Positions 1-64,000 of a stretch of DNA of 64,000 nucleotides are shown here, in pieces; the stretch's first letter is position 1, and every line of letters starts with the position of its first letter. The notes below the pieces were generated by a model. That model was not told the origin of the DNA and did no database searches. It saw only the letters and a list, made by a program, of their open reading frames with translations. The stretch is from Nocardiopsis eucommiae. GTDB lineage: Bacteria; Actinomycetota; Actinomycetes; Streptosporangiales; Streptosporangiaceae. The stretch is taken from positions 372,001 to 436,000 of the forward strand of contig CP074402.1 of assembly GCA_018388625.1 (NCBI GenBank), in the 5' to 3' direction. A program made the translations under genes and the position numbers.

Positions 1-565
1 GGGCCAGCGCGGTCCTGGTCAGGTACAACAGGGTCCTGGTGGGGCCCGCGGACAGCACGAGGCAGCGTTCCTGCGGCTCGAAGGCGACGAACCACGGGAT
101 CGGGATCGTCCAGTTGCTGGACAGGATGCCCGGCTCCGCCAACGCGCCCGAGTCGCGCCACTGCCGGTACCCCGTCTCGGCGCGGTCGGCCTCCCTGGCG
201 GGGACGAACGCCTCCACCATCGAGCGGGGCATGGACTCCGTGAACTCCCCGAACGCGCGCCAGGAACGCAGGCGCGTCTGCCACGGGCACACGTACAACC
301 GGTCGTTGACCCGCCGCAGGTAGGCGTCGCCGCTCTCGTCGGAGGGCGCGACCACCGGTGGGGTCGCGATGGTCCTGCCCAGACTCTCCGTGTGCTCCGC
401 CGCCAGGGCGTTCACACGTTTGGGTCGGTCCGGGGACTCCGCGTACCCCTCCCAGTACCGACGGTCACGAGGGGAGAAGGCCGTGATCGGCTGGTAGACG
501 CGCAGATACGCGGTGTAGGGCAGCACGATCGCATCGTGGCACAGATCGTTCCGTCTGGCACTCAC
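1..565 (-). CDS. Conserved actinobacterial hypothetical protein (C-terminus cut by window edge)
   Basis: About 188 codons are visible, running off the left edge. The start chosen is a GTG giving VSARRNDLCHDAIVLPYTAYL. The visible part contains the phrases LPYTAYLRVYQPI, VCPWQTRLRSWRAF and WTIPIPWFVAFEPQER, a tryptophan-rich pattern that I associate with a conserved hypothetical protein found near DUF3073 and purM in streptomycetes. No catalytic motif or membrane segment is visible, and I do not know its function. It is divergent from the DUF3073 gene across about 210 bp. No strong ribosome-binding site precedes the GTG, so the start is uncertain. Confidence 0.75.
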   Translation of the reverse strand, partial: MSARRNDLCHDAIVLPYTAYLRVYQPITAFSPRDRRYWEGYAESPDRPKRVNALAAEHTESLGRTIATPPVVAPSDESGDAYLRRVNDRLYVCPWQTRLRSWRAFGEFTESMPRSMVEAFVPAREADRAETGYRQWRDSGALAEPGILSSNWTIPIPWFVAFEPQERCLVLSAGPTRTLLYLTRTALA

Positions 566-778
566 CGTGAGAACGACCAGGCGGGGAGGGGTTCCGTGCG
601 CACACCACATCCGTCACACCCGGGTGGCGTAGGCACGGTGGGGTCCGACCAGGTACGGTTGTATGTGTACGTAAGCTGGCGCCAGACGTCAGTCGCGTTT
701 GACGGCCGTCAGCCTGGTAGTGCGGGTTAGTAAGTGATCTGGGGTTCGTCGGAACCCAATCGTTGAGGGGTCGAGCCA

Positions 779-1006
779 ATGGGGCGCGGCCGAGCCAAGG
801 CCAAGCAGCAGAAGGTCGCCCGGAAGCTCAAGTACAGCTCCGGTGGGACCGACCTTGAGCGGCTGCGGTCGGAGCTGGGTGTCGCTGAGGACGAGGGGTC
901 TCCCTCCGGGCCGTCGGGTCCGGACGATTCCTACACGGAACCTCAGGACGACCTGATCGACCGCTACGCGGATCTAGCCGACAAGTACTCGGACTCCGAC
1001 AAGTAG
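779..1006 (+). CDS. DUF3073 family small protein
   Basis: A 75-residue protein beginning MGRGRAKAKQQKVARKLKYS, the basic N-terminal block typical of DUF3073, followed by a very acidic tail rich in Asp, Glu and Tyr (DDLIDRYADLADKYSDSDK). No enzyme motif is present. The ATG is preceded by GAGGGG at a suitable distance. It converges on purM with a strong hairpin between them. The family's role is unknown; its position beside purM and purF is conserved in actinobacteria from my general knowledge, so the call rests on the N-terminal motif plus context. Confidence 0.88.
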   Translation: MGRGRAKAKQQKVARKLKYSSGGTDLERLRSELGVAEDEGSPSGPSGPDDSYTEPQDDLIDRYADLADKYSDSDK

Positions 1007-1104
1007 ACGTCGGAACCGGTCGAGTCTTTCGGGTCGCTCGGACAACAACCGCTGACCTGTAGCGGTCACGGTCCCCGTCCGGGGGCCGTCGCGGACAGGT
1101 GGAT

Positions 1105-1144
1105 ATAGCCGGTGCGAACCACTGCGGTGGTTCGCACCGGCTAT
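1105..1144. terminator. Bidirectional terminator between DUF3073 and purM
   Basis: Two perfect 18-base arms (1105-1122 and 1127-1144) flank a TGCG loop, in the gap between the convergent stop codons at 1006 and 1176. There is no U-tract, as usual in high-GC actinobacteria. Confidence 0.85.
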
Positions 1145-1175
1145 GTTCGCGTCCTTCGGTCGCGAACGGCACCAC

Positions 1176-2239
1176 CTAGGCGCTCCGGTACTCGCCGTTC
1201 AGCACGGCCCGTCCGGAGCCGCCCTTCACCACTCCCAGGCGCCAGGCCTCCACGCCGCGCCCGGCGAGCACGCCCAACGCGCGATCGGCGTCGTCCTCGG
1301 CGACGACGGCCACCATGCCCACACCCATGTTGAACGTGGCCTCCATGTCCTCCCGGCTGACCCCGCCCCTCTCCGCCAGGTAGGCGAAGACCGGCGACGG
1401 CGCCCACGTGGAGCGGTCCAGTTCGGCGTCCAGCGCCTCCGGCAGCGACCGGGACAGGTTGGCGGCCAGACCGCCACCGGTGATGTGCGAGTACGCGTGC
1501 ACCTCGACCTCGGCGGTCAGCGCCACGCAGTCCTTCGCGTAGACACGGGTCGGGGTGAGCAGCACCTCACCCAGGACCCCGCCCAGCTCGGGGACCTCGG
1601 AGTACAGGTCCAGGTCCGCCTGGTCCACGATGTGGCGGATCAGCGAGTAGCCGTTGGAGTGCGGTCCGGAGGAGGCCATCGCGATCACGACGTCGCCCTC
1701 GCGCACCCGGTCCGGACCCAGGATCGCGTCGCCCTCGACCACACCCGTCCCGGCCCCGGCCAGGTCGTACTCCTCGGGGGCCATGGCGCCCGGGTGCTCG
1801 GCGGTCTCGCCGCCGATCAGCGCGCACCCCGCCTGGTGGCAGCCCTCGGCGATACCGCCGACGATCTCGGCCACCCGCTCGGGCACCACGGCGCCGGTCG
1901 CGATGTAGTCGGTCATGAAGAGGGCTCGGCGCCACTGACGACCAGGTCGTCGACGACCATCCCCACCAGGTCGATGCCGATGGTGTCGTGCTTGTCCATC
2001 TGCTGGGCGAGCATCACCTTGGTGCCCACGCCGTCCGTGGACGTGGCCAGGACCGGGTCCCGGTACCTGGCCGTGTCCAGGCGGAACAGGCCGGCGAATC
2101 CACTGGCGTCGGTGACCTGCTCGGGTCGGCGGGTGCGCGCGACGTGACGCTTCATCAGGTCGACGGCGCGCTCACCGGCGGCGATGTCGACGCCCGCGGC
2201 CGCGTACGCGCCCGTCGCCCCTGTGCTGTCGGCTGCCAC
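1176..2239 (-). CDS. purM: Phosphoribosylformylglycinamidine cyclo-ligase (frameshift near 1920)
   Basis: Makes 5-aminoimidazole ribonucleotide from FGAM with ATP in purine synthesis. The protein starts at a GTG ([20 protein letters not shown]) behind [14 protein letters not shown] lies at residues 67-74 and the later part has [26 protein letters not shown] and a [10 protein letters not shown] segment. About 354 residues is the normal length. The frame breaks inside the conserved stretch that should read SGAEPLFMTDY: the bases encode VSGAEP, then shift, and one extra C in a CCC run restores it. This looks like a sequencing undercall. It follows purF on the same strand with a 134 bp gap. Confidence 0.95.
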
Positions 2240-2346
2240 GCGAGTTCTCCTCGTGTTCGGTGGTGTGCGGGTGTTCGCTGTTGAGCGAGCCTCCGGGCCC
2301 CGTACCAGGGCACGCCGGAGGGTCCGGAAGGGGTGTCCCGCCGGAC

Positions 2347-2368
2347 GCGGCGGGCCCCGGCCCGCCGC
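2347..2368 (-). terminator. GC-rich hairpin just after purF
   Basis: A perfect 10-base inverted repeat (2347-2356 with 2359-2368) directly follows the purF stop. It could be a leaky terminator or an RNA-processing hairpin between purF and purM, since purM seems to have only this 134 bp gap upstream. Confidence 0.45.
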
Positions 2369-2373
2369 GCGCG

Positions 2374-3876
2374 TTACTTGTGGCTGGTGGCCAGGGTGGA
2401 GCCCTCGGGGGTGCCGCAGGCCTTCTCCAGCAGGTACTTGCCCTGCGCGTCGGAGTCGACCTCCAGCGGGTACACCCCGTCGAAGCAGGCCCGGCACAGC
2501 TGTTCCCTGGGCTGCTCGGAGGCGGCGATGAGCTCCTCCAGGTCCACGTAGGCCAGCGAGTCCGCGTTGACGGACTCCGCGATCTCCTCCACCGACAGGT
2601 TCGCGGCGATGAGCTCGGCGCGGGTGGCGAAGTCGATGCCGTAGTAACAGGGCCAGAGCACGGGCGGGCTGGAGATGCGCACGTGCACCTCGGCGGCCCC
2701 GGCGTCACGCAGCATCCGGACCAGCGCCCGCTGGGTGTTGCCGCGCACGATCGAGTCGTCCACGACCACCAGGCGGCGGCCCTCGATGACCTCACGCAGG
2801 GGGTTCAGCTTGAGTCGGATGCCCAGCTGGCGCAGGGTCTGACTGGGCTGGATGAACGTGCGCCCCACGTAGGAGTTCTTCACCAGGCCCTGGGCGAACG
2901 GGATGCCGCTGGCCTCCGCGTAGCCCACCGCGGCGGGGGTGCCGGACTCGGGCACCGGGATCACGAGGTCGGCCTCGACCGGGTGCTCCTTCGCCAGGCG
3001 GCGGCCCACCTCCACCCGGGTGGAGTTCACGTTGCGCCCGTTGATGGTGGTGTCCGGTCGCGCCAGGTAGACGTACTCGAACAGGCAGCCCTTGCGCTGG
3101 GTGGGGGCGAAGCGGCGGGAGCGGACCCCGTCGCCGTCGATCACCAGGAGTTCGCCGGGTTCGATCTCGCGGACGACCGTGGCGCCCACGATGTCCAGGG
3201 CGGCGGTCTCACTGGCCACCACCCAGCCGCCGGAGCCCGAGTTCTCCCCGAGGCGGCCCAGGACGAACGGACGGATGCCCTGGGGGTCGCGCGCGGCGAA
3301 GAGGGTGTCCTCGTCCATGAAGACGAGGGAGAAGGCGCCCCGCACCTGGGGCAGCAGCTCCAGGGCCGCGTCCTCCAGGGTGTGGCCCTCCCTGGCGCGG
3401 GCCGCGAGGAGGTTGGTGAGCACCTCGGTGTCGGTGGTCGCGCCCCGGCGCTGGTCGGGCAGCATCGCGGCCAGTTCCGGGGTGTTGATGAGGTTGCCGT
3501 TGTGGCCGAGTGCCAGACCTCCCTCACGCGCGGTGTAGAAGGTCGGCTGGGCGTTCTCCCACACCGGTGAACCGGTGGTGGAGTAACGGCAGTGGCCGAT
3601 CGCGAGGTGGCCCTTCAGGGAGTCGAGCGTCGCCTCGTTGAAGACCTGGGAGACGAGTCCCATGTCCTTGTAGACGACGATCCGTTCCCCGTCGCTCGTG
3701 GCGATGCCCGCGGATTCCTGCCCGCGGTGCTGGAGAGCGTAGAGGCCGAAGTAGGTGAGCTTGCTGACTTCTTCGCCGGGTGCCCAGACCCCGAAAACGC
3801 CGCAGGCGTCCTGCGGGCCGCGTTCGAGCGGATCGAGGTCCATGGAGAGCCGGCCGTCGGAGTACGACACACGCAC
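2374..3876 (-). CDS. purF: Amidophosphoribosyltransferase
   Basis: First committed enzyme of purine synthesis, moving glutamine nitrogen to PRPP. Numbering from the first possible ATG (500 residues), the N-terminal nucleophile is Cys25 in [10 protein letters not shown], with the preceding residues likely a removable propeptide; [12 protein letters not shown] and GHCRYSTTG follow in the glutaminase half. The PRPP-binding motif [10 protein letters not shown] is at 370-379. Cys264, Cys410, Cys461 and Cys464 are placed as in the Fe-S-containing class. The start could also be the Met at residue 12. It is intact in one frame and sits upstream of purM, which it probably shares a transcript with. Confidence 0.96.
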
Positions 3877-3903
3877 AGCTTAGCCGCTGCCCGGCGCCGG
3901 GGG

Positions 3904-4377
3904 TCACTCGGGGGCGGAAGGACCGGGACCCGTCCCGCCGTCCGACCACAGCGGCAGGTGGGGGGACAGGTCGGAGCGCACGCCGCTGGCCCGCACCCCG
4001 TGGTCGTGCACGGCTCCGTCCCAGTCGGTCTCGCCCACGGCCAGCCGCAGCCAGGTGAGGGGGTCGGTCTCCACCACCCCCGGCGGGGTGCCCCGGGTGT
4101 GCGTGGGTCCCTCGATCACCTGGACCGCGCCGTACGGGGGGACGCGGACCTCCAGGCTGCGGCCCGGGACGCGGTCCGCCAGCACGGCCAGGCTGCACCG
4201 CACGGCGGCCTTCACCGCCGGGCGGAGCGGCACCCGGGTGCGCAGGACCGCCCGCGCGGCCGTCGCGACGGCCTCCTCGTCGGTGCCCGTGAAGGCCGGT
4301 TCGCCCAGGGCGGAGAGCTGTTCGTCCAGGGCGGAGCGCAACCGGCGCACGGAGCTCGGAGTCAGGGCTGAAGGCAT
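3904..4377 (-). CDS. Sterol carrier family (SCP-fold) protein, short form
   Basis: 157 residues from the ATG giving MPSALTPSSVRRLRSALDEQL. The C-terminal half (LEVRVPPYGAVQVIEGPTHT, then RGTPPGVVETDPLTWLRLA) is the signature of the bacterial sterol carrier family protein found beside purF in streptomycetes. The family members I know of there carry an N-terminal maleylpyruvate-isomerase/DinB-like helical domain; here only about 60 residues precede the SCP part, so that domain looks missing. Ligand and role are unknown. An in-frame extension upstream exists but lacks family-like sequence, so I kept the shorter start. The gene lies 27 bp downstream of the purF start, same strand. Confidence 0.8.
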   Translation of the reverse strand: MPSALTPSSVRRLRSALDEQLSALGEPAFTGTDEEAVATAARAVLRTRVPLRPAVKAAVRCSLAVLADRVPGRSLEVRVPPYGAVQVIEGPTHTRGTPPGVVETDPLTWLRLAVGETDWDGAVHDHGVRASGVRSDLSPHLPLWSDGGTGPGPSAPE

Positions 4378-4829
4378 GCACGAGATCCTAGGGCGCGGCG
4401 CCGACCGAGCCGGGTTCTTCGAGGTCAGGGCCCTGGCCTCGGGTTGTGGGGAAGGGTTGACGCCGGGGGTGCTTGTCATTGCGAGGTAATGGACCGAAGG
4501 TGGACATAGGGGGATTCGGTGGGAGCTGTTCGCCGGTCTCCGAGCGATCGAGTGATTCGTGTCTCAGTGCCCCGCTGGCCAGGGGGAGCGGGACACGGTA
4601 GCGTCCCGAACCGTCCCGGTGTCGTCCGAGATTGGGAGGATTGCGAGGGGACCCGCGCTGGTGGCGTTCCACGCGTCGACACAGGCAGATGAACAAGGGG
4701 TGACCGCACCCGGACCCGCCTCCCCCAATCGGGGTCCGGACGTGCTCGTCCCTGACTGTCGCGCTGAAGCAGCTGGTCAGCGCCCTTAACATCCACCAAG
4801 GAAGACCACCGCACCATCGGGAGAACGAC
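4378..4829. promoter_or_regulatory. 452 bp intergenic region between divergent genes
   Basis: No convincing ORF is present. It must hold the promoters of the SCP-fold gene and the DUF47 gene. Visible structure is limited to an 8-base inverted repeat (4710-4717 with 4732-4739) and a GGGAGAA ribosome-binding site just before 4830. I could not identify a clear -35/-10 pair or a PHO-box direct repeat. Confidence 0.4.
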
Positions 4830-5447
4830 GTGCGCCTGCGCTTGCGCCCGCGTGATGACAGTTACTACGAGATGTTCACCGACTCGGCGAACAACCTGGT
4901 CATCGGAGCCCGCCTGCTGGTGGAGCTGATGAGCGACGGGGCCGACCGGGAGGCCATCACCGAGAAGATGCGTGCCTGCGAGCACGCGGGTGACGACGCC
5001 ACCCACGCGATCATGCGCCGACTCAACAAGAGCTCGGCCCCTCCCCTGCACCGGGAGGACATCTACCGCCTGGCCTCCAACCTCGACGACGTCATCGACT
5101 CGATGGAGGCGGCCGTCGACCTCATCAACCTGTACGGGCTGGAACAGCTGCCCAAGGGCATCATCGACCAGATCGAGGTGCTGGAGAGAGCGGCCGAACT
5201 CACCGCCGAGGCCATGCCCCGTCTGCGGTCCATGAAGGACCTCACCCGCTACTGGATCGAGATCAACCAGCTGGAGAACCAGGCCGACCGCATCTACCGC
5301 AAGCTCCTGGCGAAGCTCTTCAGCGGTGAGTACGACGCGCTGACGGTCCTCAAGCTCAAGGACGTCATCGAGGAGCTGGAGACCGCCGCCGACGCCTTCG
5401 AGCACGTGGCCAACACGGTCGAGACCATCGTGGTGAAGAACGGCTAG
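4830..5447 (+). CDS. DUF47 family (PhoU-like) protein
   Basis: 205-residue all-helical protein starting at GTG (MRLRLRPRDDSYYEMFTDSA) with GGGAGAA seven bases upstream. It carries repeated helices with conserved acidic/His patches such as ACEHAGDDATH, REDIYRLASNLDDVID and IEINQLENQADRIYRKLL, the DUF47 layout. DUF47 proteins are usually encoded next to a PiT-type low-affinity phosphate transporter and thought to modulate it. Here no pit gene follows; the next gene is a PucR regulator on the other strand. Its partner must therefore be elsewhere, or lost. Confidence 0.9.
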   Translation: MRLRLRPRDDSYYEMFTDSANNLVIGARLLVELMSDGADREAITEKMRACEHAGDDATHAIMRRLNKSSAPPLHREDIYRLASNLDDVIDSMEAAVDLINLYGLEQLPKGIIDQIEVLERAAELTAEAMPRLRSMKDLTRYWIEINQLENQADRIYRKLLAKLFSGEYDALTVLKLKDVIEELETAADAFEHVANTVETIVVKNG

Positions 5448-5537
5448 GAAGGCCGTCCCCGACCCCCGGATGACCCTGACCCCCGGATGCCCCCGGACCC
5501 CGCACCGGTCCCCGGACACCCCCACCCCTGTCGATCC

Positions 5538-7088
5538 TCACTTCCCCGGGGCGTGGGCCTCCAGGGCGATGGCCAGAGCCAGCCGCATGTCGGGCTGGTC
5601 CAGGCCGAGCGGGGTCACCTCGGCCATCCTCCGCATCCGGTGCCGGACGGTGTTGGGGTGCACGCCCAGCTCCCCGGCCGCCGCGTTGGGGTCGCCCTGG
5701 GCCCGGAGCCAGGCGCGCAGGGTGCGCGCGTACTCCGAGCCGTGCTCGGCGTCGTGCCGGGTCAGGACGGCCACCGGGCCGTCGGCGGGTCGGCGCCCGG
5801 ACGCCGAGGCCATCCGCAGGCGGTGGATGAGCACGTCGCCCCAGGACTCGTCGTAGGCCACCGCCGCGCCCTCGGGGCGGGCGGCGTGCAGGGTGAGGCT
5901 CTCGTCCGCCTCCCGGCGGCTCGCCACCAGCCCGGCGAGGTCGGCGGGGGCACCGATCCCGGCGTTCACCACCACGTGGGCGGGCAGCCCCCGGGTGGTC
6001 TCCGCCACCCACGCCCGGGCCGGGGCGGGGTCGGCCCCGCAGGGCAGGACCGTGTAGACCGTGCTCCCGAACACGGTGCTCCGCCCCTGCCGTGACCAGC
6101 CGAAACCGGTGGTGGCCCGCTCGAAGGTCATGAGGGTGGCGGAGTGCCGTTCGTCGGGTGTGTGCGCCTGGAGGGCGACCACCCGGTGCGGGGTGTCGGC
6201 CAGTCCCAGCCGCCCTGCGGCCTCGGTCGGGTCCATGGCACCCTCCAGCAAGCGGCTGACCAGGTCCGACTCCACCTGGCGTTCCAGGTCCGCGCTCACC
6301 CTGGTGCGTAGCAGGTGCAGTGCCACCGTGCGGGCGCCCTCGGACAGCAGCGCCGAGCGCTCGGCGTCCAGTGGTCCCGCGCAGGCCGCCCAGAGCGACC
6401 CCAGGAACTCCCGGCCCACCCGCACGGCCACCGCCGTACGGCCGCCCAGCCCCAGCCGGGGCTCCGGCGGGAGGAACACCGGATCGGTGGACGAGGCCAG
6501 GTGCGCGATGACCCCGGTGGCCTCCAGATGCCGCTGGAGCGCCTCGGGGACCCCGCGCCCCAGGATGGTGTCCCAACGGGCCTGGTCGGCCTCGGACTGG
6601 CGGTTCGAGTACGCGAGGACGCGCAGGCGCGGGTCCTCGATGGTGACCGGTCCGCCGACCCGCGCGGCGATCGTGTCCGCCAGGGCGGGCAGGTCGGCGG
6701 GGCCGCGCCCCGCCTCGGTCTCGCCGCCCTCCAGCACCAGCCCGTAGACGACCCCGGCGACCTGGCCCCAGGAGACCGACGGGTCCACGGTCAGCAGGGC
6801 GATCCCCAGGTCCCGGGCCCGGACGGCGGCCTCCCCGCGCGGGTCCACCCCGCCCTCCCGTGCGATCCGCACCACCACGGCCAGGGACCGGGACCGGTCA
6901 GCCAGGTCGACGGCGTGGAGCGGGTCCTGGACGCCCACGGCGAGCAGGACGTCCGCCTCCTCCGGGCCGGGGTCGGCCGGATCGTGCACCGCCACCCCGC
7001 GCAGCACCGTGTCCGGGGCGGGGCGGGGCCCCACCAGCCGGGTGCCGTACGTGCCGAGGATGGTGACCAGCCGGTCCAGCAACACCAT
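5538..7088 (-). CDS. PucR/CdaR-type transcriptional regulator
   Basis: 516 residues from an ATG with AAGGGAGTG upstream (MVLLDRLVTILGTYGTRLVG). The N-terminal 150 residues resemble the PucR purine-catabolism sensory domain, the centre is GGDEF-like as in CdaR, and the C-terminus has the HTH_30 DNA-binding helix pair (RTLRAWLRAQGDPNAAAGEL, then GVHPNTVRHRMRRM). It is divergent from the DadA-like oxidase gene with about 150 bp between starts, so it most likely regulates that gene in response to an amino acid or related compound. The ligand is not predictable from sequence. Intact. Confidence 0.88.
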   Translation of the reverse strand: MVLLDRLVTILGTYGTRLVGPRPAPDTVLRGVAVHDPADPGPEEADVLLAVGVQDPLHAVDLADRSRSLAVVVRIAREGGVDPRGEAAVRARDLGIALLTVDPSVSWGQVAGVVYGLVLEGGETEAGRGPADLPALADTIAARVGGPVTIEDPRLRVLAYSNRQSEADQARWDTILGRGVPEALQRHLEATGVIAHLASSTDPVFLPPEPRLGLGGRTAVAVRVGREFLGSLWAACAGPLDAERSALLSEGARTVALHLLRTRVSADLERQVESDLVSRLLEGAMDPTEAAGRLGLADTPHRVVALQAHTPDERHSATLMTFERATTGFGWSRQGRSTVFGSTVYTVLPCGADPAPARAWVAETTRGLPAHVVVNAGIGAPADLAGLVASRREADESLTLHAARPEGAAVAYDESWGDVLIHRLRMASASGRRPADGPVAVLTRHDAEHGSEYARTLRAWLRAQGDPNAAAGELGVHPNTVRHRMRRMAEVTPLGLDQPDMRLALAIALEAHAPGK

Positions 7089-7236
7089 CGATGTCACTCC
7101 CTTGGACACGTTGTGTGATCTTCACATGAGCGTACGCCGAGATTGTTCCCCGTGGACAAGGGGCGCGATGGGCTTCCGGGAGAGACTCTGGTCGGGTGCG
7201 GCTTCGCACCCGCCGTCCAGCACAGGAGAACTCGCC

Positions 7237-8495
7237 ATGTCCGGGAAGGGCGCGGGCGCACCGCGTACCGTCATCGTCGTCGGGGCCGGGATCGTCGGTC
7301 TCTCGACCGCCTGGTTCCTCCAGAAGTACGGGGTCGGAGTCACCGTGGTCGAACGCGACACGGTGGCCTCGGGCTCGTCCTGGGGCAACGCGGGCTGGAT
7401 CTCACCCGGTCTGGCCATCCCGCTGAACGAGCCGGGCGTGCTCGGCACCGGGCTCAGGGCACTGCTCGACCCCGCGGCCCCGCTGTCGATCCCGCCCACC
7501 ACCGACACCGGCCTCCTGCACTTCCTGGCCTCGTTCGCCCTCAACAGCAGACAGTCGACCTGGGAGCGGGCGCTGCGCGGCAACGTGCCGCTCAGCTCGG
7601 CCTGCCTGGACGCCTTCGAGGAGCTCTCCGAGGGCGGTGTGCGGGCCCGGGTCGAGTCGTCCCCGATCACCGCGCTGTTCAGCTCCAGGAAGCACGCCGC
7701 CCGGCTGCTCATGGAGCTCGACACCGCCCGCGAGGCGGGCCTGCCGCTCACCTACGCGGCGCTCGACGGCGAGGCCGCCCGAGCCGGTCACCCACTCGCC
7801 TCGCGGCAGGTGAACGCGGGTGTGCGCATCGACGGGCAGCGGTACGTCAACCCCGGCGTGTACACCCACGCGCTCGCGGACGCCGTGCGCGAACGCGGCG
7901 GCAGCGTGGTCGAGGAGTTCCGGGTCACCAAGGTGGAGGCCGCCCGCGACGGAGGGTTCCGACTGCACTCCGCGCACGGTGAGACCGAGACCGGCGACGC
8001 CGTCGTGGTGGCCACGGGCGCGTGGCTCGGCCGCCAGGCCCGCCCCTGGGGCGTCAACGTGCCCCTGCGCGCCGGACGCGGCTACAGCTTCATGGTCCCC
8101 ACGGAGCGGGTCGTGCCCGGCCCGGTCTACCTGCCCGAGGTCCGTGTGGCCTGCACACCGCACGGCGAGGGCCTGCGCGTGGCCGGGACCATGGAGTTCC
8201 GCGCCATCGACGCCCCCTGCGGGCCGAACGGGTCCGGGCGATCACGGACTCCGCCGCTCCCTACCTGGACGGCGTGGACCTGGGCAAGCGCACCGACGAG
8301 TGGGTGGGCTCCAGACCCGTCACCTCCGACGGCCTGCCGCTGATCGGCCGGACCGACGTCCCCGGGCTCTTCGTGGCGGGCGGACACGGCATGTGGGGAC
8401 TCACCCACGGGCCGATCACCGGACGCCTCCTGGCCCGCGCCGTCGCCACCGGGACACCGTCCCCGGCGCTGCGCCCCTTCGACCCCACCCGCTGA
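7237..8495 (+). CDS. dadA: D-amino acid dehydrogenase/oxidase (DadA family), frameshift near 8213
   Basis: FAD-dependent oxidation of an amino acid or related amine. The start ATG (MSGKGAGAPRTVIVVGAGIV) follows AGGAGAA. The dinucleotide-binding GAGIVGLSTAWFL is at about residues 17-29, GSSWGNAGWISPG is the DadA-type flavin segment, and the C-terminus has DGLPLIGRTDVPGLFVAGGHG. Length about 419 after repair. The frame breaks at a C5 run (8213-8217): adding one C joins FRAIDAP to LRAERVRAITDSA. The substrate is not certain; hydroxyproline, D-alanine and proline-type substrates are all known for the family. PucR is divergent upstream and probably controls it. Confidence 0.88.
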
Positions 8496-8513
8496 CCCGG
8501 CAGGAACCCGTCC

Positions 8514-8540
8514 GCGCCCCGTCGAACCCCGGCGGGGCGC
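8514..8540 (+). terminator. Hairpin after dadA
   Basis: Perfect 8-base arms (8514-8521 and 8533-8540) a few bases after the dadA stop and about 20 bases before the next start. It may attenuate read-through into the GreA-like gene. Confidence 0.5.
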
Positions 8541-8559
8541 CTTCGTACAAGGAGACCCC

Positions 8560-9001
8560 ATGTCCTGGCTGACCCCGGGCACCCACCAACGCCTCACAGA
8601 CGAGCTGGCGGTCCTCACCGGCACCGCCGCTCCCGGAACGGGGGCTTCCCCCTCATCGAGGACAAGGACGCCCGTGAGGCCCGCGTCAACCGCATCCAGG
8701 AGATCCTCCGGGACGCGGTCATCGGTGAGGCCCCTCCGGACGACGGCATCGCGGAGCCCGGGATGGTCGTCACCGTCCGCTACGGCACCGACCCCGAACC
8801 CGAGACCTTCCTCCTGGGGGTGCGCGACCGGGCCGACTCCGACGGAGTGCCGGTCTGCTCCCCGGAGTCACCCCTGGGCCGGGCCATCCTCGGCGCCGAG
8901 CAGGGGAGGAGCGCACCTACACGGCACCCAACGGGCGGACACTCAGGGTGAGTCTGGTGCGCGCCGTCCCCTACGGCTCGGAGGCCGCCGAGGTTCCCTG
9001 A
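8560..9001 (+). CDS. GreA/GreB C-terminal-domain protein (two frameshifts)
   Basis: About 147 residues after repair. The start MSWLTPGTHQRLTDELAVLT is GreA-like (hydrophobic start, then a coiled-coil head), followed by NGGFPLIEDKDAREARVNRI, ILRDAVIGEAPPDDGIAEPG and the FKBP-like C-terminal part (MVVTVRYGTDPEPETFLLGV, SPESPLGRAILGAEQG). Two breaks are repaired by one G each, near 8620 and in the GGGG run near 8905. It is probably a secondary transcription factor acting in the RNA-polymerase secondary channel rather than canonical GreA, because the coiled coil is short. AAGGAGA precedes the ATG. Confidence 0.78.
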
Positions 9002-9008
9002 GTCCGGA

Positions 9009-9041
9009 GGCGGGGCCGCTCACATCGGGACCGGCCCCGCC
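9009..9041 (+). terminator. Hairpin after GreA-like gene
   Basis: Perfect 9-base arms (9009-9017 and 9033-9041) with a 15-base loop lie just past the stop at 9001. Confidence 0.55.
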
Positions 9042-9085
9042 CCGGACACCTAGGGTGGCGGTACCCGCCCCCAGGAAGGAGCCCC

Positions 9086-9498
9086 ATGGCCGAGGAGATC
9101 ACCCCGGAGCTCGCGGACCGCGTCCTGGCCGCCCAGCCCTTCAGTCGACTGGTCCGGGCCCGGATCGCCGTCTTCGAACCCGGCAGGGCCGTGCTGGAGG
9201 TCGACGTCCGCGACGAGCTCCGCCAGCAGAACGGCTTCCTGCACGGGGGCGTGCTCGCCTACGCGGCGGACAACGCGCTCACCTTCGCGGGGGCACGGTG
9301 CTGGGCGCCTCCGTGCTCACCAGCGGGTTCTCCATCGAGTACCTGCGTCCTGCGACGGGAACCCTGCTCAGCGCCCGCGCGCACGTCGTCGAGTCCACCC
9401 GCCGCCGGGCCGTGTGCCGCTGCGACCTCGTGATGGTCGACGACACCGAGAGGACCGTGGCGGCCGCGCAGGGCACCATCGTGCTCACAGACCGATGA
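9086..9498 (+). CDS. PaaI-type hotdog thioesterase (frameshift near 9290)
   Basis: About 137 residues after repair; hydrolyses acyl-CoA thioesters as a hotdog-fold dimer or tetramer. The ATG follows AAGGAG. QNGFLHGGVLAYAADNALTF is the PaaI signature (HGG with the downstream acidic residue), then GTVLGASVLTSGFSIEYLRP and AHVVESTRRRAVCRCDLVMV form the later strands. A G5 run should be G6 to join ALTFAG to GTVLGASV. The last 14 bases overlap the convergent nucleoside hydrolase gene. The substrate is unknown. Confidence 0.85.
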
Positions 9499-10450
9499 CG
9501 TCCCTCGGAGGCCGGATGTCGCGGGACAACAGCGACAGCAGGTACTCGAAGAAGCCGTCCGCGTCGATCTCCTCCACGACCCGCGCGTTCGGCTCCAGGC
9601 CGTGGACGCCCCAGGACATGGCGGAGTAGCCGCGGGTGAGCTCCCCGGCGGTCTCCACGTCCACGTGGTACGGCGAGACCGAGCGCACGAGCTCCGGATG
9701 GAGGAGCACCGCCGCGGTCAGCGAGTCCGGGTGGGTGGTGCCGTCGATGCCCACCCGGCGGTCGAAGTCCAGGGTGGCGGCGCAGATCCGCGTGAAGAAC
9801 CGGGACAGCGGGGTGTCCAGGGCCGCGATCCGGTCCAGCCGGTCCTGCCCGAACACCGCCTGCCGCAGCGTGAGCGGGTCCCACGGGACCACGGTGACGT
9901 CGAACCCCGCGGCGAACACCGCCTTGGCGGCCTCGGGGTCCACGTAGAAGTTGAACTCGGCGGCGGCCGTGATGTTGCCCCGCCCGTTGTTGGACCCGCC
10001 CATGACGTACAGCGACCTCACGTTCCGCGCGAAGTCCGGGTCGCGGACCACGGCGGCGGCGATGTTGGTGAGCGGACCGATCGCCACGATCGACAGTTCA
10101 CCGGGGTTCTCGGCGGCCATCCGCACCAGGGCGTCCACGGCGTGCTCGGCACGGGGCTCCAGGCCGTCCTGGTCCATGGAGAGCCCGCCGGAGCCGTCCC
10201 CGTGGACGTTCTCGGCGCTCACCCACTCGCGCACCAGGGGACGCCGACAGCCCAGGTACACGGGCACGTCGGAGCGCCCTCCCGCGACGTTCAGCGTCAG
10301 GTGGGCGTTGCGGACCTGCTGGTCGAAGCCCACGTTCCCGGCGACCATCGTCACCGCCCGCAGGTCGGCCACGGGGTCCAGCAACCCCACCAGCAGGGCC
10401 ACGCAGTCGTCCTGCGCCGTGTCGGTGTCGATCACCAGGGGAACGGCCAT
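9485..10450 (-). CDS. Inosine/uridine-preferring nucleoside hydrolase
   Basis: 321 residues. It cleaves the N-glycosidic bond of ribonucleosides to base plus ribose. The N-terminus [20 protein letters not shown] carries the DxDxxxDD calcium/ribose motif; AIGPLTNIAAAV and YVMGGSNNGRGNITAAAEFN are further family motifs, and DPLTLRQAVF lies in the base-recognition half. The ATG overlaps the pstB stop (TGATG), so it is translationally coupled to the phosphate transporter. This pairing suggests salvage of ribose or phosphate-related nucleosides when phosphate is short, which is inference. Its 3' end overlaps the thioesterase gene. Confidence 0.93.
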   Translation of the reverse strand: MAVPLVIDTDTAQDDCVALLVGLLDPVADLRAVTMVAGNVGFDQQVRNAHLTLNVAGGRSDVPVYLGCRRPLVREWVSAENVHGDGSGGLSMDQDGLEPRAEHAVDALVRMAAENPGELSIVAIGPLTNIAAAVVRDPDFARNVRSLYVMGGSNNGRGNITAAAEFNFYVDPEAAKAVFAAGFDVTVVPWDPLTLRQAVFGQDRLDRIAALDTPLSRFFTRICAATLDFDRRVGIDGTTHPDSLTAAVLLHPELVRSVSPYHVDVETAGELTRGYSAMSWGVHGLEPNARVVEEIDADGFFEYLLSLLSRDIRPPRDVIGL

Positions 10451-11229
10451 CACCCGAACCGGCCGGTGATGTAGTTCTCGGTCTCCTTCTTCTCCGGGCG
10501 GGTGAAGATCTGGTTGGTCTCGCCCATCTCGATCAGCTTGCCGGGCTTGCCCGGGGCCGACAGGTTGAAGAAGGCGGTCCGGTCGGAGACGCGGGCGGCC
10601 TGCTGCATGTTGTGGGTGACGATCACGATCGTGTAGTCCTCCTTCAGCTTGTGAATGAGGTCCTCGATCGCCAGCGTCGAGATGGGGTCCAGGGCGGAGC
10701 AGGGCTCGTCCATGAGCAGCACGGACGGCTTCACGGCCGTGGCGCGGGCGATGCACAGGCGCTGCTGCTGGCCGCCGGACAGGCCCGAACCGGGCTTGTG
10801 CAGGCGGTCCTTGACCTCCTCCCAGAGGTTGGCGCCGCGCAGCGACTCCTCGACCAGCCCGTCCGCCTCGGACTTGCTCATCCGCTTGTTGTTGAGCCGG
10901 GCCCCCGCGATCACGTTGTCGTAGATCGACATCGTGGGGAACGGGTTGGCCTTCTGGAAGACCATGCCGATCTCGCTCCGCACCATCACCGGGTCGACCT
11001 CGCGCCCGTAGATGTCGAGGTCGTCCAGGAGGACCTTGCCCTCGGCGCGGGCGCCGGGGGTGACCTCGTGCATCCGGTTCAGGGTGCGCAGGAAGGTCGA
11101 CTTGCCGCATCCGGAGGAGCCGATGAACGCCGTCACGGAGCGGGGCTCGATGGTCATGGACACGTCCTCGACCGCGAGGAAGTCGCCGTAGTAGACGTGC
11201 AGTCCGGAGACGTCGATTCGTTTCGCCAC
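10450..11229 (-). CDS. pstB: Phosphate ABC transporter ATP-binding protein
   Basis: 259 residues, the usual PstB length. Walker [10 protein letters not shown] at 37-45, Q-loop in [14 protein letters not shown], signature [14 protein letters not shown], Walker [14 protein letters not shown] and the switch histidine in [13 protein letters not shown]. It energises the PstC-PstA channel at the membrane. It lies 15 bp downstream of pstA, and its stop overlaps the start of the nucleoside hydrolase. Confidence 0.98.
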
Positions 11230-11244
11230 AGGGTGTTCCTCGTC

Positions 11245-12324
11245 TTAGCGGGTCTTGGGTGCGAAGAGGCGGCCGATCACGCGGGCCAGGACGAACAGCA
11301 GCATGACCGTCAGGACCAGCGTCAGCGCGGCGGCCCAGGCCCTCTCGTAGTTGACGGCCCCACCCATGCGGAACTGCGAGTAGATGAACACCGGCAGGCT
11401 CATCATCTGCCCGTCGAACAGGTTCCAGTTGATGGACACCGCCGACGATCCGGCGGTGAGGACCAGCGGCGCCGTCTCTCCGATAACGCGCGCGATGGCG
11501 AGCATGATTCCGGTGGTCAGACCGGCGGCGGAGGTGGGCAGCACCACCTTGGTGATCGTGCGCCACTTGGGCACGCCCAGGGCGTAGGAGGCCTCGCGCA
11601 GGTCGCGGGGGACCAGGCGGAGCATCTCCTCGCTGGACCGGACCACGACCGGGATCATCAGCACGGCGAGGGAGATCGCGCCCGCCGCGCCGTTGGTGTT
11701 GCCGGGGCCGAAGAGCATCATCCACAGCGCCACCACGAAGAGGCCGGCGACGATGGAGGGGATGCCGGTCATGACGTCCACGAAGAACGTGATGACCTTC
11801 TTCAGGCGGCCCTGGGCGTACTCGACCAGGTAGACGGCGGTGAGAACGCCGATCGGCACCGAGATGAGCGTCGCCATGCCGGTGATCGCCAGGGTGCCGA
11901 CGATCGCGTGGTAGACGCCGCCCGCGTCCATGCTCGGCAGCACACCGTTCATCGACACGGTCAGGAAGTAGCCGTCGAAGCGGGCGAGCCCGTAGCCGAC
12001 CACCGTGTACAGCAGCGACACCAGGGGCGCCATCGCGAGCAGGAACGCCGAGTAGACCAACGAGGTGACCAGGCGGTCCTTGGCCTTGCGGCCGCCCTCG
12101 ATCCGCGCCGAGGCGGTCACCACGATGACGACGTAGGAGACGGCGGTGAGCAGGGCCCACAGGACGATGCCGAAGGACGAGAAGGCGGCCAGCACCCCCG
12201 CGACCACCATGCCGCAGGCGACCAGCAGGACCAGCGGGAAACGGTGGGGGAGGGCACCGGAACGGAGGTCGTTCTCGGGCGATCCCGCGTCGGGGGCAGG
12301 AGGCTGCGTCGTCGTCATGCTCAT
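11245..12324 (-). CDS. pstA: Phosphate ABC transporter permease
   Basis: 359 residues with six predicted membrane segments plus an extra hydrophobic stretch near the N-terminus (HRFPLVLLVACGMVVAGVLA). The EAA-type cytoplasmic loop is REASYALGVPKWRTITKVVL, where PstB docks. Its ATG overlaps the pstC stop by four bases, so the two are coupled. It is longer than many PstA proteins (about 290-300) because of this N-terminal extension. Confidence 0.96.
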   Translation of the reverse strand: MSMTTTQPPAPDAGSPENDLRSGALPHRFPLVLLVACGMVVAGVLAAFSSFGIVLWALLTAVSYVVIVVTASARIEGGRKAKDRLVTSLVYSAFLLAMAPLVSLLYTVVGYGLARFDGYFLTVSMNGVLPSMDAGGVYHAIVGTLAITGMATLISVPIGVLTAVYLVEYAQGRLKKVITFFVDVMTGIPSIVAGLFVVALWMMLFGPGNTNGAAGAISLAVLMIPVVVRSSEEMLRLVPRDLREASYALGVPKWRTITKVVLPTSAAGLTTGIMLAIARVIGETAPLVLTAGSSAVSINWNLFDGQMMSLPVFIYSQFRMGGAVNYERAWAAALTLVLTVMLLFVLARVIGRLFAPKTR

Positions 12325-13286
12325 GCGGACTCCTTGTTGCCCCGGGCCACGACGTAGCGGGCGCCCATGTTGACGGCCAGGGTGATCGCGAACAGCACCA
12401 GGCCCGCAGCGATCAGAGCGGACACGCCGTAGCCGGTGGCCTCCGGGTACTGGAGGGCGATGTGCGCGGCGATGGTCTGGTTGCCGCTCTGGAGCAGGTT
12501 GAAGGAGATCGCCAGGGACGGGGAGAGGATCATGGCGACCGCCATGGTCTCGCCCAGCGCGCGCCCCATGCCGAGCATGGCGCCGCCGACGATCCCGGAC
12601 TTGCCGAAGGGCAGGACCGCGAGACGGATCATCTCCCAGCGGGTGGCCCCCATGGCCAGTGCGGCCTCACGGTGGCCCTGCGGGACCTGGTGGAACACGT
12701 CGCGGGACATGGCCGTGATGATCGGCAGGATCATGACCGCCAGGACGACGCCCGCGGTGAGCAGTGTGCGGGCGGAGGTGGAGGCGGGGCCCGCGAAGAG
12801 GGGGATCCAGCCGAGGTACGTCGTCATCCCCTCGTAGATCGGGACCAGCTGCGGGGCCAGGACCATCATGCCCCACAGGCCGTAGACCACGCTGGGGATG
12901 GCGGCGAGCAGGTCGACCAGGTAGCCGAGCGTGGTCGCGAGCCGCCGGGGCGCGTAGTAGACGATGAACAGCGCGATACCGATCGCCACCGGCGTGGCCA
13001 GCAGGAGCGCGATCGCGGCGGCCATGACGGTGCCGAAGGCCAGTGCGGCCACACCGAACGACGGGTTCTCCCGGACGTTGGCGTTCCATGACTGGTCGGT
13101 CAGGAAGTTCGAGGTGTTGGCCAGCAGCGACGGCCAGGCCTGGACCAGGAGGAAGGCGGCCACACCCGCGAGGATCAGCAGGATCAGGATCCCCGATCCT
13201 CGGGCGAGCCCGGCGAAAACGACATCGCCGATCCGGCGCTTGCCCGTGGGCGGCGGTGCCGCCTTGGGCGCGTCCGTGGTCGTCAT
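12321..13286 (-). CDS. pstC: Phosphate ABC transporter permease
   Basis: 321 residues, six membrane segments after a short cytoplasmic tail (MTTTDAPKAAPPPTGKRRIG). The EAA loop is REAALAMGATRWEMIRLAV. GGAGAATCC precedes the ATG. It is the first gene of pstC-pstA-pstB-nucleoside hydrolase; the upstream region carries a PHO-box-like repeat. The phosphate-binding protein gene pstS, normally upstream of pstC, is not there or anywhere in this window. Confidence 0.96.
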   Translation of the reverse strand: MTTTDAPKAAPPPTGKRRIGDVVFAGLARGSGILILLILAGVAAFLLVQAWPSLLANTSNFLTDQSWNANVRENPSFGVAALAFGTVMAAAIALLLATPVAIGIALFIVYYAPRRLATTLGYLVDLLAAIPSVVYGLWGMMVLAPQLVPIYEGMTTYLGWIPLFAGPASTSARTLLTAGVVLAVMILPIITAMSRDVFHQVPQGHREAALAMGATRWEMIRLAVLPFGKSGIVGGAMLGMGRALGETMAVAMILSPSLAISFNLLQSGNQTIAAHIALQYPEATGYGVSALIAAGLVLFAITLAVNMGARYVVARGNKESA

Positions 13287-13453
13287 GGATTCTCCGGTTC
13301 GGAAAGGTTTGCGGGGCTGGTCATCGGTCCGCGTCCCAGCGGGACGGCGGTGAACCGCGCGAGACCCGACCGTGGTGCCACGGTCAACGCGCGGAAAACA
13401 GCCGAACCGCGCCGAATGCGAAGGTAGGCGCAGGAAGTGACCAGTTGTCCCAG

Positions 13454-13475
13454 AGAAGATGAACGGAAGGTGAAC
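13454..13475 (-). promoter_or_regulatory. PHO-box-like direct repeat upstream of pstC
   Basis: Reading on the minus strand, two adjacent 11-base units GTTCACCTTCC and GTTCATCTTCT match the direct-repeat operator bound by PhoP in streptomycetes. A possible -10 (TACCTT) lies 27 bases downstream, leaving a 5' leader of roughly 120 bases before pstC. The adjacent sequence at 13505-13516 (ATTCACCGGGC on the minus strand) is a possible third, weaker unit. This predicts induction of the pst operon under phosphate starvation. Confidence 0.7.
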
Positions 13476-13568
13476 GCGGCGTCGCACTCCTGTGGCGCAC
13501 AAGGGTTCGCCCGGTGAATGTGACGAGACGCACGTCGAGCGGGCCCCGGGGGCGGCCCGCGACGGCAC

Positions 13569-14543
13569 TCAGCTCCGTGGGTCCGAGGGGGCGTACATCA
13601 CGTCCGTGTCCCACATGGAGAAACCGAGGGACTCGTACAGGCGCACCGCGGCCTCGTTGTCGCCGTCCACGTACAGGTGCACCCAGGGCAGTCCGGCGTC
13701 GCGCAGGTGCACGAGACCGGCCAGGGTCAGCGCGCGGCCCAGCCCGGTGCCCTGCCAGGCGGGGTCGACCCCCACCACGTAGACCTCACCGACGGCCTCG
13801 TCGTCGCTGAGCCCGGCGCCGTCCGCGTGCGTCTTGGTCCAGTGGTAGGCGGCGATCGCGCCGCTGTTGGTGGACGCGACCAGGAATCCCCGGGGTCGAA
13901 CCAGTCCTCGACCTCGCGCTGGAGCAGGTCGTCCAGGGTGAGGGAGCCCTGCTCGGGGTGGTCCGCGAAGGCGAGCGCGTTGGCCCGCAGCCAGGCCTCC
14001 TCGTCCTGGCCGACCACGAACGGTCGGATGCGCACCTTGTCCGCGACCTCGGGCCGAAGGACCGGCTCGGGCAGTTCGGGCGCGGTCCACGGGCCGTCCG
14101 GAACCTCGGGTCCCAGGTCGCGCAGGGGCATGCGCATCTTGTGGAGTTCGCGGACCGGCGTCCAGCCCTCGGACTCCGCGACCGAGACCGCGCCGGGCGT
14201 GCGCCCGTGCGCCCACACCCGCACCCCGTGGGGGCCCGCGTCCTCCCGGACCGAGCGCAACAGCGCGGAACCGTGTCCGCTCCCTCGGTGCTCGGGGTGC
14301 ACGACGACCTCGCCGGAGTCCGGCTCGTCCTGGCCCCTCTCCACGAACGCGAATCCCACGACGCGTTCGTCACGGGTGACCACGTGGAAGCGGCTGCTGC
14401 CGGAGGGGCTCCGTGTCTGATCCGGAGCAGGGTGTGCTCGGACAGGGGGCGGCCCCGTCCCGTGCACGCGCGGCCTCGGCCAGGGCCAGTACGGGCCCGG
14501 CCAGCTCCGGTGCGAGGTTGTCAGTGACTAGCGGGGTACTCAT
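13569..14543 (-). CDS. mshD: Mycothiol synthase (three frameshifts)
   Basis: Acetylates Cys-GlcN-Ins with acetyl-CoA, last step of mycothiol synthesis. The repaired protein is about 325 residues with two GNAT domains: an N-terminal one with [19 protein letters not shown] and a C-terminal one with [17 protein letters not shown] and [20 protein letters not shown]. The start is [20 protein letters not shown]. Breaks are near 14450 (C5 should be C6), 14412 (GG should be GGG) and 13889 (GGGG should be G5). MshA is elsewhere in the window (51.4-52.7 kb). In streptomycetes mshD also lies near pst and glnR. Confidence 0.9.
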
Positions 14544-14662
14544 GAGCCAGAATCCTAGATCGTGTCGGCCGAATTCCCCACGTCGACGCCCGAACTGGTG
14601 CCCGAACGACCGAGCCGACCCGTGGGCCCGGGGCCGGAACCCCGGAGCCCCACGGAGGTGTG

Positions 14663-15681
14663 TCAGCCCTTGCGTCGTTTGCCCTGGTATCCGGCGCCGA
14701 GGCGGACCCGGCGGGTGGGTGCCAGCGGGGTGGCCAGCAGCAGGGCGAGCAGGAACGCGGCGAGCAGGACGGCCGGTGCGATCGAGGGGCCCATGTCCGA
14801 GTGGTCGGCGGCGATTTCGGTCTCGGTGTCCTCGTCGGAGGAGGGTGTGACCAGCGGCAGCTCGGCCAGGTCCTCGGCCTCCCCGGGGCGAGGTCGGGCA
14901 GGTCCGCCTCGCTGCGGGGGAGCGTGGGGATGGTCGCGTCGCTGGTGGGGGCGGTGCTCACCGTCGAGCGCGGGGGCCGGTCGGGGGTCCTGGCCGGGCC
15001 GCGTTCGTTGCCGGAACCGCCTCCGGCGCTCTCACTGGCGGACGGGGAGGGCGTGGGCGTGCCGGACGGGGACGGGGTCGGCGTGGGGCTGGCGGAGTTC
15101 GTGGGGGAGGGCGTCGGCGACGGGCTCGGGGTCCGGGAGGGTTCCTCGGACGGCTCCTCGCTGGGTTCCTCCGTGGGGCTCTCCGTGGGCTCCTCCGAGG
15201 GCTCCTCCGTGGGCGAGGGCTCGGGGTCGGTGACGGTCACCGTCCACGGGTTCGACTCGACCTCCTTCACCTGGCTCTCGTCCACGCCCTGGCAGCCCGC
15301 CTCGGGGGCGGGCGCGTAGCGCAGGGTCGCGGTCACGGTGGTGTCCTGCCGGGGCGCGCCCGAGACGGTGCTCTGGGTGGTCACCTCGGGCGCGATCACC
15401 GACGCGGTGGGGGCGCCCGCCGGGAACTCGGAGGCGTCGGTCCACAGGTCGAGCAGGCAGATCGGGACGGTCCCGGTGTTGGCGACCGAGAGCGTGTTGG
15501 GCGGGGCCTCCTGGCCCAGCACGACGGAGTCGTCCTCACGGTCGAAGGTGATGACGGCGGACGCGGCGGGGTCGGCGTGCGCCGGCGACATCACGGCGAT
15601 CAACGTGGAACCGACGAAGGCCGCGCCGAGGACGCTGCTGAGACGGGGTCTGTGGGGGGCGTGGGTAGCGGGGGTCGGCAT
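14663..15681 (-). CDS. Secreted, C-terminally membrane-anchored protein with repetitive stalk (one frameshift)
   Basis: About 339 residues after repair. A signal peptide (LSSVLGAAFVGSTLIAVMSP, cleavage after AHA) leads into a roughly 120-residue folded domain with two cysteines (PICLLDLW and EAGCQGVD), then a stalk rich in Pro, Ser, Thr and Glu with PTEEPSEEPTESPTEEPSEE-type repeats, and finally a membrane segment (PAVLLAAFLLALLLATPLA) with a basic tail KRRKG. No LPxTG sorting motif is seen. The break lies near 14885 (GGGG should be G5). Function unknown; the architecture is of a surface-displayed binding protein. Confidence 0.7.
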
Positions 15682-15856
15682 CGGTGCGATCTCACTCCTC
15701 CGGGGGCGCGCCGTCAGCGGCTCGGGCCGCACCCGGCGACGGGTCTCCGCCACGCCTGCCAAGCCCCGTCCGTCGGGTGCCCCACCGATCTTAGGGTGTG
15801 GGGGCGCCGAGCACGAGGGTGCGCGCCGTTCCAATCGGGCGGACCCGGACACGGCA

Positions 15857-15882
15857 CCGGGGCGCCCGCGCGGGCGCCCCGG
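15857..15882 (-). terminator. Terminator after glnR
   Basis: A perfect 26-base palindrome with 13-base arms, 28 bases past the glnR stop at 15911 on the minus strand. Confidence 0.65.
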
Positions 15883-15910
15883 AACGGTCGGGTCGTGCGG
15901 GGCCGGGGCC

Positions 15911-16690
15911 CTACGAGGCCCCGGAGGAACGGGTCGCGGGTACGGCCTCCGCCGTTTCCTCCGCCTCCGAGGAGGGCTTCTGGGCCGTCCCGGACTTCGT
16001 GACCGGGTCCGGCACGAAGCGGTAGCCCACGTTGCGCACGGTGCCGATCAGCGACTCGTACTCCGAGCCCAGCTTGGCGCGCAGGCGGCGCACGTGGACG
16101 TCGATGGTCCTGGTACCGCCGTAGTAGTCGTAGCCCCACACCTCCTGGAGCAGCTGCGCCCGGGTGAAGACCCGGCCGGGGTGCTGCGCCAGGAACTTGA
16201 GCAGTTCGAACTCCTTGAAGGTGAGGTCGAGGATGCGGCCGCGCAGACGGGCGATGTAGGTGGCCTCGTCGATCACCAGGTCGCCCCGGCGGATCTCGTC
16301 CGGGTCGCCGGATCCCGCCTCGGCCGCCCCGACCGCCAGGCGCAGCCGGGCCTCCACCTCGGCGGGACCAGCCGTGACCAGGATGAAGTCGTCGGCCTGC
16401 CAGTCCGGTGTCAGCGCCGCGACGCCGCCCTCCGTGAGGATCACCATCAGAGGGCAGTCGAGGCCCGTGGTGTCCAGCAGCCGACAGAAGTTGCGGGCCG
16501 CCGCCAGGTCCGTTCGGGCATCGACCAGAATGGCGTCAACCGGGGCGCTCGGGTTCCCGCCGGCCCCGGAGGCCAGCAGGGCCCCGGCCTCGGCGGGTGC
16601 CACCCGCACCGAGTGCAGGAGGAGTCCGAGAGCGGGAAGAACGTGGTCGGACGGATCGTTCGAGTTCGTGAGTAACAGCAGATGGCTCAT
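15911..16690 (-). CDS. glnR: GlnR nitrogen regulator (orphan OmpR-type)
   Basis: 259 residues. Starts [20 protein letters not shown], the GlnR N-terminus; the receiver domain is degenerate, with a lone aspartate at residue 57 (ILVDART) but without the usual acidic pocket, as in GlnR, which dimerises without phosphorylation. The winged helix ([40 protein letters not shown]) is intact. GlnR activates or represses glutamine synthetase, ammonium transport and nitrate genes. No partner kinase is adjacent. It is divergent from the ThiS/MoaD gene across 109 bp. I identify it by similarity to streptomycete GlnR from memory. Confidence 0.88.
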
Positions 16691-16799
16691 GCGTCTCTTC
16701 TCGTCGGCCCGCTTGTGTCGGGCGATCGAAGGCGCCATTGCCCCCGGTGAAGATTTGTCGAATACGTCGCCTCCGAGCAACACCAAGGATAATCAACTG

Positions 16800-17057
16800 A
16801 TGGCGAAGTGCACTATCCGGTACTGGGCTTCCGCGAAGGAAGCGGCCGGAACGGCTGAGGAGACGGTCGAAGCCGACACCCTCGCGGCCGCCCTCGAAGC
16901 GGCGTGTCTCCTGCACACCGACGACCGTTTCCAGCGTGTGCTCGGGGCTTCGTCGCTCCTGGTGGACGAGCGTCCCGTGGGGCGGCGGGCGCACGGTGAG
17001 GTCGTGGTCACGGACGGGACTGTGATCGAGGTCCTACCGCCCTTCGCGGGCGGGTGA
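16800..17057 (+). CDS. ThiS/MoaD-family sulfur-carrier-like protein
   Basis: 85 residues, beta-grasp size, ending EVLPPFAGG with the C-terminal Gly-Gly used for thiocarboxylate formation. The N-terminus is MAKCTIRYWASAKEAAGTAE. It may feed molybdopterin or another sulfur pathway, but no moaE, thiG or adenylyltransferase gene is in the window, so the partner is unknown. AAGGAT lies upstream of the ATG. Confidence 0.85.
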   Translation: MAKCTIRYWASAKEAAGTAEETVEADTLAAALEAACLLHTDDRFQRVLGASSLLVDERPVGRRAHGEVVVTDGTVIEVLPPFAGG

Positions 17058-17091
17058 GGGGGCCGACGACGTGGCGGAATCGGAGCGAAAC

Positions 17092-17358
17092 ATGACGGAA
17101 ACCCAGCAGTGGACGGGGAAGGCGCGCGTGGTCATGCTCGGCAGGGCCGGGTGCCACCTGTGCGAGGACGCGTGGTCGGTCATCGAGCGTGTGACGGACG
17201 GCCTCGGGGTGAACCGGGCGGAACAGGACCTGGCCGAGGTTTCGGAGGCCGACCGCGAGGAGTACTGGGACAAGATCCCGGTGACGTTCGTGGACGGTCG
17301 GCGGCACGATTTCTGGCGGGTGTCCGAGGAGCGGCTGCGTTCCGCCCTCTCCTCCTGA
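17092..17358 (+). CDS. Glutaredoxin-like protein (DUF836 type)
   Basis: 88 residues with thioredoxin fold: a redox CxxC in GRAGCHLCEDAW and the cis-proline strand IPVTFVDGRRHDFW. The ATG has GGAG upstream; a GTG seven codons earlier (17071) is an alternative. It lies before rex and the hem operon, with the same order known in streptomycetes. It probably reduces protein disulfides; its partner is unknown. Confidence 0.85.
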   Translation: MTETQQWTGKARVVMLGRAGCHLCEDAWSVIERVTDGLGVNRAEQDLAEVSEADREEYWDKIPVTFVDGRRHDFWRVSEERLRSALSS

Positions 17359-17398
17359 GGGCCCTTCGGCGGGATCCCCCGGGGGCCGGAACGGAAGG

Positions 17399-17458
17399 GG
17401 AAATGGCGCCGTCGCGTCGGTGGCGGGGGCACCGCCAATACGCGGCGGCGCCATTTCC
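17399..17458 (+). terminator. Terminator after the glutaredoxin gene
   Basis: Perfect 13-base arms (17399-17411 and 17446-17458) enclose a 34-base loop that itself has a small inner stem. This separates the glutaredoxin from rex. Confidence 0.7.
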
Positions 17459-17660
17459 GTCGCCGCTTCCACGGGGCCTCCCCGCCCGTTCCGTGATCCT
17501 TCGGCGGGTGGTCCGGAGCGTCCCGCGACTTCCTCCCCGGCGCCCCGCGTGCTCGGCTCCCGTGCCCGGAATGCGTGCGATGTGATCTCGTGTTCCTCGC
17601 CGGGTCCCCAGGGGTGCATTTGTGGGAACTCGCCCGTGGGGCGTCACACCGGACCCCACT

Positions 17661-17689
17661 TTGTGCGTGCTTTCACAAGCACGTAATCT
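17661..17689 (+). promoter_or_regulatory. rex promoter with overlapping Rex operator
   Basis: TTGTGCGTGCTTTCACAA (17661-17678) matches the Rex consensus of inverted TTGTGAA half-sites separated by four bases, with two mismatches in the left half-site. Its first six bases also serve as a -35 (TTGTGC), 17 bases before a -10 TAATCT (17684-17689). Binding would block RNA polymerase when NADH is low, so rex and the downstream hem genes are likely autoregulated by redox state. Confidence 0.82.
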
Positions 17690-17803
17690 GGGGATCCCAC
17701 GACCCGTAGGGCGGGGAGACGCGTGTCCGGGCCGACGGCGCCGGAATCGCGCGCCCACCACCCCGCACCCGCCCGAACCGACCGCCCCCAGGAGCGCCAC
17801 CCT

Positions 17804-18496
17804 GTGACAACACGTCCGCCTCGGCCCCGGGAGAGGGGAATCCCGGAGGCCACCGTCGCCCGGCTGCCGGTCTACCTCCGGGCCCTCCAGGCCCTCCAGG
17901 ACCGTGGCACCGCCACCGTCTCCTCCGAGGCGCTGGCCGGTGCCGCCGGAGTGAACTCGGCGAAGCTCCGCAAGGACCTCTCCCATCTGGGCTCCTACGG
18001 GACGAGAGGCGTGGGTTACGAGGTCGAGTACCTCATCTACCAGATCTCGCGTGAGCTTGGTCTCACCCAGGACTGGTCGGTGGCCATCGTCGGTATCGGC
18101 AACCTGGGGCGCGCACTGGCCAACTACGGGGGTTTCGGCACCCGGGGGTTCCGGATAGCGGCCCTGCTCGACGCGGACCCGGAGGTGGTCGGCCGGTCCG
18201 TCGCGTCGCTGGACGTGAGGCATATTGACAGCCTGGAGGAGGTTGTCCGTACGAAGGGCGTGTCGATCGGCGTGATCGCCACCCCGGCCGGTTCCGCGCA
18301 GGGCGTCGCCAGCCGCTTCGTGGAAGCGGGAGTGACCAGCATCCTCAACTTCGCCCCCGTCGTGCTGAATGTGCCGGACGGGGTCGATGTGCGTAAGGTC
18401 GACTTGTCCATCGAACTCCAGATCCTCGCCTTCCACGCGCAGCGCAGGGCCGACGGCGACGGTCAGACGCACAGGTCGGGGCTGGAAGTGACATGA
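17804..18496 (+). CDS. rex: Redox-sensing transcriptional repressor Rex
   Basis: 230 residues from a GTG with AGGAG upstream. N-terminal winged helix (residues about 10-80: GVNSAKLRKDLSHLGSYGTR) and a Rossmann NAD(H)-binding domain starting at VAIVGIGNLGRALANYGGF. High NADH releases it from DNA. It heads the hemACDB cluster, and its own operator is 126 bp upstream. hemA begins 140 bp downstream. Confidence 0.97.
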   Translation: MTTRPPRPRERGIPEATVARLPVYLRALQALQDRGTATVSSEALAGAAGVNSAKLRKDLSHLGSYGTRGVGYEVEYLIYQISRELGLTQDWSVAIVGIGNLGRALANYGGFGTRGFRIAALLDADPEVVGRSVASLDVRHIDSLEEVVRTKGVSIGVIATPAGSAQGVASRFVEAGVTSILNFAPVVLNVPDGVDVRKVDLSIELQILAFHAQRRADGDGQTHRSGLEVT

Positions 18497-18636
18497 GACG
18501 GACCGGGTCCTGGGGCAGGGGTCCCAGGCCCGAGCGGCGGCGATGAGCGAGCGTACGTCGCGTTTCGGGGGTTGGCGGCGGTGGTCCGCGTCCGTGCCCG
18601 AACATGGAGAGACATAGTGCCTGCATAGGAGTGCGG

Positions 18637-20139
18637 ATGAGTGTCCTGGCCGTGGGGTTGAGCCATCGGAGTTCGCCGGTGGCGCTGCTCGAACGTGTCG
18701 CGTTGAACGGCGAGACGCGCACCAGGGCGATCGGGGAGATGGTGGGCTCCGACGCGGTCAACGAGGTCATGGTGGTCTCCACCTGCAACCGCACCGAGGT
18801 CTACGCCGACGTCGAGAACCCCCACGGCGGGGTCGCGGCCATCACCGAACTCCTCTCCTGGCACACGGGCGTCACCCTCGGGGAGCTCAACGAGCACCTC
18901 TACGCGCACTTCGACGACAACGCCGTCCAGCACCTGTTCTCCGTCACCTGCGGCCTCGACTCCATGGTCGTCGGTGAGGGCCAGATCCTCGGCCAGGTCC
19001 GCGACGCCCTCAAGGAGGGCCAGGAGACCGGTTCCGTCGGCCGGGTCCTCAACGACCTCGGCCAGCGCGCCCTGCGCGTGGGCAAGCGCGCCCACACCGA
19101 GACCCACCTGGACCACGCGGGCGCCGACATGGTCAGCTTCGGCCTCACCATCGCCACCAGGAACCTCGCGGTCACCCCGGACCCGTCGCTGCCCGCAGCC
19201 GAGGTCACCCCGCCCGCGGGCTGCCCCATGTCCGGCCAGGGGCCCCTGCCCGCGGAGCGGACCGAGCCCCGCACCCTCGGCGCGGCCCTCCCCTCCGGCC
19301 CGCTCACCGGCTCCCGCGTGCTGGTCCTCGGAGCGGGATCCATGAGCGCCCTGTCCGCCAACACCGTCGCCCGCCAGGGCGCCGGGACGGTCGTCGTCGC
19401 CAACCGCACGCCCGAACGCGCGGCGCGGCTGGCCGAGTGCCTCAACGAGGCCTACGACACCGTGCGGGCCGGCTCCGTCCCCTTCCCCGACGCGGCCGCC
19501 TCCCTCACCGACGTCGACCTCGTCATCTCCTGCACCGGTGCCCAGGGCCTCGTGCTCACCGCCGACGCCGTGGCCGCCGCCACCGAGGGCCGCACCCGCC
19601 CGCTGGTCTTCCTCGACCTGGCCCTGCCCCGCGACATCGACCCCGGCGTGCGCGAGCTCCCCGGGGTCCACCTCGTGGACATCGAGGACCTGCGCCAGGC
19701 CGTCGCCGCCGGAACCGACCACGACCCCGGCCGCTCCAACGCGCTCCCGCTCGTGCGCGGGATCGTTGACGAGGAGGTCGACGAGTTCCGCGCGATCCGC
19801 CGCGCCAACGAGGTCGCCCCCACCGTCGTCGCCCTGCGCGCCCAGGCCCGCGGTGTGGTGGAGTCCGAGCTGTCCCGCCTCCACGGCCGACTCCCCGACG
19901 ACCTCGACGAGCGCACCCGCGAGGAGATCGGCCGCGCCATGCGCCGCGTCGCGGACAAACTGCTGCACAGACCGACCGTGCGTGTGAAGGAACTGGCCGC
20001 GGCCCCGGACGGCGAGTCCTACGAGGCCGCCCTGCGCCAGCTGTTCGACCTCGACCTCCAGATCCCGAAGACCCCGGACGGGGAGACCTGTCCCGGACGC
20101 CGCAGCCCCGCCGTGCGGCCCGCACAGGAGAAGGCATGA
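18637..20139 (+). CDS. hemA: Glutamyl-tRNA reductase
   Basis: First enzyme of C5 heme synthesis, reducing glutamyl-tRNA(Glu) to glutamate-1-semialdehyde with NADPH. AGGAG precedes the ATG (MSVLAVGLSHRSSPVALLER). The catalytic cysteine is in VVSTCNRTEVYA; the NADPH domain begins VLVLGAGSMSALSANTVARQ. At 500 residues it is long: an extra segment of roughly 45 residues (PDPSLPAAEVTPPAGCPMSG and onward) sits between catalytic and NADPH domains. The stop overlaps the hemC start. Confidence 0.96.
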   Translation: MSVLAVGLSHRSSPVALLERVALNGETRTRAIGEMVGSDAVNEVMVVSTCNRTEVYADVENPHGGVAAITELLSWHTGVTLGELNEHLYAHFDDNAVQHLFSVTCGLDSMVVGEGQILGQVRDALKEGQETGSVGRVLNDLGQRALRVGKRAHTETHLDHAGADMVSFGLTIATRNLAVTPDPSLPAAEVTPPAGCPMSGQGPLPAERTEPRTLGAALPSGPLTGSRVLVLGAGSMSALSANTVARQGAGTVVVANRTPERAARLAECLNEAYDTVRAGSVPFPDAAASLTDVDLVISCTGAQGLVLTADAVAAATEGRTRPLVFLDLALPRDIDPGVRELPGVHLVDIEDLRQAVAAGTDHDPGRSNALPLVRGIVDEEVDEFRAIRRANEVAPTVVALRAQARGVVESELSRLHGRLPDDLDERTREEIGRAMRRVADKLLHRPTVRVKELAAAPDGESYEAALRQLFDLDLQIPKTPDGETCPGRRSPAVRPAQEKA

Positions 20140-21107
20140 CCGCAGAAGGCACGACCTCCGTACCCGCCAGGCTCGGCACCCGCCGCAGCACCATGGCCAC
20201 CACCCAGTCGCAGGGGGTCGCCGACACGATCACCGAGCGGACCGGCCAGGCGATCGAGCTGGAGCTCATCACGAGCTTCGGTGACGTCACCAAGGCCCAC
20301 CTGACCCAGCTCGGCGGCACCGGCGTGTTCGTCAACGCCCTGCGCGACGAGCTGGTCGCCGGGACCATCGACTTCGCGGTGCACTCCCTGAAGGACCTGC
20401 CGACCACGCCCGCCGAGGGGCTGGTCCTGGCGGCCATCCCCGAGCGGGACGACCCGCGCGACGCCCTGTGCGCCCGCGACGGGCTGAAGTTCGCGGACCT
20501 CCCCGCCGGGGCCAAGGTCGGCACGGGCTCCCCGCGCCGCGTCGCCCAGTTGTCCGCGCTCCGCCCCGACCTCGTCTACGTCCCCATCCGGGGCAACGCC
20601 GAGACCCGCCTGGGCAAGGTGACCTCCGGCGAACTCGACGCCGTGGTCCTGGCCCACGCCGGGCTTGGCCGCGTCGGGCGCCGCGACGACGTCACCGACG
20701 TCTTCGAGCCCGAGCAGATGCTGCCCGCTCCCGGACAGGGCGCCCTGGCCGTCGAGTGCCGGACCGAGCGCGCCGGGTCCGACCTCGCCTACCTGGGCGC
20801 CGTCGACCACCCGGCCACCCGCGCCGAGGTCGTCGCGGAGCGCACCGTGCTGTCCGAACTGGAGGCCGGGTGCGCAGCCCCGGTCGGCGCCTTCGCGGAG
20901 TACTCCGAGGGGTCCCTGCGTCTGCGCGCCGCCGTGGTCGCCACCAACGGCGCCACCGCCGTACGCCGTGAGCGCACCATCGACCTGGCGTCGCCGGACG
21001 ACCTCGACACCGCCGTCGGGCTCGGCCGCGACCTGGCCCGCCAGATGATCGCCGAGGGCGCCGACCGCATCGTCGCCGAGGCCTTCGCCGAGCGGGACGC
21101 CCCCTAG
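20136..21107 (+). CDS. hemC: Hydroxymethylbilane synthase
   Basis: 323 residues; joins four porphobilinogens. ATGA overlap with hemA couples translation. LGTRRSTMATTQ opens the fold, TSFGDVTKAHLTQLGGTGVF and AVHSLKDLPT follow, and the dipyrromethane-cofactor cysteine is in SELEAGCAAPVGAFA. Intact in one frame. Confidence 0.97.
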   Translation: MTAEGTTSVPARLGTRRSTMATTQSQGVADTITERTGQAIELELITSFGDVTKAHLTQLGGTGVFVNALRDELVAGTIDFAVHSLKDLPTTPAEGLVLAAIPERDDPRDALCARDGLKFADLPAGAKVGTGSPRRVAQLSALRPDLVYVPIRGNAETRLGKVTSGELDAVVLAHAGLGRVGRRDDVTDVFEPEQMLPAPGQGALAVECRTERAGSDLAYLGAVDHPATRAEVVAERTVLSELEAGCAAPVGAFAEYSEGSLRLRAAVVATNGATAVRRERTIDLASPDDLDTAVGLGRDLARQMIAEGADRIVAEAFAERDAP

Positions 21108-21163
21108 ACCGTGTTCCCCGGACCGCGCCCGCCGCGCACTCCGCTCACCGGCCCGGACGGACG

Positions 21164-21180
21164 GCCCGCCCCGGGCGGGC
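21164..21180 (+). terminator. Short hairpin between hemC and the cobA-hemD gene
   Basis: Seven-base arms (21164-21170, 21174-21180) with a CCG loop in the 230 bp gap. Likely an attenuating or stabilising structure rather than a full stop, since the genes form one pathway. Confidence 0.35.
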
Positions 21181-21337
21181 CTCCGCCGTGCGAGGCGGCG
21201 GAGCGGGGCGCGGCAGGGGCACCGCCGCCCGTCGCCCGCGAGAGAGGGTCCGGCCACCACCGCACCACCACCTCCCTGTCACCGCCCCGGGATCCGCACC
21301 CCGGGGCGCGGGCGACCCACACACGAGGAGCCAGTAC

Positions 21338-23029
21338 GTGAACGCCAACGCCAGCCCCCAGCCGGAGGAACCGCGTCGCCGCGAGCGCGGGTCCGGTCAC
21401 GTCGCCCTGGTCGGTGCCGGCCCGGGAGGCGCCGACCTGCTGACGCTGCGCGGCGCCGAGCTGCTGAGCCGGGCGGACGTGGTCATCACCCTCCGGGAAC
21501 CCGCCGCCGAGGAGCTCTCCGGTTTCCGTGAGGAGCTGTTGGCGCACTGCTCCGAGGACGTCACGGTGGTCCAGGCCGCCGAGTGCGGCGGCGACGTCAA
21601 CACGCTCGCCGTCACCCACGCCCGCGAGGGCCAGCGGGTCGTGCGCCTGTACTCGGGCGACCCGTTCTTCGGCTGCCGGGGCGCCGCCCTGGTCGCCGCC
21701 TGCCGCGAGGCCGGGATCGAGGTCGAGGTCGCCCCCGGGGTCTCCTCGATCACCTCGGTGCCGACCTTCGGCGGCGTCTCCCTGCTCGGGGACGACCAGG
21801 TCGAGCTGCGGGTCCTGCACGCCCGCCCGCACGGCGACAGGGAGGTCGACTGGCAGGAGGCCGCCGCCAGCGACGCCCCGCTGGTCATCCTGGGCGCCGA
21901 CGCCCCGCCGGAGGAGGCGCCCGAGCACCGGGGGCCCGGCTTCGACGTCGTCTGCAAGGCGCTCATCGCCGGTGGCCGCCCCACCACCACCCCGGTCGCG
22001 GTCGTGCGCGCCGGGGGCACCACCCGGCAGACCACCGTCACCTCGACGCTGGGCCGCCTGGTGGCGGAGCTCAAGTCCACCGACGCCAAGAACCACCACG
22101 TCACCGCGCCCGCGCTGATGATCGTCGGCGCTCCGGTGGCCCGCCAGGCCGAGCAGTCCTGGTACGAGACCCGGCCGCTGTTCGGGTGGCGCGTCCTGGT
22201 GCCCCGCACCAAGGAGCAGGCCGTGGCCCTCTCCGACCAGCTGCGCGGCTACGGCGCGGTGCCCGAGGAGGTGCCCACCATCTCCGTGGAGCCCCCGCGC
22301 ACCCCGCAGCAGATGGAGCGCGCCGTGCGCGGCCTGGTGACCGGCCGCTACCAGTGGGTGGCCTTCACCTCCGTCAACGCGGTCCGCGCCATCCGTGAGC
22401 GGCTGGAGTCGTACGGCCTGGACGCCCGCGCCTTCGCCGGGGTCAAGGTCGCCGTCGTGGGAGAGGCCACCGCCCAGGCCGTCCGCGACTTCGGCATCCA
22501 GCCCGACCTGGAGCCCGCCGAGGACGCCCAGTCCAGCAAGGGTCTGGTCGAGGTCTGGCCGCCCTACGACGCCGAGATCGACCCCATGGAGCGGGTCCTG
22601 CTGCCCCGCGCGGACATCGCCACCGAGACCCTCGCCGCCGGACTCACCGACCTCGGCTGGGAGATCGACGACGTCACCGCCTACCGGACCGTCCGGGCGG
22701 CGCCCCCGCCCCAGCCGGTCCGCGAGGCGATCAAGGGCGGCGGCTTCGACGCCGTGCTCTTCACGTCCTCCTCCACGGTTCGCAACCTCGTCGGGATCGC
22801 GGGGAAGCCGCACAACACCACCGCGATCGCCGTGATCGGCCCGGAGACCGAGAAGACGGCCATCGAGTTCGGCCTGCGTGTGGACGTGGTCGCGCCGAAA
22901 GCCTCGGTTTCCGCCCTCGCGGAGGCGCTTTCGGAGTACGGTGCGGCCAAGCGCCAGGAGGCGATCGACGCGGGCAAGCCGATCCTCAAGCCGAGCCAGA
23001 AGCGCCGCGGTCGCCGCCGCAAGCTCTGA
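21338..23029 (+). CDS. hemD: Fusion of uroporphyrinogen-III methyltransferase-like domain and uroporphyrinogen-III synthase
   Basis: 563 residues from a GTG behind GAGGAG. Residues about 20-260 form a CobA/tetrapyrrole methylase domain (VALVGAGPGGADLLTLRGAE, SGDPFFGCRGAALVA, APGVSSITSVPTFGGVSLLG). Residues about 285-540 are HemD (RVLVPRTKEQAVALSDQLRG, FTSVNAVRAIRERL, VVGEATAQAVRDFGI, VLFTSSSTVRNLVG), which closes the ring of hydroxymethylbilane. The methylase loop GDPFFGCRGA departs from the common GDPFVFGRGGEE, so methyltransferase activity is not certain. The tail KRRGRRRKL is strongly basic. Confidence 0.93.
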   Translation: MNANASPQPEEPRRRERGSGHVALVGAGPGGADLLTLRGAELLSRADVVITLREPAAEELSGFREELLAHCSEDVTVVQAAECGGDVNTLAVTHAREGQRVVRLYSGDPFFGCRGAALVAACREAGIEVEVAPGVSSITSVPTFGGVSLLGDDQVELRVLHARPHGDREVDWQEAAASDAPLVILGADAPPEEAPEHRGPGFDVVCKALIAGGRPTTTPVAVVRAGGTTRQTTVTSTLGRLVAELKSTDAKNHHVTAPALMIVGAPVARQAEQSWYETRPLFGWRVLVPRTKEQAVALSDQLRGYGAVPEEVPTISVEPPRTPQQMERAVRGLVTGRYQWVAFTSVNAVRAIRERLESYGLDARAFAGVKVAVVGEATAQAVRDFGIQPDLEPAEDAQSSKGLVEVWPPYDAEIDPMERVLLPRADIATETLAAGLTDLGWEIDDVTAYRTVRAAPPPQPVREAIKGGGFDAVLFTSSSTVRNLVGIAGKPHNTTAIAVIGPETEKTAIEFGLRVDVVAPKASVSALAEALSEYGAAKRQEAIDAGKPILKPSQKRRGRRRKL

Positions 23030-23090
23030 GCAGTGACCCCGAACCGTCCCCTCGGTTCCCGACCACCACCCAGCCCATCCGGGAGTACCC

Positions 23091-24089
23091 ATGACCGCCG
23101 CCAGCCATGACGCAGAGTTCCCCGTCGCCCGGCCGCGCCGACTGCGCCGAGGCCCGGCGCTGCGTCGCCTGGTCGCGGAGACCCGGGTGCTCCCGGAGAA
23201 CCTGATCCTGCCGATGTTCGTCAAGGAGGGGCTCACCGAACCGGTGGCGATCTCCTCGATGCCCGGCCAGGTGCAGCACACCCGCGACAGCCTGCGCAAG
23301 GCCGCCCGGGAGGCGGTCGAGGCCGGGGTCGGCGGCCTCATGCTGTTCGGCATCCCCGAGCACAAGGACGCCGTGGGGTCGCAGGCGGACGACCCCGACG
23401 GGGTGGTCCAGGTGGCACTGCGCGACCTCGCGGCCGAGGTCGGCGACGACATCGTGGTGATGGCCGACCTCTGCCTGTGCGAGTACACCGACCACGGCCA
23501 CTGCGGCCCGCTGGAGCAGGACGGGCACGTCAACAACGACCTCACCCTGGAGCGGTACGCGTCCATCGCCGCCGCCCAGGCCGAGGCCGGGGCCGCCGTG
23601 GTCGCGCCCAGCGGAATGATGGACGGCCAGGTCGGCGCGATCCGCGACGGACTGGACCGGGCCGGTTTCCCGCACGTGCCGATCCTGGCCTACGCGGCCA
23701 AGTACGCCTCCGTGTTCTACGGGCCCTTCCGTGAGGCTGCCGAGGGGGCTCCGCAGTTCGGGGACCGCTCCGGCTACCAGCAGGATCCGGCCAACGTCCG
23801 CGAGTCCCTGCGCGAGGTGGCCCTGGACGTCGCGGAGGGCGCCGACATGGTCATGGTGAAGCCGGGACTGGCCTACCTGGACGTGGTCGCCAAGGTCGCG
23901 GAGTCCTCTCCGGTGCCCGTGTCCGCGTACCAGGTCAGCGGCGAGTACGCGATGATCGAGGCGGCGGCCGAGAAGGGCTGGCTCGACCGTGAGCGGGCGA
24001 TCCTGGAGACGCTGACCTCCTACCGGCGCGCGGGGGCCGAACAGATCCTCACGTACTGGGCCACCGAGGCGGCCCGCCTGCTGCGCTGA
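23091..24089 (+). CDS. hemB: Porphobilinogen synthase
   Basis: 332 residues; condenses two 5-aminolevulinates. The zinc-type metal site is LCLCEYTDHGHCG with three cysteines, placing it in the Zn-dependent class. Active-site lysines lie in LAYAAKYASVFYGPFREA and MVKPGLAYLDVV. GGGAG precedes the ATG. 61 bp separates it from hemD, so it is in the same operon. Confidence 0.97.
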   Translation: MTAASHDAEFPVARPRRLRRGPALRRLVAETRVLPENLILPMFVKEGLTEPVAISSMPGQVQHTRDSLRKAAREAVEAGVGGLMLFGIPEHKDAVGSQADDPDGVVQVALRDLAAEVGDDIVVMADLCLCEYTDHGHCGPLEQDGHVNNDLTLERYASIAAAQAEAGAAVVAPSGMMDGQVGAIRDGLDRAGFPHVPILAYAAKYASVFYGPFREAAEGAPQFGDRSGYQQDPANVRESLREVALDVAEGADMVMVKPGLAYLDVVAKVAESSPVPVSAYQVSGEYAMIEAAAEKGWLDRERAILETLTSYRRAGAEQILTYWATEAARLLR

Positions 24090-24179
24090 CCCGTCGAGGC
24101 CCACGCCCCGGTCGCGGCCGCCGGGCGCCGGCCCCCTCCACCGGCCGCGCCCGCACCGATCACGACCGGGGAGCCCCAG

Positions 24180-24838
24180 ATGGCCGACGTGTTGTACCGA
24201 CGTAAACGACGCCACGCAACGGACAGCATGCTGGATTCGGCGCTGCGCTTCGCCGAACTGGGCTGGCCCGTGGCGCGGGGCACGGCCCCCGGCGAGGACC
24301 GCGCGTGTACGTGCGACCGGATGGGCTGTCCGGACCCGGCCGCGCACCCGGTCACCGCCGCCTGGGGCGTGGAGGCCAGTACCGAGACCGCGACCATCCG
24401 GCGGTGGTGGACGGCCAGCCCGCAGGCGAACGTCGTGCTCCCGACCGGTCGGGTCTTCGACGTCCTGGACGTCCCCCGCGAGGCCGGAGTCATGGCCCTG
24501 GCCCGCATGGGCCGCGCGGGCGTGCCCGCGGGCCCGGTCGCGGCCCAGGACTCGCGCTACATGTTCTTCGTCGCCACCCGTTCCCCGATGGACGAGGACG
24601 AGTGGTGGTCGTGCCATCTGGACTGCGTCCCCGAGGCCGTCGAGGCGATGCCGGGCCTGCGCTGGCACTGCCGGGACAGCTTCGTCATGGGCGCCCCGTC
24701 CGCCCTGCCCTCGGGCGGGCGCGTGACCTGGATCCGCACCCCCGCGACGTGGAGGGCGCCGTGGTCCTGCCGGACCCGATCGCGGTCCTGGACATCCTCA
24801 GCGACGCCAGCGAGGAGTTCGCCGCCCCGGGCGCCTGA
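24180..24838 (+). CDS. Bifunctional DNA primase/polymerase N-terminal-domain protein (frameshift near 24740)
   Basis: About 219 residues after repair. It is a stand-alone Prim-Pol-like domain: ALRFAELGWPVARGTAPGED, cysteines in CTCDRMGCPDPAAHP, then VVLPTGRVFDVLDVPREAG, RYMFFVATRS and GLRWHCRDSFVMGAPSALPS. The break is in a C5 run (C6 expected) joining VTWIRTP to RDVEGAVVLPDPIAVLD. No helicase or replication gene adjoins. The usual catalytic Asp pair of active archaeo-eukaryotic primases is reduced to FDVLDV, so activity is uncertain. The gene follows hemB on the same strand. Confidence 0.75.
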
Positions 24839-25000
24839 CCGCCCTTGGCAGGCGGGTGGCCCCACGCCCTCCGGTACGGAGGTGGCCGAGCGACCCTTGG
24901 CAGGGCGGGTGGCCCTATGCCCCCGGTACGGAGGTGGCCGAGTGACCCTTGGCACGGCGGTGCCTGACCGCCCTTGGCACGGCGGGTGGCCGAGCGCCCC
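24839..25000. repeat. Degenerate tandem repeat, about 53 bp period
   Basis: Four imperfect units begin at 24839, 24893, 24945 and 24967. Each opens with ACC(GC)CCTTGGCA; the first two also share GGTACGGAGGTGGCCGAG, and the third is truncated. The first unit contains a CCTCCG-GTA-CGGAGG inverted repeat. It lies between the stop of the Prim-Pol gene and the stop of the response regulator, thus between convergent genes; no coding role is apparent. Confidence 0.7.
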
Positions 25001-25030
25001 CGCCACGCGGGCGGCTCCGTGCGGTGCCGA

Positions 25031-25676
25031 TCAGGCGCGGCGCTCGCCGACCCACAGGGCCAGCGCCGTGCGGTCGCGCAGGTCCAGCTTGCGCAGGATG
25101 CTCGTCACGTGGTTCTTGGCCGTGCCCTCGGTGATGAACAGGGCACGGGCGAGCTCCCGGTTGGTCGCCCCCGTGCCCACCATGCGCGCCACCTCCCACT
25201 CGCGCTCGGACAGCGCGGCGGGTCGCACGGGGAGGGCGCGGGCGCCGGGGAGCGGTGAGGGCGGCGACCAGGTGGTCGGCGGCCGGACCGCCCAGGACGG
25301 TCTCGCCGCGCGCCGCCTGACGGATGGCCAGCACCAGCTCGTCCGGGGGGACGTCCTTGAGCAGGTAGCCCCGGGCGCCCGCGCGCAGCCCGCCGAAGAC
25401 GAGCGCGTCGTCGTCGAACGTGGTGAGGATGACGGCGGGCACCCCCGGGTACTCGGCGCGCATCCTGGTGATGAGCTCGATCCCGTCCATGCGCGGCATG
25501 CGGGCGTCCACGAGGGCCACGTCCGGGGGCGGCGCCGAGGCGAGGAACTCCAACGCCTCCAGCCCGTCGGCCGCGTCGCCGACGACCTCGACCCCCTCCT
25601 CGATCTCCAGCAGCTTGCGCAGCCCCTGCCGCAGCAGGACCTGGTCGTCCACGATCAGCACCGAGACCGGCCTCAT
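25031..25676 (-). CDS. NarL/LuxR-type response regulator (frame change near 25240)
   Basis: About 215 residues. The receiver runs MRPVSVLIVDDQVLLRQGLR with the phospho-acceptor Asp in DVALVDARMPRMDG and the lysine in GYLLKDVPPDELV. After the break the LuxR helix-turn-helix follows (AALSEREWEVARMVGTGATN, RALFITEGTAKNHVTSILRK). The break needs a net two added bases, both fitting in C4/C3 runs of the inter-domain linker. ATGA overlap with the kinase gene upstream shows a two-component pair. Confidence 0.88.
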
Positions 25677-26946
25677 CCGCCGCTCCCGACCACGGCGGGG
25701 GCGGCGGTCCGCTCGGCGGGCACGGTCACCAGGAGCCGGAACCCTCCTCCCGGCAGGTTCTCCGTGCTCACGGAGCCGTCCACGGAGGCCACCCGCTCAC
25801 GCAGACCGCGCAGCCCGAAGCCGTCGCGGGCGGCGCCCTCCTCGGCGCCGGTCCCGTTGTCGGTCACCGACAGGCGCGCGTCCTCCGCCAGGCCGCCCAC
25901 CTCCACCTCGATCCGATCGCTGCCCGAGTGGCGCATCGCGTTGGTCAGCCCCTCCTGGAGCGCCCGGTAGCAGACCAGTTCCGCCTCCTGGGACAGCTGG
26001 GGCCAGGCCCCGGAGTCGGTGAAGACGATCCGCGCGCCGCCGCCGTCGAAGGACTCGGCCATCGCCCGCATGGCCGCCGTGCCCGCGTGTCCCTCCAGTT
26101 GGAGGGGCGCAGGGCGCGCACCCAGCGGCGGGTGTCGGTGAGGGCGTCCCGGGCGAGCTCCCGGGCCTGCTCCACCTCCTCCCAGGCGTCCTCGGGGCGG
26201 GCGGTGCGGAAGCGCAGGGCGTTCGAGAGGGTCATGGCCAGGGCGGTCAGGTAGTGCCCGGTGCTGTCGTGCATCTCCCGCGACATGCGAGCCCGCTCCT
26301 CCGCGACCGTCAGCTCGCGCACCCGCTCCGCGTGGCGGCGCAGCTCCGCGTGGGCCTCCTCCAGCTCGGCCAGCAGCTCCCGGGTGCGCTCGGCCCGTTG
26401 GGAGGCCACGAGCAGGGCGACGTAGACCAGACCGGAGGCCAGCACCAGGACCAGGGCGCTGCCGGTCGTCACGAGGCCGATCAGCAGCGGGTCGCCGGGG
26501 ACCACCAGGACGAGCAGGAGGTTCACCGCGCCCAGGAAGGCGGCGTAGCCGCAGGCCCCGGCGATCCCGAACACCGCGATCGCGTTCATGGTGGCCAGGC
26601 ACACCAGGACCAGCACGGTGTAGTTGTTCGAGGCCAGCGAGAACACGGAGACGACCAGGAACAGGACGGTGGCCGCGCGGTGCACCCAGTCGGCCGAGGG
26701 TGACCAGGCCAGGAACGGCCACAACCCGCAGGAGACCGCCAGGCACCCGATGATCACCAGGATCACCACGTCGACCACCGGGTCGCCCGAGGGGAACAGG
26801 TCCCGATCGACGAGGAACACGAACCCGTAGGTCAGCCCGGTGGAGATCACGGCGGCCCAGAACAGCAGGTTCAGGACCCGGGGAGGGCGGTCGGCGCGCA
26901 GCGCCACCCACGAGGAGAGGTCGGGCAGGGAGTCCTTCTTCCACAT
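25673..26946 (-). CDS. Histidine kinase, NarL-partner type (frameshift near 26104)
   Basis: About 424 residues after repair. The first 190 residues hold about six membrane helices (VLNLLFWAAVISTGLTYGFV and others), then a coiled coil (RTRELLAELEEAHAELRRHA), then the HisKA_3 dimerisation box EERARMSREMHDSTGHYLTA and the ATPase domain (EGLTNAMRHSGSDRIEVEV, GFGLRGLRERVASVDGSV). A CCCC run should be C5 to join RALRP to LQLEGHAG. It likely senses an envelope signal. The divergent neighbour is a membrane protein at 27149, a probable target. Confidence 0.88.
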
Positions 26947-27148
26947 TCTTCGAGAATAGCCGCGAGAGGGTTCCCGGAATGGCCCGAAGGGTCACGAATG
27001 CGGGCATGTTCCGACCATGACCTCCGGCATGTCCCACCCCCGACCAGGCACATGACCGGAGCGTGCCCCGGGCCCGATGTGTCGGCGGCGCGGAATTCCT
27101 AACGTTTCTCCCACCAAGGAATCGAGTACGTCGAAAGGTGGGAGTCAC

Positions 27149-27865
27149 ATGGTGGCGAACCAGGAGGAATCCGTCGTCGAAAGGGAAGCCGTGCCCGTTC
27201 CGTGGGTGGGGGCGGTGTTCGCCTCGCTCATGGCTCTGGTCGCGGTGGGGGTGACGGCGACACTGTGGTCGGAGCTCCCGCAGGTGGTCCCCAGCGGGAA
27301 GGTGGGGCTCGACGGCGAGCCCACGATGACCTCCCGCTGGCTGTTCGCCAGCGCGATGCCCGGGGTGATCCTGCTGCTGGTCGCGGTCCTGACCGTCGGA
27401 GCCCGCCTGGGCGCCGGGTTCCAGCGGGCCCTGCGGATGCCGGTGTTCTGGTCCGGGCGTTCGCTGGGCAGACTGCTGAACCTGCACCTGGCCGCGCTGG
27501 CGGCGTTCCTGACGGCCGTCCACGTGGTCATGCTGTACTCGGAGGCCGGGCGTGCGCTGCCGGTGTCCAGCGACCGTCTGGTGGGCCTGTTCCTGGCGGC
27601 CTTCCTGGTCGCCCTCGGCCTGCTGGCCCTGGTGCTGCGCACCCGCAGGGGTCACGACACCCCCGCCGTCCGCTGGTGGAACCGGGCGCGCTGGTTCGTG
27701 GGCGGAGGCGTGACGGCGGTCGGGGTGGTCACGGGAGTCGCCTGCGTGCTCGCCCCGGACCCCCGGTGGGCGGCGCTCACGGGGGTGCTGCTGATGCCCG
27801 CGATCCTGCTGGGGTGCGCGGCGCCGTTCGTCGGGAACCAGGCGTGGCGGAAGCCGGCCGCCTAG
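27149..27865 (+). CDS. DUF1648/SdpI-like integral membrane protein
   Basis: 238 residues, six predicted membrane segments. The extracytoplasmic stretch between the first two ([33 protein letters not shown]) resembles the DUF1648 loop with its Pro-Val-x-Gly pattern and a following Trp. GGGAG lies before the ATG. It is divergent from the kinase/regulator pair over about 200 bp. Its stop overlaps the convergent rraA stop by four bases. Role unknown; related proteins act in immunity to toxins or envelope stress. Confidence 0.6.
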
Positions 27866-28343
27866 AGCGCGGTGGTGTTGACCACGATCCCGTCGTGGTC
27901 GCTGTAGAGCCACTCTCCCGGTTTGAAGGTGACGTCCCCGAAGGTGACCGGCACGTCCTCGCGTCCGGCGGCGTCCTTGAGGGACTTGCGGGGGTTGGAG
28001 CCGAGGGCCTTCACCCCGAGCTCCAGCCCGCCGAGGGCGACGGTGTCGCGGACGGCGCCGTTGATGACGACCCCGGCCCAGCCGTTGTGTACGGCGGCCT
28101 CCGCGATCATGTCGCCCATCAGGGCGGTGCGCAGGGAGCCGTTGCCGTCCACCACCAGGACGGCCCCCGCACCGGGGGAGTGGAGGATTCGCTTGACCAG
28201 CCCGTTGTCCTCGTGGCAGCGCACGGTGCGGATCGGACCGGAGAACACCTCGTGCCCCCGTACTGCCGGAACTGCGTGGAACAGCTGCGCAGGGTGTCGC
28301 CGTGGTCGTCGATGAGGTCCGCCGTGGTGAAGCTCGTGGCCAT
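27862..28343 (-). CDS. rraA: RraA-like protein (frameshift near 28257)
   Basis: About 160 residues after repair, the RraA length. [20 protein letters not shown] opens; a G5 run should be G6 to join RQYGG to [16 protein letters not shown]; then [34 protein letters not shown] and a YSDHDGIVV end. RraA inhibits RNase E in E. coli, while many bacterial homologues are 4-hydroxy-4-methyl-2-oxoglutarate aldolases; the conserved Gly-Asp and Arg-Asp (NGAVRD) fit either. GGAG precedes the ATG. Confidence 0.87.
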
Positions 28344-28603
28344 GACAGCTCCGGTCCGTGAGGTGTGAGTGGACGGGCCCCAAGTTACTTGCTGGTAGAG
28401 CGCCGGGTCCCGACCGGGGTCTTTGGTGGGTGGACCGTGTCTCTTTCGTCGGTTTCGGGCTTCCACGGTCTCAAGGGGGTTCGACGGATGACAGGATAAG
28501 GACCTTCCCGTCATTCGCTCGTGGGAGTCCCGTCACCGGGCCGTCGCCCCGTCTTCCCCTGCCGTCAGGGCGACTCTCCTCCCCGTACGACCCCTGGAGA
28601 GAG

Positions 28604-29266
28604 ATGGTCTCCGACATCTTCGCCGTCAGCGCTTCCTGGTCACGGTCCGTGATCGAGTTCGCCGACGGGCTCGACCCCTGGATGCAGACGGCCGCGGAAT
28701 GGGGCACCGACCTGTTCCTCGGTGTGTTCGCGATCCTCTTCCTCATGGCCTGGTGGCGCGCGCGGTCCGTCAGCTCGCGCCTGGTCGGCCTGGCCCTCTT
28801 CGCGCCGGTCGCCACGGTCATCGCCTACGCGGTCAGCCGGACCATCAAGTCGTTCTTCGAACAGCTGCGCCCCTGCCAGGCCATGACGGACCTGAACACC
28901 ATCGCCACGTGCGACCCGATCGGTGACTGGTCCTTCCCGAGCAACCACGCCGCCATCGCCGGTGCCGCGGCCGCCGCCGTGATCGTCGCCTGGCGCCGCT
29001 TCGCCGTCGTCGCGGCCGTCTTCGCCGTCCTGGAGGCCTTCTCCCGGGTCTTCGTCGGCGCCCACTACCCCCACGACGTGACCGTGGGCCTCCTGGTCGG
29101 CGCCCTCGTCGCCACCCTGGTCTCCCTGCTGGCCGCCCGCCCGATGACCGCCGTCGTCGACAAACTGGCCCAGAACGACCACCTGCGCCCCCTGCTGCTC
29201 ACCGAGGACGCGGCCCACGGCCCCCAGGCCGAGCGGACCCGCGAGAACGCCCACAGCGACGCCTGA
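28604..29266 (+). CDS. PAP2-family membrane phosphatase
   Basis: 220 residues, about five membrane segments. All three phosphatase motifs are present: KSFFEQLRPC (KxxxxxxRP), FPSNHAA (PSxH) and SRVFVGAHYPHDVTVG (SRxxxxxHxxxD). It likely dephosphorylates undecaprenyl pyrophosphate or another lipid phosphate at the outer membrane face. The ATG (MVSDIFAVSASWSRSV) has TGGAGAGAG upstream. Confidence 0.9.
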   Translation: MVSDIFAVSASWSRSVIEFADGLDPWMQTAAEWGTDLFLGVFAILFLMAWWRARSVSSRLVGLALFAPVATVIAYAVSRTIKSFFEQLRPCQAMTDLNTIATCDPIGDWSFPSNHAAIAGAAAAAVIVAWRRFAVVAAVFAVLEAFSRVFVGAHYPHDVTVGLLVGALVATLVSLLAARPMTAVVDKLAQNDHLRPLLLTEDAAHGPQAERTRENAHSDA

Positions 29267-29280
29267 CCCTTCCTCCCCTC

Positions 29281-29315
29281 CACGTGTGCCCCGTCCCCCC
29301 GGCGGGGCACACGTG
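29281..29315 (+). terminator. Terminator after the PAP2 gene
   Basis: Thirteen-base perfect arms (29281-29293 and 29303-29315) with a nine-base C-rich loop, 15 bases after the stop. Confidence 0.8.
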
Positions 29316-29517
29316 CGTCCGGGGTGGAATCGGGCCGGACGGCGGGTGAGACCCCTCTCAACGGTGGCCGCCCTCGGCGTGGGGGACCGGCGTCCACCGG
29401 CTGGTGCGGGTGCTCCTGCGGGACTGAGGGCGTGCCACGACCGGTACCGGAGGGGGCCGCGAGCGTTGCGGGGCGGGTCACGGTCACGGGGGAGAGCGCA
29501 GCTGACACACTGGTGAG

Positions 29518-30819
29518 GTGGGTACTCAACAGACTTCAGCAGAGCTCTTCCAGCGGGCGGCCGCCGTCGTTCCCGGCGGCGTGAACTCGCCCGTGCGCGC
29601 CTTCGGGGCGGTCGGCGGCACCCCGCCGTTCTTCGTCAAGGGCGAAGGCCCCTACCTCACGGACTCCGACGGTCGCCAGTACGTCGACCTCGTCTGCTCG
29701 TGGGGGCCGCTCGTCCTCGGGCACGCCGCCCCGAGCGTGGTCGAGGCCCTCCACGGCGCCGTCGCGGCCGGGACCTCCTACGGCGCCCCGACCCCCGGTG
29801 AGGTCGAGCTCGCGGAGCTGATCGTCGAGCGCACCCCCGTGGAGAAGGTCCGCCTGGTCAACTCCGGGACCGAGGCCACCATGTCCGCGATCCGCCTCGC
29901 GCGCGGGTTCACCGGGCGCAGCAAGATCATCAAGTTCGCGGGCAACTACCACGGCCACGTCGACGCCCTCCTGGCCGCCGCCGGTTCCGGCCTGGCCACG
30001 TTCGCCCTGCCGGACTCCCCGGGGGTCACCGGAGCCAGCGCCGCCGACACCCTGGTGCTCCCCTACAACGACGTCGAGGCCGTGGAGCGGGCCTTCGCCG
30101 AGCACGGCGACGAGATCGCCTGCGTCATCGCGGAGGCCTGCCCCGCCAACATGGGCGTGGTCCCGCCCAGGGCCGGGTTCAACGCCCGCCTCAAGGAGAT
30201 CGCGCACGCCCACGGGGCCCTGCTGGTCCTCGACGAGGTCCTCACCGGCTTCCGCGTCAGCGCCTCCGGCTGGTTCGGCCTGGAGGGCGTGACCCCCGAC
30301 CTCATGACCTTCGGCAAGGTCATGGGCGGCGGCCTGCCCGCCGCGGCCTTCGGCGGACGCGCCGAGATCATGGACCGCCTCGCCCCGAACGGCCCCGTGT
30401 ACCAGGCGGGGACGCTCTCCGGGAACCCGCTGGCCACGGCGGCGGGCCTGGCCACGCTGCGGGGCGCCACACCCGAGGTCTACGCGCACATCGACCGGGT
30501 CTCCGCCCAGGTCGAGAGCGAGATCTCCAAGGCGCTCGCCGCCGAGGGCGTGACCCACCGCATCCAGGGCGGCGGCAACCTGTTCACGGTCTTCTTCACC
30601 GACCGCGAGGTCACCGACTTCGACAGCGCCCGCACGACGGACACCAAGGTGTTCGCCGCGTTCTTCCACTCCATGCTCGAACAGGGCGTCTACCTGCCGC
30701 CCGCCGCGTTCGAGGCGTGGTTCTTCTCCTCCGCGCACGACGAGGCCGCCGTCGGCAGGGTGATCGACGCCCTGCCCGCGGCCGCCCGGGCCGCGGCACA
30801 GGCCCAGTCCCAGGGCTGA
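29518..30819 (+). CDS. hemL: Glutamate-1-semialdehyde 2,1-aminomutase
   Basis: 433 residues; converts glutamate-1-semialdehyde to 5-aminolevulinate using [23 protein letters not shown] is the family N-terminus; the PLP lysine is in [19 protein letters not shown], and [17 protein letters not shown] binds the cofactor phosphate. GTG start; a weak GGTGAG lies upstream. It completes the C5 route with hemA (18.6 kb) but stands 6 kb from hemB, separated by signalling and membrane genes. Confidence 0.96.
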
Positions 30820-30850
30820 CCCGACCCGCACCTCGGAAGGATCCTCCACC

Positions 30851-31486
30851 ATGACCACGACCACCGTCGTCCACCTGCTCCGGCACGGTGAGGTGTACAA
30901 CCCCGAGAAGGTCCTCTACGGCCGACTCCCCGACTACCACCTGAGCGACCAGGGGCAGCGGATGGCGGAGATGGCCGCCGACTGGTTCGAGGGCCACGAC
31001 ATCGCCGCCCTGTACTCGTCGCCGCTGGACCGTACCCAGGAGACCGCCGTCCCGCTCCAGAAGGCGTTCGACCTCCCGGTGACCCTGGACGACCGGCTCA
31101 TCGAGGCGGCCAACAAGTTCGAGGGGATGGCGCTGTCCTCCAAGTCGGCGCGCGACCCGCAGGTGCTCAGGCGCCTGTACAACCCCTTCCGGCCCTCGTG
31201 GGGCGAGCCGTACCAGGACATCGTCAACCGGATGGTCGAGGTCATCAAGGTCGTCCGACGGGCCGCCTGGGGACGTGAGGCCGTGTGCGTCAGCCACCAG
31301 CTCCCGATCTGGATGTCCCGCCGGGCCGCCGAGGGCAGGCGCCTGTGGCACCGGCCGGACCTGCGGGAATGTAACCTCGCCAGTGTCACGTCGCTGACCT
31401 TCGCGGATCAGCGACTGGCCAGTGTCAGCTACGCCGAACCGGCCGCCGTCCTCTACGGCGAGGGTCCGTCTCTTCCCGGGGCGTGA
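30851..31486 (+). CDS. Histidine phosphatase (phosphoglycerate-mutase-like) family protein
   Basis: 211 residues. The catalytic RHG motif is in VVHLLRHGEVYNPEKVLYGR, the second histidine in CVSHQLPIWMS. It lacks the length of GpmA (a true copy is at 50.1 kb), so it is probably a small-molecule or phospho-protein phosphatase. In streptomycetes the gene after hemL is the same, followed by cytochrome c maturation genes (from memory); here those are not next. AAGGAT lies upstream of the ATG. Confidence 0.85.
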   Translation: MTTTTVVHLLRHGEVYNPEKVLYGRLPDYHLSDQGQRMAEMAADWFEGHDIAALYSSPLDRTQETAVPLQKAFDLPVTLDDRLIEAANKFEGMALSSKSARDPQVLRRLYNPFRPSWGEPYQDIVNRMVEVIKVVRRAAWGREAVCVSHQLPIWMSRRAAEGRRLWHRPDLRECNLASVTSLTFADQRLASVSYAEPAAVLYGEGPSLPGA

Positions 31487-31706
31487 TCCGCCCGGGTTGC
31501 CCGTAGCGGTAAGCTGGGCCCACGGGTGCGGTAGACGTGTGTACCAGTGACCGTCGTCCTCCCCGGGGCCCGCCCCGGTCGCACCGGCCACCCGCGCTGC
31601 GCGCGCGTGTGCCCGGGCGAGCCCAGCAACCGCATCCGAGCCAGCAGGTGTTCGTCACCAGTGGTTCGGCATGTCCGTACTCACTCGTCAGCGAGAAGGT
31701 GATCCC

Positions 31707-31805
31707 ATGGGTTCCGTCATCAAGAAGCGCCGCAAGCGGATGGCGAAGAAGAAGCACCGCAAGCTGCTCAAGCGCACGCGTGTGGCGCGTCGCAACAAGA
31801 AGTAG
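31707..31805 (+). CDS. Small ribosomal protein bS22 (AURKAIP1/COX24 domain)
   Basis: Only 32 residues: [20 protein letters not shown] followed by [12 protein letters not shown], more than half Lys or Arg. This is the actinobacterial bS22 protein, which binds rRNA in the small subunit. AAGGTG lies upstream of the ATG. It stands alone between a 220 bp and a 229 bp gap. Too short to be caught by usual gene-length cut-offs. Confidence 0.93.
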
Positions 31806-32034
31806 GAGCGTTCGCGACGTAGGTCGTCTCTCCGCGGGCGCGGGCGGGCCGTTGGCACGCCCCGGACGCGGAGACACTTCACTTCCCTTGCCCGGCGTCG
31901 GCCGGGGAACGGAATTTTCCGGGTGTACCACTGTTGTGACCCATGGGTCATCCTCACCGGTTCGCCTCCGACGGGGGTGAGCGGTTCGTGGCCCATCCGG
32001 ACCACCACCGTCTCCTTCCAAGGAACGTGTCTCC

Positions 32035-32969
32035 ATGGCTCGTGTCGTACTCGTCACCGGGGTCTCCAGCCCCCTCGCTGCCGGGGTCGCCCAGACCCTG
32101 AGCCAGGGACCCGGTGTGCACCGGGTGATCGGCGCGGACTCCGCTCCTCCGCCGAGCGGCACCACGGGGGTCGAGTACCAGCACGTCGACCTGCACGACG
32201 GCAGCCTGGACCGCATCGTCGCCGAGTCCGGCGCCGAACTGGTCCTGCACCTGGGCCTGGACACCGCGAACGACCCCAACCGCGAGGACAACCTCCTGGG
32301 GACCATGCGGGTCCTGGGCGCCGCCCAGCGCTCCTCCACCGTCCGGCGGCTGGTGGTGCGCTCCAGCGCCACCCTGGACGCCGACGACGCGGCCGAGGTC
32401 GAACGGCACACCCGTGGCCTCCAGCGCCGCCGCCCGGACCTGTCCGTGGCCGTCCTGAGGTTCGCCAACCTCATCGGTCCCTCCGTGGACACCCCACTCA
32501 CCCGTTACATGGACTCCCGTGTCGTGCCCACCGTCATGGGCCGCGACCCGCGCGTGCAGTTCCTGCACGAGGACGACGGAGCCGAGGCCCTCGTCCGCAT
32601 GGCGCTGAGCGACGAGACCGGCTTCTTCGACGTCTCCGGGGCCGACACGGTCCCGCTCTCCGACTGCCTGCGCCGCGTCGGCGGCCAGCGCCTCCCGGTC
32701 CCCGCACGCGGCCTCAGGGTGCTGCGCGGTGTCGCCAGGCACGGCCGGATCGACTACGCCAGCTCCAGCTCCGCCCGCGCGGTGCGCGGGGGCTGAACGC
32801 CCCGCGCCTGGACCCCGCGCCGCTGTGCCGGGCCCTGGACTGGGTGCCCTCCTACAGCTCCATCGAGGCCTTCGAGTCCTACGCGCACAGCCGGGGCGGT
32901 GCGCACCGGGGATCCGGGCTCCGTCCGATCCACGTGCTGGCCCTGGCCCGCGCCACTCTGGGCCGGTAG
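32035..32969 (+). CDS. NAD-dependent epimerase/dehydratase-like protein (frameshift near 32790)
   Basis: About 311 residues after repair, SDR extended fold. The N-terminal nucleotide-binding segment is VVLVTGVSSPLAAGVAQTLS (TGxxxxxG), followed by DLHDGSLDRIVAESGAELVL, and VLRFANLIGPSVDTPLTRYM. The usual YxxxK active site is not obvious (SSATLDADDAAEVERHTRG region), so it may be non-catalytic. The G5 run near 32786 should be G6 to join ARAVRGG to LNAPRLDPAPLC. It follows bS22, as in streptomycetes from memory. Substrate unknown. Confidence 0.82.
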
Positions 32970-33207
32970 CCTCCCCGCGTCACCCCGGGCCGGTGGCGGC
33001 CCCGTGGCTCACCGGTCGCGCATCTCGTCGGCCCAGGCCCGCGGCCCGGCCGCGAACCCCGCACGGTCCCGCTCGGGCAGTCGTTCCGTCGCGCGCCGTA
33101 GCGGCGCGGCCCGCGCCGCCACCAGGGTCTCCACCGACGTCGCGGTTAGGCTCGGTGGCAGGCACCGTGACGGGGCTCCCCGCCCCGACCGACGGAGGAG
33201 AGGCGCC

Positions 33208-33888
33208 ATGCCCAGGAACAGCCCGGAGCCGGACCGGACGGATTTCCTCGAACCCCATCCCTACGGTTACCTGTACGTCGGCGCGCGCGTGGCGCCTCCC
33301 GCACACGGCGCCCTCGTCCGGCGCGACAAGGAGCGGGAACGCGCGCTGGCGCGGTTCCGGGTGCTCGCCGACGAGCTGGAGGAGCTGCCCGCGGTGGTCG
33401 CGACCACGGTCTACGAGGCCGTGCTCATGCCGCCGCTGGAGGGCGCTCCGGGCCACGACGTCGTCCTGCTCGTCACGGTGGCGTCCCCCGACCGGCTGGC
33501 GGACGTGCTGGGCTCCGACGCCTACCGCCAGCTGGACGGCGAGCCGCTGATGACCGCGCGCAACATCCGCCGTATCGGTGTCACCGGCGACGACCCCTCG
33601 GCCACGTACCTGCTCAACCACTTCACGGCCCCGGACCCCGAGCGGGCCGTCGCGGTCTGGGAGGACCTGGCCCGCTGGTACGTCGACAAGGCGGGGGTGG
33701 ACAACTCCACCCTGCTCCAGCCGCTGGACGAGTCGCCCTACGCGCTCGTCAACCACGTACGCCTGCCCGGCGGGCCGGTGCGCTTCCTGCTCACCCAGCT
33801 CGTCAGGCCGAGCTTCCGCACGAGGGTCCGCGCGGCCCTGCGGGGCGAGGGCATGAGCGCCCTGCCCGTGTTCTACCGACGGCGCTGA
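33208..33888 (+). CDS. Hypothetical protein, possible tandem ferredoxin-like fold
   Basis: 226 residues, ATG preceded by GGAGGAG. Two internally similar halves can be seen: VATTVYEAVLMPPLEGAPGH to NIRRIG, and ATYLLNHFTAPDPERAVAV to VNHVRLPGGPVRFLL, each with a strand-helix-strand rhythm as in dimeric alpha-beta barrel or ABM proteins. I do not recognise a named family. Soluble, no signal peptide. It converges on the HAD gene. Confidence 0.75.
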   Translation: MPRNSPEPDRTDFLEPHPYGYLYVGARVAPPAHGALVRRDKERERALARFRVLADELEELPAVVATTVYEAVLMPPLEGAPGHDVVLLVTVASPDRLADVLGSDAYRQLDGEPLMTARNIRRIGVTGDDPSATYLLNHFTAPDPERAVAVWEDLARWYVDKAGVDNSTLLQPLDESPYALVNHVRLPGGPVRFLLTQLVRPSFRTRVRAALRGEGMSALPVFYRRR

Positions 33889-33970
33889 CGGCGGTGCGCC
33901 CGTGAGCGCCCGTGCGCCTCTGTCGCGTGCCAGCGCACTCCCAGGGGTACGGACCCGGCTTCCGGCGTGC

Positions 33971-34777
33971 TCAGCGCAGACTGAGCGCTCTGCGGTGTCT
34001 GACGGCGCGTACGGCCACCGCGCCGGCCACGGCGCCCGCCACGGCGGCGGGAACGGCCACCTTCAGCGCCGCCCGGTGCTTGCGGAAGTCGTGCACCGGC
34101 CACTCGTGGGTGCGCGCGTAACGGCGCAGGTCGCCGTCCGGGTTGACCGCGTGGGGGTCGCCGACCAACGACAACAGCGGCAGGTCGTTCGAGGAGTCGC
34201 TGTAGGCCGAGCAGGCAGCCAGGTCCCACCCCTCCTTGTCGGCCAGCGCGCGCACCGCCACGGCCTTGGCCGGGCCGTGCATGAGATCGCCGTTCAGCCG
34301 GCCCGTGTAGACGCCGTCGACGCACTCGGCCTCGGTGCCCAGCGCCCCGGTCAGTCCCAGACGGCGACGGATGATCTGGGCCAGCTCCACCGGGGTCGCG
34401 GTGACCAGCCACACCGGTCGGCCCGCGTCCAGGTGCTCCTGCACGAGCGCGCGCGTGCCCTCCCAGATGCGGTCGGCCATGGTGTCGTCGTAGATCTCCT
34501 CGCACAGGGTGACCAGGTCCTCGACCCCGTGACCGGCGACGAAGGCCAGGGCCGCCTCGCGCGCGGCGTTGATGTGTTCCGGCTGCTCGCTGCCGGTCAC
34601 CCGGAACACCGTCTGCCCCCACGCGAACCGCATGAGGTCCCGGGTGGTGAAGAGGTCCCTGGAGGCCAGGCCGCGGGCGAAGTGGTAGATCGACGCGCCT
34701 CGCATGAGCGTGTTGTCCACGTCGAAGAACGCGGCTCCGGGGCCGACCGGTTTCGGGGAAACGGCGTCGTGTGACAC
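33971..34777 (-). CDS. HAD-superfamily subfamily IB hydrolase with C-terminal membrane segment
   Basis: 268 residues from a GTG with CAGGAGAG upstream. HAD motif I is AAFFDVDNTLMRGASI, motif II in VWLVTATPVELAQ, motif III lysine in GPAKAVAVRALA and motif IV in ACSAYSDSSNDLPLLSLVGD. Subfamily IB enzymes dephosphorylate phosphoserine-like substrates. A C-terminal hydrophobic run (VAVPAAVAGAVAGAVAVRAV) suggests membrane attachment. Substrate unknown. Divergent from the membrane-ABM fusion. Confidence 0.88.
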   Translation of the reverse strand: MSHDAVSPKPVGPGAAFFDVDNTLMRGASIYHFARGLASRDLFTTRDLMRFAWGQTVFRVTGSEQPEHINAAREAALAFVAGHGVEDLVTLCEEIYDDTMADRIWEGTRALVQEHLDAGRPVWLVTATPVELAQIIRRRLGLTGALGTEAECVDGVYTGRLNGDLMHGPAKAVAVRALADKEGWDLAACSAYSDSSNDLPLLSLVGDPHAVNPDGDLRRYARTHEWPVHDFRKHRAALKVAVPAAVAGAVAGAVAVRAVRHRRALSLR

Positions 34778-35018
34778 GGTTCTCTCCTGGCTGTGGTGGG
34801 GGAGGCAGCCCTCCGGATGTCCGGGGTGGCGCTTCCCCGCGTACTGCGAGCTTATGACCACCCACGGGTGCCGAGCCGCGACAGGGCGAGGGCGTCAAAC
34901 CTGGTGATGAAGGTCACAGTGTAGATCGGGGTTCTGGCCTCCACTCTGCGGGATCTTCCCGGTCACCGTGCCGCCGAAGGTGCACGCGGTGCACATCCAC
35001 CCTTTGCGGTGCAGCATC

Positions 35019-36172
35019 ATGGTCGGGATGGTCACGGTAGGACTGACATTCATCAGCGCGTTGGTGGGCTGGAGCGCCACCGCCGCGCTGACCGCGTATG
35101 CCCAACGCCGTCCCAGTGTCTCCGCGATCGCCTGGCTGGTCGCGTCCCTGGGGGTGACGGTCGGCCTCAGCGCGGCGGTCATCGGGGTGCTCTTCGACTT
35201 CGGACAGGTCACCTTCCGTCTGTTCCACATCGGTGTCAGCCTCCTGGCCCCGCTCTACGCGGCCTGGGGCGCCCTGGAGTTCGCGGTCCGTTCACCCAAC
35301 GGCCGCTTCGCCGCGCGCCTCTTCGTCACCGCCCTGACCATCGTTCCCCTGGTGGTGCTCAGCGTCGACCGCATCAGCGGCCGGTTCGACGCGGCCTTCC
35401 CCCGCTGGGAGAGCACTACGACCTCATCCCTCGCGCGCTCGTCAACGGCGTGCAGGGCTTCGTCGCCGTCCTCCTCGTCCTCGCGGTCGTCGCCGTGGCG
35501 CGCCGCGGACTCCGGGGCCCCGGCCGGAGCGACCTGGCCGTGCTGGGTCTGGTCGCGCTCGCCGTGCTCCTCTCCGTCGTGGTCGGACGCATGGGGCTGG
35601 GCGTCCTCGGTCCGCTGCTGGTCCTCGGTGCCGTCTCCTCCCTCTGGGGTGCCGGGGCGCTGGCCGCCAAGCCGCGCCGCGACCCCTACGACGACGAGTA
35701 CGACGACTACTACGACGACGAGTACGACGACGAAGACGAACTCGACGACGAGCCCCAGGAGGAGCCCGTGCGCCGCAAACGCCGCAACGCCGAGAACTAC
35801 GACGACCTCTACGAGGGCGCGCCCGCCACCCCGCCCAGCAAGCTCCGCGGCGTCATCACGATCTACACGCTCGCCGACGGCCAGGGCGGCGGGTTCGACC
35901 AGCTCGCCAACGCCGTCGTGGCCGAGGTCTCCAAACGGGAACCGGACACCCTGCTGTTCGCCTCGCACACCGTTCCCAGCGCACCCCTGCAGCGCATCGT
36001 CTACGCGATCTACCGGGACGAACTCGCCCAGTCCGAGCACGAGCAGCAGCCGCACGTCATGGAGTTCACACGGCGCCTCTCCGGGCACGTGGTGGCCACC
36101 AACGTGATCGAGCTCTCCCTCTCGGGCGCCGCCGCCACGGACGGCCTCGCAGCGCTGCTGATGCCCCGCTGA
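35019..36172 (+). CDS. Membrane protein fused to an antibiotic-biosynthesis-monooxygenase-like domain (frameshift near 35406)
   Basis: About 384 residues after repair. The first about 210 hold six or seven membrane segments (GLTFISALVGWSATAALTAY, LVASLGVTVGLSAAVIGVLF, AVLLVLAVVAVARRGLRG...). A strongly acidic low-complexity linker (DPYDDEYDDYYDDEYDDEDE) then leads to an ABM-like ferredoxin-fold domain: RGVITIYTLADGQGGGFDQL, LLFASHTVPSAPLQRIVYAI, EFTRRLSGHVVATNVIELSL. Such domains bind quinones or small aromatics. The TGGG at 35406 should be TGGGG. Start ambiguous among ATGs at 35019 and 35028. Confidence 0.7.
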
Positions 36173-36413
36173 CCAGGCGTTCCACGCCGTCGTCGATCCC
36201 TCCGGCACGATCCGGGGGACCCCGTGCCGCCCGCGCCGACGCCCCGGACGCAACCAACTCCGGGCGCCCCGCGTCCCACCTCGGGTGAAGTACCCTTCCC
36301 TACAGGTTTTTCATGACCGGTGCCCGTCGGGCGCCGATGGCGTGTGACCGAGACCGGCCGGATGACCCAGCCGAGAGCCGCGCCGGAGCCAAAGAAAGTT
36401 GCTGGGAGCCCCG

Positions 36414-37110
36414 ATGCGTAAGTTCCTTGTCGTCTTCCTGATCCTGCTCGCCGCGCTCGTCGTGGTGGCGGACGTCGGAGCGCGTTCGTTCGCGCAGAGC
36501 ACCCTGGCCGGGCGTCTGGCCGACCAGATGGAGATGTCCGAGGACCCGGACGTGTCCATCGAGGGGTGGGCCTTCCTCCCCAGGTGATCAGCGGCACGTA
36601 CACCGAGGTCAACATCGAGGCCGACAGCGCCACGATGGGCGGCGTGACGGTGGAGAAGATCGAGGCCACCGCCTCCGACGTCGAGGCGCCCCTGAGCGAC
36701 CTCATGGACCAGCCCACGGTGACCGCGGGCCAGGTGGACGGTTCCTTCGTGGTGCCCTACGCCTACTTCAACCCGTACCTGCCCGAGGGCATGACCATCA
36801 CCACCGAGAACGGCGAGCCCCGCATCAACGGCGAGCTGGCCGTGCCCGAGCTGGGCCGGAGCGTCTCCGTCTCCAGCGCCGGGGAGTTCAGCGTCGACGG
36901 CGACACCCTGCACGTCACCCCGGTCGACATCGAGGTGGCGGACGTCCCCTCAACGTGGACGCCATGGTCTCGACCATGCTGACCTTCAGCGCGCAGGTGC
37001 CCGAGCTGCCCTTCGGCCTGACCGCCAAGGAGATGGAAGCCACCTCCAACGGCCTCAAGATCACCGGCACCGGCAACGACGTTCCCCTGATGGGCTCCGA
37101 GGCCGTCTGA
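36414..37110 (+). CDS. LmeA-like (DUF2993) envelope protein (two frameshifts)
   Basis: About 232 residues after repair. N-terminal membrane/signal segment (KFLVVFLILLAALVVVADVG), then a beta-rich phospholipid-binding-like domain: IEGWAFLPQVISGTYTEVNI and TVEKIEATASDVEAPLSDLM and NGELAVPELGRSVSVSSAGE. In mycobacteria LmeA binds phospholipid and helps build mannosylated glycolipids. Breaks near 36579 and 36948, each CCCC to C5. GGGAG lies before the ATG. Its stop overlaps the thioredoxin start (TGATG). Confidence 0.82.
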
Positions 37111-37431
37111 TGACCCCGGCGGCGGAGACGCTCGGCCCCGACGATCTCGGTGCCGAGCTGGGCGCGAGGGCCACCCTCGTGCAGTTCTCCAGCGCCTTCT
37201 GCCAGCCCTGCCGCGCCACCCGCCGTGTCCTGGAGGACGTGGCGGGCATGGTCGAGGGGTGGCGCACGTGGAGGTCGACGCCGAGTCCCGGCTGGACCTC
37301 GTACGTCGGCTGGAGGTCCACGGGACCCCCACGGTGTTCGTGCTGGACACCGGCGGCCGGGTGGTCCGCCGGGCCGGGGGCAGCCCCGCAAGGCCGACGT
37401 GATCGCCGCCCTGGGCGAGGCGGTGCTCTGA
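37110..37431 (+). CDS. Thioredoxin-like protein (two frameshifts)
   Basis: About 107 residues after repair. The redox site is QFSSAFCQPCRATRRVLE (CxxC). Repair near 37259 (GGGG to G5) gives EGVAHVEVDAESRLDLVRRL, and near 37379 (G5 to G6) gives VRRAGGQPRKADVIAALGEA. A cis-proline segment is GTPTVFVLDTGGRVV. Its start overlaps the LmeA-like stop by one base, indicating coupling; it may keep an envelope or cytosolic partner reduced. Confidence 0.82.
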
Positions 37432-37463
37432 CGGGCGCCCCCGCGACGCCGCCGCCACCGCTC

Positions 37464-37490
37464 CGGGCGTCCCACATCCTGGGACGCCCG
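37464..37490 (+). terminator. Terminator after the thioredoxin gene
   Basis: Eleven-base perfect arms (37464-37474, 37480-37490) with a CATCC loop, 33 bases after the stop. Confidence 0.75.
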
Positions 37491-37510
37491 TCCTGTGATC
37501 CAGGACACCC

Positions 37511-37540
37511 GTGACAAGGTCGCGGTGCGGCCTGTAGCGT
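37511..37540 (+). promoter_or_regulatory. Promoter of the sulfurtransferase leader
   Basis: A GTGACA box (37511-37516) and a TAGCGT box (37535-37540), spaced by 18 bases, lie so that transcription would begin at or beside the GTG of the leader peptide at 37548. That suggests a leaderless first ORF. Confidence 0.5.
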
Positions 37541-37547
37541 CTAGGAC

Positions 37548-37634
37548 GTGACTTCCTTGACGAGCGCGTATCTGACGAAGCGACGAGCGGTGGACTTCTG
37601 CCGCGTCGCTGCCGCGCTCTGTCCGTGTCCCTAG
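37548..37634 (+). CDS. Cysteine-containing regulatory leader peptide
   Basis: A 28-residue ORF starting at GTG: VTSLTSAYLTKRRAVDFCRV, then AAALCPCP and TAG. The core KRRAVDFCRVAAALC matches the small leader peptides seen ahead of sulfur-metabolism genes in actinobacteria. There are cysteine codons at three near-terminal positions (TGC, TGT, TGT), so ribosome progress depends on charged tRNA-Cys. A GTGACA/TAGCGT pair upstream puts the transcription start near the GTG. It is followed by about 370 bases with hairpins, then sseA. I infer cysteine-responsive attenuation. Confidence 0.75.
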   Translation: MTSLTSAYLTKRRAVDFCRVAAALCPCP

Positions 37635-38006
37635 GGCGGACGGGCCCTCCGAGCCCCCGCTCGCTCCGTGCGACCGGCCCCTTCCGCGTACGCGCTGGGA
37701 ACGACGGCGTTCACCCGTCGTTCGCCCCGGACCCCGACCACATCCGACGGTTCCCTCCCCTCCGTCGCCACCGTCGGTGACCCCGGGAACATCCTCCGTC
37801 GTACCCGGAACGGCTCGCCACCGCCGCGACCGCCCTTTCCCACGCGTAGTGCCTCTCCCGCGCCCTTCCGCGCCACCGGTGGATGTTTCGGTGGCCGTCG
37901 GGGGCGGGGAGGCCGCCCCGAAACCCCTGTTCCGGGCACCGCGCCCCCGGAACGCGACGCACCGACCGCACACGCGACACCGCACAGAAAGCACAGGAGG
38001 TTCCTC
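37635..38006 (+). promoter_or_regulatory. Long structured leader between the leader peptide and sseA
   Basis: No ORF of interest is visible in 372 bp. Two clear hairpins are a 9-base perfect stem (37699-37707 with 37715-37723) and a 7-base stem (37930-37936 with 37946-37952). These could be alternative attenuator or anti-attenuator structures. CAGGAGG, just before 38007, is the ribosome-binding site of sseA. Confidence 0.5.
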
Positions 38007-38852
38007 ATGAGCCGCTCCGACGTCCTCGTGGACGCCGCTTGGGTGGAGGCTCACCTGGACGACGCCAACGTCGTCCTGGTCGAGGTGGACGAGGACACGT
38101 CCGCCTACGACAAGGGCCACATCCCCGGCGCTGTCAAGATCGACTGGAAGACGGACCTCCAGGACCCGGTCCGCCGCGACTTCGTGGACCGCACCGGCTT
38201 CGAGAAGCTGCTGTCCGCCAAGGGCATCGGCAACGACGACCAGGTCATCCTGTACGGCGGCAACAACAACTGGTTCGCCGCCTACGCGTACTGGTACTTC
38301 AAGCTCTACGGCCACGACAACGTCCGCCTGCTCGACGGCGGCCGCAAGAAGTGGGAGCTCGACTCCCGCGAGCTCGTGGAGGAGGTCCCGGAGCGGGCCG
38401 CCACCGAGTACAAGGCCCAGGAGCAGGACTCCTCGATCCGCGCCTTCCGCGACGAGGTCGTCGAGGCCATCGGTACCAAGGACCTGGTCGACGTCCGCTC
38501 GCCCGACGAGTTCACCGGCAAGCTGCTGGCCCCCGCGCACCTGCCGCAGGAGACCTCGCAGCGCCCGGGGCACATCCCGACCGCGCGCAACATCCCGTGG
38601 GCCAAGACCGCCAACGAGGACGGCACCTTCAAGACCGCCGACGAGCTGCGCGAGCTGTACACCGAGGCCGGGGTGGACCTCGACAAGGACATCATCGCGT
38701 ACTGCAGGATCGGCGAGCGCTCCTCGCACACCTGGTTCGCCCTGCACGAGATCGTCGGACTGGAGAACGTCAAGAACTACGACGGCTCCTGGACCGAGTA
38801 CGGCTCCCTGGTGGGCGTCCCGGTCGAGCTCGGAGAGGCTGAGGCCAAGTGA
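38007..38852 (+). CDS. sseA: Thiosulfate/3-mercaptopyruvate-type sulfurtransferase (rhodanese)
   Basis: 281 residues, two rhodanese domains. The C-terminal active loop AYCRIGERSSHTWFAL has the catalytic cysteine of CRxGxRS type used with thiosulfate; the N-terminal domain (AAWVEAHLDDANVVLVEVDE, VILYGGNNNWFAAYAYW) lacks a cysteine. In actinobacteria this gene is also called cysA. AGGAGG sits seven bases before the ATG. It overlaps the DUF1416 start and lies behind the cysteine leader peptide. Confidence 0.93.
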   Translation: MSRSDVLVDAAWVEAHLDDANVVLVEVDEDTSAYDKGHIPGAVKIDWKTDLQDPVRRDFVDRTGFEKLLSAKGIGNDDQVILYGGNNNWFAAYAYWYFKLYGHDNVRLLDGGRKKWELDSRELVEEVPERAATEYKAQEQDSSIRAFRDEVVEAIGTKDLVDVRSPDEFTGKLLAPAHLPQETSQRPGHIPTARNIPWAKTANEDGTFKTADELRELYTEAGVDLDKDIIAYCRIGERSSHTWFALHEIVGLENVKNYDGSWTEYGSLVGVPVELGEAEAK

Positions 38853-39154
38853 GCGACAGCTGCGGAGCACCCGAGGGCGGCGTGGCCCTGGCCGACGTCG
38901 ACGCGGGCAACCAGGCGGTCATCCAGGGCACGGTCACCCGTGAGGGTCAGCCCCTGCGTGGCGCCTACGCCCGTCTGCTGAACTCCTCCGACGACTTCGT
39001 CGGGGAGGTCGCCACCGGTGACGAGGGCACCTTCCGCTTCTTCGCCGCCGACGGCGAGTGGAAGCTGCGGGTCCTGGCCTCCCAGGGCTTCACCGGCGAG
39101 TACACGGTGACGGCCGAGGTCGGCAAGGTCATCGACGTCCAGGTCGAGGCCTGA
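38849..39154 (+). CDS. DUF1416 family protein
   Basis: 101 residues, GTG start overlapping the sulfurtransferase stop by four bases. QAVIQGTVTREGQPLRGAYA and TGDEGTFRFFAADGEWKLRV give a small beta-sandwich (carboxypeptidase regulatory-like) fold. The pairing with sseA is conserved in actinobacteria from memory. An N-terminal SCGAPEGG holds one cysteine that could accept sulfur; this is speculation. Confidence 0.9.
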   Translation: MSDSCGAPEGGVALADVDAGNQAVIQGTVTREGQPLRGAYARLLNSSDDFVGEVATGDEGTFRFFAADGEWKLRVLASQGFTGEYTVTAEVGKVIDVQVEA

Positions 39155-39170
39155 CAGCAGGACCACCGCG

Positions 39171-39218
39171 CGCGGCGCCGGTGCCGGACGACTCACCTCG
39201 TCCGGCACCGGCGCCGCG
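39171..39218. terminator. Bidirectional terminator, 21-base stem
   Basis: Arms 39171-39191 and 39198-39218 pair perfectly around a CTCACC loop, between the convergent DUF1416 and small-membrane-protein genes. Confidence 0.88.
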
Positions 39219-39232
39219 CCGTCGCGCCCGCC

Positions 39233-39754
39233 TCAGCGCTCCCGGGCCCCGGTGTGCTCCGGGGGCTCCTCGGAGTCCGCGTGCGGCTCCGCCAGCTCCC
39301 GGTTGGCCGCCAGGGCCCGTCGCGCCCGGTCGAGCGCGATGCGCCGGACCAGGGGACCGTTGACCGCGAGCGCGCACAGGGCCAGCCCCCACCAGGCGAG
39401 GGGGCCGAATCCGTAGGCGGAATGGAACTGGGCGAACGCGAAGAGTCCGGCCCCCATCGCGAACAGGCTCGTGCCCGGGACCTGCCACGGGTTCTCCAGC
39501 GAACGCACACGGTGTTCGGCCACTCTCACGGTGAGACGGGCCAGCTCGGGGTCGGGGGCAGCCGTCCCGTCGCGAAGGAAGGGGCGGACCCGGCGCCGCT
39601 CCGCCGGCCCGGGCGCCAGGCGGGCCCGAGCGCGTTCGCTCCAGCCGAACCGTCCCCGTCGGCGGTTCCAGAGCAGGGCGAGGATCAGTGAGACCGCTCC
39701 GGCGCTCTGGAACACCAGCGCGATCACCTGCACGACGAGTGCCTGGCCGACCAT
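39233..39754 (-). CDS. Small membrane protein, paralogue 1 of 3
   Basis: 173 residues, GAGGAG upstream of the ATG. Layout: membrane segment (VVQVIALVFQSAGAVSLILA), basic cytosolic part with RRRVRPFLRDGTAAPDPELA and VAEHRVRSLENPWQVPGTSL, then two membrane segments, and a basic amphipathic tail (RRIALDRARRALAANRELAE). The D-P-E-(L)-A-R and (E)NPW motifs recur in the next two genes. No known family recognised. Confidence 0.72.
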   Translation of the reverse strand: MVGQALVVQVIALVFQSAGAVSLILALLWNRRRGRFGWSERARARLAPGPAERRRVRPFLRDGTAAPDPELARLTVRVAEHRVRSLENPWQVPGTSLFAMGAGLFAFAQFHSAYGFGPLAWWGLALCALAVNGPLVRRIALDRARRALAANRELAEPHADSEEPPEHTGARER

Positions 39755-39868
39755 GGGGACTCCTCGTCGACCGCCACGCCCGGAAGCACCTGGGCGGGGC
39801 GCGTGACGGGGGTGGGGAGGGCGGCCCAGGCGGCCCCTCCCGGAACCCCGGGCGCGAGGCCACCACCA

Positions 39869-40411
39869 TTATGTCGGTTCCTCCCCCTGAGCCCTCCGGG
39901 CCCTGTGGAACCCGGGGGCCGGGGCGCGGTTGAGGCGCAGCGCGCGTTCGACCCGTTCCCGCCGTCTCCGCGCGCTCCGTTCGCCCAGCCAGCCCAAGGC
40001 CACCGTGCACCCCACGAGCAGGGCCAGGGCCAGAAGGATGAAGAGCGTTCCGGCTCCCCGGTTGATCAGTTGTGAGAGGACCAGCTGGAGCTGAACCAGG
40101 AGCAACAGCGCCAGGGAGCGTGACCGCCACGGGTCCTCGGGTGTTCCGAGCTCCCGCTCCGCGAGCAGGACGACGACGTACGCCGTGGCGGGGTCGTCGG
40201 CGACGCACCCCTCCCGCACCAGGCGGGCCGCCCGGACCCGCGTCGGGGAGAAGGGCGTCCCGAACCGGGTCAGCTCGGGGTCCACGAGCGGCGGCTTCGA
40301 CGCCCCGTGCTCGCGTCGCCATCGACGTGAGCGCGCCAGGGTGTACAGGAGCGCTGACAGGAAGACGACGACGAGGACCAGGGGTAACGCCCTCAGCAGC
40401 GTGTCCGGCAC
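39869..40411 (-). CDS. Small membrane protein, paralogue 2 of 3
   Basis: 180 residues from a GTG with AAGGTGG upstream. Same plan as its neighbours: N-terminal membrane segment (LVLVVVFLSALLYTLARSRR), cytosolic part with VDPELTRFG and LLAERELGTPEDPWRSR, two membrane segments (VLSQLINRGAGTLFILLALA...) and a tail with RRRRERVERALRLNR. The NPW motif is DPW here. Function unknown. 114 bp upstream of paralogue 1. Confidence 0.72.
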   Translation of the reverse strand: MPDTLLRALPLVLVVVFLSALLYTLARSRRWRREHGASKPPLVDPELTRFGTPFSPTRVRAARLVREGCVADDPATAYVVVLLAERELGTPEDPWRSRSLALLLLVQLQLVLSQLINRGAGTLFILLALALLVGCTVALGWLGERSARRRRERVERALRLNRAPAPGFHRARRAQGEEPT

Positions 40412-40426
40412 GTTCGACCACCTTCG

Positions 40427-41043
40427 TCAGTAGGGCTTGCGGAGCCCGTCCCCGCCGGGTGGGCGCTCCGGGGCCTTCGCGAGGGCGGCGAGGGCCGCGT
40501 TGGCCCGCTCCGACTGGCGGGTCCGACCGAGGACCCGGCGCCGTCTCACCACGAAGACCACGGCCAGCAGCGCCAGCACGGGAAGGAAGACGGCCAGGGC
40601 TCCCGAGGACGCGGTCCCGCTCCACACCATGTGCCCGACGGTCAGGGCCAACCAGGTGAGGTACAGGAGGAATCCGCACTGGTTCCACGGGTTCTCCCAC
40701 CCCTCCGGAGCTCCCGCGCGGCGGCGACCGTCCGCCGGGCCCGTTCGGGGTCGGGTGCGGACCGGCCGGAACGGAGGTACGGTGCGACGGAACGGCGCTC
40801 CTCGCAGGTCAGGGCCCGGTCGGTGGATGCCCGTTCGGACGGCGGTTGGTGCCGCCGCCTCCACCTGCGGGCCATGACCAGGCACGCGACCAGAGAGGCG
40901 AGTAGCAGGCCGGTCGCCGTCGTGAACGCCAGGGGAGGCGGAGCCGCGAGCTGTTCCGGAACGGGGGCCACCTCCTTGGTGCGGAACCGATCGCTGGTTC
41001 CTCGGTCCCCCTGTTCCCTGCCCCGTCCTGGCGTCGGAAACAT
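40427..41043 (-). CDS. Small membrane protein, paralogue 3 of 3 (frameshift near 40709)
   Basis: About 205 residues from the ATG at 41043. Layout matches paralogues 1 and 2: membrane segment (TTATGLLLASLVACLVMARR), RRSVAPYLRSGRSAPDPERA, REGWENPWNQCGF after repair (CGGAGG should be CGGGAGG), two membrane segments and a basic tail ending GLRKPY. The start is unclear: a perfect AAGGAGG at 40968-40974 is followed, eight bases on, by GTT rather than a normal start codon. 15 bp upstream of paralogue 2. Confidence 0.65.
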
Positions 41044-41336
41044 CCGCCCCTCGCGTAGGGCGACGCTTCGAGCGGGTTCCTCCCAGTGGGGCGGTGGCGG
41101 TTGTCCACAGGTGGGGACGGGGACTGGAAAGCGGTGGGCAGCCCTGATTCACTGAAGGTCACGGTTCGTGTTCTCCGGAGGGTCCGGACGCCCCCGACGT
41201 CCCCCCGCGAAGGCGCACGGCCCGTGGCAAGCACGCCGGGCGCGGGCCCCCAGCCCCGACCTCCGACCCCTGGCCGGAACCCCCGCGTGAAGGAATCCCG
41301 GCGGTACTCCCCCGCCGGTGAGGAGGTGTTCGGACG
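41044..41336. promoter_or_regulatory. Divergent promoter region with a DnaA-box-like 9-mer
   Basis: The 293 bp gap lies between paralogue 3 and the large membrane protein. TTGTCCACA at 41101-41109 equals the actinobacterial DnaA-box consensus. I see no clear -35/-10 pair and no ORF. Confidence 0.4.
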
Positions 41337-43006
41337 GTGCCCACACCACGGTCGTCGGCGGCCGCGGCCAGCACGCCCCGAGATGCGGCGGGACGCACCT
41401 ACCTCGGCTGGCGGCACAGGGTCGTGCTGCCGCCGCCGGGACCGGCCCCGCGCCGCCCCGCGCCCGGGGACGCGGAGACCCTGAGCCAGGCGTGGGTCGC
41501 CGGACAGTTCGACAGCGAGGCCCAGACCAACCGGCCGCTCCACTACGCCCTGGCCGGGCTCGGGCTGTTCGCCCTGCTCTGCCCGCTGCTGTGGACCCTG
41601 AGAATCCTTCCCGGAAGCCTGGCCCTGGGCGGGGTGTGCGCCTGCGCGGCGATCGCGGCGCCGCTGGTCTTCGCGCTGCTCCAGAGCAGGCAGGTGATGG
41701 CGACCCGGCTCGAACGCGCGCAGGCGCGCCTGGCGGAGGAACGGGCCGCACGGGAGCGGGCCCTGCACGACCAGCAGCGCGCCCACGCGCGCCGGTACAC
41801 CGAGTGGCAGGCCGCCGCACGCGCCTACGAGGCCCAACCGCGCTGGTACGGCGTGACCGTGCCCCCGGGCGTGTCGTCGGTCCTCGTGGTCGGCGGCGGT
41901 GACGCCGGATGGTCGGCACTGCTCACCACGGTCGGGATCTCCCGGCTCCGCGAGGGCGGCGACCTCACCGTCGTGGACCTCACCGGGCGTTCGGTCACCA
42001 GCGAACTGGTCCGGCTGGCCCGCCGCTGCGCGGTGGGGCCCCGGCACTGGGTCCTCCCGGCCGACCTGCCCAGGATGACCCTGGGCACCAACCTGGACGC
42101 CGGGCAGCGGGCCCGGGTGCTCTCGGCGGCGGCCGCCGCCTCCGGGCGGCTGGAGGACGCCGACGCGGACGAGACCCTGTTGCTGCGCCTGCTGGAGGTG
42201 CTCGGCCCGGACGTGGGCGTCGCCCGGCTCATCGGCGGACTGCGTGCCCTGGTCACCCCCGAGGACGACACGGCCGAGGACGACGCCGCCCTGGCCCTGC
42301 TCTCCGAGGAGGAGCGGGCCCGGGTGCGCGAGCGGTGCGCCGACGATCCGGGGGTACGCGAACGTGCCTGGACGCTGGAGAACCGGCTCAGCCCCTTCGA
42401 GGCCGTGGGCACCCGGGCCGACGACGGGGCCTACGCCCAGGTCAAGATCATCTCCACGGACCGGGCCTCGGGGAGGGCGCGGCCCGGGTCTACGGCACCT
42501 ACGCCGTGGCGGCGCTCAGCGAACTCCTGGAGGCGCGCTCGCCGGAACCCGCCGTCACCGGACTCCGCCCGAGGGCCCGGCCGTCACGGACCCGCAGCGT
42601 GGTCGTCTGCGGAGCGGAGACCCTCCCGGCCGAGGAGGTGGACCAGGTCCTGGCCGCCGCCTCGGAGGGCGGGGTGGAGGTGGTCCTGCTCTTCCGCACC
42701 GCCGTCCCCGCCGCCCTGGAGCGCTTCACCGACCCCGCCTGCCTTCCGGTGGTGATGGGCCTGGACGGCGACGCGGAGAAGGTCGGGAGAGCGGTGGCGG
42801 CGGCCGCCGCGGCCTCCGACCCCCGGGACCTGGAGGTGCACCGGCTCACCGAGGTGATCGGCGCGGCCGTGGGCGGCACGGTGGTGGAACCGGCCGAGGA
42901 CGAGGAGGACGACGACCTCCTCTTCCCCTCCCCGCACACCGAGTCCGGGGCGCTGATCCGCAACGCCACGGCCGCGATCGCCCCCTCGACCTGGTCCGCC
43001 ATGTGA
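41337..43006 (+). CDS. Membrane protein with coiled coil and nucleotide-binding-like domain, unknown function (frameshift near 42472)
   Basis: About 556 residues after repair. GTG start with GAGGAGG upstream. Region 1-60 is cytosolic with GRTYLGWRHRVVLPPPGPAP; two membrane helices follow (PLHYALAGLGLFALLCPLLW, LALGGVCACAAIAAPLVFAL); then a long coiled coil (ATRLERAQARLAEERAARER...). The rest is soluble: VSSVLVVGGGDAGWSALLTT, GGDLTVVDLTGRSVTSELVR, GLRALVTPEDDTAEDD. GGG at VGGGD hints at a Rossmann or degenerate P-loop. The break: GGGG should be G5. The stop overlaps the next gene's GTG. Confidence 0.72.
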
Positions 43007-43561
43007 GATCGACCACGGTGTGGGGTCGGGTCACCAGCCAGGCCGCCGAGATCGACACCCCGGTGCGGCCCGACGAGGACGAGGGGCCGGGATCGCGCCC
43101 CTCGCACTGGACGCGCGGTCCCTGCGTGGGCTGCCGTCCACCGCGGCCCTCGTCCTGACGCCGGGCGGACCGATCCTCGCCGACACCAACCCGGGTATCC
43201 TCACCCTGTCCACGGCCACCCTCGCCACGGTGGACGACAACCGGAACACCGGGACCAGCGGGAACGTTGAGCCGAGTGGTGGCGACGGGGCCACCACGGG
43301 AGCGCCGGTGTCCCGACGCGGCACAGGGGACGGCCATCTCCGGGAGTCGCCAACGGGCGGCGCCGCGCCGTCCGGAGCCACTGCGGCGCCGAAGGGCGCC
43401 CTCCGACCGGACCGCGCCGTTCCGGACGACACCCCGGGGCGACCAGCGGATCCGTCGTCCACGACGCCGTCGGGGCGGCCGGGACCGTGGGCGGCACCGA
43501 CCCCGAGAAGGTCCCGCCCAACCTCGGGCCGCCGCCCGAGCGTCTGGACTGGCGGGTCTGA
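43003..43561 (+). CDS. Hypothetical protein coupled to the membrane protein (two frameshifts)
   Basis: About 186 residues. The GTG overlaps the ATGTGA at the end of the upstream gene. After repair near 43094 (CCGGGA to CCGGGGA) and near 43437 (GGGG to G5) it reads VRSTTVWGRVTSQAAEIDTP, then LALDARSLRGLPSTAALVLT, and ends EKVPPNLGPPPERLDWRV. The middle is low-complexity Gly/Ser/Thr/Pro. Translational overlap makes it the obvious partner of the 41337 protein. No family recognised. Confidence 0.6.
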
Positions 43562-43647
43562 GGTTCGGTGGACAATAAGCTTGGCCCGACACATCGCCCG
43601 CCGCCGAAGCGCGTTCGTGCGGGTGATCTACCGATCGTGGAGAATTG

Positions 43648-44904
43648 ATGAGCGAGCTTCCCTTGCGCGCCCAACTGGCCTCGGTACTGGGCAGGAGCGC
43701 AGCCAGCCTGTCCAGGGCCACCGGACGCGGAGACGGCTCCGTCATCGGTGGGCGCGTCGCCCTCAAGGTCGAGCCGGACCTGCTCGCCAAGCTCGCCCAG
43801 GGACGTCGCCTGGCCCTGGTCAGCGCCACCAACGGCAAGACGACCACCACCCGGCTCATCGCGCAGGCCCTGCGCGAGTTCGGGGACGTCGCCACCAACG
43901 AGTACGGCGCGAACATGCCCACCGGGCACATCACCGCCCTGTCCGACAACAAGTCGGCGGTCAACGGTGTGCTGGAGGTCGACGAGAAGTACCTCCCGCA
44001 GGTGCTCAAGGCCACCAACCCCTCCTTCGTGGTCCTGATGAACCTGAGCCGCGACCAGATGGACCGCGCCTCCGAGATCAACCTGCTCGCGAAGAAGTGG
44101 CGGACCGCCCTCGCGCAGACCAACACCCACGTCATCGCCAACGCCGACGACCCGCTCGTGGCCTGGGCCGGGCTCGGCGCCCCGAACGCCACCTGGGTGT
44201 CGGCCGGGCAGCGCTGGAAGGAGGACTCCTGGTGCTGCCCCGAGTGCGGCGGTCACCTCAAGCGCGACGTCGACCCGCACTGGGAGTGCCCCGAGTGCGG
44301 ACTGTCGCGCCCCCGGGCCACCTGGGCGGTGGACAACGACAACGACGTGCTGGTCGCCCCCGACGGTCAGCAGATCAAGCTCCGGATGAACCTGCCCGGT
44401 GACGCGAACCGCGCCAACGCCGCGATCGCCGCCGCCACGGCCGCCGGCTACGGCATGCACCCCGAGCGCACCATCGAACGGCTGCGCGAGGTCACCTCGG
44501 TGGCCGGGCGCTACACCTCCGTGGTCACCATGGGTGTCGAGGTCCGCCTGCTGCTCTCCAAGAACCCGGCCGGTTGGCTGGAGTCCTTCGCGGTCCTGGA
44601 CCCGCCCCGCGTCCCCGTGATCCTCGCCGTGAACGCCCAGATCCCCGACGGCAAGGACACCTCCTGGCTCTGGGACGTCGACTACACGGTGCTGCGCGAC
44701 CGCAGGGTGTTCGTCATGGGCGAGCGCCGGACGGACCTCGCGCTGCGCCTGGAGACCGACGAGGTGCCCTTCGAGGTCGCCGACCGCGTGGACGAGGTGC
44801 TGGCCAAGCTCAAGGCCGAGCGCCCCGACATCACCAAGGTCGACGTCATCGCCAACTACACAGCCTTCCAGCAGATCCGCACGGCGTACGGCCGCGTCCA
44901 GTAG
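43648..44904 (+). CDS. murT: Lipid II isoglutaminyl synthase, Mur ligase subunit
   Basis: 418 residues. With GatD it amidates the glutamate of peptidoglycan precursors. ATP-binding loop SATNGKTTTTRLIAQALR, then VLEVDEKYLPQVL, a zinc-ribbon insertion CCPECGGHLKRDVDPHWECP (ECG follows), and a DUF1727 C-terminal half (LAVNAQIPDGKDTSWLWDVD). GGAGA sits upstream of the ATG. gatD starts 13 bp after. Confidence 0.95.
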   Translation: MSELPLRAQLASVLGRSAASLSRATGRGDGSVIGGRVALKVEPDLLAKLAQGRRLALVSATNGKTTTTRLIAQALREFGDVATNEYGANMPTGHITALSDNKSAVNGVLEVDEKYLPQVLKATNPSFVVLMNLSRDQMDRASEINLLAKKWRTALAQTNTHVIANADDPLVAWAGLGAPNATWVSAGQRWKEDSWCCPECGGHLKRDVDPHWECPECGLSRPRATWAVDNDNDVLVAPDGQQIKLRMNLPGDANRANAAIAAATAAGYGMHPERTIERLREVTSVAGRYTSVVTMGVEVRLLLSKNPAGWLESFAVLDPPRVPVILAVNAQIPDGKDTSWLWDVDYTVLRDRRVFVMGERRTDLALRLETDEVPFEVADRVDEVLAKLKAERPDITKVDVIANYTAFQQIRTAYGRVQ

Positions 44905-44917
44905 GAGACAGACACCC

Positions 44918-45629
44918 ATGTCGAACACCAGCAGCGCCCTGCGGATCGTGTGGATCTACCCCGACCTGCTCAGCACCTACGGGGACCAGGGCAACGTCCT
45001 GATCCTCAAGCGCCGCGCGGAACTGCGCGGCATCCCCACCGAGATCGTGCACGTCCACTCCAGTGACGCGGTGCCCGAGCAGGGCGACATCTACCTGCTC
45101 GGCGGCGGCGAGGACCGCCCGCAGATCCTGGCCGCCGACCGGCTCCGCGCCGACGGCGGGCTGGCCAGGGCCGCCGCGCGCGGCGCCTGCGTGTTCGCGG
45201 TCTGCGCCGGCTACCAGATCATCGGTGAGAGCTACGGCGACGACGAGGCCAACCCGCTTCCGGGCGTGGGCATCCTCGACATCCGCAGCACCCGGGGCCA
45301 GACCCGCGCGGTGGGGAGATCGTCGCCGACGTCGACCCGGCACTGGGCGTCGGCCGGATCACCGGTTTCGAGAACCACCAGGGGCGCACCGCGATCGGCC
45401 CGCAGGCCCGCCCGTTGTCCACGACGGTGAAGGGGATCGGCAACGACGACCACACCGAGGGCGCCTTCCAGGGCCAGATCCTGGGCACCTACCTGCACGG
45501 CCCGGCACTGCCGCGCAACCCGCAGCTGGCCGACCTCCTGCTGCGCTGGCGCGTGGGTCAGCTGAACCCGCTCCCCCGGCCTGGGGCGAGCGCCTGCACG
45601 ACGAGCGCCTGGCCGCCGCGCTCCGCTAG
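44918..45629 (+). CDS. gatD: Lipid II isoglutaminyl synthase, glutamine amidotransferase subunit (two frameshifts)
   Basis: About 237 residues. Class I glutaminase supplying ammonia to MurT. ALRIVWIYPDLLSTYGDQGN and DIYLLGGGEDRPQIL, the catalytic cysteine in VFAVCAGYQIIGE, the histidine in LGTYLHGPALPRNP. Breaks near 45318 (GGGG to G5, restoring GEIVADVDPALGVGRITGFE) and 45578 (CCCC to C5, restoring PPAWGERLHDERLAAALR). Fully consistent with an intact gene. Confidence 0.92.
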
Positions 45630-45663
45630 TAACCTGGCGCGCCAGTACCCGGGAGCACGGCGC

Positions 45664-45713
45664 CGCACACGACCGGGCCCGGTGGGAATCCCCACCGGGC
45701 CCGGTCGCGTGCG
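45664..45713 (+). terminator. Very strong terminator after gatD
   Basis: 17 perfectly paired bases (45670-45686 with 45691-45707), AATC loop, then after one mismatch 5 more pairs (45664-45668 with 45709-45713). The next gene's ATG is only 7 bases on. Confidence 0.85.
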
Positions 45714-45719
45714 GACGGA

Positions 45720-46667
45720 ATGAATCCTCCGGTCACCGCCTTGTCACCCGACATGAAGGCAATAGCACTACAGCAGTACGGATCCGCCGACGACCTCGCC
45801 CTGGTGGACCTGCCCGATCCCAAGGTCGCCCCTGGGGAGGTCCTGATCCGCGTGCGCGCGGCCGGGGTGAACCCGGTGGACTGGAAGCTCGCGGCGGGCG
45901 GCCTGGACCCCGTCATGGAGGCGGGCTTCCCGCTCGTACCGGGGTGGGACGTGTCCGGTGTGGTCGAGGCCGTCGGGTTCGACGCGGGGGAGTACGCCGT
46001 AGGGGACGAGGTCTACGGGTACCTCCGCAAGGACTGGGCGAAGAACGGCACCTACGCCGAACTGGTCTCCGCGAGCGTGCGCCTCATCGCTCCCAAGCCC
46101 GCCTCGTTGAACTGGCAGGAGGCGGCCGGGGTACCCCTGGCCGGGCTGACCGCCCTCCAGTCCCTCAAGCGCGTTTCGGTGGGCTCCGGTGACACGGTGC
46201 TGGTGCACGCCGCCGCTGGCGGCGTGGGGGCGTTCGGGGTGCAGATCGCGGTCGCCCGGGGCGCCAGGGTCATCGGTACGGCGAGCGAGCGCAACCACGA
46301 CCACCTCCGAGCGCTGGGCGCGGAACCGGTGACCTACGGGGACGGACTCACCGAACGCGTGCGGGCGCTCGCGCCCGAGGGCGTGGACGCGGTCCTGGAC
46401 TTCGTCGGCGGCGGGGTGGCAGCCCTGCCGGTCACGGACCACCGGGACCGAGTGGTCTCGATCGCCGACCCCGGGGTCCTCGCCGACGGCGGGCAGTACG
46501 TGTGGGTCCGGCCCGACCACGACGACCTGGTGGAACTCTCCGCCCTGGCGGACGGGGGCGCGCTCAAGGTGCACGTCGACCGTGAGTTCCCGCTGGCGGA
46601 GGCGGCCGAGGCCTGGCGCCTGAACCAGACCGGCCGCACGCGGGGCAAGATCGTCCTCACGGTCTGA
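45720..46667 (+). CDS. NADP-dependent zinc-free alcohol/quinone oxidoreductase
   Basis: 315 residues from the first ATG (MNPPVTALSPDMKAIALQQY); the Met at 45753 gives 304 and is closer to the family start. GroES-like N-half (EVLIRVRAAGVNPVDWKLAA) and Rossmann AAAGGVGAFGVQIAVARGA. No catalytic zinc ligands, as in the quinone oxidoreductase class. Ends KIVLTV. Substrate unknown. Ahead of a strong terminator and convergent with ygfZ. Confidence 0.88.
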   Translation: MNPPVTALSPDMKAIALQQYGSADDLALVDLPDPKVAPGEVLIRVRAAGVNPVDWKLAAGGLDPVMEAGFPLVPGWDVSGVVEAVGFDAGEYAVGDEVYGYLRKDWAKNGTYAELVSASVRLIAPKPASLNWQEAAGVPLAGLTALQSLKRVSVGSGDTVLVHAAAGGVGAFGVQIAVARGARVIGTASERNHDHLRALGAEPVTYGDGLTERVRALAPEGVDAVLDFVGGGVAALPVTDHRDRVVSIADPGVLADGGQYVWVRPDHDDLVELSALADGGALKVHVDREFPLAEAAEAWRLNQTGRTRGKIVLTV

Positions 46668-46682
46668 GGACCGCGCGGACTC

Positions 46683-46722
46683 CGGAGGGGCCGCGGACCG
46701 GTACCGGTCCGCGGCCCCTCCG
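46683..46722. terminator. Perfect 40-base palindrome, bidirectional terminator
   Basis: Arms 46683-46702 and 46703-46722 are exact reverse complements with no spacer. It sits between the convergent oxidoreductase (stop 46667) and ygfZ (stop 46728). Confidence 0.85.
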
Positions 46723-46727
46723 TCCGA

Positions 46728-47747
46728 CTACCTGGGCCTGCCCCGGAAGTCACTGAGGTCGGCGTTGGCGCCGGTGTCCGGGTCCACGACGACCTCCTGG
46801 CCCGCGGCGATCCCGTCCACGACCAGGTCGGCGTCGACGGGGACGGTGCGCTTGACCAGGCCCAGGGCGATCGGGCCCAGCTCGTGGTGGCGCGAGGAGG
46901 TCCCGACCCGGCCCACCCTGCGCCCGTCCAGCTCGATGTCGCTCCCCAGCTTCGGCAGCCGCTCGACGGTGCCGTCCAGGTGCAGCATGACCAGGCGGCG
47001 CGGCGGGCGGCCCAGGTTGTGCACGCGCGCCACCGTCTCCTGGCCCGGGTAGCACCCCTTCTCCAGGTGCACGGCGGAGCCGATCCAGTCCATCTCGTGC
47101 GGGATGGACCGCTCGTCCGAGTCCAGCCCCGGACGGGCGCGGTGCGCGGCGATCCGGTGCGCCTCGTAGGGCCACATGCCCGCCGGTCGGGCCCCGGCGG
47201 CGGTGAGCCCCTCCGCGACGGCCACGAGGTCGCCGGAGGGCACGAGGAGGTCGATCTGGTCCTCGGCGGCGCGGTTCAGCACGCCCTCGGCCACGGCCGC
47301 CACCCGGGAGCGCTCCGGGCCCAGCACGGTCAGCACGGAGAACGCGTCGGAGAGGTCCTCGACCTCCACGCGCAGCGTGAACACCATCGAGTCCAGGAAC
47401 TCCGCGAGCGCCGGGCCGCCGCCGGGTTCGGTGTGGATCCACGTCGCCGCACCGTCGTCCACCAGGGACAGGTGGTGGCGCAGGTGGCCCCGGGTGTCCA
47501 GGACCAGGGCCTCGGTGGCGACACCGGGGGCGAGCTCCCGCGTCAGCTGGCTGGTGATGTCGTTGAGCCAGCTCAGGCGGTCCGGTCCGGTCACGCGCAC
47601 CACGCCACGGTTGCTCCGGTCGACCCAGGCACTGGAGCGTTCCATCGCGCGGGCCTCGTGGGAGGGGTCGCCGTAGTGCGCGGCGACGTCGGAGTCGGGG
47701 CTGTCGGCGCTCACGGCACCCGGTGTGGTCAGCAGCGGCGAAGTCAT
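46728..47747 (-). CDS. ygfZ: YgfZ/GcvT-like folate-binding protein
   Basis: 339 residues, related to the T-protein of glycine cleavage but acting in Fe-S cluster maintenance. The signature K-G-C-Y-x-G-Q-E is in LEKGCYPGQETVARVHNLG, and RVTGPDRLSWLNDITSQLTR opens the folate-binding fold. MTSPLLTTPGAVSADSPDSD is a non-conserved start. Intact. Confidence 0.93.
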   Translation of the reverse strand: MTSPLLTTPGAVSADSPDSDVAAHYGDPSHEARAMERSSAWVDRSNRGVVRVTGPDRLSWLNDITSQLTRELAPGVATEALVLDTRGHLRHHLSLVDDGAATWIHTEPGGGPALAEFLDSMVFTLRVEVEDLSDAFSVLTVLGPERSRVAAVAEGVLNRAAEDQIDLLVPSGDLVAVAEGLTAAGARPAGMWPYEAHRIAAHRARPGLDSDERSIPHEMDWIGSAVHLEKGCYPGQETVARVHNLGRPPRRLVMLHLDGTVERLPKLGSDIELDGRRVGRVGTSSRHHELGPIALGLVKRTVPVDADLVVDGIAAGQEVVVDPDTGANADLSDFRGRPR

Positions 47748-47824
47748 GGAACCGAGGTTATCCGGCCCGCCAAACGCCCCGCGGCACCCCTTCTGAACAG
47801 GGAGGACGGAGCTCCGAAAATCAC

Positions 47825-47854
47825 TTGCCCCACCCCGGCCACGGGACGTACCTT
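47825..47854 (+). promoter_or_regulatory. Candidate promoter of a small transcription unit
   Basis: TTGCCC (47825-47830) and TACCTT (47849-47854) separated by 18 bases, in a 345 bp gap with the ygfZ start behind. It precedes the extended Shine-Dalgarno and 12-codon ORF. Confidence 0.45.
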
Positions 47855-47865
47855 CGGAGCACGCA

Positions 47866-47881
47866 GGAAAGGAGGTGGTCC
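47866..47881 (+). promoter_or_regulatory. Extended Shine-Dalgarno complementary to the whole 16S 3' tail
   Basis: GGAAAGGAGGTGGTCC can pair with all 16 bases of the actinobacterial 16S 3' end (the reverse complement of which is AGAAAGGAGGTGATCC): 14 Watson-Crick pairs and 2 G-U. No other gene start in this window was seen with such extent. Confidence 0.7.
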
Positions 47882-47886
47882 GAGAG

Positions 47887-47925
47887 ATGATTCATTCAAG
47901 GACTGGCGAGGTGGCCGTCCGCTAG
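47887..47925 (+). CDS. 12-codon small ORF
   Basis: ATG ... TAG encoding MIHSRTGEVAVR, placed behind the extended Shine-Dalgarno and a promoter-like pair, with a terminator 50 bases later. Length is too small to judge by composition alone; the whole context suggests a real, independently transcribed small-protein or dual-function RNA gene. Could also be only a ribosome-loading site of a regulatory RNA. Confidence 0.5.
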   Translation: MIHSRTGEVAVR

Positions 47926-47978
47926 GGCGACGCCGAGCGTTCGCTCGACGTCGTTCGCGCGAATACCTGACGGACACC

Positions 47979-48043
47979 CGAACCCCGGGCTGCCGGACCT
48001 GGTCCGACCGGCCCCGCACAGGCGGGACAGAGCCCGGGGTTCG
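47979..48043 (+). terminator. Terminator-like hairpin after the 12-codon ORF
   Basis: 13-base perfect arms (47979-47991, 48031-48043) around a 39-base loop that contains smaller GC stems. A smaller hairpin with a 5-base stem (CGAGC/GCTCG) lies at 47933-47946. Ends about 50 bases before the convergent nitrobindin-like stop. Confidence 0.65.
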
Positions 48044-48092
48044 CCCATGCCCCGACCACGGGTCGGAGCGCGACCGCGAAGGCCGCGTACGG

Positions 48093-48638
48093 CTACTTGC
48101 TTCCGGTCTTCTTCAGCTGAGCCGACATGTACGAGCGCAGGTCGTGCCCGCGCGCGGCCAGGTCCCAGGCGTAGCCGAGGGTGTCCCGGTCCTCACCGAA
48201 GAGCCCGTAGAGGCGGTGCGAGGCCTGCACCTCCAGACCGGTGATGGTGTGCACCACCGCGTTGGTGGCCATCTCCACCCGGTTCGCGAACACGTTGCCC
48301 AGGTAGGACTCGATGAAGCCCTCGTTGTGGGCGATCAGCACTTCCAGGTGGATGATGTTCTTCTCGTCGTCCTTGGCGTAGCGCGCCGTGTCCTCCTCGG
48401 ACAGGGCACGCCAGTAGCCGGACTCCTCGGTGATGAGCTCTCCGAGCGTCCCGTCGGCCTTCATCCGCCAGGCCCGGCTCCGGTAGTCCAGGTACGGAGC
48501 TCCGTCCCTGACGACGAACTCGACCTCCTGACCGAACTGGAGTTCCTCCTCGTCGGCGTAACCGGCGACGCCGACGCCCTCCCAGCGTCCGAACAGGAAC
48601 GACAGCTTCTCCAGATCGGGGTGTACCTCAGCATCCAT
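48093..48638 (-). CDS. Nitrobindin-like (THAP4/FABP-type) beta-barrel protein
   Basis: 181 residues. The heme-binding nitrobindin motif GxWxGxG appears as FLFGRWEGVGVAGY; the rest is beta-barrel (EVEFVVRDGAPYLDYRSRAW, HRLYGLFGEDRDTLGYAWDL). In this family a C-terminal His coordinates ferric heme and isomerises peroxynitrite; HDLRSYMSAQL holds a plausible candidate. Soluble. The ATG used gives MDAEVHPDLEKLSFLFGRWE. Confidence 0.85.
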   Translation of the reverse strand: MDAEVHPDLEKLSFLFGRWEGVGVAGYADEEELQFGQEVEFVVRDGAPYLDYRSRAWRMKADGTLGELITEESGYWRALSEEDTARYAKDDEKNIIHLEVLIAHNEGFIESYLGNVFANRVEMATNAVVHTITGLEVQASHRLYGLFGEDRDTLGYAWDLAARGHDLRSYMSAQLKKTGSK

Positions 48639-48877
48639 AGCCAACGAGCCTAGGGCATGCTCGGCGGACACACGCCCTGCTCGGCGGCGCCCGGACCCCT
48701 CCGGTGACGCCCCGGCCGTGTGCGATCCGCGGCATCGAGGAGCCTTGGACTGGACATGCCCAATTGGCCCCGCTTTCCCGGAGAACTGGTAAAGATTGTC
48801 AGCAGACGCGGTGTGTCCTTGGGGCTCGGCGCCCGCAGTCGTCCTTGACCTCCGACGCGCTTACTAAGGGGCTGCCT

Positions 48878-49651
48878 GTGTTCATGGTGATCGGTGTGGC
48901 GCTGCTCGCCGTCGCGGTGGTCCTCCTGCCGTTGACCGTCGTCGGGCTGCGCCGCTGGCTGCGGCAGCGCGGGCTGGCCCAGCTCCTGCCCAGCGCCCTG
49001 GTGCCCCTCAGGGGCCAGAGGGTGACGCTCACGGGTGTGGCCACCGCCGGGCCCTCCGGTCCCATCGAGTCCGGGCTGGCGGGCGCCGAGTGCGTGTGGC
49101 ACGGCCACGAGGTGCTCCGCCACTACCGTCCGCTGGTCCGCGACCGCGCCGAGGGCGCGGTCACCGAGCGGGCCTGCGACTCGATCGCGGACTACGGTTC
49201 CGACGAGCTCTTCGGGCTGGTGGCCGAGGACCGCACGGGGGCGGTCGAGCGCGTCTACGTCGACCCCGCGGGCGTGGAGCCGCGCGACCCCGAGCTCTGC
49301 CTCAAGCGCCTGGTCGGCCGCCCCCAGCCCGGGGTCGCCGCCGCCGCCGACGACCTCCTGCCGCGCGTGCGCGGCCGCATCTCCGGCGTCTTCCGGGGCG
49401 AGACCATCGAGTTCGAGTACCGCGAGTGGATCATCCGCCAGGGCGCGCGCGTGCGCGTCACCGGTGAGGTCGACGTGCGCGACGGCCGGGTGGTGCTGGT
49501 CGCCTCCGAGGGCACCCCGCTCAGCGTCGAGCACGGCGTGGAGGAGGGGCCGGCCCGCGTCTCACCCCGTCGCCGCGAGGCGATCCTGCTCCTGGTCGCC
49601 TTCGCCCTCTGCGCGATCTCGGGCGCCGTCGTGACCGCCGCCGCGTTCTGA
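48878..49651 (+). CDS. GIDE/MULAN-domain membrane protein
   Basis: 257 residues. N-terminal membrane helix (VIGVALLAVAVVLLPLTVVG), a soluble region with CVWHGHEVLRHYRPLVR and PELCLKRLVGRPQPGV, and a C-terminal membrane helix (EAILLLVAFALCAISGAVVT). This fits the GIDE domain first named in the mitochondrial E3 ligase MULAN, with no RING finger. GTG start at 48878 with AAGGGG upstream. Role in bacteria unknown. Confidence 0.7.
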   Translation: MFMVIGVALLAVAVVLLPLTVVGLRRWLRQRGLAQLLPSALVPLRGQRVTLTGVATAGPSGPIESGLAGAECVWHGHEVLRHYRPLVRDRAEGAVTERACDSIADYGSDELFGLVAEDRTGAVERVYVDPAGVEPRDPELCLKRLVGRPQPGVAAAADDLLPRVRGRISGVFRGETIEFEYREWIIRQGARVRVTGEVDVRDGRVVLVASEGTPLSVEHGVEEGPARVSPRRREAILLLVAFALCAISGAVVTAAAF

Positions 49652-49664
49652 GTAGGCTGACCGC

Positions 49665-50027
49665 ATGACTCGTTCCCTGGTGATCAAGGTCACGGCCGGT
49701 GAGGACTCCCCGGAGCGCTGCAACCAGGCCTTCACCGTCGCGGCGACGGCGGTCGCGAGCGGCGTGGACGTGTCGCTCTGGCTGACCGGCGAGGCCTCGT
49801 GGTTCGCGGTGCCCGGGCGGGCCGAGGAGTTCGCCCTTCCCCACGCCGCCCCGCTCCGGGACCTGCTCGCGGGGGTGCTCGCGGGCGGTGCCGTCACGGT
49901 GTGCACCCAGTGCGCGGCCCGCAGGGAACTCACCCAGCGGGACCTGCTGGAGGGCGTGCGCATCGCGGGCGCGGCCACCTTCGTGGAGGAGACCCTCCGG
50001 GACGGCGCCCAGGCCCTGGTCTACTGA
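49665..50027 (+). CDS. DsrE-family protein
   Basis: 120 residues, ATG 13 bases after the previous stop. TRSLVIKVTAGEDSPERCNQ and GVDVSLWLTGEASWFAVPGR give the DsrE/YchN fold; CTQCAARRELTQRDLLEGVR has a CxxC-type pair. Sulfur relay or peroxiredoxin-like role; no dsrFH partner here. Ends with a terminator. Confidence 0.88.
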   Translation: MTRSLVIKVTAGEDSPERCNQAFTVAATAVASGVDVSLWLTGEASWFAVPGRAEEFALPHAAPLRDLLAGVLAGGAVTVCTQCAARRELTQRDLLEGVRIAGAATFVEETLRDGAQALVY

Positions 50028-50041
50028 CCACGGACACGACG

Positions 50042-50073
50042 GTGCCCGCACCACCGGTCGGCGGTGCGGGCAC
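50042..50073. terminator. Bidirectional terminator between dsrE and gpmA
   Basis: 11-base perfect arms (50042-50052 and 50063-50073) between the convergent stops at 50027 and 50091. Confidence 0.8.
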
Positions 50074-50090
50074 GGGGGTCGGTGTCCGGA

Positions 50091-50837
50091 CTACTTCTTG
50101 CCCTGGTTGGCCACGGCCTCGATGGCGGACTTGGCGGCCTCGGGGTCGAGGTAGGTACCACCCGGGTTGGTCGGCTGGAACTGGTCGTCCAGCTCGTAGA
50201 CCAGCGGGATGCCGGTGGGGATGTTCAGCCCCGCGATGTCGGCGTCGCTGATGCCGTCCAGGTGCTTGACCAGCGCGCGCAGCGAGTTGCCGTGCGCGGT
50301 GACCAGGACGGTCCGGCCCGCGGCCAGGTCCGGGACGATGCTGTCGTACCAGTACGGCAGGGCGCGGTCCAGGACGTCCTTCAGGCACTCGGTGCGCGGC
50401 AGCAGCTCCGGCGGGAGCAGCCCGTAACGCGCGTCCCCGGCCTGCGAGTAGGGGTCGTCGTCGGCGATGGGCGGCGGGGGCGTGTCGTAGGAGCGGCGCC
50501 AGACCATGAACTGGTCGTCGCCGTACTCCTCACGGGTCTGCGCCTTGTCCTTGCCCTGGAGGGCACCGTAGTGGCGCTCGTTGAGGCGCCAGGAGCGCTC
50601 GACCGGCAGCCAGTGCAGGTCGGCGGTCTCCAGCGCGAGGTTCGCGGTGCGGATCGCGCGCTTGAGCAGAGAGGTGTGCAGGATGTCCGGGGTCACCCCG
50701 GCGGCCTTGAGGAGCTCACCGCCGCGGCGGGCCTCCTCCTCGCCCTGCGCGGAGAGGTCCACGTCCACCCAGCCGGTGAACAGCCCCTTCGCGTTCCAGA
50801 CACTCTCGCCGTGTCGAAGCAGTACCAGAGTTCCCAT
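50091..50837 (-). CDS. gpmA: 2,3-bisphosphoglycerate-dependent phosphoglycerate mutase
   Basis: 248 residues, the full-length form. Motifs: [20 protein letters not shown] (phosphohistidine), [20 protein letters not shown], and [19 protein letters not shown]. It interconverts 3- and 2-phosphoglycerate in glycolysis. Intact. Downstream of the YbjN and mshA genes on the same strand. Confidence 0.97.
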
Positions 50838-50884
50838 GGGAGCCAGCCTAGCGATCCCGCCCGGGTGGCCGCCCACGGCGGGGC

Positions 50885-51397
50885 CTACTGTTCGGGGGCC
50901 GGCTCGGCCAGGTGCGCGAACGCGCTCAGGTTGCGGGTGTCGTGGCCGCGCGCGAGGCGCCACTTCCACTCCTTGCGGATCGCCGTCGCGAAGCCCAGCT
51001 CCAGCGCGGTGTTGAAGTTCTCGTCGGAGTAGGTGAGCACGCAGCCCAGCAGCCGGTCCACCTCGGCGGGGGTCACCCCGCCCAGCGGCAGGCGTCCCCG
51101 GACGTACACGTCCCCGACGTCGTCCGAGACGAACGCCATCCCGTACATGTCCGAGCTGCGCCGGGTCAGCCACTGGTAGAACGCCGCGTGGTTCTCGTCG
51201 GGCTGGCGGCAGAAGAACGAGGTGAGGGTGAGGCTGTGCGGACCGGCCTCCAGCCACACCATGGTCCTGAGCTTGGCCGTTCCGGGAATCGTCACCAGGA
51301 ACGACCCCTCGCGGGGGCGTTCGACCTCCAGTCCGGCCTCCGTGACGGCCTCGGTGATCGCCCTGACGGCGCTCTCGCGCTCTGTTTCCGCTGCCAC
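50885..51397 (-). CDS. YbjN-domain protein
   Basis: 170 residues, starting from GTG ([20 protein letters not shown]). [20 protein letters not shown] and [20 protein letters not shown] are typical of the YbjN/secretion-chaperone-like fold in actinobacteria. It sits between mshA and gpmA in the same direction. A GTG three to six codons earlier is possible. Function unknown. Confidence 0.85.
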
Positions 51398-51431
51398 GTC
51401 CTCGCCTCTCGTCACTTCGCTCCCGCCCCCG

Positions 51432-52725
51432 TCAACGGGCCTCGGCCAGGCGGAGGCCGCGCGGGTTGAGGGTGTCCCGGTACACCTCCAGGAGTTCGTC
51501 CACTGTCCGCGACCACCCCAGTGTCGCGGCGTGCCGCGCCCCGCTCCGGCCAGCTTGGCACGCCAGGCCGGTTCGGTGATCATCCGGTGCAGTTCGGCGG
51601 CGTAGTGCCGGGGTCGTGCCCGTCCACGAGAACCCCGGAGACACCGTCGGCCACCGCCGTGGTCAGGCCGCCGACACGGGCGGCCAGCACGGGGGTGCCG
51701 CAGGCCTGCGACTCCACGGCCACCAGCCCGAAGGACTCGGAGTAGGAGGGGACCACGGTCACCGTCGCGGCCCGGTAGTAGTCGGCCAGGCGAGCCCGGT
51801 CCTGCGGCGGCTCCAGCCGCACCACGTCCGCGACCCCCAGGGAACGCGCGAGGTCCGTGAGTAGCCCGGGTTCGTTCCGGCCGCCCCCGGACAGCCCGCC
51901 GACCACGCCGACCACCAGGCGGGAGCGCAGGGAGGGGTCGCGTTCGAGCAGGTCGGCGGCGGCGCGGATGAGGACGTCCGGGGCCTTGAGCCGCTGGACG
52001 CGGCCCACGAACAGGAGGAGTTCGGCGTCGCGCGGCAATCCGATGCGTTCCAGCGCCTCCGTGCGCGCACCGGGGGTGAAGGTCTCCAGGTCGACCCCCG
52101 GAGGGATCGTGCTGATCTGCTCGTTGCGGGCGCCGTAGAAGCCGGTGAGCTGACGCGCCTCGTCGTCGGTGTTGGCGATGAGCCGGTCGGCCTGGCGGAC
52201 CAGCTGGTCCTCGCCCCGCACCCGCGCCTCCGGCTCGGGGAGTCGCCCTCGGCCAGCGCGGCGTTCTTCACGCGGGCCATGGTGTGCATGGACTGCACCA
52301 TGGGCACACCCCACCGGCGGGCGGCCATGACCCCGGCCTTGCCGGAGAGCCAGTAGTGGCCGTGGACGAGGTCGTAGTGGCCCGGGTCGCCCTGGGCCTC
52401 GGCGCGCAGCATGCCGAAGACGAACGGGCAGAGGTGGTCCGCGAGGGTGTTCTTGTCGAGGCGGCCGTACGGTCCGGCGGGCACGTGCCGGACGTTCACC
52501 CCCGGTGCGAGCTCGACGACCGGGGAGGTCGGCGCTGGTCGCGCGGGTGAACACGTCCACGGCCACGTCGCGTTCGGCCATCCGCCGGGCCACCTCGACC
52601 ACGTACACGTTGAGGCCTCCCGCGTCACCGGTGCCGGGCTGGTCGAGCGGGGAGGTGTGCAGACTGACGGTCGCGATCCTTGAGGGAACCGCCGTCTTCT
52701 GTCCCAGCGGCAGGGGTCCGGACAC
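51432..52725 (-). CDS. mshA: Mycothiol glycosyltransferase (five missing bases)
   Basis: About 432 residues after repair; transfers GlcNAc from UDP-GlcNAc to inositol phosphate, first step in mycothiol synthesis. [20 protein letters not shown] is the GT-B N-terminus, [20 protein letters not shown] and [20 protein letters not shown] follow, and the GT4 signature is [20 protein letters not shown]. The breaks: a C4 that should be C6 near 52520, C4 to C5 near 52243, C3 to C4 near 51612, G4 to G5 near 51542. GGAGG precedes the GTG start ([20 protein letters not shown]). Confidence 0.92.
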
Positions 52726-52845
52726 CGGTGGTTCCTCCGAGTCGTGTCAGCAACGAGTGTGCGAGCCGTAGTCGTCAACAGCGACGAAGGTACACACTGT
52801 TCCCCACCGCACCGTCCGAGGGGGCCGGGGTTGACCCGGCGGGAA

Positions 52846-53839
52846 TCACGGTGTAGCCGTCCACCCGGACACCAGGAAGTCCACTGTCTCGGGGAAGGTG
52901 CTCCGCCAGGTCTCCAGGTCGTGGCCGCCACGGGGACGAAGGGTGTCGACCGTCATACCGTGTTCGGTGAGGAGTGCCGAGAAGCGTGCGGCCTCCCCTG
53001 GATGCTCCCCTCTTGGAGCGGGGTGTGGTCCGCGCGCCCCTCCACCAGCATGAACCGGAGGTCGCGCACCTCCTCCGCATCGAGGAGGAGGTCGGGGAGT
53101 GCGGGGCGGTGTCCTTCCCGAAGGTCCCGTGCGGGTCGTCCACGCGGTAGTAGCCCGCCCAGCCGACCACCTGGGAGTAGAGGTCGGGGTGGCGCAGCGC
53201 CAGGGCGGCCGCGCCGTAGCCGCCCATGGAGAAGCCGCCGATCGCCCGCAGCGATCGGGGGCGCGGGTGCTCTCCCTCGACCGCGTCTACGGTGTCCCGC
53301 GTGACGAAGCTCTCCAGTGCGAAGCGGCCGTCGTGGGCGTCGCCCCACTCGGTGGTGGAGCCCCCGCTCTCCTGGCCGTACGGGGCCGCGACGACGAACT
53401 CGACCCCCGAGCGGCACATCTGCCGGTCCAGGTGGGCGCCCAGGTCGGCGTCCATCAGGGTGCGGTGGGAGGAGGCGGACCCGTGCAACAGGTAGAGGAC
53501 GGGCAGGTCGGTGCTGTCGGGGCCGGGAGGGCGGCGGATCCACAGGGGCCGCCCCTCGCCGTCGGGAGTTCCGGTGTCGGGCAGGTGGACGACCTGGTCG
53601 CGGCCGGGTTCCTCGCAGACGGCGACCTGACCGGGGTGGGGGATGGGCGCGGGAGGGGGCGCGAGTTCCTGGGGCAGGATCGCGTGGCCGTGGGTCAGTT
53701 CGGGTTCGGGCGCGGACAGGTGGTGGCCGATCCTCTCGACCAGGTGTTCCGGGGGCGCGGTGGCCAGCGACGTGGCGAGCAGCACGACGGCGCAGGAGGA
53801 GACGAGCACTGCGGCGCGTCGGGGCATGGTGACGAACAC
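52846..53839 (-). CDS. Secreted esterase, alpha/beta-hydrolase fold (two frameshifts)
   Basis: About 331 residues. A membrane/signal segment ([20 protein letters not shown]) leads to a hydrolase of the S-formylglutathione-hydrolase/esterase-D type: [20 protein letters not shown], nucleophile in [20 protein letters not shown], and the C-terminal [11 protein letters not shown] histidine. Breaks: near 53112 (CCCC to C5) and near 53005 (GGGG to G5). Start could be 53839 (GTG) or 53827 (ATG). Confidence 0.8.
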
Positions 53840-54019
53840 GTCGAGGACCTTGGGGGTCGGGGGCAACCGGGAACCGCGCACCACGCGGCCGAGAACTGTG
53901 ACCCACTGTAGTCGAATGTGTTCACTGTGCTCGGAATTCGCGGCGTACTGTCGGGGCCGCCCCCGAACCCCCCATCCGTCCCCTTCCCCCGGGACCGTCT
54001 CCCGGTCCGGCTCCGGCTG

Positions 54020-54988
54020 TCAGACGGCCACCGGGTGTCGCAGCCGCAGGGCCTCGGGGTAGGGGCGCAGGTAGGTCTGCTCGTTGGCCCAGGTCACGGC
54101 CTCGGCGGCGCAGTGGTGGCGGAGGAGCGCCACCGGCAGGCTGAGCGGCGCCTGCCCCTCCCGGTACTCCTCGATCCCGGCCAGCAGGTCGTGTCGGCGG
54201 GAGTCGTTCAGCATCGGGCTGATCATCCCGAAGAGGTGGTGGAGCACGTTGGCGTGCTTGCCCCGGCTGCCCTTGACGGCCAGGGTCCGGTGGAAGGCCT
54301 CCGCATAGGCGGACGCGACCTCCTCGGGGTCGCCGCCTCCCGCCCGGGCCACGATCCGGCCGGTCTCGCGGTAGCCGTCCGGTGAGTGCGCCATCAACTG
54401 GAGCTTGTGCCGGGTGTGGAACGCCACCAGGTCGCGCGGACGCCACGCGCCCTCCAACAGGGTCCGCAGCCGTGCGTGCGCGAACACCCGCTCCACGAAG
54501 TGCTCCCGAAGGACGGGGTCGGAGAGGCGGCCCTGCTCCTCGACGGGCAGGTGGGGCAGGAGCGCGGTGAGTCGGGCGGCGAAGGCGCCCCGGCCGGTAC
54601 CCCGCTGCCGGTCACCGTGGTCGTCGAAGACCGGAAGGGCGTACAGGCCGCAGCTCGGTGACTTGTTCTTGAGCACGTAGCCGTCCAGACGGCGCAGTTC
54701 CCGCAGGTGTCGGTCGGCCACCCGGGCGAGGTCCTCCGTGTGGTCGGCGCCGTCCTTGCTGGAGATCACCCGGTTCTCGCCGGGTGAGTCCGCCCGCTCC
54801 TGGAGCCGCAGGGTGGGGCGCGGCACACCGAGCCCGATCTCCGCCTCCGGGCAGATCGGCAGCCAGTCCACGTGCCGATCCAGCTCGTCGGTGAGGAAGC
54901 GGAAGCGCGAGTGCCCGCCGTTGTAGCGCACGGGTGCCCCGATGAGGCAGCTGGAGACGCCGACGACCGGTCGGGGAGGCGGGTTCAT
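54020..54988 (-). CDS. YbgA-type DUF523-DUF1722 protein
   Basis: 322 residues. Residues about 5-150 are DUF523 (VGVSSCLIGAPVRYNGGHSR, LPICPEAEIGLGVPRPTLRL, KNKSPSCGLY), with cysteines that may bind a metal; the rest is DUF1722 (RPRDLVAFHTRHKLQLMAHS). It lies head-to-head with the photolyase, and E. coli ybgA is likewise next to phrB. Intact. Function unknown. Confidence 0.9.
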   Translation of the reverse strand: MNPPPRPVVGVSSCLIGAPVRYNGGHSRFRFLTDELDRHVDWLPICPEAEIGLGVPRPTLRLQERADSPGENRVISSKDGADHTEDLARVADRHLRELRRLDGYVLKNKSPSCGLYALPVFDDHGDRQRGTGRGAFAARLTALLPHLPVEEQGRLSDPVLREHFVERVFAHARLRTLLEGAWRPRDLVAFHTRHKLQLMAHSPDGYRETGRIVARAGGGDPEEVASAYAEAFHRTLAVKGSRGKHANVLHHLFGMISPMLNDSRRHDLLAGIEEYREGQAPLSLPVALLRHHCAAEAVTWANEQTYLRPYPEALRLRHPVAV

Positions 54989-55074
54989 GGTGGGGCCCTA
55001 CCCCTCCGACGCCGTGTAACCACCAAGGAACACGCCCGGTAGTGTGATGGTCTCGCAAAGTGAAGGAGTCCTTC

Positions 55075-56384
55075 GTGGGCACCCCCGTCATCGTCCTGTT
55101 CACACAGGATCTGCGCCCGCACGACCACCCCGCGCTCAGCGCCGCCCTGCGCACCCCCGGGCCGGTCGTCCCCCTCTTCGTCCTCGAACCCGGGCTCCTG
55201 GCGCGCGCCGCCCGCAACCGCCGCGCCTACCTGGGCGAGGCCCTCGCGGACCTGCGCTCGGGCCTGCGGGAGAGAGGGGCGACCTCCTCCTGCGCCGGGG
55301 AGACACCGCCACCGAGGTCGGGAAGCTGGCCCGGGAGACCGGCGCCCGAGCCGTCCACCTCAGCGCGGGCGTGAGCCGGTTCGCGGCCCGGCGCCTGGAC
55401 GACCTGCGCGCCACCGGGCTGGAGGTGTGCACCCACCCCGGGCTGACGGTGGTCCCACCCGGCGACGTGACCCCCGCCAGCGGTGACCACTACAAGGTCT
55501 TCACCCCCTACTGGCGGGCCTGGGAGGCGGAACCGTGGCGCGCGGTGCTGCCCGCGCCCGAGAGCCTGGAACTGCCCGAGGGGCTCGACCCGGGCGCCCC
55601 GTTCACCCCGGACGACTCCGCGGGGGCGGGCTCCCTGGCCCCGGAACGGCAGGCGGGCGGCTGGACCCGGGCGCGCGCACGCCTGCGCTCCTGGACGGAC
55701 GGCGGCCTGGCCGACTACGGGGACCGGAACGACGACCTCCCCGGCGCCGCCACCTCCCGTCTCTCCGCTGACCTCAGGTTCGGCTGCCTCTCCGCGCTGG
55801 AGGTCGCCACCGCCGCCCGGGACCTGCCCGGGGGCGACGCGTACGTGCGCCAGCTCGCCTGGCGTGACTTCCACCACCAGGTGACGGCGGCCTTCCCGTG
55901 GATCAACACCCGCGACTACCGGGCGCGGGACCGCGAGTGGCGACGTGACCCGGAGGCGCTGGCCGCCTGGAAGGAGGGCCGGACCGGCGTGCCGATCGTG
56001 GACGCGGGCATGCTGCAGCTGCTCCGCGAGGGGTTCATGCACAACCGCACCCGCATGATCACCGCCGCCTTCCTCACCAGGACGCTGTCGGTGCACTGGC
56101 GCGAGGGGGCCGCGCACTTCGACGCGCACCTCACCGACGGGGACGTCGCGAACGAGTACGGGAACTGGCAGTGGACGGCGGGGACCGGCAACGACACCCG
56201 GCTGAACCGGGCCTTCAACCCCTCCCGTCAGGCGCGGCGCTTCGACCCGGAGGGCGTCTACGTGCGCCGGTACGTCCCCGAGCTCGCCGAACTGTCGGGG
56301 GCGGGCGCGCACCGCCCCTGGACGGAGGGGGACGGGGAGGGCGTCGAGGGCTACCCGGCGCCGATCGCGGACCCCGGCCGGTGA
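55075..56384 (+). CDS. phr: Deoxyribodipyrimidine photolyase (frameshift near 55278)
   Basis: About 436 residues after repair. GTG start (VGTPVIVLFTQDLRPHDHPA) with AAGGAG upstream. Rossmann-like photolyase N-domain, then FAD-binding helices: GCLSALEVATAARDLPGGDA, WREGAAHFDAHLTDGDVANE, YGNWQWTAGTGNDTRLNRAF and NPSRQARRFDPEGVYVRRYV. The break: GGGG to G5, giving LRERGGDLLLRRGDTATEVG. It repairs UV pyrimidine dimers with blue light. Divergent from the YbgA gene. Confidence 0.93.
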
Positions 56385-56409
56385 CCCGAGCCGGAACGGC
56401 CCGGGGAGG

Positions 56410-56433
56410 GCCCGGGGGCACACACCCCCGGGC
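56410..56433. terminator. Bidirectional terminator between phr and the zinc ribbon
   Basis: 9-base perfect GC arms (56410-56418 and 56425-56433) with a CACACA loop, lying 26 bases after phr and 8 bases before the convergent stop. Confidence 0.8.
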
Positions 56434-56440
56434 GGACGGC

Positions 56441-56548
56441 TCAGCCGTTGTAGTGCCCGCAGTTGGGGCAGGTGCGCACCCCCGCGTTGAGGTACTCACC
56501 GCACCTCTCGCACTGACCGACGATGGGCTTGTCGTGCTTGGGGGACAT
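56441..56548 (-). CDS. 35-residue zinc-ribbon protein
   Basis: MSPKHDKPIVGQCERCGEYL, then NAGVRTCPNCGHYNG: two CxxC pairs 14 residues apart, the layout of a minimal zinc ribbon. No clear ribosome-binding site before the ATG. Below usual length limits, but cysteine placement and a downstream terminator support it. The next gene in line starts upstream at 57035. Role unknown; perhaps a zinc-bound adaptor. Confidence 0.68.
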   Translation of the reverse strand: MSPKHDKPIVGQCERCGEYLNAGVRTCPNCGHYNG

Positions 56549-56597
56549 GCGGGTGCCGGGATCGGGCAGCAGGGGAGCCGGAGCACGGGATTCAAGG

Positions 56598-57035
56598 TCA
56601 ACCTTCCGTTTCGGCCAGACCGTCGATGACGTCGTCCAGGACCAGGGAGCGGTCCCGGGCCGACATCAGACGCAGTTCCCGCAGTGCGGGGAGGGTGTCC
56701 ACGCCGTCGCCCCCGGCCCCCGTCACCGTGCACACGCGCATGCAGTGCTGGGTCGGGGGCCGCCAGAAGTCGCGTTCGTCGATGGGGGCGATGCGGTACA
56801 CCGTGGCTGGGTACTGGGACGGGCGGCTCGGGGAGTGCCACTGTTGGACGCGGGACAGGACGAAACCCGTGATCAGGGAGTCGAAGACACCGCCCGACGC
56901 GAGGTCGGACAGGGCGTCCTCGTCGCCCTCGGCGCGGCAGGCGTCACACCCGGCGAGTTCCGCGCGCAGCAGCCAGCGGGCACGCGCGTGACTCACCTCA
57001 GGGTTCTTGAGCTTGCTCGGATGCCGGTGTCCCAT
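56598..57035 (-). CDS. Hypothetical protein with possible metal-binding cysteines
   Basis: 145 residues, ATG giving MGHRHPSKLKNPEVSHARAR. LAGCDACRAEG supplies a CxxC, and QHCMRVCTVTGAG another Cys pair; a middle part is QWHSPSRPSQYPATVYRIAP. I do not recognise the family. It is divergent from the BlaI gene and precedes the small zinc-ribbon gene on the same strand. Confidence 0.65.
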   Translation of the reverse strand: MGHRHPSKLKNPEVSHARARWLLRAELAGCDACRAEGDEDALSDLASGGVFDSLITGFVLSRVQQWHSPSRPSQYPATVYRIAPIDERDFWRPPTQHCMRVCTVTGAGGDGVDTLPALRELRLMSARDRSLVLDDVIDGLAETEG

Positions 57036-57145
57036 GGAACGGAGCGTACGTCGGACGCCCGGGGGCGCGGTAGACGGGGCCTTCCCCGGGGTCCCGATCC
57101 CCTTCCCCGAAAGCCATCCCGAATTAACGTGGGGGTGCCACGACG

Positions 57146-57157
57146 AGTAGTACTACT
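57146..57157. promoter_or_regulatory. Candidate BlaI operator
   Basis: AGTAGTACTACT is a perfect 12-base palindrome 18 bases upstream of the blaI ATG, beside a possible -10 (TAGACT, 57163-57168). TACTAC/GTAGTA half-sites of this kind are recognised by actinobacterial BlaI-type repressors. Confidence 0.6.
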
Positions 57158-57175
57158 GGTCGTAGACTTGTGAAC

Positions 57176-57538
57176 ATGAATCGGCTTGGCGAACTTGAAC
57201 GCGCGGTGATGGATGTACTGTGGGCACGCAACGAACCAATGACGGTTCGTGAGGTCGGAAAGGCTCTCGCTGATCGGGACCTGGCCCACACGACCGTCAT
57301 GACGGTGCTCGACCGACTGGCCAAGAAGAAGGTCGTCGACCGGGCACGCGAAGGTCGTGCGTGGCGGTACCGTCCAGCGGCCAGCCGTGAGAACTACGTG
57401 TCGGAGCTGATGTTCGACGCGCTCGGTCAGACGGTTGACCGCGACGCGGCCCTGGCCGCCTTCGTCCAGTCCATGGACGGTGGGGAGGCTGAAGCGCTTC
57501 GTCGCGCACTCGCGGAAATCGAGCAGCCAAGGAACTAG
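57176..57538 (+). CDS. BlaI/MecI-family transcriptional repressor
   Basis: 120 residues. Winged helix MNRLGELERAVMDVLWARNE, TVREVGKALADRDLAHTTVM, TVLDRLAKKKVVDRAREGRA; the C-terminal dimerisation helices include the usual proteolysis site region (VSELMFDALGQTVDRDAALA). A GTG two codons earlier is possible. It lies 5 bp before an M56 protease and is the signal-responsive repressor of a BlaI/BlaR-like pair; no beta-lactamase adjoins. Confidence 0.93.
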   Translation: MNRLGELERAVMDVLWARNEPMTVREVGKALADRDLAHTTVMTVLDRLAKKKVVDRAREGRAWRYRPAASRENYVSELMFDALGQTVDRDAALAAFVQSMDGGEAEALRRALAEIEQPRN

Positions 57539-57543
57539 CCCCT

Positions 57544-58488
57544 ATGGTCAGTGCCGCCCTCCTCACACTCGTCGCGGTCAGCTGCCTCGTCGCCATGGAA
57601 GCACTCCACCGGGCGAAGTGGCCCTCCCGCGGTCCCTACACGGCGGTCATCGCCTGGCAGGCGCTCGGCCTTGCCTGGGGCGTGTCCACCATCGGAGCGT
57701 TGCTGGCCTACGGCCTGTCCTCCTACGAGCTCGGCGCCGCCGGCGGCCTGTTGGCCGCCGCCACCGACCTCCTCACCGGCCAGTTCATCGTCTCCGAGTT
57801 CTCGCAGGGGATCGAGGGCCTGAGCCACCTCGCCGCCGTCGTGCTCGCGGCCGCGCTCACCCTCGTGCTCTTCTCCGGGCTCGTCGCCTCCTTCGTCCAG
57901 GTGGTCAGGGTCCGCAGACGCCACCACGACCTGCTCGAACTGGTGGCCAGCGAACACCCCGACGTCCCGGGCGCGCGCGTGGTCGACCACCCGGCCGCCG
58001 CCGCCTACTGCCTGCCCGGGGTGCTGCGCTCCCAGGTGGTGATCAGCGCCGGGGCCCTGGAGGTGCTCGACACCCGCGAGCTCGCCGCGGTGCTCGCCCA
58101 CGAGCACGCCCACCTGCGTGAACGCCACGACCTCGTCCTGCTCCCGTTCTCCTCCCTCAAGCGGGCCTTCCCCCGTGTGCGCCTGGTGCGGACCTACTAC
58201 GAGAGCGTCGCGCTGCTCATCGAGATGTGCGCCGACGACCAGGCCCGCCGCCGGAGCTCCTCACGGGAACTCGCCATGGCGCTGCTCCGCTTCGGCGCCG
58301 CCGGGCCCGCGCCCGTGCCCGCCGGAGCGATGGCCGCCGTGCACGCCGCCGAACCCACCGTCATGCGCCGGGTCAACCGGCTCCTGCGTCCCGACGACGA
58401 GCTCCCGTACCACGCGGGCGCCGTGATCATGGGTGCCTCGGCCTTCCTGCTGGCCACCGTGACCTGTCTCTGGCACATCCCCATCTGA
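57544..58488 (+). CDS. M56-family membrane metalloprotease (BlaR-like protease)
   Basis: 314 residues with about five membrane segments and a soluble zinc-protease loop: HEHAHLRERHDLVLLPFSSL contains HExxH. YCLPGVLRSQVVISAGALEV precedes it. No penicillin-sensing domain follows, so the signal is not defined. Directly after blaI, presumed to cleave it or to be controlled by it. Intact. Confidence 0.9.
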   Translation: MVSAALLTLVAVSCLVAMEALHRAKWPSRGPYTAVIAWQALGLAWGVSTIGALLAYGLSSYELGAAGGLLAAATDLLTGQFIVSEFSQGIEGLSHLAAVVLAAALTLVLFSGLVASFVQVVRVRRRHHDLLELVASEHPDVPGARVVDHPAAAAYCLPGVLRSQVVISAGALEVLDTRELAAVLAHEHAHLRERHDLVLLPFSSLKRAFPRVRLVRTYYESVALLIEMCADDQARRRSSSRELAMALLRFGAAGPAPVPAGAMAAVHAAEPTVMRRVNRLLRPDDELPYHAGAVIMGASAFLLATVTCLWHIPI

Positions 58489-58641
58489 CCGTCGCGCACG
58501 CCGCGCCGGGTGGTCCGGACCACCTCGCGCGCACCCGGTCCGTGATCTCCCCTCTCTCGGGCACGATCCCCGCGTCCGGTCCGTTTAACGTGGAGAGCGG
58601 GCGGAACCCCGTTCGGACGCGTGTGGCGACTGGAGTGAGTC

Positions 58642-58941
58642 TTGTTCTTCTGGATCTGGCAGCTGATCTACCTCGTGACGTTCGTGGCCAGCCTGTACGC
58701 GTTCATCGAGGCCCTGAGGACACCCGAGCAGGCCTTCGTGGTCATGGACAAGCAGACCAAGAAGCTGTGGGTGATCCTCACCGGTGTGGCCTCCGGCGTC
58801 TCGCTGCTCGCCGTCCTGACCGGCACCGGCATGTTCGTCATCCTGGGTCTGGTCGCCACCCTCATCTTCCTGCTGGACGTCCGTCCCGCCGTGAAGGGCG
58901 TGGGCGGCAACCAGAACAACGGCCCCTACGGGCCCTGGTAA
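58642..58941 (+). CDS. DUF2516 membrane protein
   Basis: 99 residues, three membrane segments (FWIWQLIYLVTFVASLYAFI, KLWVILTGVASGVSLLAVLT, FVILGLVATLIFLLDVRPAV). A TTG start fits the GGAG nine bases upstream. YAFIEALRTPEQAFVVMDKQ resembles DUF2516. Function unknown. Confidence 0.75.
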   Translation: MFFWIWQLIYLVTFVASLYAFIEALRTPEQAFVVMDKQTKKLWVILTGVASGVSLLAVLTGTGMFVILGLVATLIFLLDVRPAVKGVGGNQNNGPYGPW

Positions 58942-59019
58942 CCCGGAGCGGCGGAACCCTCCGGCCTCCGGTGGCACCCGCCCCTGGGTGAACGCCGTCC
59001 CCGGCTCCCGGGGGCGGGG

Positions 59020-61505
59020 TCATCCGCCGTGCCGGGCCGAGGGCACCGGAGGCAGCACCTCCGACAGCGCCTCCGCGTAGGCCGGATCGCTCGTGTAGTG
59101 GCTGTGCCCCAGGATCTCGGGGCGTCTGGCCTCCCCGGGCGGGGCGTCGTAGGAGCGCGGGTCGGGCAGCGGTTCGGCCTGGTCCACCACCTCCAGGGAC
59201 ACCTCGGCACCGCCGTCGTCCGCACCGGCGCCACGGCGTCTGACCGGACCGCCGATGGCGTCGGTGACCCGCCACAGGTTGCGCCAGGCCGACACCCTCC
59301 CGGTCAGGTCCGCGAAGGACGCCGGTCCGAAGTAGGCGGGGAAGTACCGCGCGTACAGCCGGTCCAGCGGTGAGCCGTGGGTGATCAGACGGACCCGGGA
59401 CCGGCAGCTCCGGGGCAGCTGCCACACGGTCGCGGCGGCCAGCACCGACCCCTGCGAGTGGCCGGAGAGCACCACGTCCGTGCCCTCCCCGGCCATCCTC
59501 GCCACCCGCGCGGTCAGCTGCGGCACCGCGCGCTCGGCGTAGGAGGGCGGGGCCAGCGGGTGCGCGACCCTCGGCCAGAAGGTCCCCACGTCCCACACCG
59601 CGCCCACCGCCTGCCGGGTCGGGCGGTCCCGGTAGGCGCTCCGGCCGATCCACACGAGGGCCACCAGGCTGACCCCGCCGAGGAGCGACCCCACCCCCAC
59701 CAGGGCGTCCAACGCGCTCTGGACCGCCCCCTGGAACTCCCCGGCCACGGCCATGGGCGCGTCCACCGGACCGGCGACCAGGTTCCCGCTGATGATCGAG
59801 TAGAGCGCCAGCCCCACCAGGGGCACCACCGGGAGCAGCAGCGCGGCGAGCACCGTGGGCAGCACCTCGGTCATCCGACCGGCCGCCCTGGCCCTGGCGA
59901 TGTCCCAGGTCCGGCGGTCCCGCACACTCCGCGAGTACAGCGAGGTCACCTCGGGCAGCTGCGCCCGCACCGCCCCGCGCAGGCGCAGGGCGAGGACCGC
60001 CACCACGGCCAGCACGATCACCGCCTCGAAGGCGAACGCCAGCTGCAACCACGAGTAGGCGGTCGGCGGCGACAGCGCCAGGCATCCGGCCTCGGGCGCG
60101 CTCACGGGGCCGCAGCCGCTCAACCACAGGGAACCCTGGTACACCAGCGCGGCCGAGAACCCGCCACCGAGCAGTGTCCCGAGCGCCGCCGTCGACGGAC
60201 CGGCCAGCCCGCGCATGGCGGTGCGCTCGTGCGGGCGGTCCACCGCGAACAGCACCAGGGCCGCCACCAGCAGCATCAGCACCAGTGCGCCCTGGATGGC
60301 GAAGAGCGTGTTCAGCATGGTGCCGCTGCCCGGGAGCCGTCCCTCGGCCACCCAGCCGGGGCGCGGCCAGACCGTGTAGAGCGCGACGGCGAACACCAGG
60401 ACGAGCATGGTGTCCCGCAGCACCCGGCAGAACCGGTCGGCCCGGGCGTTCCACCGGGGGTCCAGCCCGGGCACGAGGACGCTCGCTGTGCTCGCCGCCG
60501 CCACGGTCGCCAGCAGGAGCGCCAGCAGGGTCCCAAGCCACCAGAGACCCGGCTCGGCGGCCGACCCCCGCCCCGGGCCGAGAGGTCGTACTGGAACGCG
60601 GGCACCAGCAGCAGGGCCGCGACCGTGCCCACCGCCAGCGCGATGTGCGCCGACCTCAGCCGGGCCATGATCTCGCTGTTGCGCCAGAAGTCCGGGTGGC
60701 TCAGCGGGGCGTCCTCGGAGTGGTCCGGCGGCACCGGGCCGGTCACCACCTCGTAGTCGGCGGCCGTTCTCCGGGAGAGCCGCCACAGCACCACGATCAC
60801 CGCCGCGGGCAGCACCGCCCCCACCAGCAGGCCCCACCCCGGCGCGGACAGCGGGGAGGAGGGTGCGGCCAGGAAGGCCAGCCACGGACGCGCCTGGACG
60901 CAGGTCTCACCCAGCCCCGCGCACTGCCAGCCCACCAGGTCCATTCCGATCCCGGCCGAGGCCAGGGTGATGAGCACGGTCAGCGACAGCGCCAGCAGCC
61001 GCACCCCCGCCCCGTAGGCGATGCTGGCCGCCCTGCGGACCCCGGTCTGGCCCCGGTCCATCCGGCCCGGCCGCATCCAGTACGCCACGTTGAGCATCAT
61101 GAACGGCAGCAGCAGGAGCCAGAACGCCCGCGTGGAGCTGCCCGAGGTCAGGTTGCCCCAGGCGAAGATCTCGCGCCGCACCCCCGGGACGCTCTGCGTG
61201 TCCGGCTCACGCCGCCAGCGGAAGAAGCCCGCGAGCCGGTCGCCGCCCACACGCATGGCCGGCTCCACGTCCAGGAGCTCCTCGGCCTGGCCGCCGCTGA
61301 CCCCGTGCACGCGCAGCTCCACGCAGTTGCGGACGGGAGCGGACCGGGGCTCGGCGGTGGGCGCGACCGGGGGCACGACGGTGGTGACCGCGGTGTCCAC
61401 GGGGGAGCGTCTGACGGCGGGGGCCCGGGTGGCGGAGAGGGAGGGTGACGCGGGGCGAGGGTGCTCGGGCTCGTACGAGCCGGAGGGTTCGGGGGTGTCC
61501 GGCAT
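59020..61505 (-). CDS. Large membrane-bound alpha/beta-hydrolase-like protein (frameshift near 60574)
   Basis: About 828 residues after repair. N-terminal VELRVHGVSGGQAEELLDVE opens, then about ten membrane segments, and a C-terminal soluble hydrolase with nucleophile motif DVVLSGHSQGSVLAAATVWQ and histidine near LGHSHYTSDPAYAEALSEVL. A G5 run should be G6. It has an Actinobacteria-wide look, but I cannot name it. It follows the metallopeptidases on the same strand. Confidence 0.78.
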
Positions 61506-61555
61506 GTCAGCATCCTGCCACGCACAGTCGCGATGAAACACGGAAAGCCGGAGCC

Positions 61556-61564
61556 TGTGGACAA
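61556..61564 (-). promoter_or_regulatory. DnaA-box-like 9-mer
   Basis: TTGTCCACA on the minus strand, 51 bases before the start of the large hydrolase and 17 bases after the metallopeptidase stop. A single consensus match, significance uncertain. Confidence 0.35.
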
Positions 61565-61580
61565 CCCGTGACCAGGCGCG

Positions 61581-62656
61581 CTACTTCACCATTCCCTCGT
61601 CACTCACGTCCCAGGTGTTGCAGGCACCCGCCGACTGCTCGGTCCAACCGGTCCGTGTCCACCACACACTGTTGTCCGAGGAACCGTGCGTGCGCTCCTC
61701 CTCGGGGCCGTCGGGACGGTCGGCGGTGGCCGAGGCGTCGTCCAGGAGTGTGGACAGGTCCCCCTCCGAGAGCGGGTAGCTCACCCGGATCGACCCCAGG
61801 AACGCCGCCGACAGGCAGTTCGCCTGGAGTTCGCTGCGCCGCGTCCAGGAGTTGCGGCCCGCGGCGTCCTCCTCCAGCTGGCGCTGCTCGTGGTAGTACT
61901 CCAGGAGCCCGGACTCGCCCTGCACGTGGTGCCCGTACTCGTGGGCCAGCAGGGACGCGTACACCACGCTGTCGTCCGCGCCGTTCCACTTCTCCACCAC
62001 GTCCGAGGTGCCGATGTAGATCGCGCCGCTGGCACGGCAGTAGAAGGCGCCCGCCGGGGACGGGTAGGCACGGCAGGGACTCACCCCGGGCTCGTCCCAG
62101 AACACCCGGTCCGGCGGGGCGAACGGGATGCCCGCGCGGTCGAACTGGGTCTTCCACGCGTCGTCCAGACAGTCCGCGACCAGGTGCAGGAACCGCTCCA
62201 TGGAGCCGGGGTCGTCGACGTCGAGCTCGGGGACCGGGCACGGCAGCGGGCTGAGCCGCCCGGTGTCGTAGAGGGGTTGGCGACCAGGGCGCTGTGACCG
62301 GTGGGGCGGTCGGGCAGGGTGCGACCGGGCAGCCCCAGCTGGCCGGTGGGTGCCTCGGCGGTGGGGCTCGGAAGCTGGCCGGGCTTGTCGTCGCCTCCGC
62401 CGTCCGCCCGCTCCGAGACCGTGTCCATGGCGGACTCGCCCTCGTTGACGCTGGTCCAGGAGAGCAGCGACAGTGCGAGCAGGGCCACGAGGAGACCGCA
62501 CACCGCACTGAACACCCTGCGGTTGGTGCGGTGCGCCCTGCGGGAGTACTCCAGCCGGGTGAACGCCGCGGACAGGGCGGGATCGGAACCCACGGAACCT
62601 CCGGGTCCGGATCCGCCGGGCTCGTCGGAGCCTCCCGGACCGTGGTCACCGCTCAC
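61581..62656 (-). CDS. Neutral zinc metallopeptidase, membrane-anchored (frameshift near 62273)
   Basis: About 358 residues. N-terminal cytosolic Gly/Pro-rich part, membrane helix (RVFSAVCGLLVALLALSLLS), then the putative neutral zinc metallopeptidase domain: HEYGHHVQGESGLLEYYHEQ with HExxH, and ELQANCLSAAFLGSIRVSYP. The break: CCCC to C5 (joining VANP to LYDTGRLSPLPC). The GTG overlaps the stop of the upstream paralogue. Confidence 0.86.
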
Positions 62657-63605
62657 CGCACCAGCTCCTCGCGGGCTTCCCAGGTGTTGCAGGCCGCCGG
62701 GTCGAGACGGTCCAGACCGTGCGCGGTCCACAGACGACCGTTCTCCACCGATCCGTGCGTGCTCGTGCCCGCGTGGTCGGAGCGGAGCCCGACGGAGTCG
62801 AGGATATTGGCTCGCTCCGACTTCCCGTAACCGAGGGACTCCTCAGCGGAGCCGACGAACACCCCGCCCAGGCAGTTGGCCTGGAGCTCGTTGCGCCGGG
62901 TGAGCTCGTCCGCCGTCTTCTCGTCGGCGTTGCCCCGCAGGGAGCGGAACTCGGCCAGGATCATCGACTGCCCCTGCACGTGGTGCCCGTACTCGTGGCT
63001 GAGCAGGAACGTGTACGCCTCGGCCTCGTCACTGCCGGCGGAGGCCGCCACGATGTCCTCCACTCCCAGGTAGAGCCCCTGGTTGGCCTGGCAGTAGAAG
63101 GCCGCCGTCCCCTCCTTGGGGAAGGGCCCGCACGGGCTGTTGCCCGCCGCGTACCAGTACACGCGGTTGGGGGAGGAGAACGGGATGCCCGCCTCGTGGA
63201 AGTAGGTGCCCCACGCCGCGTCCAGGCAGTCCGCGATCGCGTGCACGAAGGTCTCCACCGAAGCCGGGTCCTCGGCGTCCATCTGCGGCGGACGACACGT
63301 GACCTCGCCGAGTTCACCGTTGGCGTAGAGCGGGTTCTGCCCCAGGGGGTCCTCGATCGGCACGGCGTCGGTGTCCGGCGAGGCCGACTCGGCGGACAGC
63401 ACCTGGGTGGCGTCCGGTCCGAGGGGCTCCCCCAGGCCGGCTGCGCCGTCGGCAGCAGCGCCGAGAACGCCAGGAAGCCCGTGAACCCCACGGCGGCGAG
63501 CCCCGTCCCCAGGGACAGCGAGACCCCCAGCCCCATGCGCTGGAGGAAGCCGGGGCGCTCCGCCCACGGGTCGGACTCGGGTCGGTTCCGTCGTCGGGTC
63601 AGCAC
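62653..63605 (-). CDS. Neutral zinc metallopeptidase paralogue, membrane-anchored (frameshift near 63430)
   Basis: About 317 residues. GTG start VLTRRRNRPESDPWAERPGF, membrane helix (GLGVSLSLGTGLAAVGFTGF), peptidase domain with LLSHEYGHHVQGQSMILAEF and ELQANCLGGVFVGSAEESLG. The break: G5 to G6 joining AQPAWG to EPLGPDATQVL. It and the previous gene share DxAWGTYFHEAGIPFSSPN-like and CNTW-ending features, so are duplicates. Start not fixed by a good ribosome-binding site. Confidence 0.82.
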
Positions 63606-63748
63606 GCGACCGGGCCCCCGTCCCGCGCGGAGGGTCCGGCCACGCCGGAGGAAGGATCGACGGAGCCACCAGCGGGGTCCGGTTGGCGACGCCGGGGAGG
63701 GCGCCCGATGGATACGGCCCGCTCGCGGACCGGATAAGCTCTCGCGTC

Positions 63749-64000
63749 ATGTGGTGGGTCGGCTCCTGGCGCCCGGCCGTCGCGATGGCGACGGCCCTTC
63801 TCGTGTTCTCCTCGCTGTTCGTGGTGGTCGCCGCGGGGTGGCCGGGAGGAGCGGCGCACGCGGTGACGGCGACCGCACCGGCAACCACAGTACCGGGGCA
63901 CGAACCGGCGGTCAGCGGTCGGCATTCCGACCCGGACACGGTCATCACCAACGATATCCGCCTGGAACTGGACCAGCTGGGCATCCTGCACGGCGAGGAG
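63749..64000 (+). CDS. Exported protein, N-terminal part only (cut by window edge)
   Basis: 84 codons without a stop. ATG gives MWWVGSWRPAVAMATALLVF and then SSLFVVVAAGWPGGAAHA, a signal peptide or membrane anchor, followed by VTATAPATTVPGHEPAVSGR and NDIRLELDQLGILHGEE. Cannot be identified from this part. Divergent from the metallopeptidase operon. Confidence 0.65.
   Translation, partial: MWWVGSWRPAVAMATALLVFSSLFVVVAAGWPGGAAHAVTATAPATTVPGHEPAVSGRHSDPDTVITNDIRLELDQLGILHGEE

Follow-up and report, generated by a model that had tools for sequence, protein, structure and literature searches.

The locus raises the question of what a 28-codon ORF with a Cys-containing C-terminus does at the 5′ end of an sseA operon, and by which route it could act on genes that begin only after a gap of 372 nt. 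Within the window (the whole 64-kb stretch of DNA that was analysed), the ORF, its promoter and the genes that follow are located as listed.

37511-37540, + strand: promoter of the leader ORF, with −35 GTGACA at 37511-37516, an 18-bp spacer and −10 TAGCGT at 37535-37540.
37548-37634, + strand: leader-peptide ORF of 28 aa, VTSLTSAYLTKRRAVDFCRVAAALCPCP, with GTG start and TAG stop, leaderless by promoter geometry.
37599-37601, 37620-37622 and 37626-37628, + strand: Cys codons of the leader ORF (Cys18, Cys25 and Cys27), read from the sequence.
37995-38000, + strand: Shine-Dalgarno AGGAGG of sseA, read from the sequence and near-invariant in alignment A2 (40 genus loci).
38007-38852, + strand: sseA, a two-domain rhodanese-type sulfurtransferase (PF00581, two stretches, E 3.9e-37).
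38849-39154, + strand: DUF1416 gene, overlapping the sseA stop (PF07210, E 2.4e-35).

By comparing the locus with its relatives, we conclude that the ORF is very probably a leaderless, putatively cysteine-responsive leader peptide (attenuator ORF) for sseA-DUF1416, of the kind known before mycobacterial cysA2/sseA. As in the Ms5788A family, it lies at the 5′ end of an sseA/cysA2-type operon, and its −10 box stands seven bases ahead of the GTG, which places the predicted transcript start at or adjoining the start codon; a leaderless start of the Ms5788A type is judged for 37548 from this promoter geometry alone. The three Cys codons are non-adjacent, without the run of consecutive Cys codons that marks the Ms5788A type. 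A consensus scan of 37400-38050 returned no sigma-70-like promoter, because TAGCGT agrees with TATAAT at 3 of 6 positions and falls below the threshold. The geometry itself (TGACA, spacer, TANNNT and a gap of 6-7 nt to the start) is kept in 38 of 38 loci examined in the genus, and a TANNNT box 5-8 nt ahead of an in-frame start was found at 82 of 86 leader loci versus 9 of 530 random start codons. Directly upstream of the leader, a thioredoxin-like gene appears split over frames (37110-37514, 37150-37431 and 37259-37402), and the weakly LmeA-like gene from 36399 that precedes it is likewise broken; the assembly is rated 84% complete, and indels from sequencing may account for these broken frames.

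The leader peptide passes the curated cut-off of NCBIfam NF042934 (cis_reg_atten, 'putative leader peptide'; 31.6 bits, cut-off 27) and misses by 2.3 bits that of the stricter NF042933 (Ms5788A Cys-rich leader; 42.7 bits, cut-off 45), which was reached in none of the 40 Nocardiopsis genomes of the genus set, the source genome included. At E<=0.001, NF042933 matched in 40/40 genus genomes, 39/41 mixed relatives and 199/296 class genomes, and in 0/14 control genomes. The same picture was obtained independently of the HMM, from loci picked by sseA alone: among 578 named relatives, of which N. metallicus has the sequence closest to the sseA of this genome (98%), the best 80 loci carried a leader in 79 cases, with 1/80 in a reverse-strand control, and 78 of those 79 leaders had a −10-like box with leaderless spacing. 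Of the 97 HMM-negative class genomes, 20 were checked and 12 had an sseA-like gene; a divergent leader was found at five (L102-L106) of seven sseA loci with at least 65% identity, the search picking up none at the other two, and six more distant loci yielded one leader. For alignment, 86 of 92 loci were used, six (L080, L081, L086, L094, L097 and L101) having failed the search pattern; all six do have a leader, with His at the pattern's Arg in the first five and Val at the first Cys in L101. The genus alignments comprised 38 of 40 loci (A1, pattern failures left out) and all 40 (A2). Given its presence in every genus genome, the box geometry, its recurrence before sseA and the low controls, the leader is not a chance ORF. 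The initial annotation, which had described a 28-codon leaderless-looking ORF with its own promoter and likened it to mycobacterial Cys leaders, here before sseA-DUF1416, is therefore borne out by promoter geometry and by homology; since the leader is of a known actinobacterial kind, this core idea holds up without being novel. No Rfam family matched at the leader; the sole gathering-score Rfam match in the window is RF02471 (Ms_IGR-5, an actinobacterial sRNA) at 47861-48049 on the + strand, with 93.4 bits.

The gap between leader and sseA appears to have a history of its own, as its alignment with a DUF4395-bearing sister locus (L076) suggests.

37635-38004, + strand: what is probably left of a DUF4395 gene, together with the region 5′ of it and the pre-sseA stretch, collinear with L076 by blastn.

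Three blocks aligned in order: 37635-37702 with the region ahead of the DUF4395 gene (82.6%), 37804-37836 within the gene (81.8%, E 1.6e-4) and 37957-38004 ahead of sseA (91.7%). The gene itself is still recognisable in that single 33-nt middle stretch, and the order of the blocks makes it probable that the rest is relic as well. In another sister (L031), a 568-nt gap aligns over its full length at 73% yet gives no DUF4395 match, which is the pattern that would be expected of a recent pseudogene. DUF4395 (PF14340) is found in 11/40 genus genomes, lying within the leader-sseA gap in 11 of the 38 aligned loci; it has no match in the source genome, whose assembly is 84% complete, nor in G018, the closest sister, whose completeness is rated at 100%. 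In each of the 29 genus genomes that gave no DUF4395 match the leader has been kept, which indicates that the leader is not merely the switch of DUF4395.

Where DUF4395 is present, its Shine-Dalgarno site is complemented by the final codons and the stop of the leader. The stems measure 10 bp and are of GUGUCCCUAG:CUGGGGACAU type in 7 of the 11 DUF4395-bearing genus loci; they are UUUCCUGA:UCAGGAGA in group f17, GCUUCCCG:UGGGAAGC in L092 and UGUUGCUG:CAGCAACA in 3/13 loci of group f6. In a swap test designed after these examples had been seen, matched pairs scored 14.1 versus 12.6 for family swaps (sd 0.58, p 0.005; 43 loci, 9 families). Inside single families, the swap test showed no significant difference (p 0.17, 0.36 and 0.30), and genus and family taken together gave 0.00015. 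The duplex energy of the whole leader 3′ half with the DUF4395 site showed no gain over codon shuffles (mean z +0.80, +0.01, +0.04 and +0.13 in four groups), and within the genus no compensatory change was found for the tail pairing. On this mixed evidence, the end of the leader may pair with the ribosome-binding site of DUF4395 in the relatives that have the gene. The former tail pairing still averages 17.0 versus a background of 13.4 at the 27 genus loci that lack DUF4395, and the tail could there be serving something else than the DUF4395 site; the source locus scores 14, at background. Pairing of the leader 5′ end (ACUUCCU) with the sseA Shine-Dalgarno, which the minimum-energy fold had displayed, was discarded, being no better than swaps (p 0.37 for 86 loci, 0.09 for the 43 without DUF4395), and pairing of the leader 3′ end with the same site was likewise no better than swaps (p 0.64 and 0.87 for the same two sets).

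Folding of the ORF together with the gap was mildly better than that of shuffles (z −1.89, 3/100 shuffles as low), and three hairpins were considered.

37559-37623, + strand: hairpin P1, predicted within the leader ORF from a 5′ arm at 37559-37568 and a 3′ arm at 37613-37623, the 3′ arm containing the second Cys codon.
37634-37662, + strand: hairpin H1 from the last base of the leader stop codon, GGGCG:CGCTC (one G-U) and GGGC:GCCC.
37929-37953, + strand: hairpin P3, ending 53 nt ahead of the sseA start, its position kept in the genus and its sequence changing.

Synonymous recodings of the leader ORF fold less well than the ORF itself, both in the genus (mean z −2.42, 14/38 loci) and in the rest of the family (−2.11, 14/16 loci), and across the other 11 families the mean z ranged from −2.48 to +1.05. 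P1 has 99.3% of cells paired over the 38 genus loci and reaches only p 0.044 in its swap test; being nearly invariant, it makes covariation uninformative. A covariance check of the hairpins in relatives, as the initial annotation had proposed, accordingly gave none for P1, and none beyond shuffles for H1 (92.0% of cells paired, 38 genus loci); compensatory changes within the genus were absent for P1 and P2 alike. The position of H1 is nevertheless recurrent, in that a perfect stem of at least 5 bp beginning within 8 nt of the leader stop is found in 18/38 genus loci versus 3.8 in shuffles and in 19/30 Streptomyces-like loci versus 3.0. For P3, a perfect stem of at least 6 bp ending 40-60 nt ahead of the sseA ATG occurs in 28/40 genus loci with 17 distinct arms, 24 loci falling in the 48-59 nt bin versus 1.8 in shuffles, both in sisters that carry DUF4395 and in sisters that lack it; when A2, the MAFFT alignment, was folded with RNAalifold, P3 was not recovered and nothing useful emerged. 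Two further features of the initial annotation fared less well. Its 370-base leader is not supported as a purpose-built element and appears instead to be what is left of DUF4395, intact in 11/40 genus genomes and not found here. The stem at 37699-37723 that it offered as the switch does exist as 9 bp in the source sequence, yet we reject it in that role, as the other 37 genus loci have no perfect stem of at least 7 bp at the same place, with L046, L049 and L078 forming different stems 82-115 nt past the leader stop. An apparent long-range covariation, GGGCGGWC:GWCCGCCC, was also set aside, its 3′ arm being read as a remnant of DUF4395 coding sequence. Among Streptomyces-like loci (L135-L162, from 40 regions, of which L165 and L172 gave no sseA), leaders are compact (108-229 nt), many with a hairpin just past the stop and, by eye, a second hairpin of GGCCCT..AGGGCC type; they are good material for a covariance study.

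Based on these features, a working model can be proposed, in which a ribosome would start on the 5′-terminal GTG. When Cys-tRNA is ample, the leader would be finished quickly and P1 in the ORF and H1 behind it would fold, so that expression would be poor; under cysteine shortage, pausing at the conserved Cys codons 18, 25 and 27 would keep these folds open and raise downstream expression. In relatives with DUF4395, the likely target would be the Shine-Dalgarno site of that gene, through its pairing with the end of the leader (final codons and stop). In the source lineage DUF4395 is gone and the pairing is at background while the leader persists; control would therefore have to act on sseA by a different route. 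This is the weak step of the model, and our guess is that transcription ends early, in a Rho-type manner, within the untranslated, C-rich relic (37641-37870), or that the fold around P3 is responsible. The C-over-G excess of the 230 nt from 37641 ranks at percentile 99.9 in the window when both strands are counted, and such a C-rich, G-poor composition would fit a Rho-dependent route; since the gaps of DUF4395-bearing sisters are C-rich too, it is only a hint of a Rho site.

The peptide itself is strongly conserved. The core RRA[VI]D is present in 86/86 aligned leaders, a set selected first by HMM hit and next by a pattern of which the core is part, and synonymous sites vary between families. 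In the 79 leaders from the best 80 of 578 sseA loci, whose pattern required RR/K..D and not Cys, Cys stands at both D+2 and D+9 in 79/79, two Cys following the Asp in 69 and three in 10; the five HMM-missed leaders L102-L106 all have Cys at D+9, two of them as their single Cys. Paralogues of the leader are numerous in the class, up to 11 per genome in a Streptomyces-like group (f18). Among 20 paralogue regions from four genomes, retrieved by a model of which the core forms part, 13 have the core (one being the sseA leader) and 7 lack it by pattern; a leaderless-type box at the start picked was seen in 4 of the 13, so many paralogues may not be leaderless. A single Cys is present in 4/12 of the paralogous leaders in other operons. 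The source genome holds three further leader-like ORFs with the core (L034-L036): RRHVDFLRVSSAICC ahead of a nitrite/sulfite reductase, above the NF042934 cut-off, and RLHVDLRQQASALC ahead of an FMN reductase and RWHIDLCRFSSHAC ahead of an SDF symporter, both below it. By Pfam, genes 3′ of paralogues elsewhere include ThiS-type carriers (2 loci), luciferase-like monooxygenases (2), an NMT1-like binding protein and a molybdopterin oxidoreductase, and the genes downstream of paralogues presumably have sulfur roles (CysO, SsuD, SsuA and the like). In a same-family relative (G057), one leader (L133) precedes a pyruvate/2-oxoacid ferredoxin oxidoreductase, which is not a cysteine-pathway gene.

That the core and the D-x8-C spacing persist even in one-Cys leaders, and that the core is common to leaders on different RNAs, leads to another reading, in which the nascent chain rather than the codons is the sensor: RRxVD in the exit tunnel together with the Cys nine residues on would halt the ribosome at low levels of cysteine or of charged Cys-tRNA, and the sequence, not the number of Cys codons, would count. 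The invariance of D+9 and the 69 leaders with just two Cys after the Asp favour it, as do the single-Cys leaders among L102-L106 and the paralogues; a codon-based pause would keep the last Cys codon as well, and both the alignment and the paralogues come from selections that contain the core. We regard arrest as a possible but doubtful explanation. Its generalisation, that actinobacteria have widespread cysteine-sensing arrest peptides in which an RRx[VI]D tunnel motif is followed by a sensor Cys at a distance of exactly nine residues, the peptides being shared across different sulfur operons, workable with one Cys codon and coupled to fast-changing RNA parts (Shine-Dalgarno pairing, post-stop hairpin and pre-sseA hairpin), is put forward as a tentative and rather unlikely proposal.

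The strong conservation of the peptide would also fit an ORF that is translated into a small functional protein, such as a metal or redox peptide, instead of a cis-regulator, but this is very improbable given that leaders precede sulfur operons, that several paralogues per genome stand ahead of different genes, and that NCBI names the family cis-regulatory. A Rho-independent transcription attenuator, with P3 or a similar U-less hairpin as terminator ahead of sseA, would account for a hairpin position kept with many different arms, but the consensus scan of 37400-38050 returned no terminator-like site or hairpin with a T-run, and 65-nt segments around P3 folded no better than shuffles in this GC-rich sequence (genus mean z −0.25), leaving this an unlikely mechanism. 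Lastly, the apparent loss of DUF4395 and the background-level score of the source tail with the old Shine-Dalgarno region would suit a leader that is an inactive leftover of DUF4395 control; against this stand its retention in 29/29 genus genomes without the gene and the five changes that the DUF4395 label needs on the sseA tree (38 genus loci and three outgroups), at least two of them forced by starred branches, and we give a leftover very little credence. A cysteine-responsive attenuator ORF stays our preferred reading.

Leaders of this kind are thought to be bacterial switches that raise sulfur-gene output at low cysteine, and the mycobacterial cysteine switch is here extended to Nocardiopsis, Streptomyces, Actinomadura and others as a near-constant companion of sseA. 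That the leader peptide outlives its neighbouring gene, DUF4395, poses a sharp question, namely whether the signal is the Cys codons or the nascent chain. A 2020 study by Canestrari is reportedly an experimental paper on actinobacterial Cys leaders. Its mechanism is described, in the available part of a paper citing it, as translation attenuation (PMC13236596). Earlier, Cys leader peptides had been predicted before actinobacterial cys operons without terminators, with Rho suggested and the mode called unknown in the accessible text (Seliverstov 2005, PMC1262725), and mycobacterial uORFs were described at cysA2/Msmeg_5788 and nirA/Msmeg_4527, the former, with its Cys cluster, being ribosome-occupied in M. 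smegmatis according to the available excerpt (Shell 2015, PMC4633059). Among the matches listed in a literature search with subscription journals mostly outside its coverage, no paper dealt with an sseA leader in Nocardiopsis or with an arrest-peptide mechanism for it.

In E. coli tna, which is likened here by logic and not by homology, the shared logic is possibly that of a stalled ribosome blocking Rho. TnaC is Rho-dependent and senses free Trp. Among homologous systems, the Ms5788A family (NF042933; the uORF of cysA2/Msmeg_5788) shares with the source leader the site before an sseA/cysA2 operon, the leaderless start, the RRAVDxCRVA core and the Cys-containing C-terminus; the source leader differs in scoring below the family cut-off, in having three separate Cys where the mycobacteria-like group f6 has 6-8, and in the absence of DUF4395 from its operon. 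NF042934, whose cut-off the source leader passes, is a broad model that is mute on mechanism. The Cys leaders of the Mycobacterium, P. acnes and B. longum cys/cbs operons resemble it, as far as the available text of PMC1262725 goes, in being short ORFs whose Cys codons lie close to the stop, in having no terminator and in the suggestion of Rho, and differ in their Cys runs and in partly different operons. The LEU element before leuA, as presented in the same part of that source (PMC1262725), responds to leucine and involves a pseudoknot, and is likewise compared by logic rather than homology, yet its regulatory codons pair with a downstream Shine-Dalgarno site, just as we propose for the leaders of DUF4395-bearing relatives.
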